Below, piece after piece: positions 1 to 32,036 of a stretch of 32,036 nucleotides of DNA. The notes under the pieces were generated by a model. The model was not told the DNA's origin. It made no database searches and worked only from the letters and a program-made list of their open reading frames with translations. The position numbers and the translations under genes were made by a program. The stretch's first letter is position 1, and every line of letters starts with the position of its first letter. Source of the stretch: a virus; IMG/VR virus record IMGVR_UViG_3300046003_000023, positions 1 through 32,036 of that record; one strand, written 5' to 3'.

Positions 1-370
1 TGTATTGTGGTTTTCTATCCGCACCAAGACGTACCAAGCTACTAGAATCTCCAGCAAACGCAACAATCCCACCGCTAGCCATACCATTCTCACCCTCATC
101 CATCATAGGTAGGTTGCTTGGTAACTGGTCTATGCCCGGAGGTTGCTGTTCTTGTTGCTCGGCTTTCTGAAGAATGCTTGCAACCACGCTAGGCGGTTTT
201 TCTTGGCCTTGTTGGGCAGCTGCCATCTGCGCTTTTTCTTTTGTCTTTTGCTCAATTAAAGGGATGCCGATATAAGCGGGAAGCGACCCAGATTGGATCG
301 CCTGTTGTAGTTGTTGCACGGAGAGCTTTTCAGCCATCGCCATGCGAGAGTTCATATTCATTACCGACAT
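1..370 (-). CDS. Partial virion protein N-terminus, runs off left edge
   Basis: This is an open frame from an ATG at 370 to the window edge with no stop, about 123 residues. The start is supported by an AGAAGGGG ribosome site that lies inside the last codons of the upstream gene. The N-terminus is rich in Met and Gln and contains QLQQAIQSGSLPAYIGIPLI, then a charged Gln/Lys stretch, SNLPMMDEGENG and the short motif MASGGIVAFAGD near residue 106. From memory, this kind of start belongs to long internal-virion or ejection proteins of environmental podoviruses. The position after the nozzle-like and ejection-like genes fits that. The function cannot be settled because the body of the protein lies outside the window. 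Confidence 0.8.
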   Translation of the reverse strand, partial: MSVMNMNSRMAMAEKLSVQQLQQAIQSGSLPAYIGIPLIEQKTKEKAQMAAAQQGQEKPPSVVASILQKAEQQEQQPPGIDQLPSNLPMMDEGENGMASGGIVAFAGDSSSLVRLGADRKPQY

Positions 371-373
371 AAC

Positions 374-1927
374 TTAACCCCTTCTCATGGCATTATACAA
401 ACCAAGCGCAGCCAAACCACTGTTATTTTCTTTAATCTGACCACCCTGCTTTTTGCCCATCTGGTACAAGCCATAACCAGCTGTACCAAGACCAACAGCT
501 TGCGATAAACCACTTGGATTCTGGTATTGCGCCGTTGAAGACTGGGACATTGGCAAACCACGCAATATCTCGTTCATAAACCCAACTTGACCTCTATCGT
601 ACCCACGCTCTTCCAGAAACTGTTGATATTCTTGATCGAAACCCTTCTGTTCTTGACCTTGCTGTAGCGTACCAGCTCGCATTTGTGCGTCGGTAATAGC
701 TTGATCCTGACCAAACTGAGTTTGACCAAGTTGACCCAAAGTGCCAGCTGCTTGAGTTGCTGCGCCCGTGCCTTGAAGTCCGTATTGACCCGCACCCGTA
801 GCTGCCTGAACACCTTGAATACCTTGACCTGTCCCTTGCATACCTGCGGTCTGACCACGAATGCCTGTCTCTGCGCCTTGAAGACCCAGCTGACCACCAG
901 CAATCTGCTGACCAACACCTTGAAGGCCAAGTCCAGCACCTTGCATTCCAGCTTGTGCGCCTTGGATACCCTGACCTGTACCCTGCATACCAGTCTGAAG
1001 ACCTCCGTAACCAGCCTGTAGACCTTGAATCCCTACGTTAGACGCAAACTGTTGAGCTTGCTGTGCTTTGTCATACGCAGACTGTGAGCCTTGTGCTTGA
1101 ATATTAGCCAGACGATCCTGCAAGCCACGTTGATTTTCAGCTTCTACGATTGCTGCTCGTGACCCACCAAACGCTCCGGACTTAACAGCCTGTGCTTGTG
1201 TGCCTTGACGGGAAATGTCCGCCTGACGAACTGCGTCTTTCTGTTGCTGTTGCACAACGTTCTGCATGTAGGGCGACATGTACTGCCCCATTGCATCTGC
1301 TGAAGTAGCCTGCTGACGATAAGCATCACCCGCACCAAAACCCTGTTCTGCTGCACTAACCCCGCGCTGTCCAATGTTAGCGCCTTGAGCGCCGTAATTC
1401 ATACCCATACCGCCGTACTGAGCGCCTTGTGAGCCGTACATTTGTGCGTTTTGTTGCGCTTGCTGGGATGCTTGTTGGGCTTGTTGAGCGCCTTGAGCGC
1501 CGTACTGTGAAGCTGCAGCACCGTAGCCAGCACCTGCCTGACCATAACCAAGAGCTGTATTTTGCAACTGTTGCGCGTTTTGTTGTGCGCCAAGGCCTTG
1601 CTGACCTGCGCTATAGGCTAGATTAGAAGCATCGGTAAGCTGACCAGATGTTTGCATGTTAGCCACATTCTGCATGGCTTGAGCTTGCATCGGAGTAAAC
1701 GCAGCATTTCGTTGACCACCATACGCTTGGTACGGCTCATCCATAACTGCTTCAGCTTTACCCAACGTCTTTTCAGCATATGGGCGGGCATACTCAGGGA
1801 TGGTTGTTGTGGTGACGTTTTGATTAGTAGGCGCACTTGGCCCACCACCACCTTGAGGCTTAATTTGACCACGCGCATCGCGCTGAAACGCCCTTTGGGG
1901 CAACATGCCATCTAAGTCATAGATCAT
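374..1927 (-). CDS. Gln/Gly/Ala-rich virion protein, possible DNA-ejection protein
   Basis: A 517-residue protein of very biased composition. Residues 43-51 read IPEYARPYA, a motif also found in the 18937-19956 protein. Residues 100-200 are Gln/Ala/Gly rich (YGAQGAQ type). Residues 217-290 look like a conserved helical core (MSPYMQNVVQQQQ, then GAFGGSRAAI). Residues about 299-396 form heptads of the pattern Gx(3)G[MIL]Q. The C-terminus contains KKQGGQI. The start overlaps the upstream GNAT-like gene by ATGA. Such proteins next to nozzle genes of podoviruses are usually virion internal or ejection proteins. That role is inferred from position and composition only. Confidence 0.75.
   Translation of the reverse strand: MIYDLDGMLPQRAFQRDARGQIKPQGGGGPSAPTNQNVTTTTIPEYARPYAEKTLGKAEAVMDEPYQAYGGQRNAAFTPMQAQAMQNVANMQTSGQLTDASNLAYSAGQQGLGAQQNAQQLQNTALGYGQAGAGYGAAASQYGAQGAQQAQQASQQAQQNAQMYGSQGAQYGGMGMNYGAQGANIGQRGVSAAEQGFGAGDAYRQQATSADAMGQYMSPYMQNVVQQQQKDAVRQADISRQGTQAQAVKSGAFGGSRAAIVEAENQRGLQDRLANIQAQGSQSAYDKAQQAQQFASNVGIQGLQAGYGGLQTGMQGTGQGIQGAQAGMQGAGLGLQGVGQQIAGGQLGLQGAETGIRGQTAGMQGTGQGIQGVQAATGAGQYGLQGTGAATQAAGTLGQLGQTQFGQDQAITDAQMRAGTLQQGQEQKGFDQEYQQFLEERGYDRGQVGFMNEILRGLPMSQSSTAQYQNPSGLSQAVGLGTAGYGLYQMGKKQGGQIKENNSGLAALGLYNAMRRG
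740..1033 (-). repeat. 21-base / 7-residue coding repeats
   Basis: About a dozen imperfect tandem units encode heptads such as GTGQGIQ, GAQAGMQ, GAGLGLQ and GTGAATQ. Glycine occurs at every first position and an aliphatic-Gln pair at the end. The glycine/aliphatic spacing suggests amphipathic packing like a glycine zipper. GTGQGIQ occurs twice exactly. Confidence 0.75.
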
Positions 1928-2331
1928 AAGATTACCTCAACAATTCTGTATTTATCTTTAAAACCAAAACGGTCTAGCAGCCTAGATACAGAGTCCCGCG
2001 CAGCGCATTCAATCGCGGTTGCTCCGTTTGTCCTACAAATACTTTCTAGCTGTTTAAACGTCTCATCGTTAATAATTGACTTGCCACCCGTACCAGTAAT
2101 AAACGCAACTCTGTGATTGGGTCTGTTAAAAAAATCAACAGTCATTGCACCGTGAATCTTGTTCTCATCATCTGTTGCAACTAACAGCAGCCACCCACCA
2201 GTCAGTACATACATCTTAATTTGGTCAAGCGTATAGTCCCCTTTTGACTGCGCTTGCGACTCCGCCATATAACTTTCTACCAAAGGCCAAGTCTGTGCTG
2301 CGTGTTGCAAGGGAACGTGCTGTATCTTCAT
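1924..2331 (-). CDS. GNAT-fold acetyltransferase-like protein
   Basis: A 135-residue protein with the order of elements expected for a GNAT fold. These are an N-terminal helix pair, GGWLLLVATD (strand, residues 45-54), IHGAMTVDFFNRPNHRVAFIT (two strands, 59-79), GTGGKSI (80-86) at the place of the acetyl-CoA loop, a helix ETFKQLESICRTNG, then AIECAARDSVSRLLDRFGF, which resembles the strand-helix-GF ending of GNAT enzymes. The classical Q/RxxGxG/A loop is not clearly present, so catalysis is uncertain. It overlaps both neighbours by ATGA. From memory, similar proteins recur inside structural modules of environmental phages. Whether it modifies a virion protein or is a structural relic is unknown. 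Confidence 0.6.
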   Translation of the reverse strand: MKIQHVPLQHAAQTWPLVESYMAESQAQSKGDYTLDQIKMYVLTGGWLLLVATDDENKIHGAMTVDFFNRPNHRVAFITGTGGKSIINDETFKQLESICRTNGATAIECAARDSVSRLLDRFGFKDKYRIVEVIL

Positions 2332-3704
2332 GCTGGTAGGTGTTTATAAGCCTTTGAATCCACTGCAACCTTACCTTTTCCAACAGACTTGCGACGGTTC
2401 TTTTGTACACGATCCATCATGGCATACAAGCGTTTTGCACCGGCATCAGTGCTTCCATTGCCAAGCTCAGAAACAACGCGAGCAGGAACCACGAACTCAC
2501 CATCAGCAAGCCGAGCAGGCTGACGAGCGCCAATTTGAGCAGGGATACCATCGCTAACTCCATCGCCGGGGCCTCTTAGCAACTGACCGCCGTCTGAATA
2601 AGTGCCAAGTGAAGAGATACCGCCTTGGTTGTAACGTTGTGTGATTCTACCGCCGTTCTTTTGACCACCATCACCAGCAGCCCAACTTTCATATGGGCGA
2701 TACCCGCCTTCTTTTTCCGCTTCTTTTTCCCCTTCTTCTTTCTTTTTCTTTTTTGCTAACAAGTCGGCATAAACAGAACCTTCAGTTGGAACGAATGGTT
2801 GATTTGTTGTGGTAGTTGTCTCTGTTGCTTCTGATATTTGCGGTGGATTGATTCCTATTAAACCAGAATCAAAACCGGGGACTTGGTTTGGGCCGGGACG
2901 AGGGTTAATGTTGTACTGTGCGTTTGCGCGTTCCATAAGCTGTGCGTTGTATGCAGCCACTTCAGGAGCCACTTGACGCATAGGGCGCTCGTAGCGTTGT
3001 GTTTCTAAATCACCACCTTCAGCTAAAGCAATGATGCCACCGTTTGCTGCTGTGTAATCTTCAACCGGAGTCACCTTACCCGGTGTAAACCCACGGTCCG
3101 CCGTGTAGTATTTTTCACCCTGCTGACCAAACAATGGATTACGCTCGCCCGGATTAAAACCAAACTCTCGGATATTGCCTTTACTTTTTTCCTCTTCCTC
3201 ATTGGTCCGAGCCAGCATACCGCCTAGACCGCCACCCGTCAGTGCGCCTTTGTTTTGGGAAAGAAATTCGCCAATACCACCTTCAAATAAATTACCTATT
3301 CCGGATCCAGCGGAAGTAGTTGTAGCGCCTAAAGCCGGTGTAGTTAAAGGAGCGACCGTCATCGGAGCTGCAACATTAACCGCACTCGGGCCAATAACAC
3401 TAGGAAATCCGCCGCTAGTAACGGAATTAGTAAGCACGTTTTGTCCAAAGAGAGAAGGCGCGGATGCAGTACTTGCTCCCATACCACTTGCTCCAACTGC
3501 GGGGTTTAATATAGACGCCCCAGCTGTGCCAACAGCTTCACCACCAAGAGCGCCAGCGGCACCAGCGGCGGGCATAAGAAAGCTACCAGCAGCGCCACCA
3601 ACAGCACCCATTAGAGCGCCTTCAAGGACATTTTTCTTCTGCAAAGCGGCAATACCACCACCCATTGCAGCGCCCATAAGCAAACCAGCTACGATAGGGA
3701 TCAT
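2328..3704 (-). CDS. Gly-rich virion protein with LADGEFVVPA C-terminal domain
   Basis: A 458-residue protein in three parts. The hydrophobic Gly/Ala-rich N-terminus (about 1-55, IVAGLLMGAAMGGGIAAL) could insert in a membrane. The middle is low-complexity with GGIIALAEGGD and an unusually basic/acidic block (KKKKKEEGEKEAEKEGG, around residue 315). The C-terminal domain (about 365-458) carries RGPGDGVSDGIPA, LADGEFVVPARVVSELGNG and STDAGAKRLYAMMDRV. I recognise that domain as recurrent in phage virion proteins of unknown function. The start has only a weak ribosome site, GCGAG. It is followed at once by the GNAT-like gene. An internal-virion or membrane-penetration role is inference. Confidence 0.75.
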   Translation of the reverse strand: MIPIVAGLLMGAAMGGGIAALQKKNVLEGALMGAVGGAAGSFLMPAAGAAGALGGEAVGTAGASILNPAVGASGMGASTASAPSLFGQNVLTNSVTSGGFPSVIGPSAVNVAAPMTVAPLTTPALGATTTSAGSGIGNLFEGGIGEFLSQNKGALTGGGLGGMLARTNEEEEKSKGNIREFGFNPGERNPLFGQQGEKYYTADRGFTPGKVTPVEDYTAANGGIIALAEGGDLETQRYERPMRQVAPEVAAYNAQLMERANAQYNINPRPGPNQVPGFDSGLIGINPPQISEATETTTTTNQPFVPTEGSVYADLLAKKKKKEEGEKEAEKEGGYRPYESWAAGDGGQKNGGRITQRYNQGGISSLGTYSDGGQLLRGPGDGVSDGIPAQIGARQPARLADGEFVVPARVVSELGNGSTDAGAKRLYAMMDRVQKNRRKSVGKGKVAVDSKAYKHLPA

Positions 3705-3738
3705 ATTTTTTACTCGCTTTGGAAATTAGTTAATATTA

Positions 3739-4047
3739 TCATGGCTTTACTTTTAAAACATTACCTGCCGACGTATCAACATACACATCGCCCACTCGCA
3801 AATTTGCAAGTTCTGTTTGGTTTGGTAAGCTAAGCTCTTGCACGTTAGTAAACCGGTTAGGCTGGCTAAAATTTAATGCTGCAATAATTTTTGTTGCATT
3901 TCGCTCGGTTGACATGGCTGAAGGCCCAGCGTTGTCTAGTTGTGCAAAATACAAACGTAAAGCGTTGGTTAGCTGCTCCATGTACTGCGGACTGTACGCG
4001 GATGGAGCCATTGGCAAGTTTGGGGCTTTGGTTGTACCTGTACTCAT
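3739..4047 (-). CDS. Conserved small tail-associated protein
   Basis: A 102-residue protein. The N-terminus is Pro-rich (APNLPMAPSAYSPQYMEQLT), followed by a helix NALRLYFAQLDN and a C-terminal strand-like part RVGDVYVDTSAGNVLKVKP. It overlaps the large nozzle-like gene by ATGA, so it is probably co-translated with it. From memory, small proteins with this N-terminus often sit just after podoviral stabilisation/nozzle genes. No enzymatic motif is visible, and a virion accessory role is inferred from position. Confidence 0.7.
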   Translation of the reverse strand: MSTGTTKAPNLPMAPSAYSPQYMEQLTNALRLYFAQLDNAGPSAMSTERNATKIIAALNFSQPNRFTNVQELSLPNQTELANLRVGDVYVDTSAGNVLKVKP

Positions 4048-6170
4048 CGTCTTCCATCCGGTCTGATATCCGCTCGAACGCTACCCAATTGCCATGCCAC
4101 ACCAAGGTCGCTTGACTCAATACGAAGTGCCATTTGTCGCCCCCGTAGGCGGGTATAAACCTGACCGGTAAACTCTTGGATATTGTACGAGCGAGTGAGG
4201 GCGTAGTTGTCTTGGCTTGTTACCGTAGGATTGTCTGCAGGGCTGTATGGGGCGCCAGCGTTACGCCGTGGTTTTATTTCCATGCTGACGGACGGCCCGT
4301 TCACATTTGAGCCGTTAAAGTTAATGTCAGGCAATATACGCCAGATAAACGCAAAGTGATCCCCGTCTCCAATATCAAAGTCAGCAGACTGGATATAAGC
4401 ATAAATAGCTACAGGGGCTTCGCCAGATACATCATCCGTTCCAACCTCATGGAATAATATGCGGTTGTCGTAACCAGCAGCCATAGGGTAATCACGCAAA
4501 GGCGAGTCCAGCCAAGCCGTGCGGCTAAGGCTTCCGTAGTACCAAAGGTTTTCCAAGTAGTTATAAATAACGTACTTATCTGCAACGGTAGAGCCTGATG
4601 AGCAGTAGAACCACCAGACTTCGTTATAAGCCTCGTTTGATCCAGAAAAGACTTGGTAAGACTGATCGAGGTTTAAATCGTTAAAAATATACTGACGCAG
4701 CGCACATGGCAACGTCTCCACTCGACCGGAGTACACATAAAATTTATCGCGCCCCATCCAGTACGTTACGTTATTGGCTGTAATGGCGGCGTTTGGGGAC
4801 ATAATGGACAAGTTATCCATTAATAGGTTAAGGCCATACACGTACGGCGGTCCTAAATACTGCATGGAGTAAAGCGCAGAATCAGTCCACACCAAGATTT
4901 CCTGACGTGTTGCATTTGCGGTAACGATATAAGAACCATGCGACAGGCGGAATTCACCAGACTGATTGGTAATAGACGGAACCCATTCGTAAGGGTTTTC
5001 TTGGTCCGACCAGCGAACAAGCATAGGATCAAACGGTGTTTCTGAGTCTGTTGGGTCGTAAGGATTGGCACCAAAAGCAATTACAAAACGCTGCAACGCA
5101 GATGCTACAACTTCATTTGTTGCGTTAGGGACAAACTGCCCCGCAAACCCGTTAGCGGTTGATTCAACGCTTAAATACTGCGCCCTTACCGTAGGTCCCA
5201 AAGTGGCGTCCCAATAGAACAATTCTCCACCACGCGGGGCAATAACCAGATCCTCTCCGTAATTGTCTGCAGACCAAAGGCGCAACTGTTGACCAATACC
5301 TAACACACCAGCGCGACCCCAACCCCCGCTACCCCAAGGGTCAGAACCCCAGCCAAGACCTACAACATAAATATCCAAACCTGTTGTTACTTGGTATTCA
5401 GCAATAGCCACTGTACCGCCGCCCGAAGCTGCAGACGTAGAAAATACACCATCAATGTTAATGGCATACTTAGTTGTATTAATGTAACGCAATACTTGGT
5501 GTTCAGCGTTTAAATTAGCTGCAGTAAACCCACCAAACGGGCCAGTTACGCCGCTATAGGTAACAAAATCATCCTGAGTAACGCCGTGATTGACATCAGT
5601 AACAGTAATCGTAGAGCAAGAAACCGCTGCGCTAATTAAGTGCGATGCAGCTGTAGTGCCGTTATACCCACGGACTAATTGCAATAGATCGTTGCCAGAG
5701 ACTTCACCGTAAAAAATCTGTTCAGTGTCGATCTGGATAATTCCGCCAGTTGAGGGAAATGACGCCGCGCTTGTTAATGTTAGTGATTGTTGCGTAGCAG
5801 TAATTGCAGTGGATAGCGTGTTGTACGCAGTAGCAAACGGATTGCCTGTACTTGGTGGAACAGGGCCAAGCATGGGGTTTACGGTTTTACGAATTGGGGT
5901 AATGTCGCTATAAACACCACCATCTTCGATGTAGTACTTAAGGTTTGTGCCAATGCCTAAATAATTATCCCCGGCAAGGGTAATCCAATTCCATAACGAC
6001 CGAGCGGTACCCAGATAAGTTTCGCCGGAAAGTCTCTGCCAACCGCCTATTTTTTCTGCATTACCAGAACGAAAACGGATCTTATCGCCGTCAAACCAGC
6101 GACCTTCAGCGGAGTAGGAAGTGCCTTCCCTATAAACACCGGGTTGGATCGCCAGTTTTTGGATTGCCAT
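4044..6170 (-). CDS. Tail nozzle / DNA-stabilisation-like protein
   Basis: A 708-residue beta-rich protein. The N-terminus (IQPGVYREGT, then WFDGDKIRFRSGNAEKIGGW around residues 25-45) is what I associate with podoviral P22 gp10-like stabilisation or tail-nozzle proteins. Residues 118-185 form an inserted module ending RGYNGTTAASHL that is also present in the 18017-18937 protein. Residues 186-262 are a second inserted module with DVNHGVTQDD, similar in style to one in the 22048-22554 protein. The rest is a repetitive beta domain with Trp/Tyr-rich strands such as WWFYCSS and YNYLENLWYYGSL. An AGGG ribosome site precedes ATG 6170. Together with the adaptor-like genes it supports a podovirus tail. 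The family call is by eye. Confidence 0.7.
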   Translation of the reverse strand: MAIQKLAIQPGVYREGTSYSAEGRWFDGDKIRFRSGNAEKIGGWQRLSGETYLGTARSLWNWITLAGDNYLGIGTNLKYYIEDGGVYSDITPIRKTVNPMLGPVPPSTGNPFATAYNTLSTAITATQQSLTLTSAASFPSTGGIIQIDTEQIFYGEVSGNDLLQLVRGYNGTTAASHLISAAVSCSTITVTDVNHGVTQDDFVTYSGVTGPFGGFTAANLNAEHQVLRYINTTKYAINIDGVFSTSAASGGGTVAIAEYQVTTGLDIYVVGLGWGSDPWGSGGWGRAGVLGIGQQLRLWSADNYGEDLVIAPRGGELFYWDATLGPTVRAQYLSVESTANGFAGQFVPNATNEVVASALQRFVIAFGANPYDPTDSETPFDPMLVRWSDQENPYEWVPSITNQSGEFRLSHGSYIVTANATRQEILVWTDSALYSMQYLGPPYVYGLNLLMDNLSIMSPNAAITANNVTYWMGRDKFYVYSGRVETLPCALRQYIFNDLNLDQSYQVFSGSNEAYNEVWWFYCSSGSTVADKYVIYNYLENLWYYGSLSRTAWLDSPLRDYPMAAGYDNRILFHEVGTDDVSGEAPVAIYAYIQSADFDIGDGDHFAFIWRILPDINFNGSNVNGPSVSMEIKPRRNAGAPYSPADNPTVTSQDNYALTRSYNIQEFTGQVYTRLRGRQMALRIESSDLGVAWQLGSVRADIRPDGRR

Positions 6171-6174
6171 ATAG

Positions 6175-6711
6175 TTACCCTAGCATCGTATTTGCTTTGA
6201 TTTTAACAGCCGCGACCCTGTTTAGCCATCCTTTGCCGTGAACAGGAAAATCATCAAGCCCACGGTAGAACTCTTCTTTGGCTTGGCTAAACTTTTCAAT
6301 CAGATCAACAGGGTCAGCAGCTAAGACAGCAGCCATTGAGATCGGTCCTAACCCACCGTCAGGCGTCACGCCCACAGCAGCCTGTAATAGCTTGATCGAA
6401 CGACCCGGGCCAGCGTTCACGCCCATATCAAAGACTAAATAGTCAATCCCGCTTGGTAGCTCGTCAGCGCGAACAACGTCCCAGTACTTCTTTTTGTACA
6501 ACGGCTCAACGTCAGCGGCGGTCAGCTTGCGCATTTGCTCGTGAGTAACTTGATGCCCAATATGGTTTTCCCAATTGAATTGAGTAACGCCAAGCATGGT
6601 CGAGCCTTTACGACCATCTGGCAGCTTGTTGCCTTTATCACGCTCGTCGTCCGTAAATCCGCCTTCTGACGCCAACATCTGCTCAAACGCTTGCTTCCAA
6701 TTACTTTGCAT
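6175..6711 (-). CDS. Endolysin, GH108-type muramidase with PG-binding domain
   Basis: A 178-residue lysis enzyme that would cleave peptidoglycan glycan strands. SEGGFTDDERDKGNK at residues 15-29 carries the GH108 catalytic Glu (E16) and the following Asp-rich loop, and MLGVTQFNW follows. The C-terminal half (FDMGVNAGPGRSIKLLQAAV, then PDGGLGPIS) matches the peptidoglycan-binding domain usual in this family, and the length is normal for it. An upstream in-frame start at 6777 lies deep inside the holin gene. ATG 6711 has AAGGG seven bases upstream and gives the standard N-terminus, so I chose it. No signal peptide is visible, so it needs the holin. It overlaps the holin gene by 11 bases. Confidence 0.9.
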   Translation of the reverse strand: MQSNWKQAFEQMLASEGGFTDDERDKGNKLPDGRKGSTMLGVTQFNWENHIGHQVTHEQMRKLTAADVEPLYKKKYWDVVRADELPSGIDYLVFDMGVNAGPGRSIKLLQAAVGVTPDGGLGPISMAAVLAADPVDLIEKFSQAKEEFYRGLDDFPVHGKGWLNRVAAVKIKANTMLG

Positions 6712-7114
6712 TTTCTTTGCCCTTTGCCATTGTTTCGGCGATTTTCTCAGCGCCGCGTGACCCGAAATAAAACCCAAAAGCTAACATCCCCCATTGACCC
6801 AGCAGCTCTACATAAACCGTTTTTGCTTCAAAATCAAATACCGACGCAACAGAGAACACGGTGTAAGCAGAAAACAAACAGATCAACATCATCGGACGAA
6901 TGTTCTTGGATAGCCACGAGTCAGAAGCCATATCTGCTACATGACGCTTGGTCAGCTCTTGCTCCCCTTGTATGTCAGCTTGAATCTTTTGCAGCTCGCC
7001 ATCTTGCTGCATTTTCATTAGCTCAAGTTGCGCCTTGGCTTTTTGCTCTGGGTCGGGAAAGAACTTATCAACAATCTTTGACCCGATGTTTAAAATGTCG
7101 AGGATAGGTATCAT
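6701..7114 (-). CDS. Holin, 3TM (GTA-type) family
   Basis: A 137-residue membrane protein. An amphipathic start (IPILDILNIGSKIVDKFFPD) is followed by a charged helix with PEQKAKAQLELMKMQQDGEL. Two hydrophobic segments then appear at about 73-95 (RPMMLICLFSAYTVFSVASVF) and 103-120 (LGQWGMLAFGFYFGSRGA). A third weak segment may be the N-terminal helix. This is the pattern of the holin family found in gene transfer agents and many phages. The gene sits directly before the endolysin. Its ribosome site is GAGG, inside the 28-residue micro-ORF. Confidence 0.85.
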   Translation of the reverse strand: MIPILDILNIGSKIVDKFFPDPEQKAKAQLELMKMQQDGELQKIQADIQGEQELTKRHVADMASDSWLSKNIRPMMLICLFSAYTVFSVASVFDFEAKTVYVELLGQWGMLAFGFYFGSRGAEKIAETMAKGKENAK

Positions 7115-7115
7115 G

Positions 7116-7202
7116 TTAGAACCTCACGCCTGAAAACGATATTTTGATTGCTGTCCACTTGGCGATACACCAAGCCTTGAATGCTTGCCATTTTGCTTTC
7201 AT
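7116..7202 (-). CDS. 28-residue basic, Trp-rich micro-ORF in the lysis cassette
   Basis: A 28-codon frame, MKAKWQAFKAWCIAKWTAIK followed by ISFSGVRF. It starts in an ATGA overlap with the end of the T-like holin gene. It has GGAGA seven bases upstream, and it stops (TAA) one base before the start of the 3TM holin. It has three Trp, one Cys and a cationic amphipathic pattern, so it could associate with membranes. It fills its gap perfectly with phage-like junctions on both sides, which argues for a real gene. No homolog is recalled. It could also be just a translational-coupling spacer. Confidence 0.5.
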   Translation of the reverse strand: MKAKWQAFKAWCIAKWTAIKISFSGVRF

Positions 7203-7897
7203 TTGTCCATCTCCGTCGCGGTTAAAATCATGCGGGTCTTAATAGACACCAAGTCCCGTGGTTCTTCTTTGAAACCAACTGCAATATACCCGGCAAACTT
7301 GCCAATCTCGCTCGGTATAGAGGCTCTACACATATACTTCACACCTTGCGACTTTGCCCACTCACCGACAGGGCTAGACGACTCAAACGGTTTACAGGCA
7401 ACCTCGTTGTTTAGCATGGATACAATGTCAGCGTTGCGCTCAGGGCTTGCGGCAAACAGACTAACAGTCACGCCTTCTAGCTTGTGGTTGCGCTCGCCGT
7501 TTCCAATTGCTAAGACTGTCGTTCTGCTATTGGTGGCAAGGTTTACTTTGTTGACCACAATACCGATTGCGTTTACATCTTTGACCAGATTATTAGCCAA
7601 AGGCAAAAGTTCATCGTGCGTTTTTAGCTGCGGCATGGTGCTGTTGCTACTGATTGCTGCAAGGATGACTTGTCGGCTGTCCCATGTCAGGTAGCCAAAG
7701 AAAAAAATGGTAGACAACAAAACGACGGAAACAAGTTTAAACGGGTTATCTACCCATTTAATGAGGTCAAGAATCTTGTCCGTCATGTCCCGTGGCGCAG
7801 GCTTGGCTCGTTTGACGGGTGCGCGTTTAACAGGGTCGCGTTTAACCACTGCCTTTTTAGCAGCGGTCTTGGCTACTGATTTCTTTGCCGTTACCAT
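7199..7897 (-). CDS. Membrane-anchored protein, candidate T4 T-like holin
   Basis: A 232-residue protein. The first 36 residues are Lys/Ala/Arg-rich like a histone tail (SVAKTAAKKAVVKRDPVKR). One transmembrane helix lies at about 52-71 (NPFKLVSVVLLSTIFFFGYL), followed by a predicted periplasmic domain of about 160 residues. That domain contains VLAIGNGER, EVACKPF (C168) and KYMCRASIPSEIGKFAGYIA (C190). T4 holin T has the same plan: a short cytoplasmic tail, one helix, and a globular periplasmic domain with two cysteines and a GTI-type strand near the end. Its place next to a holin and endolysin supports a lysis role. The basic tail is longer than in T4. Homology to T is inference. Confidence 0.6.
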   Translation of the reverse strand: MVTAKKSVAKTAAKKAVVKRDPVKRAPVKRAKPAPRDMTDKILDLIKWVDNPFKLVSVVLLSTIFFFGYLTWDSRQVILAAISSNSTMPQLKTHDELLPLANNLVKDVNAIGIVVNKVNLATNSRTTVLAIGNGERNHKLEGVTVSLFAASPERNADIVSMLNNEVACKPFESSSPVGEWAKSQGVKYMCRASIPSEIGKFAGYIAVGFKEEPRDLVSIKTRMILTATEMDK

Positions 7898-9142
7898 TTA
7901 CAGCTTCATGATGTAAGCAAGTGCGTAGTAAGGAGGACGGTTCTCGTGCGCTGTGCTACCACCTTCATTATTGTTTGTTACAGTATGGCTATGTGTTTGG
8001 TTGGCGCTCATTGCACTAGTCGTAAAGCTATAGGTATGGTTATGGTTTGCGCTTTGACCTGCCGAAGTTACACTAAAAGTATGTGCGTGATTTGCGTTCT
8101 GAATGCCTGTTGAAACGTTGTGGTAATGCAGCCCCGCAACCGCTGTGTCATATCCTACAGGCGCTGGGCCACCACCATAGCCAATCGCGGCAACAAGAGA
8201 GCCATCTGGCGTAGACTGACCCGGTGCGCCTTGCTGAGCATGAGCGTGATTACCTTGCCCGTCAGTTGCTCCAGTGTGTTGGTGGTCTGCGTTCTGAATA
8301 GATGTAGTACCAGATACTCCATGATCGTGACCTACGCTGTTGTCCCCCGTAGTTCCAGAACCAGTGTGCGTGTGATCTAAGTTAACTGTTGAAACTGAAT
8401 TTGTATGTGTATGGGTTGGCATTTGCGCCGTGGTAAGCGTAACGGTATTAAATCCGCCCGTATCATTAACAGCGTAGGTAGAGCCTGCACCCACAATAAA
8501 CCGATCACGCAGGTCTGGAGTGCCGCTTGAACCGTTACACAACGCCCAACCTGAAGGTACTGAAGCGATAGAACCAGACCAAAGAATAATCCCACCAACG
8601 GGAAATGCAGCAAGAACGAATGCTGTAGTAGCTAACTGAGTGGTATTTGTTCCCGGCGCCGCTGTTGGGGCTATAGGAACGCCTGTAAAGGTTGGCGAGT
8701 TAAAGGGCGCTGCTGATGCTGTAATGGTATTGGCACCATCGGTAATCGAACGCCCCGTAACAACGTTAGCCCCGTCACAAACTATGTACGACTGCGACAA
8801 GGCAGGACAATCAAATGCTGTACCGGAAGCAGTTTTAACCTGAACAATATTAGCCGTAGCGTTGCGCACTGTGTAAAGCTTTGCGACGTTTGGGATCGTT
8901 AAAACTCGTGTTACCCCCGGTGTGCCAGTCACCGCAAGCACTGCACTACGCGCCTGATCTACAACACCGTCAAGGGCTGTAAGCGTTATATTTCCGCTTG
9001 TTACATCCAGATTCGTAATACCCGTAATCGCTTGTTCAATTATGGTGCCAAGGTTAGAGTTGGTTGTATTGCCCCATTGGCCCGATTGTTGACCGGTTTG
9101 AATAAGCTCAATACGTAGCGTGGGGGAAAAGGAACTTGGCAT
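7898..9142 (-). CDS. Tail fibre with collar domain and HxH metal-binding repeats
   Basis: A 414-residue fibre. The N-terminus (LRIELIQTGQQSGQWGNTTN) is a common phage fibre attachment start. Strand repeats follow to about residue 180, then a tail-collar domain (GGIILWSGSIASVPSGWALC, then PDLRDRFIVGAG). The C-terminal 190 residues hold nine His-x-His pairs (THTHT, DHTHT, GHDHG, DHQHT, NHAHA, LHYHN, NHAHT, NHNHT, THSHT). They end in ENRPPYYALAYIMKL, a standard collar ending. In T4 gp12-type fibres such His pairs bind metal ions along the trimer axis. The start has AGGAGT upstream. It is the last fibre gene before the lysis cassette, adjacent to the T-like holin (TAAATG). Confidence 0.85.
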   Translation of the reverse strand: MPSSFSPTLRIELIQTGQQSGQWGNTTNSNLGTIIEQAITGITNLDVTSGNITLTALDGVVDQARSAVLAVTGTPGVTRVLTIPNVAKLYTVRNATANIVQVKTASGTAFDCPALSQSYIVCDGANVVTGRSITDGANTITASAAPFNSPTFTGVPIAPTAAPGTNTTQLATTAFVLAAFPVGGIILWSGSIASVPSGWALCNGSSGTPDLRDRFIVGAGSTYAVNDTGGFNTVTLTTAQMPTHTHTNSVSTVNLDHTHTGSGTTGDNSVGHDHGVSGTTSIQNADHQHTGATDGQGNHAHAQQGAPGQSTPDGSLVAAIGYGGGPAPVGYDTAVAGLHYHNVSTGIQNANHAHTFSVTSAGQSANHNHTYSFTTSAMSANQTHSHTVTNNNEGGSTAHENRPPYYALAYIMKL

Positions 9143-9155
9143 GGGGTACTCCTAG

Positions 9156-9296
9156 TTATTCAGTTGCCTCTGCAGCGGGCTTGTCTGCAGATTGTTGCAT
9201 GGCTTGGATCAGTTGGAACACTTCACTGTATGGCTTTGAGCCAAGATAGCCAAGGATTGCGTTTGCAAGTTCGACAGAGATAGTGATTTCTTTCAT
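9156..9296 (-). CDS. 46-residue conserved small phage protein
   Basis: A 46-codon frame starting MKEITISVELANAILGYLGS and continuing KPYSEVFQLIQAMQQ. A short strand is followed by two helices. It starts in a TAATG overlap with the preceding gene and is followed by the collar fibre, 13 bases downstream. From memory, similar small helical proteins with a YLG-PY-EV-LI pattern are common beside fibre genes of environmental phages. The role is unknown. Confidence 0.7.
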   Translation of the reverse strand: MKEITISVELANAILGYLGSKPYSEVFQLIQAMQQSADKPAAEATE

Positions 9297-9625
9297 TATG
9301 CTACCCAAGGAAGTGGTGGTGTAACGACAGTCGGATTTACTTGACTTTCGATCTGCTGCTCAATGTTAGCGTTAATTGCTGCGACTTGTTCTGCGCCCAT
9401 TGCATCTTGCACCCAACCGATTACTTGCGGCTGCGTCAGGTCTGCGTAGGGGGTAAACGGTTGACCTTCTGTGTACGGAGCAACGCTTTGTGAGCCATAG
9501 ACCGTAGCGTTATATGTACCGTCTGTGCCGTTTACACGCCATGCGGCTGAGAATACTACGTCAGTCTCGCCAAGTTCCTGTGGGTAGCAAGACATCTGCT
9601 CGATTTGCCAAGTGATTGTGGTCAT
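9296..9625 (-). CDS. Conserved phage fibre-region protein
   Basis: A 109-residue protein with an N-terminal beta part (TWQIEQMSCYPQELGETDVV, AAWRVNGTDGTYNATVYGSQ). A helical C-terminus follows (TQPQVIGWVQDAMG, then VAAINANIEQQIESQVNP). The pattern of a two-strand domain followed by 'qvi.Wv...lg...v..i...i..qi' is widespread in tailed phages as a domain of unknown function. It starts one base after the previous stop (TAAAATG) and ends in TAATG with the next. It may be a fibre chaperone or minor tail protein (inference). Confidence 0.75.
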   Translation of the reverse strand: MTTITWQIEQMSCYPQELGETDVVFSAAWRVNGTDGTYNATVYGSQSVAPYTEGQPFTPYADLTQPQVIGWVQDAMGAEQVAAINANIEQQIESQVNPTVVTPPLPWVA

Positions 9626-9626
9626 T

Positions 9627-9794
9627 TTAGTTTCCTTCGTCTGCGGGGGTTGGTGTGTTGCCTTCGGACAGCCACTTTAGGTATTCTTGATAGTCGGTAT
9701 TAGCTGGGTTGAAGGGGATACTCCACCCATCACTTCTTAAAACTGAAGACACTTCACCGGAAGATGGGCTAATTAATAGCTTATAACTAATCAT
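9627..9794 (-). CDS. 55-residue XkdW-like small fibre-associated protein
   Basis: A 55-codon frame starting directly after the stop of the fibre gene (TAAATG). The sequence contains SDGWSIPFNPANTDYQEYLK followed by WLSEGNTPTPAD. The 'IP-dP-NtDYqeYl.Wl.eGN.P.pa' motif is very common in small proteins beside phage tail fibres, some annotated XkdW-like. There is no catalytic feature. It is probably a fibre-associated or chaperone-like peptide (inference). Confidence 0.75.
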   Translation of the reverse strand: MISYKLLISPSSGEVSSVLRSDGWSIPFNPANTDYQEYLKWLSEGNTPTPADEGN

Positions 9795-11015
9795 TTACAA
9801 CTCCGCTGAAAAATTAATCTGTGAACTACCTGACGCTTGCGCTTGGAAAAACGCAGGTCTTTGTGCGGTAGCACCAGATACGGTGGCTACAACCCCCGTC
9901 CCTTGATTGGTTGCTTGATCTCCAACAATGCTGCTTGCACTTAGTGTTGTTGCGCCTTCGTAAGTAGAAAAACTGCCGCTTGTCGAAAGAGATGGTGTTG
10001 TTCGCATTGTCGTAGGAAATGAAACATACCCATAAAATTGTGTTGAAGATGTAAACAATCCTTGCAAAAACTTTCCATACGCTGAACCACTAGCATTTAT
10101 TGCAAAAAAATACCGCTGACACAACGCTAACTCAGTCCCGATACTTCTAAACTCAAACGGTGTAGCGACTGTGCCTTTCTCTAGCTGTACGCCTGTGATG
10201 TAAAAGGTAGCTCCGCTTGTGCCAACTACGCTGACTGTGCCTGTAGGTTGCACCAAGTTTCCAGCTTGCCATGCGTCTGAAGTTCCAGAATATGTAGCAC
10301 CAGAACCAAGACCAAAACGAACATAAACCCCAATACCGTTATCTTTCAACCATGTTCCAGAAGTATCTCCGGTAATTGTAATTGTTTTGTATTCCCAAGT
10401 ATTTGCAGAACTGATTGCATAACTAAATGGGTAACTTCTGTTTGCTGCGCTATTTGTTAATGCGCCGCCAAAAGTGCCAGTCAAACTTGATCTTGCCCAA
10501 AAAGACACCGTTACAGTTTCGGCTGAAGCAGTACCCCAGTTTAAGTCTGCAATGTTAAATCCTTCAATTACCTGATTAAATCCAAAGGTGTCACCAATAA
10601 GAACGCTATATGCGCTTGATGAAACAGCGCCTAAATAATTTATATAACCATTTGGCGGCGTGACACCGCCTGAGTTTTGCTGCATTGTAAATTTGCTGGC
10701 TAAAGTAGCAAGCATTGAATACCTATCTACAGGGTAACCTGCACTAACACTCGCCCCAGCATTCCTCTGGTCAATCGTCATCGCACCGTTGATAATGCGG
10801 TTCTTGAATCCTGTCTGCGGGGAGATGTTGCCACCACCTACATTGACCGTGCCTGTTGCTGTTAGGTTAACAACTGTGGCTGTGCTAGTGCCGTCCTGTA
10901 TCACTACTGTTCCTGTTGTTGCAGGTAAGGTAATAGTCTTATCGGTCGCAGTGTCAGTCGGGGTTAAAGTAACCAGACCAGTAGAAGGTGTCTTCAGACT
11001 TAGTACGCCAGCCAT
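9795..11015 (-). CDS. Tail fibre with carbohydrate-binding-like domain
   Basis: A 406-residue fibre. The N-terminus is strand-rich and Thr-rich (LKTPSTGLVTLTPTDTATDK). A domain beginning NRIINGAMTIDQRNAG around residue 72 then runs to about 285, including YPVDRYS, VTVSFWARSS and FYITGVQLEKGTVATPFEFR. This is a common phage fibre module with a carbohydrate-binding jelly-roll look. The C-terminal 110 residues (CQRYFFAINAS, SFPTTMRTTPSLS) are the usual continuation. It probably contributes to receptor binding. It starts in a TAATG overlap with the S74 fibre upstream. Confidence 0.8.
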   Translation of the reverse strand: MAGVLSLKTPSTGLVTLTPTDTATDKTITLPATTGTVVIQDGTSTATVVNLTATGTVNVGGGNISPQTGFKNRIINGAMTIDQRNAGASVSAGYPVDRYSMLATLASKFTMQQNSGGVTPPNGYINYLGAVSSSAYSVLIGDTFGFNQVIEGFNIADLNWGTASAETVTVSFWARSSLTGTFGGALTNSAANRSYPFSYAISSANTWEYKTITITGDTSGTWLKDNGIGVYVRFGLGSGATYSGTSDAWQAGNLVQPTGTVSVVGTSGATFYITGVQLEKGTVATPFEFRSIGTELALCQRYFFAINASGSAYGKFLQGLFTSSTQFYGYVSFPTTMRTTPSLSTSGSFSTYEGATTLSASSIVGDQATNQGTGVVATVSGATAQRPAFFQAQASGSSQINFSAEL

Positions 11016-12595
11016 TATGCTGCTCCCTTCAATGTTGCTACATCAGTTTGCAGTTGGGTGATTAGGGCTTGTTGTTCTTGAACAAGCGCAATTAAGTTTG
11101 CCATTACCTCGGAGCTTGCTGCTTGCATACCTTGATAAATAGGCTTATTACTTTTATCAACGGCATCTTTTTCACCAAATACAGACGATGGACTAACATT
11201 TTTGAATTCATGCGCCAAAAACCCGACAAACTTAGAGCCGTCTATTTTCCAAGTGCCTTGTTTTGGTTGCAAAGCCATGATGAAATCTTTAGCTTCTTTT
11301 GCTGTGACTGCGCCTGTAATTTCTTTTAGTCGATAGTCTGAGGATGTGGCAAAAACAGTAGTAGCACCGTCTGTGTAAATCTGACCTACCGCACCATTTG
11401 GGTTATAAAAAACTATTTGACCAGTAGCCGCCGTAGTATTTATGGAAGTAAGAATTATACTTGGGGAAATTTGTTTTGAATTCTGCCCTACCACAAAACT
11501 CTGCGTCCCCACCAGCAAATTGCCAGAGGAGTCGATGCGCATACGTTCTGATGCGCCGACTTGAAATGCCGTGAAAACAGCGGCATTAGTATCATTGTTG
11601 TTGAAATAAAACCCGCCAGTTTTATACTTAACAACGTCTACTGTAGTAACACCTGAACCAGCCGCATTGCCTGTTATAAAACGAATAATTGAACCAGCGG
11701 ATGCACCTGTGTTAGTGTTACTTATGTCTAGGTAACGAAGCGTGTTTACTGATTCTGATCCTACTGTAACGTTGCCAGAGGAGTCGAGGCGCATACGTTC
11801 TGTGCCGCCAGTATTAAACGCCAATAAATTGGATCCAAAAACAATTTCTTCTTGTACTCCGGTAGCTGCATCATTTTGGTCAACACTTCGACGTATACGA
11901 TAAGATGATGTTTCCCAATCACCAACACCAGAACCTGTAGAATCTCTGACATTGACTATTCGCAAACCGTCATTATTAGCGCTACGACTATCGGAAAAAT
12001 ACGCCATATTGACGTAATTACCAGCAGTTAATCCTACGACCGGAGTTTGGGAAATTAACCCATACAATGTGCTTGAAGCAGTCGTAACATAGACTTTTGA
12101 CGTAGGCGAAACCGTCCCAATCCCCACGTTGCCAGAGGAGTCGATGCGCATCTTTTCGCCAAGACCAGACCCATTATTTGTATTGAACGTAATTTGAGAT
12201 TGAAAATTACTTGCTGAATTTTGAACAAAATCAATGGCTGTTTGGACATTGTTTGCATAGTTATATCCAGCAAAACGCAACGCAGCACCGTCAACACCGG
12301 ATGATTGATAAACACCAAATACATTATTTGTGCCAGCTGATGCTGAAAGCCCAATCGCCAATTTCCCGTAAGTCGCAGGCGAAGCCGTACCAATCCCCAC
12401 ATTCCCAGACGCATCTTTATAAAACTGACCTGAGCCTAAGTTAACAACACCTGTGCCGCCTGTGAGCGTACCCGTATAGGCGAGATTTGTTGTTGACTGC
12501 GTAGGTATCGTTACAGAGTCATCCGAGTTAATCGTAATGGCAGCGGTCGTCGATGTCGGGTACAGAAGCTCGGTTAGCTTGAGTTTACTAGCCAT
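11015..12595 (-). CDS. Tail fibre with C-terminal S74 self-cleaving chaperone (second copy)
   Basis: A 526-residue fibre. The N-terminal region LTELLYPTSTTAAITINSDD attaches it. The central shaft contains four 'SGN(V/L)xVGT' blocks such as MRIDSSGNVGIGTVSP and MRIDSSGNLLVGTQ. The C-terminal ~105 residues form an intramolecular chaperone: TSSDYRLKE with the Ser and Lys expected of the S74 dyad, FVGFLAHEF, and a coiled-coil end QEQQALITQLQTDVATLKG. In this family the chaperone trimerises the fibre and then cuts itself off. The chaperone diverges from the one in the upstream gene (KEITGAVTAKEAKDF versus KENVAPMTGALTKVA). It starts in TAATG. Confidence 0.85.
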   Translation of the reverse strand: MASKLKLTELLYPTSTTAAITINSDDSVTIPTQSTTNLAYTGTLTGGTGVVNLGSGQFYKDASGNVGIGTASPATYGKLAIGLSASAGTNNVFGVYQSSGVDGAALRFAGYNYANNVQTAIDFVQNSASNFQSQITFNTNNGSGLGEKMRIDSSGNVGIGTVSPTSKVYVTTASSTLYGLISQTPVVGLTAGNYVNMAYFSDSRSANNDGLRIVNVRDSTGSGVGDWETSSYRIRRSVDQNDAATGVQEEIVFGSNLLAFNTGGTERMRLDSSGNVTVGSESVNTLRYLDISNTNTGASAGSIIRFITGNAAGSGVTTVDVVKYKTGGFYFNNNDTNAAVFTAFQVGASERMRIDSSGNLLVGTQSFVVGQNSKQISPSIILTSINTTAATGQIVFYNPNGAVGQIYTDGATTVFATSSDYRLKEITGAVTAKEAKDFIMALQPKQGTWKIDGSKFVGFLAHEFKNVSPSSVFGEKDAVDKSNKPIYQGMQAASSEVMANLIALVQEQQALITQLQTDVATLKGAA

Positions 12596-13600
12596 TATTT
12601 GTTCTCCAGCGCTTCGAGTCTAGCGGTTAGCTCTTGGATTGCTGCTACTAATGTAGCGACTAGGAATGATGTATCTACGCCTTGGTGTTGCGGCTTGCCA
12701 TCTTTGTCTACAGCGTCTTTAGTTCCTGTAACACAGTCTGGGACTACGGCTTGCAGTTCGTGGGCAATGAAGCCTTGACCGTCAGACCCGTCTGCTTTCC
12801 ATGTATACGTTACAGGTTTTAGTTGAGCTACTTTAGTAAGCGCACCCGTCATGGGTGCTACGTTTTCTTTAAGTCGGTAGTCTGATGATGTGTTGTATGA
12901 AGTTGTTGACCCAGAAGTTAAAATCTCGCCTTGAGCGTATCCGTTAGGGTTTTTAAAAGCAATCATTGCCGTAGACGCTGTTGAACCAGAAGTCATTACA
13001 AGTCCACGACTTGCAGAACTTCCGCCAGTAAAACTTATAATTGCTTTAGCATTATCAGCATGAGTCGCAGTCCCCACCAGCAAGTTGCCAGAGGAGTCAA
13101 TACGCATACGTTCAGAATAACTATCGGTTGTTCTGTTGTATCCCGACCATGTAAATACGCCTAAACCTACCCCATTGCCACCAGCAAAACAACTTAATTC
13201 ATAACCACTGCCAGATAAATCAGTTCCAAAACCACTAATAGCATTCGATGTGTCATTGTATATATTTAACTTTCGACCAGTACCTACGCCTAAGTCTATT
13301 TTAGCTTGCGGCAAAGTAGTACCAATCCCCACGTTGCCACCGATTTGCTGAAGAACGAGCGGTTGGACTACAGCAGCATTGTTGACGAAGGCGGATTGAA
13401 TCCAAGCGTAGTACGTACCTCCCGAATTAAAATTGCCCATATTAAGCGACGGCCCACCAGCGCCTTCTGCAAAAATAACCCCAGTGTTTAGATTACCTGA
13501 CGATGCTGGCGCACCAACAGTAGGATACACCTGCAGTTTGGCTAACGGACTTGACGTACCAATCCCCACGTTGCCAGACGTATCAATCCTTACTCTCTCG
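11506..13600 (-). repeat. Dispersed DNA repeats shared by the two S74 fibre genes
   Basis: A block encoding MRIDSSGN followed by (V/L)xVGT recurs at about 11506-11550, 11769-11802, 12112-12151, 13070-13115 and 13553-13600. Related shorter copies lie near 12386-12415 and 13315-13336. On the plus strand the core reads ttgccagaggagtcgatgcg, often preceded by caatccccacg or gtccccaccagcaa. Copies lie in both fibre genes. They encode structural turns of the fibre shaft and also offer homology for recombination. Confidence 0.8.
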
Positions 13601-13962
13601 CTGCCGCCTGTGTAGAAGGTCATTGGCAGGTTAGTTCCCGTGCCAAGTTGCCCACTGTTAATCCGCGCTTCTGTTGCAGAAATTAAAGCTTGAATGTATG
13701 AGCTATTCGCTGGGTCTGTGCTGTTGAAGGCAAGGTATTGGGTCTGTGTAGAAGTCCCATTTGGCAGCAAACCAAGTGCGCTTTGACCGTTTGTCGTGCT
13801 GCTTTGCAGTAAAACCCGACTTGCAATAGTTGCATTACTAAAATCACCCGTAATACGATTCCCTGTGCCTGTGAAGTTTAGGTTGCCTGACAAGCCTTGC
13901 GATACCGATAGATCTCCGCCGGGGGAGGTAATTCCAGTCGTGCCATTGATCGTAATCGTCAT
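12595..13962 (-). CDS. Tail fibre with C-terminal S74 self-cleaving chaperone (first copy)
   Basis: A 455-residue fibre. ATG 13962 overlaps the upstream stop by ATGA and yields MTITINGTTGITSPGGDLSV, the usual start of such fibres. A longer TTG start at 13974 is less likely. The shaft has blocks VRIDTSGNVGIGTSSP, GGNVGIGTTLPQAKI and MRIDSSGNLLVGT. The C-terminal S74 domain reads TSSDYRLKENV, then PVTYTWKADGSDGQGFIAHE, VVPDCVTGTKDAVD and a coiled coil LVAAIQELTARLEALENK. The Ser-Asp-x-Arg-Leu-Lys motif keeps the catalytic pair for autocleavage. It is in tandem with a second S74 fibre. Confidence 0.88.
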   Translation of the reverse strand: MTITINGTTGITSPGGDLSVSQGLSGNLNFTGTGNRITGDFSNATIASRVLLQSSTTNGQSALGLLPNGTSTQTQYLAFNSTDPANSSYIQALISATEARINSGQLGTGTNLPMTFYTGGSERVRIDTSGNVGIGTSSPLAKLQVYPTVGAPASSGNLNTGVIFAEGAGGPSLNMGNFNSGGTYYAWIQSAFVNNAAVVQPLVLQQIGGNVGIGTTLPQAKIDLGVGTGRKLNIYNDTSNAISGFGTDLSGSGYELSCFAGGNGVGLGVFTWSGYNRTTDSYSERMRIDSSGNLLVGTATHADNAKAIISFTGGSSASRGLVMTSGSTASTAMIAFKNPNGYAQGEILTSGSTTSYNTSSDYRLKENVAPMTGALTKVAQLKPVTYTWKADGSDGQGFIAHELQAVVPDCVTGTKDAVDKDGKPQHQGVDTSFLVATLVAAIQELTARLEALENK

Positions 13963-14471
13963 ACTATCACCCAAGTTCCATCAGTTATTATCACGGTCAC
14001 GCCACTGTCAATCGTAATCGGCCCTGCGCTAATAACATTATATCCAGAAGGAACCGTATGGTTTATAGTAATCAGCGCACTATGCACAAGCAGTCCGTTT
14101 GAGGCGGTCATCTCTTGACCGGTGATGTTTCCTGCTACCGTTACATCACCTGCTGTGTCTTGATACACCGCTTTTTCAGCCGGATACACCACAAACACGT
14201 CTTTACTGCCAGCCGTAAAGTTAACTAACGAGCCGCCACTAGAAGAGTCCAACACCGTTGTGCGTGAAAGAGTTGTACCAGAAGCCGTGTATGTACCAAT
14301 ACCAACTTCCCAAACACCCGTAACTGTGTCTGTAATTGTGTAATACGTCGTGTTACCGTCGCCAATAACAGAAAAACTCTGAAATCCTGTTGCCGCTGCA
14401 CCAAGCGTCACTGTTCCCGTACCAGTCGTTGTGGTCGTTGTTTTTACCCGATCTTTAACAACTAATGCCAT
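13959..14471 (-). CDS. Conserved virion/fibre-base protein
   Basis: A 170-residue beta-rich protein starting MALVVKDRVKTTTTTTGTGT and continuing GFQSFSVIGDGNTTYYTITD, WEVGIGTYTASGTTLSR and SKDVFVVYPAEKAV. I recognise this N-terminal 100-residue domain as very frequent at the start of fibre-region proteins of uncultured tailed phages, where it probably docks fibres to the tail. The C-terminal 60 residues (GDVTVAGNITGQEMTASNGL, then VIISA-like strands) resemble a short fibre shaft. It has TAAGGA upstream and ATGA coupling to the S74 fibre. Function is inferred. Confidence 0.75.
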   Translation of the reverse strand: MALVVKDRVKTTTTTTGTGTVTLGAAATGFQSFSVIGDGNTTYYTITDTVTGVWEVGIGTYTASGTTLSRTTVLDSSSGGSLVNFTAGSKDVFVVYPAEKAVYQDTAGDVTVAGNITGQEMTASNGLLVHSALITINHTVPSGYNVISAGPITIDSGVTVIITDGTWVIV

Positions 14472-14480
14472 GTTCTTTCC

Positions 14481-15329
14481 TTACGACAGAGAAGTATCAA
14501 CTGGAGTCCAGTCTGAGCTTTCAAAGTCATTAATTGTCTGCCAAACGGTTGTGCTGCTACTACCTATATTTTGCCACGCAACGGTCTGGCTGTCATTGAT
14601 AAGTTCCCACAAAAACCTAGCCAATATGCTATCTGCGGCAATGCCAAGTTCTTGAATTAACACACCAAACGCTATTGTAGTTCCAGCAGTCGCCGTGCCT
14701 GTAGCAAGCTCATTTACTGCCACACCAAACGCTATATTATTTGCTACGGAATCTACCCCAGACGCGGCTTCGGCAATATTTACTACCAGAATCACGCCAG
14801 AAACCGTTGAATCCGAGCCTGTTACCAACTCTACCACCGCTGCACTAAACACGCTGGGTGCCACTAAAACCGAGTCTGTTGCGGTCGTAGACTCAAGTAC
14901 AGACGCTACAAAGCTACCTAACGCAGAGCTTGAATCTAATGCCGAGGCAAGTTCTTGGATGTTTCCACCAAACTGCACAAGAGACGATACAAGATCAGCA
15001 CCATTGGCAATTTCTTGCACTGCAACACTAAACGTCACCCCAGAAGATACCGTGTCGCTACCAGAGGCCGACTCAGATACAGCACCGTTAATCGAGAAGG
15101 TTGACGATATAGAGTCTGCGCCTGTAGCGGTCTCCGCAATACTTGCAAGGAACGTAGCTAATGCAGAAACACTGTCTGAGGGCGTGGCGGCTTCTGAAAT
15201 GCTGGAAATAAACGAAACTAAAGCAGAGGATGCGTCACTAGCTGTTGCCGACTCAGTAATCGAAACAAAATAAGTATTGCCGCTTAGTGCGGCAAAGGGG
15301 GCTGTAGCAAATGGCGATCCTGCAAACAC
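14481..15329 (-). CDS. Repeat fibre protein with eleven ~20-residue repeats
   Basis: A 282-residue protein with a GTG start at 15329 that shares one base with the upstream stop (TAGTG), and GAGG five bases before it. After a short start (FAGSPFATAPFAALSGNTYF), residues about 20-245 are eleven repeats. The pattern is hydrophobic strand, E-(S/A/L)-A-(T/S)-G-x-D-(S)-(V/I)-S. Examples are SISEAATPSDSVSAL, SIAETATGADSISST and NIAEAASGVDSVANN. The C-terminus (FLWELINDSQTVAWQNIGSS, VWQTINDFESSDWTPVD) is Trp-rich. This is likely a virion fibre or decoration made of short beta repeats (inference). No enzyme motif is visible. Confidence 0.75.
   Translation of the reverse strand: MFAGSPFATAPFAALSGNTYFVSITESATASDASSALVSFISSISEAATPSDSVSALATFLASIAETATGADSISSTFSINGAVSESASGSDTVSSGVTFSVAVQEIANGADLVSSLVQFGGNIQELASALDSSSALGSFVASVLESTTATDSVLVAPSVFSAAVVELVTGSDSTVSGVILVVNIAEAASGVDSVANNIAFGVAVNELATGTATAGTTIAFGVLIQELGIAADSILARFLWELINDSQTVAWQNIGSSSTTVWQTINDFESSDWTPVDTSLS
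14590..15272 (-). repeat. Eleven degenerate ~60-base coding repeats
   Basis: About eleven imperfect units of 60-63 bases encode the 20-21-residue repeats of the fibre-like protein. Conserved positions are a Glu followed by (S/T/L)A(T/S)G and an Asp-Ser. The last units (SVFSAAVVELVTGSDSTVSG, AFGVAVNELATGTATAGTT) have diverged most. Confidence 0.65.
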
Positions 15330-15508
15330 TACGCCTCAACCAAGTCATTCTCTGGAAACCAACGCTGCTGAATCTGCCCGCCTGCGTCTGTCCATTGAAT
15401 CATATAAAAGAAGTTGCCATCCTCGTCCATGCGCAGCTTTTCAACCGCACCCTGTGGAACAACAGCGGCAAGCTTTACACTCTGACCTTTAACAAATTTG
15501 GTAGCCAT
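15329..15508 (-). CDS. 59-residue conserved small phage protein
   Basis: A 59-codon frame, MATKFVKGQSVKLAAVVPQG followed by AVEKLRMDEDGNFFYMIQWT and DAGGQIQQRWFPENDLVEA. It has a TAAGGA ribosome site five bases upstream and TAGTG coupling to the repeat fibre gene. The layout 'G-x-V-x-L ... P-x-G-x-V ... MDEDG ... Y-I-W-D-G-Q-RWF-E-L' looks like a small SH3-like beta barrel. From memory, it is widespread in environmental phages. Function is unknown. Confidence 0.75.
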   Translation of the reverse strand: MATKFVKGQSVKLAAVVPQGAVEKLRMDEDGNFFYMIQWTDAGGQIQQRWFPENDLVEA

Positions 15509-15516
15509 AATAATCC

Positions 15517-16092
15517 TTAAGCTGCATCAAGAGAGAATTGGTAAGTGACATTCAAAACGTCACCAGACACAACAGCACGGTCACCGGGGGACTGGAAGTC
15601 CGATTCAGAGAACAAAATGCCCGATGTTCCGCTACTAACCGAAGCCAAGAACGCACCAGCCACTGTGCCACCAGCACCTGTAATAGTGAACTGTACGGGC
15701 GAGGGGTTTGTAATGACCGAAGGATCAGCCGTTGTTGCAGCGCCAAACGTAACAGCACCACGGTTACCGGAGTAGTTTGTAAACTCAGTCCAGCCAGCAT
15801 GGGAGGCAAGTGTGTCAGCGGCGGCAAATGTCGTTCCTGAGCCGGGGCCAGTTACAAGACCTAAGTACCAAGCCGCCGTATAAGCGGCACCTGAAAAGTA
15901 CTTGTCGTTCATGTCTTTCAAGCCCTGATTAACCACTAGGTTGTGGGCTTTATCTTCCCACTTCAGGTTGCCGTCTTTGTCAAAACATTGGACGTGGTAT
16001 ACACCACCAGCCATCATGCCGGCAGATACACTGTTGTTAACAGTTACAGAGGCTCCAATTGCGTCGCCAGTGATTGCATGGTCTTTCATCAT
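15517..16092 (-). CDS. Conserved structural protein of the tail/fibre region
   Basis: A 191-residue protein. The open frame extends to 16203 inside the upstream gene, but AAGGGG lies seven bases before ATG 16092, giving MMKDHAITGDAIGASVTVNN. The sequence has GVYHVQCFDKDGNLKWEDKA, HNLVVNQGLKDMNDKYFSG, AWYLGLV, then FAAADTLASHAGWTEFTNYS and a beta-rich C-terminus with GILFSESDFQSPGDRAVVSG. I recognise this as a frequent phage virion protein ('V.N.l...G ... hagW.E ... R') without known function. It sits between connector and fibre genes, which is consistent with a minor tail protein. Confidence 0.75.
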   Translation of the reverse strand: MMKDHAITGDAIGASVTVNNSVSAGMMAGGVYHVQCFDKDGNLKWEDKAHNLVVNQGLKDMNDKYFSGAAYTAAWYLGLVTGPGSGTTFAAADTLASHAGWTEFTNYSGNRGAVTFGAATTADPSVITNPSPVQFTITGAGGTVAGAFLASVSSGTSGILFSESDFQSPGDRAVVSGDVLNVTYQFSLDAA

Positions 16093-16103
16093 TTTAAAAC
16101 CCC

Positions 16104-16523
16104 TTAAGGAAGCTGTAGTAATGCAGAGCCTGCAACAGCAGGTGGAAACTGCACTGTAAAAGTTGCACTTGAAGTACGATCCGCGCCAAAGTCCAGCACA
16201 CAAATAGCGTTGTTATCACCCGGCTCATAAATTAACGCGCCACGGGCTGTGAATGATCCAGACCAAGAAGCAGAATTAAAGCTAATGTATGCACCACCAT
16301 CGCTAGTTGCATAAATTGGCGTTATAACAACCCCACCCGCTGTATAGCCTGCCGCAACAACCTCACCTACAGTGGTGTACGCAGTCGTAGAGGCATTAAG
16401 CGTAGCCGAATTGGTGTACAGCGCTATGTAATACGTATCTGTTGTGGTTGGGCTAAAGTTAAACCGACCGGAGGTTAAACCCGGGTTAAAGCTATCGCAG
16501 AGGAAATTTCCGGTGAAGCTCAT
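16104..16523 (-). CDS. Conserved structural protein
   Basis: A 139-residue protein containing DSFNPGLTSGRFNFSPTTTD, then YYIALYTNSATLNASTTAYT and TVGEVVAAGYTAGGVVITP. The end (GALIYEPGDNNAICVLDFGA, then FTVQFPPAVAGSALLQL) is strand-rich. The 'i.lyt..a.l...t..YtttgEv...gYtagG' pattern recurs widely in phage virion proteins. It overlaps the adaptor-like gene by ATGA. It is probably a minor virion or tail component. The exact role is not known. Confidence 0.75.
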   Translation of the reverse strand: MSFTGNFLCDSFNPGLTSGRFNFSPTTTDTYYIALYTNSATLNASTTAYTTVGEVVAAGYTAGGVVITPIYATSDGGAYISFNSASWSGSFTARGALIYEPGDNNAICVLDFGADRTSSATFTVQFPPAVAGSALLQLP

Positions 16524-17194
16524 TTGACGGGATACCTTACTTGACCGGATCTATATGCATCGCTCCTCTCTTTTCCGTCACCCAACTGTTTCAGCAGGGA
16601 CATACCTTCCATGTACTTCTGCTCGTAATTCTGAACCATATCAGGCTCTTGGCGCTGGAACACAGCAGCTTCCCGCAGCGCACCGTAGAACAAAGCGGTG
16701 TCAAAGTTGTCCCCTAGCCAAGTCGTACTTGCAGTCACGATAGACTCTGGATAAAAGAAGTAGTGCAGCTCAACAGAGTAGTTAGAATCAGGCTTTGGAC
16801 CCAAGATAAACGACAACTCGTTGGTCAAGACAGGAGGGTTACCGGAAGTTGTTGTAGGGCCAAAAATAGCGTAGTACTTTGGGACTCCGGTGTCTGTTGG
16901 AGATGGGTACGCCTGACGGATAAAGTTCACGTCCTTGTTTAGCAGATACTCGTACTCGCCTGTTGGCAAAATAACGGCTATGGAATACACCGACAAAAAA
17001 TCATTTGGAGCTGATAAATACGGATTACTAGGCGTAACCGACCCCGTAACGTTCTTACGCAGATACGAAAACTGAACCGAGTTATAAATACGCTGCTCTG
17101 CCGCTCTGACAAAAACGGGTATGTTATCGACAAACATTTGTTCATCGCTTTCCGAATAAGCCTGAATAGCAGCAGAGAGTTCAGAGTAGTTCAT
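16520..17194 (-). CDS. Head-to-tail adaptor-like protein (SU10-type)
   Basis: A 224-residue protein. The N-terminal helices read MNYSELSAAIQAYSESDEQM, then FVDNIPVFVRAAEQRIYNSV. A beta insertion follows (LSAPNDFLSVYSIAVILPTG, YYAIFGP). C-terminal helices contain LGDNFDTALFYGALREAAVF and QNYEQKYMEGMSLLKQLGDG. This helical shell with 'AE.RI' and 'AL.YG.L.EA' is typical of adaptors that ring the portal in SU10-like podoviruses. It starts in TAATG and ends in ATGA. The fold assignment is from memory and moderately sure. Confidence 0.7.
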   Translation of the reverse strand: MNYSELSAAIQAYSESDEQMFVDNIPVFVRAAEQRIYNSVQFSYLRKNVTGSVTPSNPYLSAPNDFLSVYSIAVILPTGEYEYLLNKDVNFIRQAYPSPTDTGVPKYYAIFGPTTTSGNPPVLTNELSFILGPKPDSNYSVELHYFFYPESIVTASTTWLGDNFDTALFYGALREAAVFQRQEPDMVQNYEQKYMEGMSLLKQLGDGKERSDAYRSGQVRYPVK

Positions 17195-17421
17195 TATGCC
17201 ATTGGTCCACGAGCCATACGACCTTTAGTTGCGCAGCCGTTGCCGCGAGTCTCGATACCAGTTGTTTTGACATCATTGCGGGCTGGATCACCAGCACTTA
17301 CACGTGAGGCAGGCATATCCAAACGAATCTTTTGGGCTTGCAATGTGTTTGGGTCAGTTGGGTACCCTTTGGTTGCGGCACTAGCCTCTTTACCAAACTG
17401 TTTACCGTTTAATTTAGCCAT
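17194..17421 (-). CDS. Small basic protein with C-terminal NGCATKG motif
   Basis: A 75-residue protein. GTG 17430 would overlap the upstream gene, but AAAGGTGG lies five bases before ATG 17421, so I use that. The sequence has LNGKQFGKEASAATKGYPTD, SRVSAGDPARNDVKTTGIET and ends RGNGCATKGRMARGPMA. The end matches the ends of the 20727-21128 and 21139-21561 proteins (DGCA(V/T)(R/K)GKTKG(R/T)MI). It lies directly after the adaptor region's small proteins and is followed by the adaptor-like gene (TAATG). Function is unknown. Confidence 0.7.
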   Translation of the reverse strand: MAKLNGKQFGKEASAATKGYPTDPNTLQAQKIRLDMPASRVSAGDPARNDVKTTGIETRGNGCATKGRMARGPMA

Positions 17422-17422
17422 G

Positions 17423-17614
17423 TTAGCCACCTTTCTGGTTCATAGCGCGAGCCATGTTACGACCCATCTTCTTCATTGCTAAAGATGTAACGCCTGAAGC
17501 ACCTTTTGAGCCTTTGCCTTTCATTGCAGCAACGGTCGGGCCGTCATTGCCAAGGTTCTTGCCTTCAGTCTTGCCTTTCTTTGCTACGCCATCTGCGCCA
17601 CGTTTGTATGCCAT
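17423..17614 (-). CDS. Small basic Gly/Lys-rich protein with variant motif
   Basis: A 63-residue protein starting MAYKRGADGVAKKGKTEGKN and ending SLAMKKMGRNMARAMNQKGG. The N-terminal GADGVAKKGKTEGK resembles the C-terminal RADGCATKGKTKG motif of three other small proteins here, but with Val in place of Cys and at the other end of the chain. It has a strong AAGGAG ribosome site. It is likely disordered and nucleic-acid- or virion-associated because of its charge (inference). Confidence 0.65.
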   Translation of the reverse strand: MAYKRGADGVAKKGKTEGKNLGNDGPTVAAMKGKGSKGASGVTSLAMKKMGRNMARAMNQKGG

Positions 17615-17624
17615 GATAGGCTCC

Positions 17625-18008
17625 TTAAGTAGTTGCTATTGTAACTGTACCAAGTTGAACCTGCACAATCAAGTCATTAGGCGTGAGACCGTTATCTCTT
17701 GCGCCACCAACAGGATTAAAACCCCACTGAAATATTCTACTGCCACCAGACGGATCGCCGTCAATATCCAAACCTGAAACAACGTAACTCGTATCTGGTC
17801 TTGGTTCCCGAACTGCTTGTGGATCATTAACAGGATACATGCCTAACTGCAACTGCGGCTGATCTGGATCCCAACAACTAGGGCAAACCTTAACGTTATA
17901 CAAATGCGTTTTTAATATCTGCTTCTTTAATTCTTTTAGCTTGTACCTTTGACCACACCGGTCACATTCGGCAATCGCATACTTACCTGACGCAAATTTA
18001 CTAGGCAT
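17625..18008 (-). CDS. Zinc-ribbon virion-region protein
   Basis: A 127-residue protein. Cysteines at 15, 18, 42 and 45 (AECDRCGQRY and KVCPSCWDPD) form a CxxC-23-CxxC zinc ribbon. The C-terminal half is Gly/Pro/Asp rich (SGLDIDGDPSGGSRIFQWGF) and ends in a hydrophobic strand LIVQVQLGTVTIATT. From memory, similar proteins occur between the adaptor-like genes of environmental podoviruses. The zinc ribbon could stabilise a small virion subunit or bind DNA. Neither is shown. Confidence 0.75.
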   Translation of the reverse strand: MPSKFASGKYAIAECDRCGQRYKLKELKKQILKTHLYNVKVCPSCWDPDQPQLQLGMYPVNDPQAVREPRPDTSYVVSGLDIDGDPSGGSRIFQWGFNPVGGARDNGLTPNDLIVQVQLGTVTIATT

Positions 18009-18016
18009 ACGTCACC

Positions 18017-18937
18017 TTAGTAAAAAAGGTTTCGAGGCACAAAACGAATAGAAGCCTTCTCTCGGTCCTCGTCTGCAGCAAGTTGGAACTGTTGTTCGTA
18101 ATCTTGTTTAAGCATAACAATTCTATTTGGATCCACTTCTGGCAGCTTCATGCTTAGGCTAAACGCAAGCCCAGAAACCAAACAGGGAATAAAACGAAAT
18201 GGAATGTCTTGTGTAGATACGCCGCCACCAGAGTCTTGAATACGACGCATTCTGTAGTAAACGAACGTATATTGGTCACCCGGTGCATTAGGTGTAGGCC
18301 AGACGTTAATGTTTGGTGGGAATGTTTGGTAAACAGAAGCTGCTGTTAAATGCGAGGCTGCCGTTGTATTAGCCTGTCCACGAAAGCAGTTCAACAGTTG
18401 GCTGCCACTTACGTTCTGGTACATGATAATTTCGTTATCAACCTTGATGTAGCCTTGGCTTGGTAAGTTTGCCGCTGATATCACAGTGATAGTTGTATCT
18501 GTTGCCGTTATCCCACCGTTTAAAGTTGTCGTAGCAATTGCGTTTGTATTGCCAGACTGCCGGTTAATCCACACCTGAATGGGACGCCCTTGAGCGTTTT
18601 TAGTGGGGATTGTGATGTAAGTGGACTCAGAGATACGGGTAATGTTGATATCAACCTGATTTTGATCGGAACCTGTGCGAATAACGGTATCCAACAGATC
18701 AATTGTCTCAGTAGGTAGAGCGTAAGTTGCCTGCCCTGTAACCATCGGAATCTGACCTTGCTCGATAGTCCACAGGTTAATACCACGGTTTGCCCACTCA
18801 ACCGTCAATAGGTTAATGCTACGACGTGCCGTGCGCAGATCATATCCAGTACGCAGCTCTTTGCCGCAACGCTCAAACGCCTCTTCCACCAACTCGGAGA
18901 GGTCAAGATTAAACGACGAGGTACCAGAAGTCGTCAT
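18017..18937 (-). CDS. gp4-like tail accessory / adaptor protein with inserted beta module
   Basis: A 306-residue protein. The N-terminal helices LSELVEEAFERCGKELRTGY, then LRTARRSINLLTVEWANRGI, followed by LPTETIDLLDTVIR, match the helical core of podoviral gp4-like accessory factors that extend the portal. Residues about 136-203 (TLNGGITATDTTITVISAAN, EIIMYQNVSG, FRGQANTTAASHL) are an inserted beta module that also occurs in the nozzle-like protein. The C-terminal helices PFRFIPCLVSGLAFSLSMKL and MLKQDYEQQFQLAADEDREK complete the core. It starts in TAATG with the Gly/Met-rich gene. It probably works with the 224-residue adaptor in head closure. Confidence 0.75.
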   Translation of the reverse strand: MTTSGTSSFNLDLSELVEEAFERCGKELRTGYDLRTARRSINLLTVEWANRGINLWTIEQGQIPMVTGQATYALPTETIDLLDTVIRTGSDQNQVDINITRISESTYITIPTKNAQGRPIQVWINRQSGNTNAIATTTLNGGITATDTTITVISAANLPSQGYIKVDNEIIMYQNVSGSQLLNCFRGQANTTAASHLTAASVYQTFPPNINVWPTPNAPGDQYTFVYYRMRRIQDSGGGVSTQDIPFRFIPCLVSGLAFSLSMKLPEVDPNRIVMLKQDYEQQFQLAADEDREKASIRFVPRNLFY

Positions 18938-19956
18938 TAAAATGTACCTCGTTTAAACATTTGCGACAATGAAGCTAGTCCAGCAGATGGGTTTTGAAAG
19001 AATTGTTGTGTTTGTGCTTGGCTTTGCGCACGTTGCTCTGGAGTTCTACGGTCTACAAAATCATCACCGCCCATAGCACCACCCATACCACTCATGCCAC
19101 GCATACTTTGAGCGTAAGGACGTGCGTAAGCGGGTATTTGATTCATGCCACCGGGATTGGATAGCGCACCAAATGTTTGAGGTGACATTGAAGACTGACC
19201 AACAGATTGGCTGCCAGCACCCGTTGCACCTTGCATTTGATCCATGTAGTTTTGGTATTGCTGATCCAGTTGCGGGCTTGATGCGCCACCCATGCCGCCA
19301 GCGCCTTGAGCCATGCGCTCTGCTTGTAATGTTTCGGGGCTAACGTTTGCAAAACCACTATTAAGAGGCTGCTGCATTTGGCTCTGACCCATGCCTTGCA
19401 TACCGCCACGGCTATAACCACCCATACCGCCACGGCTATAACCACCCATACCGCCACCAAAACCACCCATCTGTGGGGGTTGGTTAAACCCACCGCCCAT
19501 ACCACCACCGTAGCCACCCATTGGCTGACCACCGCCGCCCATACCAAAGCCACCCATCTGTGGGCCGTATCCACCACCAAAACCACCCATGCCGCCCATC
19601 TGGGGACTAAACCCACCCATACCGTAGCCGCCACCCATCGGGTTGTACTGGTTAAACCCACCACCGAATCCACCACCCATGCCGCCACCAAAACCACCCA
19701 TCTGGGGTGATTGGTTGTATCCACCAAACTGACTCTGCATGGGGCGTTGCATTTGTTGCTGCATTGGCTGGGACTGTTGACCGCCGTAGCCGCCCATAGG
19801 CTGACCGCCACCAAAGCTGTTATTCGCAGGCTGTTGACCAAAGCCACTCGTGTTGTAATTTGGTATCGGTTCATAGCCTCCACCTCCGGGGCCATTGACA
19901 CCACGCATTCCGGGTGGTGTACCACCCATTCCGCCTGCTCCGCCGCCACCAGCCAT
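18937..19956 (-). CDS. Gly/Met/Gln-rich low-complexity virion protein
   Basis: A 339-residue protein. Residues about 1-190 are almost only Gly, Met, Gln, Pro, Phe and Tyr, in repeats such as QMGGFGGGMGGGF and GGYSRGGM. The second half has PETLQAERMAQGAG, a Gln-rich linker, NQIPAYARPYAQSMRGM and a C-terminal helix region DFVDRRTPEQRAQSQAQTQQ ending MFKRGTF. IPAYARPYA is shared with the protein at 374-1927. It lies just before the gp4-like gene. I do not recognise a family. A disordered virion or ejection-associated role is plausible from the composition. Confidence 0.65.
   Translation of the reverse strand: MAGGGGAGGMGGTPPGMRGVNGPGGGGYEPIPNYNTSGFGQQPANNSFGGGQPMGGYGGQQSQPMQQQMQRPMQSQFGGYNQSPQMGGFGGGMGGGFGGGFNQYNPMGGGYGMGGFSPQMGGMGGFGGGYGPQMGGFGMGGGGQPMGGYGGGMGGGFNQPPQMGGFGGGMGGYSRGGMGGYSRGGMQGMGQSQMQQPLNSGFANVSPETLQAERMAQGAGGMGGASSPQLDQQYQNYMDQMQGATGAGSQSVGQSSMSPQTFGALSNPGGMNQIPAYARPYAQSMRGMSGMGGAMGGDDFVDRRTPEQRAQSQAQTQQFFQNPSAGLASLSQMFKRGTF
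19399..19446 (-). repeat. 24-base tandem coding repeat (two exact units)
   Basis: The plus-strand 24-base unit beginning cataccgccacggctataa is present twice exactly, with a partial third unit. It encodes GGYSRGGM twice inside the Gly/Met-rich protein. The surrounding 19399-19710 is a broader field of related ccaccaaaaccacccat copies. Confidence 0.85.
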
Positions 19957-19958
19957 AA

Positions 19959-20198
19959 TTACACCTTCCTAAACTGTTTAACTTTCTGTTTAATTTTAGC
20001 TGGTTGTGGCACAAACTGTTTACCTGCCGCCTTACCTGCTCGTTTAGCTTTAGTCGTTGCTGCATACTCCGCAGGGCTTAATGCTTTAATAGCTTTTTCT
20101 GGCAAATACCGCTCACCCGTTTCCGAGGATTTCTTGCCGGACTTGGTTGTCCATTTCTGGTCACCCCAAGCTTTTAAGGATTTTTGCGGCGCTTTCAA
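19959..20198 (-). CDS. C-terminal half of a split DUF5872-like protein
   Basis: A 79-residue frame with a TTG start (20198-20196) embedded in the stop of the previous ORF (ATTGA). The sequence reads KAPQKSLKAWGDQKWTTKSG, then ETGERYLPEKAIKALSPAEY, AATTKAKRAGKAAGKQFVPQ and a basic tail. This is the pattern I recall for the C-terminal part of DUF5872 proteins (SL-W-W-T-G-RYLP-A-LSP-E-AAT-KR-GKQFV). In the family this part follows a GQWSARKAQ-AKEY-GGGY segment, which here lies in the upstream ORF in the other frame. It is either a coupled two-gene form with GGGGG as ribosome site, a -1 frameshift product, or a 1-base deletion. Confidence 0.75.
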   Translation of the reverse strand: MKAPQKSLKAWGDQKWTTKSGKKSSETGERYLPEKAIKALSPAEYAATTKAKRAGKAAGKQFVPQPAKIKQKVKQFRKV

Positions 20199-20374
20199 TC
20201 TCGGTAGCCCCCGCCAGAAGCCTTATACTTTTTAGCCACTAGCTGCGCTTTTCTCGCGCTCCATTGACCTGCACCTGTACCTTGAGTAGCTGCAGACTTA
20301 ACTTGCGACACAATCTTCTTACGTAGGCTCGGCTTGGTGTAGTTGCCAGCGGCATTTACCTTGCTACTAGCCAT
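20195..20374 (-). CDS. N-terminal half of a split DUF5872-like protein
   Basis: A 59-codon frame, MASSKVNAAGNYTKPSLRKK, then IVSQVKSAATQGTGAGQWSA and RKAQLVAKKYKASGGGYRD. It begins in a TAATG overlap with the gene before it. The TKP-LR-I, GQWSARKAQ-AK-Y and GGGY elements are the N-terminal part of DUF5872-like proteins as I remember them. It stops at TGA exactly where the second half starts in the -1 frame. Confidence 0.75.
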   Translation of the reverse strand: MASSKVNAAGNYTKPSLRKKIVSQVKSAATQGTGAGQWSARKAQLVAKKYKASGGGYRD

Positions 20375-20730
20375 TATTTGTACCCCTTAAATCCTTTAAA
20401 ACCCGGCAAGGCTTTGGCCTTTTTAGTTACACCGCCTTTTGCGTACATACCGGTTTTTAGCTGCTTACGTTTGCCTTGCCGGAACTCTAGTTCTTTTTGC
20501 AGAGCTTGTGTGCGAGGAGCGTTGTTACTGCGCCGCGCTTCTTGAAAACGTTGGTTTAACGTCCCATCATCCAATTGCGGCACACCAGCATTTCCTACAA
20601 ACCCAGCCTCTGGGTCAACCGTGCCACCTTCAGCATACTGCGTGAAGTCAGTATCGTCGCGGCGAGCTTTACGCTTTCCACCGGGCATCTTTGAAGGGAG
20701 CATTGCACCCATACCGCGACTAGACATCAT
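20374..20730 (-). CDS. Small basic protein with two GG motifs
   Basis: A 118-residue protein with a basic N-terminus (MLPSKMPGGKRKARRDDTDF), then TQYAEGGTVDPEAGFVGNAG, a helical middle (LNQRFQEARRSNNAPRTQAL QKEL) and a C-terminus GMYAKGGVTKKAKALPGFKG. It has two (E/K)GG(T/V) motifs of the type seen across neighbouring virion proteins. It overlaps the upstream gene by ATGA and the downstream one by TAATG. No enzymatic signature is visible, and it is probably virion-associated (inference). Confidence 0.65.
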   Translation of the reverse strand: MMSSRGMGAMLPSKMPGGKRKARRDDTDFTQYAEGGTVDPEAGFVGNAGVPQLDDGTLNQRFQEARRSNNAPRTQALQKELEFRQGKRKQLKTGMYAKGGVTKKAKALPGFKGFKGYK

Positions 20731-21128
20731 ATCATTCGACCTTTAGTTTTACCGCGAACAGCACAGCCATCAGCACGACTAGAAGCAGATCCACCTTTAG
20801 CCATCTTTTTAACTGCGCCGCCCTTTTTAAAGCCAGCGTAGTCTAATGATTCATCAGAAAGACGTGGAGCGCTTCTAGACGACGATGTAGGACTCGAAAA
20901 ATCGCGTATGTCACCAGCTTTTTTGGGATCAACGTACGGCAAAGATGTTTCTTTTACCCCATCCCTGACTTCAGTTTTTGCTCCAGCTAAAGCAGCGTCT
21001 CTCTCTGCTTTAGCGGCTTCTTTAGCAGCTTCTTTTCTTGCTTCGTTGCTCATGCCTCTAGTAGCCGCTTTTGTAGCAAGCGCCCTTACGCCTGCGGCTA
21101 CAACCGGGCCAATAATTGGTGCAGGCAT
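20727..21128 (-). CDS. Basic protein ending in the RADGCAVRGKTKG motif
   Basis: A 133-residue protein. An N-terminal hydrophobic stretch PAPIIGPVVAAGVRALATKA is followed by a charged helix NEARKEAAKEAAKAERDAAL. A Ser/Pro-rich middle follows, then FKKGGAVKKMAKGGSASSRA and DGCAVRGKTKGRMI at the very end. The last 25 residues are nearly the same as a segment of the 21139-21561 protein, so the two share a C-terminal tag. GGAGAATATT precedes the ATG. Function is unknown. Confidence 0.7.
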   Translation of the reverse strand: MPAPIIGPVVAAGVRALATKAATRGMSNEARKEAAKEAAKAERDAALAGAKTEVRDGVKETSLPYVDPKKAGDIRDFSSPTSSSRSAPRLSDESLDYAGFKKGGAVKKMAKGGSASSRADGCAVRGKTKGRMI

Positions 21129-21138
21129 AATATTCTCC

Positions 21139-21561
21139 TTAGCAGCTCATGCCGCCGGATTTCATTTTAATCATTGTGCCTTTGGTTTTGCCTTTTGTAG
21201 CGCAGCCATCAGCACGGCTAGAAGCGGAACCACCTTTTGCGAGCTTGGTCATGTTAGACTTTTTGCCACCATGCAACTGCGCTTCGTGCATACCAATAGC
21301 TTTTTTAGCCATTGCTTTGTCTTGCATCATGTCGTCTTTCATAGCACCACCTTCCTTGAATAATGTCATTTTACCGTGATCGGTTTTTGGACTACCAACT
21401 TTCTGTAAGTCAGGACGAGAGCCGGTAGTAAACCTCTTGCCTTTACTTGCTTTTGAATATTCCTGTGCAACACCTACTGGAATGCCTGCTTCTTTTGCAA
21501 ACGCTGGATTATGCGCTGCGGCATCCATGAATTTCTTTTGCTTATCTGATGTGGCTGGCAT
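21139..21561 (-). CDS. DUF3008-like N-terminus plus RADGCATKGKTKG tag
   Basis: A 140-residue protein. The N-terminus (MPATSDKQKKFMDAAAHNPA) and GIPVGVAQEYSKASKGK resemble DUF3008-type small proteins ('Ps.aQ.kFm.aa.....a...gis..vA.e...ask'). The rest has LFKEGGAMKDDMMQDKAMAK, LAKGGSASSRADGCATKGKT, and ends KMKSGGMSC. It therefore carries three GG motifs and the shared Cys motif. It overlaps the upstream gene by TAATG. A virion-associated role is inferred from context. Confidence 0.7.
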   Translation of the reverse strand: MPATSDKQKKFMDAAAHNPAFAKEAGIPVGVAQEYSKASKGKRFTTGSRPDLQKVGSPKTDHGKMTLFKEGGAMKDDMMQDKAMAKKAIGMHEAQLHGGKKSNMTKLAKGGSASSRADGCATKGKTKGTMIKMKSGGMSC

Positions 21562-21800
21562 TATCGAAGCACCCTATCAATGATCCAAGTTAAACCGCTG
21601 CCAACAAGTCCACCAGCACCACCAAAATACATTAGCACTCTCCACCCACCTTTGGCTTCGGAAAGAGTCTTTTGAATCTCGGCAAGTGTATTTTTGACTT
21701 GATCCATATCCTCTACAAGTTTATCCATGTCCTGTTGCAAATGCTTAATCTCATTTGCATGGGTAGCAAGTTCACGAGCTGTTTGCACGGAATCTTCCAT
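21561..21800 (-). CDS. Small coiled-coil plus transmembrane protein (XhlA/holin-like)
   Basis: A 79-residue protein. A heptad-rich coiled coil occupies about 8-50 (LATHANEIKHLQQDMDKLVE, MDQVKNTLAEIQKTLSEAKG). A single hydrophobic segment follows at 53-75 (WRVLMYFGGAGGLVGSGLTW), then a short basic end IIDRVLR. This order is that of XhlA/hemolysin-type small membrane proteins sometimes used as accessory holins. It lies far from the lysis cassette, inside the small-protein cluster. It could instead be a membrane-docking virion subunit. Confidence 0.65.
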   Translation of the reverse strand: MEDSVQTARELATHANEIKHLQQDMDKLVEDMDQVKNTLAEIQKTLSEAKGGWRVLMYFGGAGGLVGSGLTWIIDRVLR

Positions 21801-22055
21801 TTAACACTTCCATCTCTTTAAACTTGCGGCTTTGCGGGTAGGTCTTCCTTTCTCGTCTGTCATCGGGCCGGGCATACCAGACATCCGTGCGCAGAACGAC
21901 TTCTTACGAGGACCGCCTTCGGGCTGTGGAGCCTTCAAGTTAGATCCTGTAGCAGCGTTGTACTTGGCACGACCTTTGGCAGTCAACCCTGCCCCCTTGG
22001 ATACGGGTAGCTTCTCGCCACGACCGACAGCCAGAGAAGGGGTCTTCTTAGCCAT
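21801..22055 (-). CDS. DUF6321-like small basic protein
   Basis: An 84-residue basic protein with KGAGLTAKGRAKYNAATGSN, then LKAPQPEGGPRKKSFCARMS and MPGPMTDEKGRPTRKAASLK, ending RWKC. I recognise this as the small conserved phage/bacterial protein annotated DUF6321. It is full length for the family. Two cysteines (in SFCARM and at the last residue) are conserved as I remember it. It overlaps the upstream gene by 8 bases. The molecular role is unknown. Confidence 0.75.
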   Translation of the reverse strand: MAKKTPSLAVGRGEKLPVSKGAGLTAKGRAKYNAATGSNLKAPQPEGGPRKKSFCARMSGMPGPMTDEKGRPTRKAASLKRWKC

Positions 22056-22554
22056 AGTAAATATTCGCAGACGTAATGTTGGTCATGCGGAGATAGATGC
22101 CGTTTTGAATCAGCACACCTTCACCGGGAATTAAAACAATATTACCAAACACATCTGTTGCGCCTACATCATACGAGTTAACCCATAATGTCGAATACGC
22201 AAGAGCAGTACTTGCAATCGTGCCTGAGTTAATGTCGGTAAGGGTAAAGGCGTTTGGACCTGTTACAGTAATTGTGTAATTACCGTTTGTGGCTGATATA
22301 CCAGATGCACTAGCGAAAGCAAAGCCCCGCACATCGCCTGTTGCTAACCCATGATCCGCACTAGTCACTGTGACTGTTGCGCCAGAACGTGTGTAAGTTG
22401 CCGTTGTTACCGGCGCAGTCGTAGTGTCAAAAATATCAAGCGTACCCGCAGTAGCAGAGCCAACAGTAGATAAAGCTTTAAGCCGTGTACGACCTAACAG
22501 AATAAAACCAGTATTGTTTAAATGCGCTGCTTTTACGTCATATTGCATTGCCAT
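22048..22554 (-). CDS. Structural protein with FCCH-like beta module
   Basis: A 168-residue protein. The N-terminus reads MQYDVKAAHLNNTGFILLGR. A module at about 52-112 (YTRSGATVTVTSADHGLATG, then GNYTITVTGPNAFTLTDINS) is a common phage beta module, sometimes named after FCCH-like domains. A related one lies in the nozzle-like protein. The C-terminus (IVLIPGEGVLIQNGIYLRMT) is a typical end for small virion decoration or collar proteins. TTAGGAG lies before the ATG. It is the first gene after the UUCG terminator, so its promoter may be weak readthrough or undetected. Confidence 0.75.
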   Translation of the reverse strand: MAMQYDVKAAHLNNTGFILLGRTRLKALSTVGSATAGTLDIFDTTTAPVTTATYTRSGATVTVTSADHGLATGDVRGFAFASASGISATNGNYTITVTGPNAFTLTDINSGTIASTALAYSTLWVNSYDVGATDVFGNIVLIPGEGVLIQNGIYLRMTNITSANIYYG

Positions 22555-22573
22555 AATTAGCTCCTAAGAAGTA

Positions 22574-22596
22574 CAAAAGCCCACCGAAGTGGGCGG
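22574..22596 (-). terminator. Rho-independent terminator with UUCG loop
   Basis: On the minus strand GCCCAC-TTCG-GTGGGC forms a perfect 6-base-pair stem with a TTCG tetraloop (22579-22594), followed by TTTT. It lies in the 46-base gap after the stop of the GNVT-repeat gene, so it ends that unit. The T tract is short, so partial readthrough into the next genes is likely. Confidence 0.8.
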
Positions 22597-22600
22597 CTAA

Positions 22601-23086
22601 TTAGGCTGTACGCGAGAACGTATAGGCAGTTGCGCTTGCAAACATTAGCGTAAAGCGAGCAATACCCGTAGCGCCAGCAGCAATAGTCAAATCTCCAAAG
22701 CTTCCGGGGGTATCCGCAGCCGCTGAAGACAAGATGCCGTTTACAGCAACAGCCATAGTTACAGTGCTTGCGCCAGCAGTGTTGTCAACATAGAGATCAA
22801 ACACTGTGCCTTGAACCGCACCAAGAGCAGCGCCAAGAAGCGTTCCCGTAGGAAGCGTAATTGCAGTTGCAGCGGCGGAAGTGGATGTAATATAGCCAGT
22901 AGCAACTTGTGCTGCTGTTGCAGTAGCTGTAGCGTTAATAGCGGCTGTAGTAGCGTGGGTGATTTTGCCAGTGCCAGCGACGTTGCCGGTGACGTTGCCG
23001 GTGACGTTGCCGGTGACGTTACCAGTCAGATTGCCGATAAAACCGTTTGTGGACGTGACTGGGCCGGAGAAGGTGGTTGATGCCAT
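22601..23086 (-). CDS. Head-fibre or decoration-like protein with GNVT repeats
   Basis: A 161-residue protein. The N-terminus MASTTFSGPVTSTNGFIGNL runs into four GNVT-type repeats (to about residue 36), a triple-stranded-fibre type start. An Ala/Thr-rich linker follows, then a domain with LPTGTLLGAALGAVQGTVFD, YVDNTAGASTVTMAVAVNGI and ARFTLMFASATAYTFSR. This pattern resembles small head-fibre/decoration proteins, trimeric by fibre logic. It has its own promoter, structured leader and terminators on both sides, which suggests high and independently controlled expression. Its ribosome-site context AGGAGCCTATCATGGC is identical to that of the 17614 gene. Confidence 0.7.
   Translation of the reverse strand: MASTTFSGPVTSTNGFIGNLTGNVTGNVTGNVTGNVAGTGKITHATTAAINATATATAAQVATGYITSTSAAATAITLPTGTLLGAALGAVQGTVFDLYVDNTAGASTVTMAVAVNGILSSAAADTPGSFGDLTIAAGATGIARFTLMFASATAYTFSRTA
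22979..23026 (-). repeat. 12-base tandem coding repeats (GNVT)
   Basis: Four tandem copies of the plus-strand unit gacgttgccggt occur (the fourth has two changes), and degenerate units continue to about 23050. They encode (GNVT)n in the N-terminal shaft of the head-fibre-like protein. Repeat number could change by slippage. Confidence 0.85.
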
Positions 23087-23094
23087 GATAGGCT

Positions 23095-23171
23095 CCTGTA
23101 TATGCAGTACTACGCCTCACTGTCTCTGCATCGTCCGCTGGGGCGGTCAGTAAGGCTGGGGGTTCCCAGAT
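23095..23171 (-). ncRNA. Structured 5' leader of the head-fibre-like gene
   Basis: Between the predicted start site (about 23171) and the ribosome site there are three hairpins in minus-strand RNA order. The first is CTGGG-AACC-CCCAG (23169-23156), at the very 5' end. Next is an outer stem of GCCTTACTG (23156-23148) with CAGTGAGGC (23122-23114), 9 pairs including one G-T. It encloses CCGC-CCCA-GCGG (23146-23135). The first and second stems share the C at 23156. The elements leave the AGGAG open. It could be a stabilising leader or a regulatory RNA. No known family is recalled. Confidence 0.55.
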
Positions 23172-23178
23172 TTGTTTA

Positions 23179-23206
23179 ATAATAACCTATACAACAATAA
23201 ATGCAA
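23179..23206 (-). promoter_or_regulatory. Sigma70-like promoter for the head-fibre-like gene
   Basis: On the minus strand TTGCAT (23206-23201), a 16-base spacer and TATTAT (23184-23179) lie in an AT-rich patch just after the capsid terminator and about 95 bases before the ATG at 23086. The -10 box matches five of six consensus bases and the -35 four of six. Start would be near 23171. Confidence 0.6.
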
Positions 23207-23210
23207 GCAA

Positions 23211-23240
23211 TAAAAAACCCCGCTTTTTTAAGGCGGGGCT
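23211..23240 (-). terminator. Strong rho-independent terminator after major capsid gene
   Basis: On the minus strand CCCCGC-CTTAAAAAA-GCGGGG (stem arms 23238-23233 and 23223-23218) is followed by TTTTTTATT. It lies 25 bases after the capsid stop codon and closes the head-gene transcript. Confidence 0.9.
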
Positions 23241-23265
23241 AAACCATTAGTTTCTAACGGTTTAC

Positions 23266-24174
23266 TTAAGCACCTGCGCTGCCGTACATGCCAAGCGGAT
23301 CGCTCCATCCAAAGCTGTAACGCTCGCGAGACTTGTAACGTACGTTACCTGTATCGAAGTCACCGTCCATTGACTGGGCGAGTGGTGAACGAACAAAGTG
23401 CTTCATGCCGTTAGGAACATCAGTTGTCAAGAACCATGCGTTCGTGTCGGTCAGGAAGTTATTGATTGTATAACCGTCTGGGATCGAACCATTGTTCTTA
23501 ATGGCGTTGATGTTGTTATCAGCAGTGTTCGTCTGCAGTTCCGTTTCGAGCAAGCGAGTTGCAACGAATTGGAGTGCTGGAGGAACAATTAGCTTCTTGG
23601 GCTTAGCAGCGATTAACAAACCACGTTCATCAGTCCACGCAGCGATTTGAATAACGGCGGCTTCCAAGGAAGTCTCGTTCAAGTCAGCTGGAGTGCCGGG
23701 AATGTTGCTGTTTACGCCACCAGAAACCAAGGGATGCGATGCGCTAAACAGAGCAACTCCGTCACCGCCCGTGTAGGACGCTGAGAAGCCGTTGTTCAGA
23801 ACAGCAGCTGACTTGACTTGCTTGGTGTAAGCCATTGCGCGGGCGAGAGCCTTCGTATAACGAGCCGACAAACTGTCGTACAAGTTATCTTCAATTGCTT
23901 CTTCCGTTAGGGAAAACCCTAGTGCGATGGTTTCATGGTTGTATCGAGCAGTCCAAGCTTCCTGAGCGTTGTCGTATGCAATTGCAGAACCTTCGTTCTT
24001 AACAGGTGCAGCCGAGAAGCCAGAGAGTTTGGTTTCTTCTTCGAATGAACGCTCAGAGGTCTCTGTTTCGTAGATCTCTTTATGCTGTTCACCATAACGT
24101 GCGTACTCCAGACCGAACAATGCGTTCAGGCCGGGGAGCAGCTCTTTCAGTAGTTGTGCGCGTGAAATAGCCAT
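23266..24174 (-). CDS. Major capsid protein
   Basis: A 302-residue protein. The sequence has AQLLKELLPGLNALFGLEYA, an extended arm-like stretch (ETETSERSFEEETKLSGFSA), LGFSLTEEAIEDNLYDSLSA, and a helix ALARAMAYTKQVKSAAVLNN. A segment FSASHPLVSGGVNSN and the end RYSFGWSDPLGMYGSAGA follow. The length, the 'e.yg......E.tei...r....e....sgfg' start, and the 'SaSHp' segment fit phage major head subunits of the HK97 fold, Mu gpT-like in style. It is the last gene of the head operon before a strong terminator, after portal, scaffold-like and decoration-like genes. Confidence 0.8.
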   Translation of the reverse strand: MAISRAQLLKELLPGLNALFGLEYARYGEQHKEIYETETSERSFEEETKLSGFSAAPVKNEGSAIAYDNAQEAWTARYNHETIALGFSLTEEAIEDNLYDSLSARYTKALARAMAYTKQVKSAAVLNNGFSASYTGGDGVALFSASHPLVSGGVNSNIPGTPADLNETSLEAAVIQIAAWTDERGLLIAAKPKKLIVPPALQFVATRLLETELQTNTADNNINAIKNNGSIPDGYTINNFLTDTNAWFLTTDVPNGMKHFVRSPLAQSMDGDFDTGNVRYKSRERYSFGWSDPLGMYGSAGA

Positions 24175-24185
24175 GATTTAGCTCC

Positions 24186-24806
24186 TTATACGCCGACGGC
24201 GGTGTTATACGCATGCATGCCGAAGTTGAACTTTACGATCACTTCAGGATACAACGTGTTGCCGCCAGAAATGTAGGCGGTGTCAGGCACAACGTCAACG
24301 ATGCGAATAGTCAGCGTAGCTGTATCAGCAGTCGAATCAAGAAGTGCAATCTGTGAGTTACCAGCAGCGGTAATTGCGGTGTTATTTACGATTGTTGCGT
24401 TATTGCCAACAGAAGTATATTGAACGCCGGTTACGACCGTTGTGCCAGAAACAACAGCAACTTGGAACAATGTATCTGGATCATCACAAACATAAGCTGT
24501 GATGTAGCCAGTTGTTACTGTTGTACCACCAACAAAGTTCTGTTGGAATTGCAGTTGACCAGTACTTGAGTTGATAAACTCAACACCAAGAAACACACCA
24601 GCGAAGCCGCCAGTAGGTTTAGTAGTTGTAGCAGCCGAGCGCTCAACGGTACCGTCAGTTGCACGAATCAGTAGATCACCGAAACCAATCGAAGTTGCAT
24701 ACCCGCTTGCAATACGCATCTTACGAGTGGAACCAGCAAACACCTGACCACCGATCAAATTGATCGGCTTAAAGCCATAAGGCTTGTCAATAGTGGGGTA
24801 AGCCAT
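24186..24806 (-). CDS. Capsid decoration-like structural protein
   Basis: A 206-residue protein. A TTG at 24818 would extend it, but GGAG lies six bases before ATG 24806, so the product begins MAYPTIDKPYGFKPINLIGG. It is beta-rich with many Thr/Val/Gly, including FAGSTRKMRIASGYATSIGF, GDLLIRATDGT, FAGVFLGVEFINSSTGQLQF and YPEVIVKFNFGMHAYNTAVG. It directly precedes the major capsid gene. From memory such proteins before the capsid gene are head-stabilising or decoration proteins in environmental podoviruses. The precise role is inferred. Confidence 0.7.
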   Translation of the reverse strand: MAYPTIDKPYGFKPINLIGGQVFAGSTRKMRIASGYATSIGFGDLLIRATDGTVERSAATTTKPTGGFAGVFLGVEFINSSTGQLQFQQNFVGGTTVTTGYITAYVCDDPDTLFQVAVVSGTTVVTGVQYTSVGNNATIVNNTAITAAGNSQIALLDSTADTATLTIRIVDVVPDTAYISGGNTLYPEVIVKFNFGMHAYNTAVGV

Positions 24807-24827
24807 GTTTAACTCCAAAAATTAAAT

Positions 24828-25277
24828 TTAAGATCCTTTTCCAAAGCTTGTTGCAGACTTGCTCTCTTTAAAGAGTGGCATCCGCGCATCGCTTTGGCGC
24901 ATTAAGTTATTGTCTACAGCTTCCGTCTGGGCTTGTGTTTGCTTTGCATAATGCTCGTTGCGTTGCTCAACAAATTCAGAAGGAGTCTTGCAAAGTAATA
25001 ACCCGCCAATCTCAACGTTGTCTTTAAACCGACTGTTGGGATCAACTAGCAGTTGGAATTGCGGTTGCTCTTCTATCTTTACCGGCTCCCAGCCTTCTCT
25101 GAGTTTGGCAGAAAGGTTACGTGGGTCAGCTTGGTTAAGCATAGAAACGCGGATCCATCGGTAAGCAAACCCAGCCTGTTTGTTCGGCTCAGGGAGCAAT
25201 TCCGCCGGTGCCCACTGCTTAGGGCGCTGTTGGGTTGCACGGGTTTCTAACTCTCGGGTAAGTCTATTTTCAGCCAT
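24828..25277 (-). CDS. Conserved head-module protein of unknown function
   Basis: A 149-residue protein. It reads LETRATQQRPKQWAPAELLP, AGFAYRWIRVSMLNQADPRN, then LSAKLREGWEPVKIEEQPQF, IGGLLLCKTPSEFVEQRNEH, and a Gln-rich helix with a basic end. 'f.yRWiRvs....d..N...+l.eGWe.V' is a recurrent pattern in head modules of environmental podoviruses. It lies between scaffold-like and decoration-like genes. The ribosome site is GGAG at the end of the scaffold gene. Confidence 0.7.
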   Translation of the reverse strand: MAENRLTRELETRATQQRPKQWAPAELLPEPNKQAGFAYRWIRVSMLNQADPRNLSAKLREGWEPVKIEEQPQFQLLVDPNSRFKDNVEIGGLLLCKTPSEFVEQRNEHYAKQTQAQTEAVDNNLMRQSDARMPLFKESKSATSFGKGS

Positions 25278-25278
25278 G

Positions 25279-26202
25279 TTAATTCTCCAGTTTTAGTGCT
25301 TCACGGGCATACTGTTCAGGGGTCAAACCAAGTTTTTTAGCAATTTGGACTTGACTAGCCTTTAGCTTTATCTTGTTTGAAGATGTGCTTCTAGTAGCCG
25401 GGGCTACAACCGTACTGGACTTTGTACGAGACGTATTTCTCGTTTCTGTTTCAGAATCCTCAAAGTTTTCCGAAAATCGTCTGCGCATTGTCTTGTCCAA
25501 CGTCGCATAATAATCGTCTGATCCTACAAGAACACCGTTGCGTTTAAGCTTTTCGTGTAAGCCTAAAGCCGCAGCAGTCATTTCCTCGTCTTGACCAAAC
25601 CAAGTATTGCGCTCTTGCCACGCCATCGCACGGTTATCAGGTCGAGGAGCCTGTTGGGATACTTGTTGCTGTTGTACTTCAATTTCTTGCTGTTGTACAG
25701 GGGTAGGGCGATAATTTTTTGCAGAGTGTAGCTTAAAATTAGCATCCTGCATTGCCTGTTGAGCATCTACTAGTTTGTCCCCATCTCCAGAGTCATAAGC
25801 CTCTTTATACGACTTTTTCGCCATTTCCAGTTCCATAGCCGCAGCATTCTGGACTGTATGGACATACTCTTGTTCACCAGCTGTGTACCGCTCTTTTAAC
25901 CGTTTGTTTTCTTCCGTAACGCGGCGAGCGTAGTCAATAGCCTCTTGCTGTTCACGATAGGCAGATTCTTTAGCGCGACGCTCGTCATGCCAAACCTTTT
26001 TCATCTGCTTGAGACGCAGCTTAACTTTGTCAGAATATTCCTCCAACTCGTCTTGCTCTAGCTCTTCGACTACTTCCTTGGGCATTGGCTCTTTATTACG
26101 ATCTTCAGGGGGAGTATCGTCTTCGATCTCGATCTCAAGCTTAATTTCAGCTTTGTCCCCATTTTCAGCTTCGTCTGGGAACTTAAATTCGTCCTTATCC
26201 AT
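25279..26202 (-). CDS. Scaffold-like head assembly protein
   Basis: A 307-residue protein. The acidic N-terminus (MDKDEFKFPDEAENGDKAEI) leads into a long charged coiled coil about 48-185 (KVKLRLKQMKKVWHDERRAK, VTEENKRLKERYTAGEQEYV). A Gln-rich linker (VQQQEIEVQQQQVSQQA) follows, then a helical C-terminus VQIAKKLGLTPEQYAREALK. Acidic, helical, with a basic C-terminal helix-turn-helix tip, between portal/GroES-like and capsid genes: this is the profile of a phage scaffolding protein. The EELEQDELEEYSDK segment adds to the negative N-terminus. No protease motif is visible. Confidence 0.75.
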   Translation of the reverse strand: MDKDEFKFPDEAENGDKAEIKLEIEIEDDTPPEDRNKEPMPKEVVEELEQDELEEYSDKVKLRLKQMKKVWHDERRAKESAYREQQEAIDYARRVTEENKRLKERYTAGEQEYVHTVQNAAAMELEMAKKSYKEAYDSGDGDKLVDAQQAMQDANFKLHSAKNYRPTPVQQQEIEVQQQQVSQQAPRPDNRAMAWQERNTWFGQDEEMTAAALGLHEKLKRNGVLVGSDDYYATLDKTMRRRFSENFEDSETETRNTSRTKSSTVVAPATRSTSSNKIKLKASQVQIAKKLGLTPEQYAREALKLEN

Positions 26203-26211
26203 ATTTACTCC

Positions 26212-26628
26212 TTATTTGCGCTTAATACCGCGTGGGTCATCTACAACACCCTCGACCGTATCATCGTTAATCATGCGGAATTCACGCCCGTGAATCACCA
26301 GTCGGCTACCTGAATTGGGTCTGACCAATACAAAATCGCCTTTCTTGCACCACGGACCACTAGGGAACTTATTTGGGTCTTTGTAGCAATCCAAACCAAG
26401 ATCAACTACGAATAGCACTGTTGTAAGTACTTCTTCGTTGTGGATTGTTTGATCGGCTTTCACAATACCACTGTCATACTCTTTCTCAATCTCAGGGATA
26501 GCACACAGGATGTGATAGCCAGAGGGACGAGGTAACTGCTTTGCTTTCTCTTCGGCGGTGGCCTCCGAGCTGTACATACCTACTACTTGTGGATTATCGG
26601 GGTTTGAGCCGATTAAAATCTCAGTCAT
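26212..26628 (-). CDS. Phage GroES-like co-chaperonin
   Basis: A 138-residue protein. Residues 37-56 (GYHILCAIPEIEKEYDSGIV) align with the GroES start, and NEEVLTTVLFVVDLGLDCYK has the 'G.V..VG' region. KKGDFVLVRPNSGSRLVIHG resembles 'GD.V.f....g..i...g', and REFRMINDDTVEGVVDD the end 'y.ii.E.dI..v'. The region matching the mobile loop (KADQTIHNEE) is short. It has an N-terminal extension of about 36 residues. It probably helps fold the capsid protein with host GroEL, as T4 gp31 does. It overlaps the gene before it by 8 bases. Confidence 0.8.
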   Translation of the reverse strand: MTEILIGSNPDNPQVVGMYSSEATAEEKAKQLPRPSGYHILCAIPEIEKEYDSGIVKADQTIHNEEVLTTVLFVVDLGLDCYKDPNKFPSGPWCKKGDFVLVRPNSGSRLVIHGREFRMINDDTVEGVVDDPRGIKRK

Positions 26629-26812
26629 CTGAGGACTCCATACGGTTTTTAAGGTCTATGGTATAACCCCGTGCCGTGAGAAGACCTTTAATCTCACCAC
26701 ACAGTCTTTTGTACTCTTCGAATGTTTCGGGCTTACCTGTGCCTACATACTCGAAGAGTTGATTTACTTTTGCATCAATTTCTTTGATGATTACTTCGAA
26801 CGCATCCATCAT
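26621..26812 (-). CDS. 63-residue helical protein between portal and co-chaperonin
   Basis: A 63-residue acidic helical protein: MDAFEVIIKEIDAKVNQLFE, then ETFEEYKRLCGEIKGLLTAR and GYTIDLKNRMESSDD. It overlaps the portal stop by ATGA and the GroES-like gene by 8 bases, so it is co-translated with both. No motif is recognised. Similar tiny genes after portal genes are common. Function is unknown. Confidence 0.7.
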   Translation of the reverse strand: MMDAFEVIIKEIDAKVNQLFEYVGTGKPETFEEYKRLCGEIKGLLTARGYTIDLKNRMESSDD

Positions 26813-29370
26813 TCACCTCTTGTCGGTTTATTTCTTTGGCTAGCCTGTAAGTCCATTTGACGTTGTTTAATGGCAACATCTGAACCAATTTTGATACCTT
26901 CATACTGTTGTCTAGCATCACTTTCGCGCTTGCTTTGTTCCGCTTGAAGACCAATTTTGATGCCTTCAAGTTGCTGTTTGTCTTCAGCACTTTTCTTGTC
27001 GTGCTCAGCCTTAGAGCTAATACGCGCTCCTTCAATCTGCTCTTGGCTTTGAATACGCTCTTTCTCAATTTGCATTTGCTGCTGCTTAAGCTGCGCATCC
27101 ATTGCATCTTTCTGCTTCTTGCGCTCAAGTTCAGCCTGTTTAATCTGCAACTCTTGTTGTTGCATCTGGACAAGTGGGTCTTGCGCCTGCTGTTGTGCCT
27201 GTTGTTGCTGAGCCTCTTGCTGATTCATCTGGAGGAGTTGCTGTGCTGCTTGCGCCAGTAATGGAGAGAGCCGTGCTTCGACTTCTGGGGTCATGTTTGC
27301 ATCTTCACCAGAATCATCTTTCTGCGCGGGCAAGTTCATACCCAACTGCTGCTCAATCTGCTTGCGGTATTCAAACCCAAGATGCTCGTTCATGTGATTC
27401 ATCATTGCAGACTGAATCTGTGGAGCCGAAGGATTATTTTGAAGCAGCTGCATAATCTTCGGGTCTTGCATCGCAGACATGTGCACTGTGATGTGGGCCT
27501 TATGGTCTTGGTACGCAAACGCTTTGACAGGCTTCATCATTAACACGTTCTGGTTTTCTGACACTGGGTCTGTAGGCTTCTGATCGTCATCCATAGGAAT
27601 AAGTTTCTGTACCTCTTTGATACCCATCACCTCCAGCATTTGGCGATGTAGCAACGGCATGTTGTACATCTGTGGAGCGCCTTGTGCCAGCTGCAACACA
27701 GCTTGGTACTGAACAATTTTCTGCGCCATTGTGCTGGCGTTCGGATCGCTTACAGGGATAACATCTACGTTAGAGTAGTCACTGCGCTTAGCTTTGCGGC
27801 TACCTTCATCTGGGTCGTAGTCGTAATCTTCTGGGGTGTAGTCAGCAATAATTTTCTTCAGAAGCTTTAACTCTTGCTTCATCGAGTAGTGAACCCGCGC
27901 CTGAACAGCGCTCATCACTTTTAACGTACGCTCTAAAATTGCTAGTGTGGTGCCGACTGGTGAATTAGCCGACATGTCACTGATCTGAAGATCAGCTGTA
28001 TTAGCAAAGCGACGCCCTTCTTCGACGATTTGATTCATCAAACCTAACAACACTTGGCTAGGTTCTTTGTATGGAAGAGGCAAGATGTTATCGCGCATCG
28101 TGCCGCTAGGTACGTCTACATCTCTAAACTCGCCGGGAGCAATAGGTGTGTCGTCGCCCTTGATACGCATACCACGAGTTTTAAATCCACCGGGTAAGTT
28201 GCTTAAAGTACCAGCGTCAACAAGCTGACGAATCAGCGAGGTACCAGACTTAGCAAAAGCACCAACAAGATGGATAAGACCAAAGTAATAAAACCCAAAC
28301 CCCGGTACGTAGCCGTAGTGCACCAAGTGCTGTCGTTTTGCGTGAGTTTCGTCGTCTGGTTCCCAGTTGCGGCGGATTGCAAGGATTGTGTTAGATCCTT
28401 TTTCGATTGTAACGATGTAAGGTACCGCAATCCCTGTAGGCTCGCCCTCTTCTTCATGCTCGTACCCCTTTAAATCAAGGTTAACCTGCATTTCAAGTAG
28501 CTTGTACCGCGCATCGGAAGTCGCACGAAAGCCCAACTTCTCGGCAATCTTTTTCTCTACCTCGTCTAACACGTTGTTTGGTTCACCCAAATCAACATCT
28601 CTGTAGAACCCACCAACTTGTAGTTTGCGCAGTTCGTTCTCGGTCTTACGCATAACGTGTGTTACACGCTCGGCGGTCTCAATATTAGACGCACCATACG
28701 GCACCACGATATCTTCGGCGGGCACAAATAAAGATACTTGACGCTCTATGTTCGGGTCGTAATACACTTTCTTAAATGCATTACCCGCAAGCCCCAAGCC
28801 CCATAACATGCGCTCATGCTCAGGACGATACTCCTGCATTATGTCTGTCAGTTGGTAGTTCATGTCCTCTTGGACACGTTGCGCTGACTGCTTTTTATTT
28901 GGCGTCTCTTTACCGATAATCTGGGTCTTAACAGGCCCAGCGGCAGGAAACGTTGACATCATCGTCTCGGACTGAAACTTAACCAACGCCTCGGTTAGCA
29001 GTGGGTGATACACACCGCATGCGCCCTCCCAAGGTTCAGTACGCTCTTCAATCTTAAGCCCAAGCAACTCTAAGCCGTCAACGTAAGTCTGCATCCAATC
29101 CTTGCGACTAGACACATCATCTTCATAGTCACTAACCAGCTCAGACGCCAAGCTCTGTAGCTCGGACTCGTCCATCTCTTCGGCTAAGTTAACGTCAAAA
29201 TCGTCCTCGTCTTCCCCCGACTCAATCTCTAGTATGGGCACACCGTCTATACCAATAGTCACTGACTCCGGATTTTCAATTTCAATCTCCAGCTCGGGTT
29301 GCCCTTGGTTCATTTCATCCAGCGCTTCTAGCCCTTGCGGTGCTGAGTACAAGCCTTTCTCGATCGCCAT
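26809..29370 (-). CDS. Portal protein with long Gln-rich coiled-coil C-terminus
   Basis: An 853-residue protein, long for a portal. The acidic N-terminus (ELEIEIENPESV, EDEDDFDV) is followed by SDYEDDVSSRKDWMQTYVDG and LELLGLK. That is the typical start of P22/SU10-like portals. The core has YHPLLTEALVKFQSETMMST, VPAEDIVVPYGASNIETAER, and GFGFYYFGLIHLVGAFAKSG. A stem/crown region with NTADLQISDMSANSPVGTTL is followed by a C-terminus (about 690-853) that is Gln-rich and coiled. It includes two repeats, QLEGIKIGLQAEQ and QYEGIKIGSDVAI. The barrel-like C-terminus would form the long portal crown. It packages DNA with TerL and binds the adaptor. It begins 5 bases after the gene before it. Confidence 0.88.
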   Translation of the reverse strand: MAIEKGLYSAPQGLEALDEMNQGQPELEIEIENPESVTIGIDGVPILEIESGEDEDDFDVNLAEEMDESELQSLASELVSDYEDDVSSRKDWMQTYVDGLELLGLKIEERTEPWEGACGVYHPLLTEALVKFQSETMMSTFPAAGPVKTQIIGKETPNKKQSAQRVQEDMNYQLTDIMQEYRPEHERMLWGLGLAGNAFKKVYYDPNIERQVSLFVPAEDIVVPYGASNIETAERVTHVMRKTENELRKLQVGGFYRDVDLGEPNNVLDEVEKKIAEKLGFRATSDARYKLLEMQVNLDLKGYEHEEEGEPTGIAVPYIVTIEKGSNTILAIRRNWEPDDETHAKRQHLVHYGYVPGFGFYYFGLIHLVGAFAKSGTSLIRQLVDAGTLSNLPGGFKTRGMRIKGDDTPIAPGEFRDVDVPSGTMRDNILPLPYKEPSQVLLGLMNQIVEEGRRFANTADLQISDMSANSPVGTTLAILERTLKVMSAVQARVHYSMKQELKLLKKIIADYTPEDYDYDPDEGSRKAKRSDYSNVDVIPVSDPNASTMAQKIVQYQAVLQLAQGAPQMYNMPLLHRQMLEVMGIKEVQKLIPMDDDQKPTDPVSENQNVLMMKPVKAFAYQDHKAHITVHMSAMQDPKIMQLLQNNPSAPQIQSAMMNHMNEHLGFEYRKQIEQQLGMNLPAQKDDSGEDANMTPEVEARLSPLLAQAAQQLLQMNQQEAQQQQAQQQAQDPLVQMQQQELQIKQAELERKKQKDAMDAQLKQQQMQIEKERIQSQEQIEGARISSKAEHDKKSAEDKQQLEGIKIGLQAEQSKRESDARQQYEGIKIGSDVAIKQRQMDLQASQRNKPTRGE

Positions 29371-29375
29371 AATAT

Positions 29376-29639
29376 TTAACCTTTTCGCCGTGCAGTATTA
29401 GTTTTAGGGTTGTAATTAAATCGTGAAGCCGGAACGCCTTGCCGCTTAGATGCCCTATCTTTGGCGCGTTCTTCAGCAGTCATCATATTGCGTTTCATAC
29501 CTTCTGCGGTAAACGTTTTACCGTCATCCTTTAGATGCCCACGTTCTTGTAGCTTTTTAATAGCCAAATCCTTATCACCCATTTGCGCTGCTAAGCGGTC
29601 TATGAGCTGGTTTCTTCCCATAAATTTTTGAGTCGCCAT
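29376..29639 (-). CDS. Conserved small packaging-region protein
   Basis: An 87-residue basic protein: MGRNQLIDRLAAQMGDKDLA, then IKKLQERGHLKDDGKTFTAE, GMKRNMMTAEERAKDRASKR and YNPKTNTARRKG at the end. The 'RNQLi.RLa.Q......A...L..RGh' and 'MTAEERAKDRA' parts are recurrent in small proteins between terminase and portal of environmental phages. The first part may be an HTH-like fold. The rest is strongly basic, so nucleic-acid contact is possible (inference). Confidence 0.75.
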   Translation of the reverse strand: MATQKFMGRNQLIDRLAAQMGDKDLAIKKLQERGHLKDDGKTFTAEGMKRNMMTAEERAKDRASKRQGVPASRFNYNPKTNTARRKG

Positions 29640-29647
29640 AAGTCGTC

Positions 29648-31165
29648 CTAATAGTACGCAGTTCTTCTGCGACGAAACTCACGAACCTCTTCTTGCTCAT
29701 CACTAGCTAACCGGATGAACCCACCCCTACGGAACCGCATTAATGCCTGAGACGTTGAGTCCACCAAGTCATCATGTTCTCCGGACGGAAACGACGCTAC
29801 TTCTTCAACCAATTCTTCTGCCCAGTGAGTATTAGGAACCCAAACATGCCCAGACGCAAATATATCAGCAACAGAGTTTAGCCGAGCTATTTTGTCATTA
29901 CCACGACTCGGCGTGTAGTCCTGAACAGGTATACCCATCGCCCGCAACTCAAATAGCAAGGGCGTACCCGAGGCTTTAGCCTCAATAATCAGGGCATCTG
30001 GGTCCCATTCTTTATATTCTTCGTACGCTTTCTTCTTTAATTCCGGAAACTCCATACGCTTCTTAAACGAATTGAGCAGGATGATATTGGCCTGATTTAT
30101 GCCCGTATCGTCTGGTTGGTAGAACACCCCCCACGTCGTGCAGGCTGAATAATCGCTACGTTCGGTCTTTAAGAACGCCGTATCCCACGACTGGATCAAA
30201 AATTCACAAAATGGAGGGTCATCATCAGGCCAAATCTTCCACCACTCCCGCTTTATGATCGCGGAGACGTCACTTGTGGGTTGCTGCATGTACTGCGCCA
30301 TCCACTTTCCGTTAGGAAGTTCGGATTTAAGCGCTTCTAGCTCTTTTAAAGACCAAAATTCAGGCCAAAGCGGTCTACCAGACGGCAAAAGTGCTGGAAA
30401 TTCAATGACTTCCCACTCCTCACCACTTCTTTGGGCTGCTGACTTTAGTACTTGACCCGTCAAGTCCTTCTTTGACCACCTAGTCATCACTATGACGATG
30501 GCTCCACCCGGCTGCAGACGCTGACGAGGGCCTGATGTGTACCATTCGTGGGTCTTGTCGTACACCTCGGGACTTGTTTCCGCTATTGTTGCTTCTTGTT
30601 CTGAGTGTGGGTCATCAATAATGAGCAAATCAGCGCCTTTACCTGTAACAGCGCCACCCACACCAATAGCAAAGTAGTCTCCACCCTTGTTCGTCGCCCA
30701 GCGACCCGCAGCTTTAGAATCGCTTTGTAGGGCCACACCGGGAAAAATGTCTTTATAAACATCGCTGTCTACCAAGTTACGCACTTTTCGACCAAACCCA
30801 ACAGCCAACTCAGCCGTGTGGCTAGTCTGAATAACTTTCTTATCGGGAAATTTACCTAGAAACCAAGCTGGTAACAGGTAAGACGCAAACTCGGACTTCG
30901 TATGGCGAGGCGGCATGTTAATTATCAGTCGCTTACACTCACCTTTAGCTACCCTCTCAAACGCAGCAGCCATCTTTTTGTGATGCGCACCATGAATAAA
31001 GTTAGGCCAGACGTAGTTGGTGTACACCATAAAACTATCTTGGGCCTGTGTAGTGACCTCTAACTCTTCACGCGCAGCAATTAACTCACCTAGCTTCGCT
31101 CTTATTTCTGGCGGCAGCAGGTGCTTGTTAGCTTTGATCTGTTCTAGTCGCTCAGGGTTGAGCAT
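29648..31165 (-). CDS. terL: Terminase large subunit
   Basis: A 505-residue packaging motor. The ATPase has a deviant Walker A around 85-93 (MPPRHTKSE), with an upstream KRLIIN strand, and Walker B LLIIDDPHSE around 181-190. A coupling motif VIVMTRWSKKDL follows near 226-237. The nuclease has the acidic residues of the RNase H fold: Asp in LIQSWDTAF (about 329), Glu in ALIIEAKASG (about 396), and Asp in GEHDDLVDS (about 466-470). GTG 31168 is followed by ATG 31165 with GGGG six bases upstream, so ATG is chosen. It overlaps the small subunit by 14 bases. Drives DNA into the prohead through the portal. Confidence 0.93.
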   Translation of the reverse strand: MLNPERLEQIKANKHLLPPEIRAKLGELIAAREELEVTTQAQDSFMVYTNYVWPNFIHGAHHKKMAAAFERVAKGECKRLIINMPPRHTKSEFASYLLPAWFLGKFPDKKVIQTSHTAELAVGFGRKVRNLVDSDVYKDIFPGVALQSDSKAAGRWATNKGGDYFAIGVGGAVTGKGADLLIIDDPHSEQEATIAETSPEVYDKTHEWYTSGPRQRLQPGGAIVIVMTRWSKKDLTGQVLKSAAQRSGEEWEVIEFPALLPSGRPLWPEFWSLKELEALKSELPNGKWMAQYMQQPTSDVSAIIKREWWKIWPDDDPPFCEFLIQSWDTAFLKTERSDYSACTTWGVFYQPDDTGINQANIILLNSFKKRMEFPELKKKAYEEYKEWDPDALIIEAKASGTPLLFELRAMGIPVQDYTPSRGNDKIARLNSVADIFASGHVWVPNTHWAEELVEEVASFPSGEHDDLVDSTSQALMRFRRGGFIRLASDEQEEVREFRRRRTAYY

Positions 31166-31757
31166 CACTTACCCCGCTCTTGCGCTCTTTAGTAACAAAC
31201 CCTAAGTCCTCATCATCCAAATGCAGCAGACTCTCTAATTCTTGCTCGGTCTGAGTTTCTACAAGTTGAACAGGCCCCATATACTTTTCGAGCAAAGTTT
31301 CAAGTTCGTTGTCAATCTGGTCAATAGTACGGTGAGTCACGTTGACCTCTAACCGATCACTAAATAACCCAACCCCAGAAGTTTTTCCTAGGAGTTCAAG
31401 TGCCTTAAGACGCACCTTTGGATCTTCATCGACAGTCTCGATAAGTAGTTTGTTGGTTACATAAGAACGAAGACGGGTAGCACTATTGAGTAAGTCCCGG
31501 TCGTATTCACTCAGGATAGCTTCTAGGTGTACTAGAGTACCTGCATTTTGTTCAGTGATTTTAATACTGTTACTACCAACAGCATGCCGGGCGCTGCGCC
31601 GGTCATCCTCATCTATATCTACCTCACCACCCATCTCAATCAACTCTTTGATTGTTTCAACTGCGGCTTTAGCACGTTCCCTAAATTGCTCAATCTCTTC
31701 CGGCGTTGTGTCGAAAGGTAGGGGTATACCCGTTTCAGGTGTGACTACAATTGGCAT
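31152..31757 (-). CDS. Probable terminase small subunit
   Basis: A 201-residue acidic helical protein: TTPEEIEQFRERAKAAVETI, ATRLRSYVTNKLLIETVDED and PKVRLKALELLGKTSGVGLF, then EVNVTHRTIDQIDNELETLL. The 'lKaLeLLGK..g.f' part with a following coiled segment is what I expect of small terminases that recognise the pac/cos site. It directly precedes and overlaps TerL. A clear N-terminal HTH is not evident, so the call rests partly on position. The ribosome site is weak (AGAG, 11 bases upstream). Confidence 0.7.
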   Translation of the reverse strand: MPIVVTPETGIPLPFDTTPEEIEQFRERAKAAVETIKELIEMGGEVDIDEDDRRSARHAVGSNSIKITEQNAGTLVHLEAILSEYDRDLLNSATRLRSYVTNKLLIETVDEDPKVRLKALELLGKTSGVGLFSDRLEVNVTHRTIDQIDNELETLLEKYMGPVQLVETQTEQELESLLHLDDEDLGFVTKERKSGVSDAQP

Positions 31758-32036
31758 AGATGTAAGTATCTCTGGTAGCGGTTTGTGGCTCCAATGCGTT
31801 GAGTATACCGGAACTTATAAAAATTAAATAGTGGGGGTCACATAAAGCAGTGTTCAAATTAAAGATTGGCGAGAGTGCAGGTGCCTGCCAAGGTACCCAT
31901 GTTTCCCATGCCTTACAAGGCGCTAACCCTCGTATCCCCCACAAAAATAATATACCCCTATTCGGGGGACCCAAAAAGAGTACCGGGGGTGTTTCTAGGG
32001 GATTAGTTTTGTATAGCTTAGGAAAATTTAGTAGGT
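31758..32036. other. Non-coding leader region upstream of the terminase genes
   Basis: No credible gene. It has several runs of four or five C or G. Hairpins are CCCC-TATTC-GGGG (31955-31967), GCCTT-AC-AAGGC (31910-31921) and GCAGG-TG-CCTGC (31877-31888). A long-range pair GTGGGGG (31831-31837) / CCCCCAC (31936-31942) could close a structured region of 112 bases. A second possible minus-strand promoter has TTGGGT (31974-31969) and TATTAT (31952-31947), 16 bases apart, with the C/G hairpin in the spacer. A pac/cos signal or structured leader is possible here, but I see no direct proof. Confidence 0.5.
31802..31830 (-). promoter_or_regulatory. Candidate promoter of the structural operon
   Basis: On the minus strand a good -10 box TATACT (31807-31802) follows an AT-rich stretch; the -35 position (TATTTA, 31830-31825) is a poor match. 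The predicted transcript starts near 31795, about 40 bases before the small terminase ATG. The -10 is strong enough that activation by a phage factor is conceivable. Low certainty. Confidence 0.35.

Follow-up and report, generated by a model that had tools for sequence, protein, structure and literature searches.

A short tag shared by unrelated small proteins encoded between the capsid and adaptor genes in a lineage of mostly uncultivated water phages

Why should small viral proteins that otherwise differ carry the same short peptide? The question is raised by a viral record (IMG/VR IMGVR_UViG_3300046003_000023), whose 32,036 nucleotides are referred to here as the window. The original prediction held that a Cys-containing motif recurs in three small proteins and, with Val for Cys, in a fourth (together A to D), and that it suggests a common partner or docking site. 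The four peptides were all found where predicted, on the minus strand. A profile built from 161 metagenome tags scored 50.2 bits against protein A (140 aa; 21139..21561, minus strand), 49.2 bits against protein B (133 aa; 20727..21128, minus strand), and 23.2 bits (E 3.5e-7) against protein D (63 aa; 17423..17614, minus strand). Protein C (78 aa, or 75 aa from an internal ATG; 17194..17430, minus strand), which ends in RGPMA, reached 6.2 bits in its best domain (E 0.07), which is not significant. It belongs to a separate conserved family in which the C terminus, R-G-x-G-x-A-T-K-G-x-M-x-R-G-P-M-A, is invariant across nine aligned sequences. Eight of the nine have Ala at the position of the window's Cys, and this Cys is the source of the apparent likeness to the tag. 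Between the profiles of C and the tag, the match probability was 7.9, in a different register. Because of these three results, C was rejected as a tag carrier, and the motif G-[C/I/V]-[A/E]-x-[K/R]-GKT-[K/R]-G is common to A, B, and D, three of the four proteins proposed.

The tag forms the extreme C terminus in most relatives. In A it spans residues 104 to 131 (21169..21252, minus strand), ending ASSRADGCATKGKTKGTMI, and follows an N-terminal three-helix domain and a linker; a final Cys closes the protein. In B, profile and comparison with a related locus (L561) place it at residues 107 to 133 (20730..20810, minus strand), where KKMAKGGSASSRADGCAVRGKTKGRMI-COOH is the C terminus itself. The tag of D, GADGVAKKGKTEGK (residues 2 to 19; 17558..17611, minus strand), differs in lying at the opposite end and in having an acidic residue (GKTEGK). 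Among 549 relatives of D, 80 were kept, with 61 to 100% identity across nearly the full length; 65 of these 80, selected by a pattern that includes part of the motif, were aligned. Tag pLDDT was low in both predicted structure models (47 to 56 in A), which fits the expectation for a linear motif. Residues 1 to 40 of A, by contrast, were modeled by AlphaFold2 at pLDDT 88 to 95. Residues 1 to about 41 have PHROG matches, two of them named virion structural protein, and correspond to the start of 121Q gp51, annotated as a structural protein. When the A model was compared by fold with the PDB, 12 matches resulted, none useful (best E, 1.1), and PDB sequence searches with A, the major capsid protein (MCP), an adaptor-like protein, p22048, and then a capsid profile gave no match.

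The recurrence of the motif lies far above chance. A degenerate DNA pattern for ADGxAxxG[KR]T[KR]G matched at least 120 IMG/VR rows, with two to five copies in 30 of 80 among the matches listed; a control pattern in permuted order matched 19 contigs, one copy each. The two Gly residues that precede the tag are invariant columns across 95 representatives, so that the tag usually stands behind a Gly-Gly linker. The suggestion that the Cys might form a disulfide or bind metal found no support: of the 161 tags, 83 have Ile here, 66 have Cys, and 10 have Val. Since Ile is the commoner residue, Cys is not essential, and this role was rejected.

The proteins that carry the tag are diverse. By an approximate count, the remainders of 229 tagged proteins (bodies) fall into 83 clusters, 63 of them singletons. 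The bodies of A and B are in separate clusters, as the original prediction would have it, and simple paralogy of the tagged genes was rejected on this basis. No above-threshold PHROG or Pfam match spans the tag of A, B, or D (10 small window proteins scanned), and full-length B had no match among 50,697 sequenced-phage records. When 95 representative tagged proteins were compared with PHROGs, Pfam, and PADLOC, the families matched were DUF6321 and that of the A N-terminal domain, along with two single weak Pfam matches, Spo0A_C and YnaL. No anti-host family was found among these representatives, for which PADLOC gave two weak matches. Literature text searches of open-licence PMC papers for the C-terminal motif, GKTKG/RGKTRG, and DUF6321 returned nothing relevant, and neither a virion proteome nor a structure turned up for any tagged protein.

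The untagged DUF6321 protein of the window (21801..22055, minus strand; PF19846, E 1.5e-23, 83.7 bits against a curated Pfam cut-off of 28.5) illustrates the relation of tag to body. Most relatives (62 of 77) terminate at a W-x-C motif or no more than three residues from it, 10 are tagged, 4 have a variant tag, and 1 has another tail, so that the same body occurs both with and without the tag. DUF6321 and the A N-terminal domain (phrog_16759, phrog_22033) are small modules of the same cluster, found alone or at the end of longer phage proteins. They differ from the tag in being bodies, whereas the tag is an addition on some of them.

Bodies are also exchanged beneath a constant tag. Near-identical relatives have two further, unrelated bodies in the B slot and retain the tag. 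Tagged pairs had unrelated bodies in 8/46, 16/33, and 194/293 cases in three comparisons, against 4/232, 30/339, and 594/6452 for untagged pairs; counted by slot, the figures were 14/92 tagged and 18/549 untagged. Tagged bodies turn over about 5 to 10 times as often as their untagged neighbors. Some untagged neighbors of B vary as well in near-identical relatives (C, 67%; p19959, 87%; a Gly/Met-rich gene is absent). Between window B and L561, DNA identity is 0.77 to 1.0 across the tag and downstream, but upstream it is only about 0.3. Such a boundary could arise if conserved DNA at the 3' gene end were a hinge that aids recombination of bodies, the peptide being incidental. We give this explanation very little credence, because 141 tags have 138 distinct DNA cores and only 49 peptides, the codons of the invariant residues vary, and the DNA of the A and B tags differs within one genome (77% identity over a 77-base repeat).

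Tags within one genome also resemble each other as peptides. At positions other than K/R, tag identity was 0.572 within a locus and 0.367 between loci of near-equal G+C, and none of 2000 shuffles equalled the within-locus value. Codon identity was 0.450 within and 0.437 between loci. For bodies without a mutual BLAST match, within-locus identity was 0.589 (48 pairs, 32 loci) against 0.365. Since codons vary and yet tags on unrelated proteins of one genome agree beyond chance with G+C controlled, the tag is selected as protein. Together with its presence on about 80 body clusters and its persistence through body swaps, this matching bears out the idea of a common partner or docking site.

Phosphate-binding loops have the pattern GxxxxGKT; the Walker A motif of P-loop NTPases, [AG]x4GK[ST], is followed by a helix, and its Lys is invariant. 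The main core forms of the tag match [AG]x4GK[ST]. The net charge of the tag is positive in 229/229 proteins and that of the body in 199/229, and several small basic proteins are encoded in a row. The tag might therefore bind nucleic acid directly, its carriers condensing packaged DNA in the manner of small histones. We consider this improbable. Of 254 closed copies, 155 end exactly three residues beyond the core, which leaves no space for a true P-loop helix; some A-like proteins have His or Leu in place of the GKT Lys; and no Ser stands for Thr among the tails listed, although most searches fixed Thr. Nor would unspecific DNA binding predict the within-genome matching at non-K/R positions. 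The length after the core and the replaceable Lys led us to reject the tag as a P-loop NTPase motif despite the fit of the pattern.

The tagged genes sit among head genes. Gene order recurs in 15 fetched regions, in which the tagged genes lie between MCP and the head-tail adaptors, with terminase and portal genes. The MCP gene (23266..24174, minus strand; phrog_371) identifies the lineage and shows where the tag cluster lies. In loci chosen by the capsid protein as the sole criterion, the 6 kb downstream contained the tag in 20 of 22 (one to five copies each), always downstream of MCP and on its strand; the other two had none by the pattern used, which omits the GGGCE and GGGIE forms. Across all 80 loci, 66 tags were downstream of MCP on its strand and 1 was elsewhere. 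A capsid of this type can do without the tag, which is missing from the corresponding slot of two relatives, DSL-LC04 and HTVC027P (62 to 65% MCP identity). Among 27 proteins of the 32-kb window compared with PHROGs, no separate prohead protease was found; MCP matches fused protease-capsid profiles in their capsid portion.

Which molecule might the tag recognize? Mantel tests of tag distance against 12 genes were all weak. The highest value (r, 0.241, uncorrected for shared ancestry and linkage) was that of p19959, a conserved small basic protein encoded shortly after the tag cluster (19959..20198, minus strand; phrog_14910), which makes it a weak candidate partner. The second highest (0.191 over 25 loci, likewise uncorrected for shared ancestry and linkage) belonged to a protein of a PHROG of unknown function that we call scaffold-like by its position (25279..26202, minus strand; phrog_28737). 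Its acidic N terminus, with a net charge of -12 across the first 80 residues, is a further candidate. Capsid or DNA, both named in the original prediction, are plausible from gene position and charge. Because within-genome matching requires only some shared partner, and one of the genes in the head region is GroES-like, the tag could also dock its carriers to a host or phage factor outside the virion, such as a chaperonin, protease, or polymerase. That seems to us very unlikely given that the tagged genes sit in the head gene cluster and that close relatives with the same head genes vary in bodies and not in position.

Exchange of bodies with retention of the tail suggests that the tail is an address label by which variable cargo is brought into the virion. 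On balance, we favor the view that the tag is a short docking motif through which small, mostly basic proteins with rapid turnover would be loaded into the particle. A linear motif on proteins encoded between MCP and the head-tail adaptors would be bound by one partner present during head assembly, perhaps the acidic scaffold N terminus, the capsid interior, or the portal region, and binding would bring any attached body into the particle. The quickly replaced bodies might further be cargo that the particle brings to the next host, or delivers inside it, in the way of T4 internal proteins. More tentatively, a C-terminal address peptide coevolving with a single head-assembly partner may pack an open-ended set of rapidly exchanged small basic proteins into the capsids of the whole lineage for such delivery. 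Phages would then have their own equivalent of encapsulin cargo loading, and delivered anti-host proteins could be found by the tag. Alternatively, the tag could anchor structural accessory proteins (cement, decoration, or neck proteins) to the capsid exterior or the neck, as fittings and not cargo. The location between capsid and adaptors, the place of D two genes before an adaptor-like gene, and the occurrence of the A and DUF6321 domains as terminal parts of long proteins in PHROGs are consistent with this. It is nevertheless unlikely, as fittings should be conserved, yet body turnover is several times that of untagged neighbors, and most bodies are net positive.

Two known systems resemble the proposed loading. 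The capsid targeting sequences (CTS) of T4 IPI, IPII, IPIII, and their relatives are described in PMC9026906 as short basic peptides shared by several divergent small proteins and poorly conserved between related phages. The tag likewise is a short peptide common to several small, mostly basic, divergent proteins. It differs in sequence and in being mostly an intact C terminus (N-terminal in D-like proteins), whereas the T4 CTS lies at the N terminus, requires no more than about 10 residues, and is cut off by the prohead protease. Encapsulin cargo-loading peptides, according to PMC8346489, are short and C-terminal, sometimes N-terminal, on unrelated cargo of an HK97-fold shell. Here too the tag is a short C-terminal peptide on unrelated proteins, with an N-terminal variant in D. 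Encapsulins, however, are cellular compartments with enzyme cargo, while this is a phage with portal, terminase, and a phrog_371 major head protein, and the TVGSL motif that PMC8346489 names is absent from the tag consensus. The best reading of these comparisons is that the tag may work like either system, yet would be a member of neither.

Should the tag prove to address proteins to the virion, every metagenome protein that bears it becomes a predicted virion or injected protein, and dozens of otherwise featureless small protein families gain a testable role. Capsid targeting would then be known beyond T4-like phages, and a natural C-terminal loading tag would be available for phage particle engineering. 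Turnover of phage accessory genes can also be followed cleanly at a slot where the body changes and the tag stays.

The tag is a feature of one large lineage of mostly uncultivated water phages. A DNA pattern search of a bacterial and archaeal genome collection gave 52 protein-level matches among the 118 loci listed, of which only 6 were tag-like, on two MAG contigs (two on L142, four on L191), and the tag was rejected as a feature of cellular genes. A megablast of window positions 17000 to 25000 against plasmids found nothing. Among the 50,697 sequenced-phage records, one short tag query returned three related Planktothrix/Synechococcus phage records at E 6, a second returned nothing, and a further query returned one doubtful fecal contig at E 1; with the BLAST low-complexity filter and such short queries, the true number of tagged sequenced phages can be higher. 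Planktothrix phage Pag-Yong1 differs from the window in having one tagged protein in the 24-kb stretch searched. This protein (UMO75986.1), whose body bears no resemblance to A, B, or D by eye, is like the window proteins in its tag end, RDGCAKRGRTKGRFI, and in being encoded between the capsid and portal-adaptor genes.

The original prediction placed one motif, with Cys in three copies and Val in the fourth, in four small proteins, here called A (21139-21561), B (20727-21128), C (17194-17430) and D (17423-17614); all four are encoded on the minus strand. The four peptides were present as described. The motif was generalized as a short basic tag, G-[C/I/V]-[A/E]-x-[K/R]-GKT-[K/R]-G. Because A, B and D scored clearly against a profile built from 161 tags, C did not score significantly, and the end of C is a different motif, the tag is common to three window proteins rather than four. 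C was rejected as a carrier even though its end was invariant over nine sequences. In the C family, the N-terminal part was variable and the C-terminus KTxGIKxRGTGAATKGxMARGPMA, an unexplained tail, was conserved in the nine sequences; the Cys in the window copy was an exception, with Ala in 8/9 family sequences. In nearly all A-like proteins Cys was the last residue (C140 at ≥90% of 55 aligned), unlike tags that end three residues after the core (+3 tags).

The tag is genuine and widespread. Its first form, ADGxAxxG[KR]T[KR]G, searched for as a degenerate DNA pattern, matched at least 120 IMG/VR contigs, with two to five copies in 30 of the 80 matches listed. A control with permuted pattern order gave 19 matches of a single copy each, and the real tag was found in none of these 19 loci. 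Across the loci collected first, 169 of 178 copies were no more than 15 residues from the C-terminus (four of the 178 being the window's own two copies counted from two overlapping fetches, and a few being chance). A wider set of 113 loci gave 255 unique copies; of the 254 closed ones, 155 ended exactly three residues past the core. A second form, GGGCExRGKTKG, returned at least 120 IMG/VR rows; protein reading covered 81 unique copies in 81 loci, and 77 of these copies ended exactly three residues on, and the first form co-occurred in 32 of the 81 loci. A third form, GGGIExKGKTKG, was seen in A-like proteins. When 80 A-like proteins were selected via the N-domain, 53 carried a first-kind core by the script's pattern; by eye, many of the other 27 had the third form and some a different tail or no tail.

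The tag is selected as a peptide. The 141 +3 tags comprised 138 distinct DNA cores but only 49 core peptides, and each invariant residue used two or more codons. Within a genome, tags on different clusters of bodies (the rest of the tagged protein) resembled each other more than tags of separate genomes did: identity was 0.568 versus 0.436 when shuffled, a value reached by 0/2000 shuffles. Since K/R choice could follow G+C, the test was repeated on positions 3, 5, 13 and 14 with G+C matched (52 within-locus pairs, 33 loci), giving 0.572 within genomes versus 0.367 between (0/2000 shuffles). K/R positions alone gave a weaker within-genome match, reached by 36/2000 shuffles. Restriction to body pairs without a mutual BLAST hit gave 0.589 versus 0.365 (48 pairs, 32 loci; 0/2000 plain shuffles). 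In the G+C-matched test, codon identity within genomes was barely above the between-genome level (0.450 versus 0.437). Coevolution with one partner and old duplication plus shared constraint would look alike, unlike recent copying.

BLAST clustering placed 229 bodies in 83 clusters, an approximate family number that may be lower, as the first ATG was taken as the start and linkage was strict. Searches of PHROGs and Pfam with 95 tagged representatives identified four DUF6321 proteins, three A-like proteins and two single weak Pfam hits, and PADLOC gave two weak hits. Net charge was positive for 229/229 tags and 199/229 bodies (medians, +7 and +8). Structure prediction for A gave a three-helix N-domain with high confidence, whereas the sequence after it was modelled with low confidence; in the model of a DUF6321 protein, the tag had a pLDDT of 33-39, with a low-confidence hairpin. 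Short, conserved in sequence and not confidently folded alone, the tag looks like a docking motif.

Comparison of related loci shows that bodies are exchanged while the tag stays constant. In L560-L562, identity with the window was 97-100% for p18017, p17625, D, the adaptor and p15329 (p-names are window genes by coordinate). In the B slot, L557-L559 carried B itself, L560 a third protein, and L561 and L562 a 107-residue protein sharing B's final 33 residues. BLAST aligned residues 26-133 of window B with the L561 protein at 47%, driven by the tag; with the tag removed, the two bodies gave no BLAST hit at E 0.01. In 30-base blocks, DNA identity to L561 was 0.77-1.0 across the tag and downstream, dropping to about 0.3; because this ungapped identity also drops for L559, whose body is B with a 3-base deletion, the protein comparison bears the claim. 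Over all fetched loci, tagged pairs with matching downstream DNA had unrelated bodies in 8/46 (≥95% identical), 16/33 (90-95%) and 194/293 (80-90%) cases versus 4/232, 30/339 and 594/6452 for untagged genes, with insertion of an extra tagged gene counted alongside replacement and the pairs non-independent. Per slot at 90%, the counts were 14/92 tagged versus 18/549 untagged, both totals inflated by repeat fetches of one contig. One body, DUF6321 (untagged in the window, 21801-22055, minus strand), occurs both with and without the tag: of 77 such proteins, 62 ended at or within three residues of W-x-C; directly behind W-x-C, the first form stood in 10, a variant tag in 4 and a different tail in 1. 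Recombination among the cluster's small modules seems likely, since proteins at L301:2408-2929 and L343:8421-8801 join the A N-domain at the start to a DUF6321-like end (SLKRWKC).

The 32,036-base window is one IMG/VR virus record. Its main genes are encoded on the minus strand and follow phage late order: terminase, portal, GroES-like, scaffold-like, major capsid protein (MCP; phrog_371; 23266-24174), a small-gene run, two adaptor-like, tail genes and endolysin (terminase, scaffold and adaptor labels come from position and annotated relatives). From 23086 to 16104 the listed genes follow each other closely: no gap exceeds 46 bases, and many genes overlap. Tag loci form one lineage. Neighbors were examined in 96 of the 120 loci listed (15 were refetched as larger regions and 9 lacked the core by the script's pattern); at least one non-tag relative of window genes occurred in 95 and at least two in 94, and the MCP, found in 36, was 74-98% identical. 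Regions from 15 records, two starting after the MCP, had the recurring order MCP, DUF6321, tagged genes, small conserved genes, adaptor; in L275, the gene call held no tagged gene, though the DNA pattern was present. When 80 loci were selected by MCP only from at least 600, 22 extended ≥6 kb past the MCP, and 20 of these held one to five tags each, 1.6-5.7 kb after the MCP on the same strand. Across all 80, 66 tags were downstream on the MCP strand and 1 elsewhere. Among sequenced phages, the searches run matched the tag only in Pag-Yong1, whose tagged gene is likewise placed between the capsid genes and the portal-adaptor genes, and two similar records. In the stretches searched, the tag was not found in HTVC027P and DSL-LC04 (related capsids; slot included) or in HTVC033P and CRP-13. 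DSL-LC04 was itself assembled from a metagenome (PMC10611076).

The position of the tag, its peptide conservation, its modularity, its matching within genomes and the exchange of bodies were shown; its partner may belong to the head-assembly pathway. The first 80 residues of the scaffold-like protein are acidic (-12 in the window; -9 to -17 in 14 relatives listed), as is the window portal N-terminus (-23), and both would fit a basic tag. A Mantel screen for the tag partner found no clear partner. T4 packages small, poorly conserved internal proteins via a common N-terminal sequence; among these proteins, IPI acts as an inhibitor of a restriction enzyme of the host (PMC9026906). Encapsulins load unrelated cargo through C-terminal, sometimes N-terminal, peptides (PMC8346489). 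In its way of working the tag would come closest to these; its own sequence, position and setting place it in neither class. The bodies might be delivered into cells, the least certain step of the mechanism.

The window protein at 2328-3704 contains GGQLLRGPGDGVSDGIPAQIG and more GG repeats toward its C-terminal part, similar to the linkers preceding the tag. A 339-residue Gly/Met-rich protein (18937-19956; 30% Gly) also occurs in L557 and L558 and was not found in L559-L562, despite nearly identical flanking genes. In L559 (698-2799), about 2.1 kb separates p17625 from D, a gap of 10 bases in the window.

What the first reader, a model, noticed from the sequence alone, without database searches (positions are those of the whole stretch)
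19959..20374. DUF5872-like protein split into two overlapping ORFs in -1 register
The upstream ORF (59 codons) ends GQWSARKAQ...GGGYRD-stop. The downstream ORF, starting with TTG inside that stop (ATTGA), carries KSLKAW...ERYLPEKA...KQFVPQ. In proteins I recall as DUF5872 both parts occur in one chain. The junction is either programmed -1 frameshifting, termination-reinitiation with GGGGG as ribosome site, or a 1-base deletion near GATTGAAA. A canonical slippery heptamer is not visible, so reinitiation or deletion is more likely.
Basis: partly seen in the sequence, partly recalled or inferred. Interest (0 to 1): 0.65.

Follow-up and report, generated by a model that had tools for sequence, protein, structure and literature searches.

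The report
Two coupled phage genes, not frameshift
The supposedly broken phage gene is two normal neighbouring small genes whose stop and start codons overlap by four bases, an arrangement repeated in dozens of related viruses, although more distant relatives carry the two parts fused into one protein.

Summary
On the minus strand a 59-codon ORF (20374-20195) ends in TGA, and a 79-codon ORF (20198-19959) starts with TTG inside that stop (ATTGA), in the -1 register. The halves match two separate phage families, phrog_17747 and phrog_14910. Relatives settle the interpretation. Of 247 non-redundant loci with the modules split in this order, 55 carry the same TTG overlap. Others have ATGA, GTGA or TAATG overlaps, an 8-nt overlap, small gaps, or whole genes between the modules (1.77 kb in phage HMO-2011). 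Neither a sequencing deletion nor a programmed frameshift explains this, and no -1 slippery heptamer occurs in any of the 55. These are two cistrons, most likely linked by termination-reinitiation at TTG, helped by GGGGG/GGAGG 9 nt upstream (53 of 55). Unexpectedly, 24 Pelagibacter chromosomes carry the modules fused in the opposite order (C-N), suggesting partner domains. Biochemical function is unknown; basic, nucleic-acid-associated late proteins are inferred. The junction is ordinary; the module shuffling is mildly interesting.

The parts
20195..20374 (-). N-module gene, 59 aa, ATG start, TGA stop; basic (pI 10.7)
   Evidence: phrog_17747 E=8e-23; translation; pI
19959..20198 (-). C-module gene, 79 aa, TTG start; basic (pI 10.5)
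   Evidence: phrog_14910 E=4.9e-32; translation; pI
20195..20198 (-). TTGA: 4-nt overlap of the TTG start and the TGA stop
   Evidence: sequence; same junction in 55 of 247 non-redundant split loci
20208..20212 (-). GGGGG, probable ribosome-binding site for the C gene, 9 nt before the TTG
   Evidence: sequence; GGGGG or GGAGG in 53 of 55 TTG-class loci against 16 of 46 purine-ending codons in fused relatives
20374..20730 (-). upstream neighbour gene, overlaps the N gene by 1 nt (TAATG)
18937..19956 (-). downstream neighbour gene, Gly/Gln-rich, 339 aa
   Evidence: no PHROG match

Best explanation
These are two intact, separate late genes of a tailed phage, arranged as a translationally coupled pair. 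A ribosome that ends the N module at TGA restarts at the overlapping TTG, probably held by an internal GGGGG that pairs with the anti-Shine-Dalgarno sequence, and so makes the C module at a linked level. The two products are small, basic, mostly helical domains that act together; in other phages and in Pelagibacter chromosomes they are joined in one chain, in either order. Shown: the two-gene layout, its wide recurrence, the natural fusions. Inferred: reinitiation at TTG, the ribosome-site role of GGGGG, the partnership, and nucleic-acid binding.
For: Each half matches its own PHROG over nearly the full length. Of 247 non-redundant split N..C loci, 55 have TTG at -4, 36 ATG at -4, 8 GTG at -4, 15 ATG at -1, 12 GTG at -8, 22 ATG/GTG at +1, and 89 are more than 60 nt apart. 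HMO-2011 has the two genes 1.77 kb apart with a methanesulfonate monooxygenase gene between; HTVC033P also has genes between; CRP-13, CRP-603, CRP-9 and HTVC035P annotate two genes that abut or overlap. In the TTG class the middle Gly codon ends in a purine in 53/55, giving GGGGG or GGAGG at a fixed 9-nt spacing, against 16/46 in fused relatives that need no internal start, while the next Gly codon uses all four third bases. All 55 keep TGA after a T-ending codon, so the TTG is kept; +1-gap relatives mostly have GAC there. Reinitiation at -4 and -1 distances is established by experiment, and such pairs are enriched for subunits of complexes (PMC10666635). Fusions in both orders (49 N-C, 24 C-N) suggest partnership. 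The AlphaFold model of a natural N-C fusion has two confident helical regions (pLDDT about 90-95) joined by a weak stretch (about 63) at the junction position.
Against: There are no expression data. The purine bias is not independent of ancestry: the phylogeny-controlled pair test had only 2 supported pairs and is inconclusive. TTG is a weak start codon, and many coupled relatives of other junction classes lack an obvious ribosome site. The C-N fusion model is weak (mean pLDDT 62), so contact between the domains is untested.
Confidence: 0.9

Rival explanations
1. Programmed -1 ribosomal frameshifting in the G-rich stretch joins the two frames into one DUF5872-like protein.
For: The downstream frame is -1 and open for 8 codons above the TTG; N-C fusions exist in relatives.
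Against: No X_XXY_YYZ heptamer in any of the 55 TTG-class loci. The register and distance vary freely among relatives, up to whole genes in between. A start codon sits exactly in the stop in every near class.
Confidence: 0.03
2. A 1-base deletion (sequencing error or recent mutation) split a formerly single gene.
For: Fused N-C relatives exist, one of them (L235) with the same KAPQ motif after the junction.
Against: 55 non-redundant loci from many metagenomes carry the same ATTGA junction with diverged synonymous sites; the branch that holds the window is all split; other split loci have different junctions or genes between.
Confidence: 0.02
3. Two adjacent genes without true coupling: the C gene is started independently by new ribosomes at its own GGGGG site.
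For: 89 of 247 split loci have the C gene more than 60 nt away, so coupling is not obligatory; a ribosome-site-like run is present.
Against: Tight -4, -1 and -8 overlaps recur, and such overlaps show strong coupling in experiments (PMC10666635).
Confidence: 0.2

Closest known systems
Pfam PF19197 (DUF5872)
   Same: Fused N-C relatives match it: L223 28.6 bits (profile 3-110 of 116) and L236 28.6 bits (best stretch profile 4-75), both above the 27.5-bit cut-off; 16 of 25 fused relatives match at E<=1.
   Different: The window's halves, alone or joined as a search query, do not match; here the two parts are separate genes.
PHROG families 17747 and 14910 (unknown function)
   Same: Nearly full-length matches of the N and the C gene respectively; all 25 fused relatives match 14910 and 23 match 17747.
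   Different: No difference found; the window genes belong to these families.
Overlapping gene pairs translated by termination-reinitiation (ATGA or TAATG type; PMC10666635, PMC6728339)
   Same: Co-directed genes with a 4-nt stop/start overlap, with many parallel cases in this genome.
   Different: The start codon is TTG, not ATG; coupling itself was not measured here.
Gene pairs of HMO-2011-type phages and pelagiphages (HMO-2011, CRP-13, CRP-603, HTVC035P)
   Same: The same two modules as separate genes.
   Different: ATG starts, other spacings, or genes inserted between them.

Membership tests
phrog_17747 (N module) | profile match over nearly full length | tested here: met
   E=8e-23, residues 3-58, profile 9-63 of 63
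phrog_14910 (C module) | profile match over nearly full length | tested here: met
   E=4.9e-32, residues 1-78, profile 3-80 of 80
PF19197 DUF5872 | score of the window protein at or above 27.5 bits | tested here: not met
   0 matches for either half or the joined query, and none in the whole window
PF19197 DUF5872 | homology through intermediate relatives | tested here: met
   L223 and L236 pass the cut-off and belong to the fused set that matches the window's two PHROGs
PF19197 DUF5872 | both parts in one chain | tested here: not met
   the window has two genes with a stop between
Programmed -1 frameshift | slippery X_XXY_YYZ heptamer in the overlap | tested here: not met
   0 of 55 TTG-class loci; none in the window
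Programmed -1 frameshift | frame relation conserved among relatives | tested here: not met
   -4, -1, -8, +1 and far distances
Programmed -1 frameshift | fused product in the cell | not testable with these tools
   needs proteomics
Termination-reinitiation gene pair | co-directed genes at -4 or -1 nt | tested here: met
Termination-reinitiation gene pair | ribosome site near the second start | tested here: inconclusive
   GGGGG/GGAGG in 53/55 TTG-class loci, but the phylogeny-controlled test lacks power
Termination-reinitiation gene pair | translation of the second gene depends on the first | not testable with these tools
   needs a two-reporter assay

The most novel reading that the evidence does not exclude
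The two modules form an obligate two-part protein that exists as coupled separate genes, as N-C fusions and as C-N fusions, and the Pelagibacter C-N form is a phage-derived protein taken into host use, next to an SDR gene and often a TspO-like gene, possibly for protecting nucleic acid under light stress.
Probability: 0.15. Interest if true: 0.5.

Novelty: new member of a known kind. Interest (0 to 1): 0.25.

Why it matters
It removes a false alarm (neither frameshift nor sequencing error) and shows that a widespread phage protein of unknown function, DUF5872-like, consists of two domains that are found separate, fused N-C and fused C-N. That hints strongly that the two parts work together, and it gives a natural set of constructs for testing binding and function.

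Tried and rejected
Pfam and NCBIfam with the window halves and the joined query gave nothing significant. The PDB by sequence profile (best E 0.14) and by fold (none at E<=0.001) gave no relative. BFVD gave mostly unnamed viral proteins, plus a match on a long protein named ParB/Sulfiredoxin. The phylogeny-controlled test of the ribosome-site bias was inconclusive. The C-N fusion model was too weak to compare domain packing. Programmed frameshifting and a base deletion were considered and rejected.

Full report
The minus strand carries an ATG-started ORF of 59 codons (20374-20195) whose stop TGA overlaps the TTG start of a 79-codon ORF (20198-19959), giving ATTGA and a -1 register. The window is a 32,036-base virus record with terminase, portal and major head genes on the same strand; its terminase is closest to phage DSL-LC04 and pelagiphages HTVC027P and HTVC023P at about 55% identity. 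Both ORFs are genes: each matches a separate PHROG family over nearly the whole profile.

Relatives decide the meaning of the junction. Four scans of IMG/VR, one of bacterial and archaeal genomes and two of cultured phages gave loci that were sorted by script. Of these, 273 have the modules split in N..C order (247 after removing duplicates), 49 have a natural N-C fusion, 24 a C-N fusion, 1 is split in C..N order, and 18 show one module only, some of them perhaps because the contig ends.

Among the 247 split loci the start of the C gene stands at -4 with TTG in 55, at -4 with ATG in 36 and GTG in 8, at -1 with ATG in 15, at -8 with GTG (GTGATTAA) in 12, at +1 in 22, at other short distances in 10, and more than 60 nt away in 89. 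In phage HMO-2011 the two genes are 1.77 kb apart, with a gene annotated as methanesulfonate monooxygenase between them; in HTVC033P other small genes lie between. A conserved frameshift cannot join such arrangements, and a sequencing deletion would not recur in dozens of diverged contigs. No -1 slippery heptamer lies in the usable overlap of any TTG-class locus, and the downstream frame is open for only 8 codons above the TTG.

The most likely mechanism is termination-reinitiation. Distances of -4 and -1 nt are those for which coupling has been shown by experiment and which dominate in prokaryotes (PMC10666635; also PMC6728339), and this genome uses them repeatedly (7 pairs at 4 nt, 7 at 1 nt). 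The TTG triplet is kept in all class members, always with TGA after a T-ending codon (53 GAT, 2 AAT). The Gly-Gly-Gly codons upstream form GGGGG (42) or GGAGG (11) in 53 of 55, 9 nt before the TTG; in fused relatives, which need no internal start, only 16 of 46 have a purine at the deciding base (Fisher p about 7e-12, not corrected for ancestry). A pair test on the tree had too few supported pairs to confirm this. That the G-rich site acts as a ribosome site, and that coupling occurs, are therefore inferences.

The DUF5872 recollection is right in substance. Fused N-C relatives match PF19197, several of them along most of its length and two above the curated cut-off. The window's own halves do not match it, so they are relatives of the family by way of intermediates, not members by the Pfam test.

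The unexpected part is modularity. Twenty-four Pelagibacter genomes carry the modules in one chain but in the opposite order, C then N; the sampled ones form one well-supported branch (99). They lie in a chromosomal setting beside a short-chain dehydrogenase gene in 20 of 24 loci and a TspO-like gene in 15 of 24 (gene names read by eye). Domains that are found separate and fused in either order usually act together. A model of a natural N-C fusion has two confident helical regions joined by a weak stretch at the very place where the window has its gene junction. No solved structure resembles it. Both products are strongly basic (pI 10.5-10.7), and they lie among other small basic genes, between the head genes and later structural genes. 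I infer late, nucleic-acid-associated proteins, with low confidence in that function.

The tree rests on 77 columns, so most forks are unresolved, and the direction of change (fission or fusion) is not settled: at least 8 changes among the three states are needed on the best tree, and starred branches force only 2 for the split state.

Noticed in passing
L175-L198, L371-L373 (Pelagibacter chromosomes): The two modules occur fused in reversed order (C then N) beside an SDR gene (20 of 24 loci) and a TspO-like gene (15 of 24); two of the three wider contexts also hold COG2907-like, DUF1365-like and CFA-like genes, reminiscent of a light or singlet-oxygen response cluster (names by eye).
   Followed up: partly
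L161 (Puniceispirillum phage HMO-2011), 965-2047: A gene annotated as methanesulfonate monooxygenase alpha subunit lies between the two modules, an apparent cargo gene between partner genes.
   Followed up: no
window 20727-21128 and 21139-21561 (-): Two small basic genes share a C-terminal motif like AKGGSASSRADGCAxxGKTKGxMI; with neighbouring basic genes they may form a family of late basic proteins.
   Followed up: no
window 21801-22055 (-): The 84-aa protein is a clear DUF6321 member (PF19846, E=1.5e-23).
   Followed up: no
BFVD A0A6J5PCY7: A 1022-aa uncultured phage protein named ParB/Sulfiredoxin carries a stretch like one of the modules (69% identity over 52 columns), a possible further fusion partner.
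   Followed up: no
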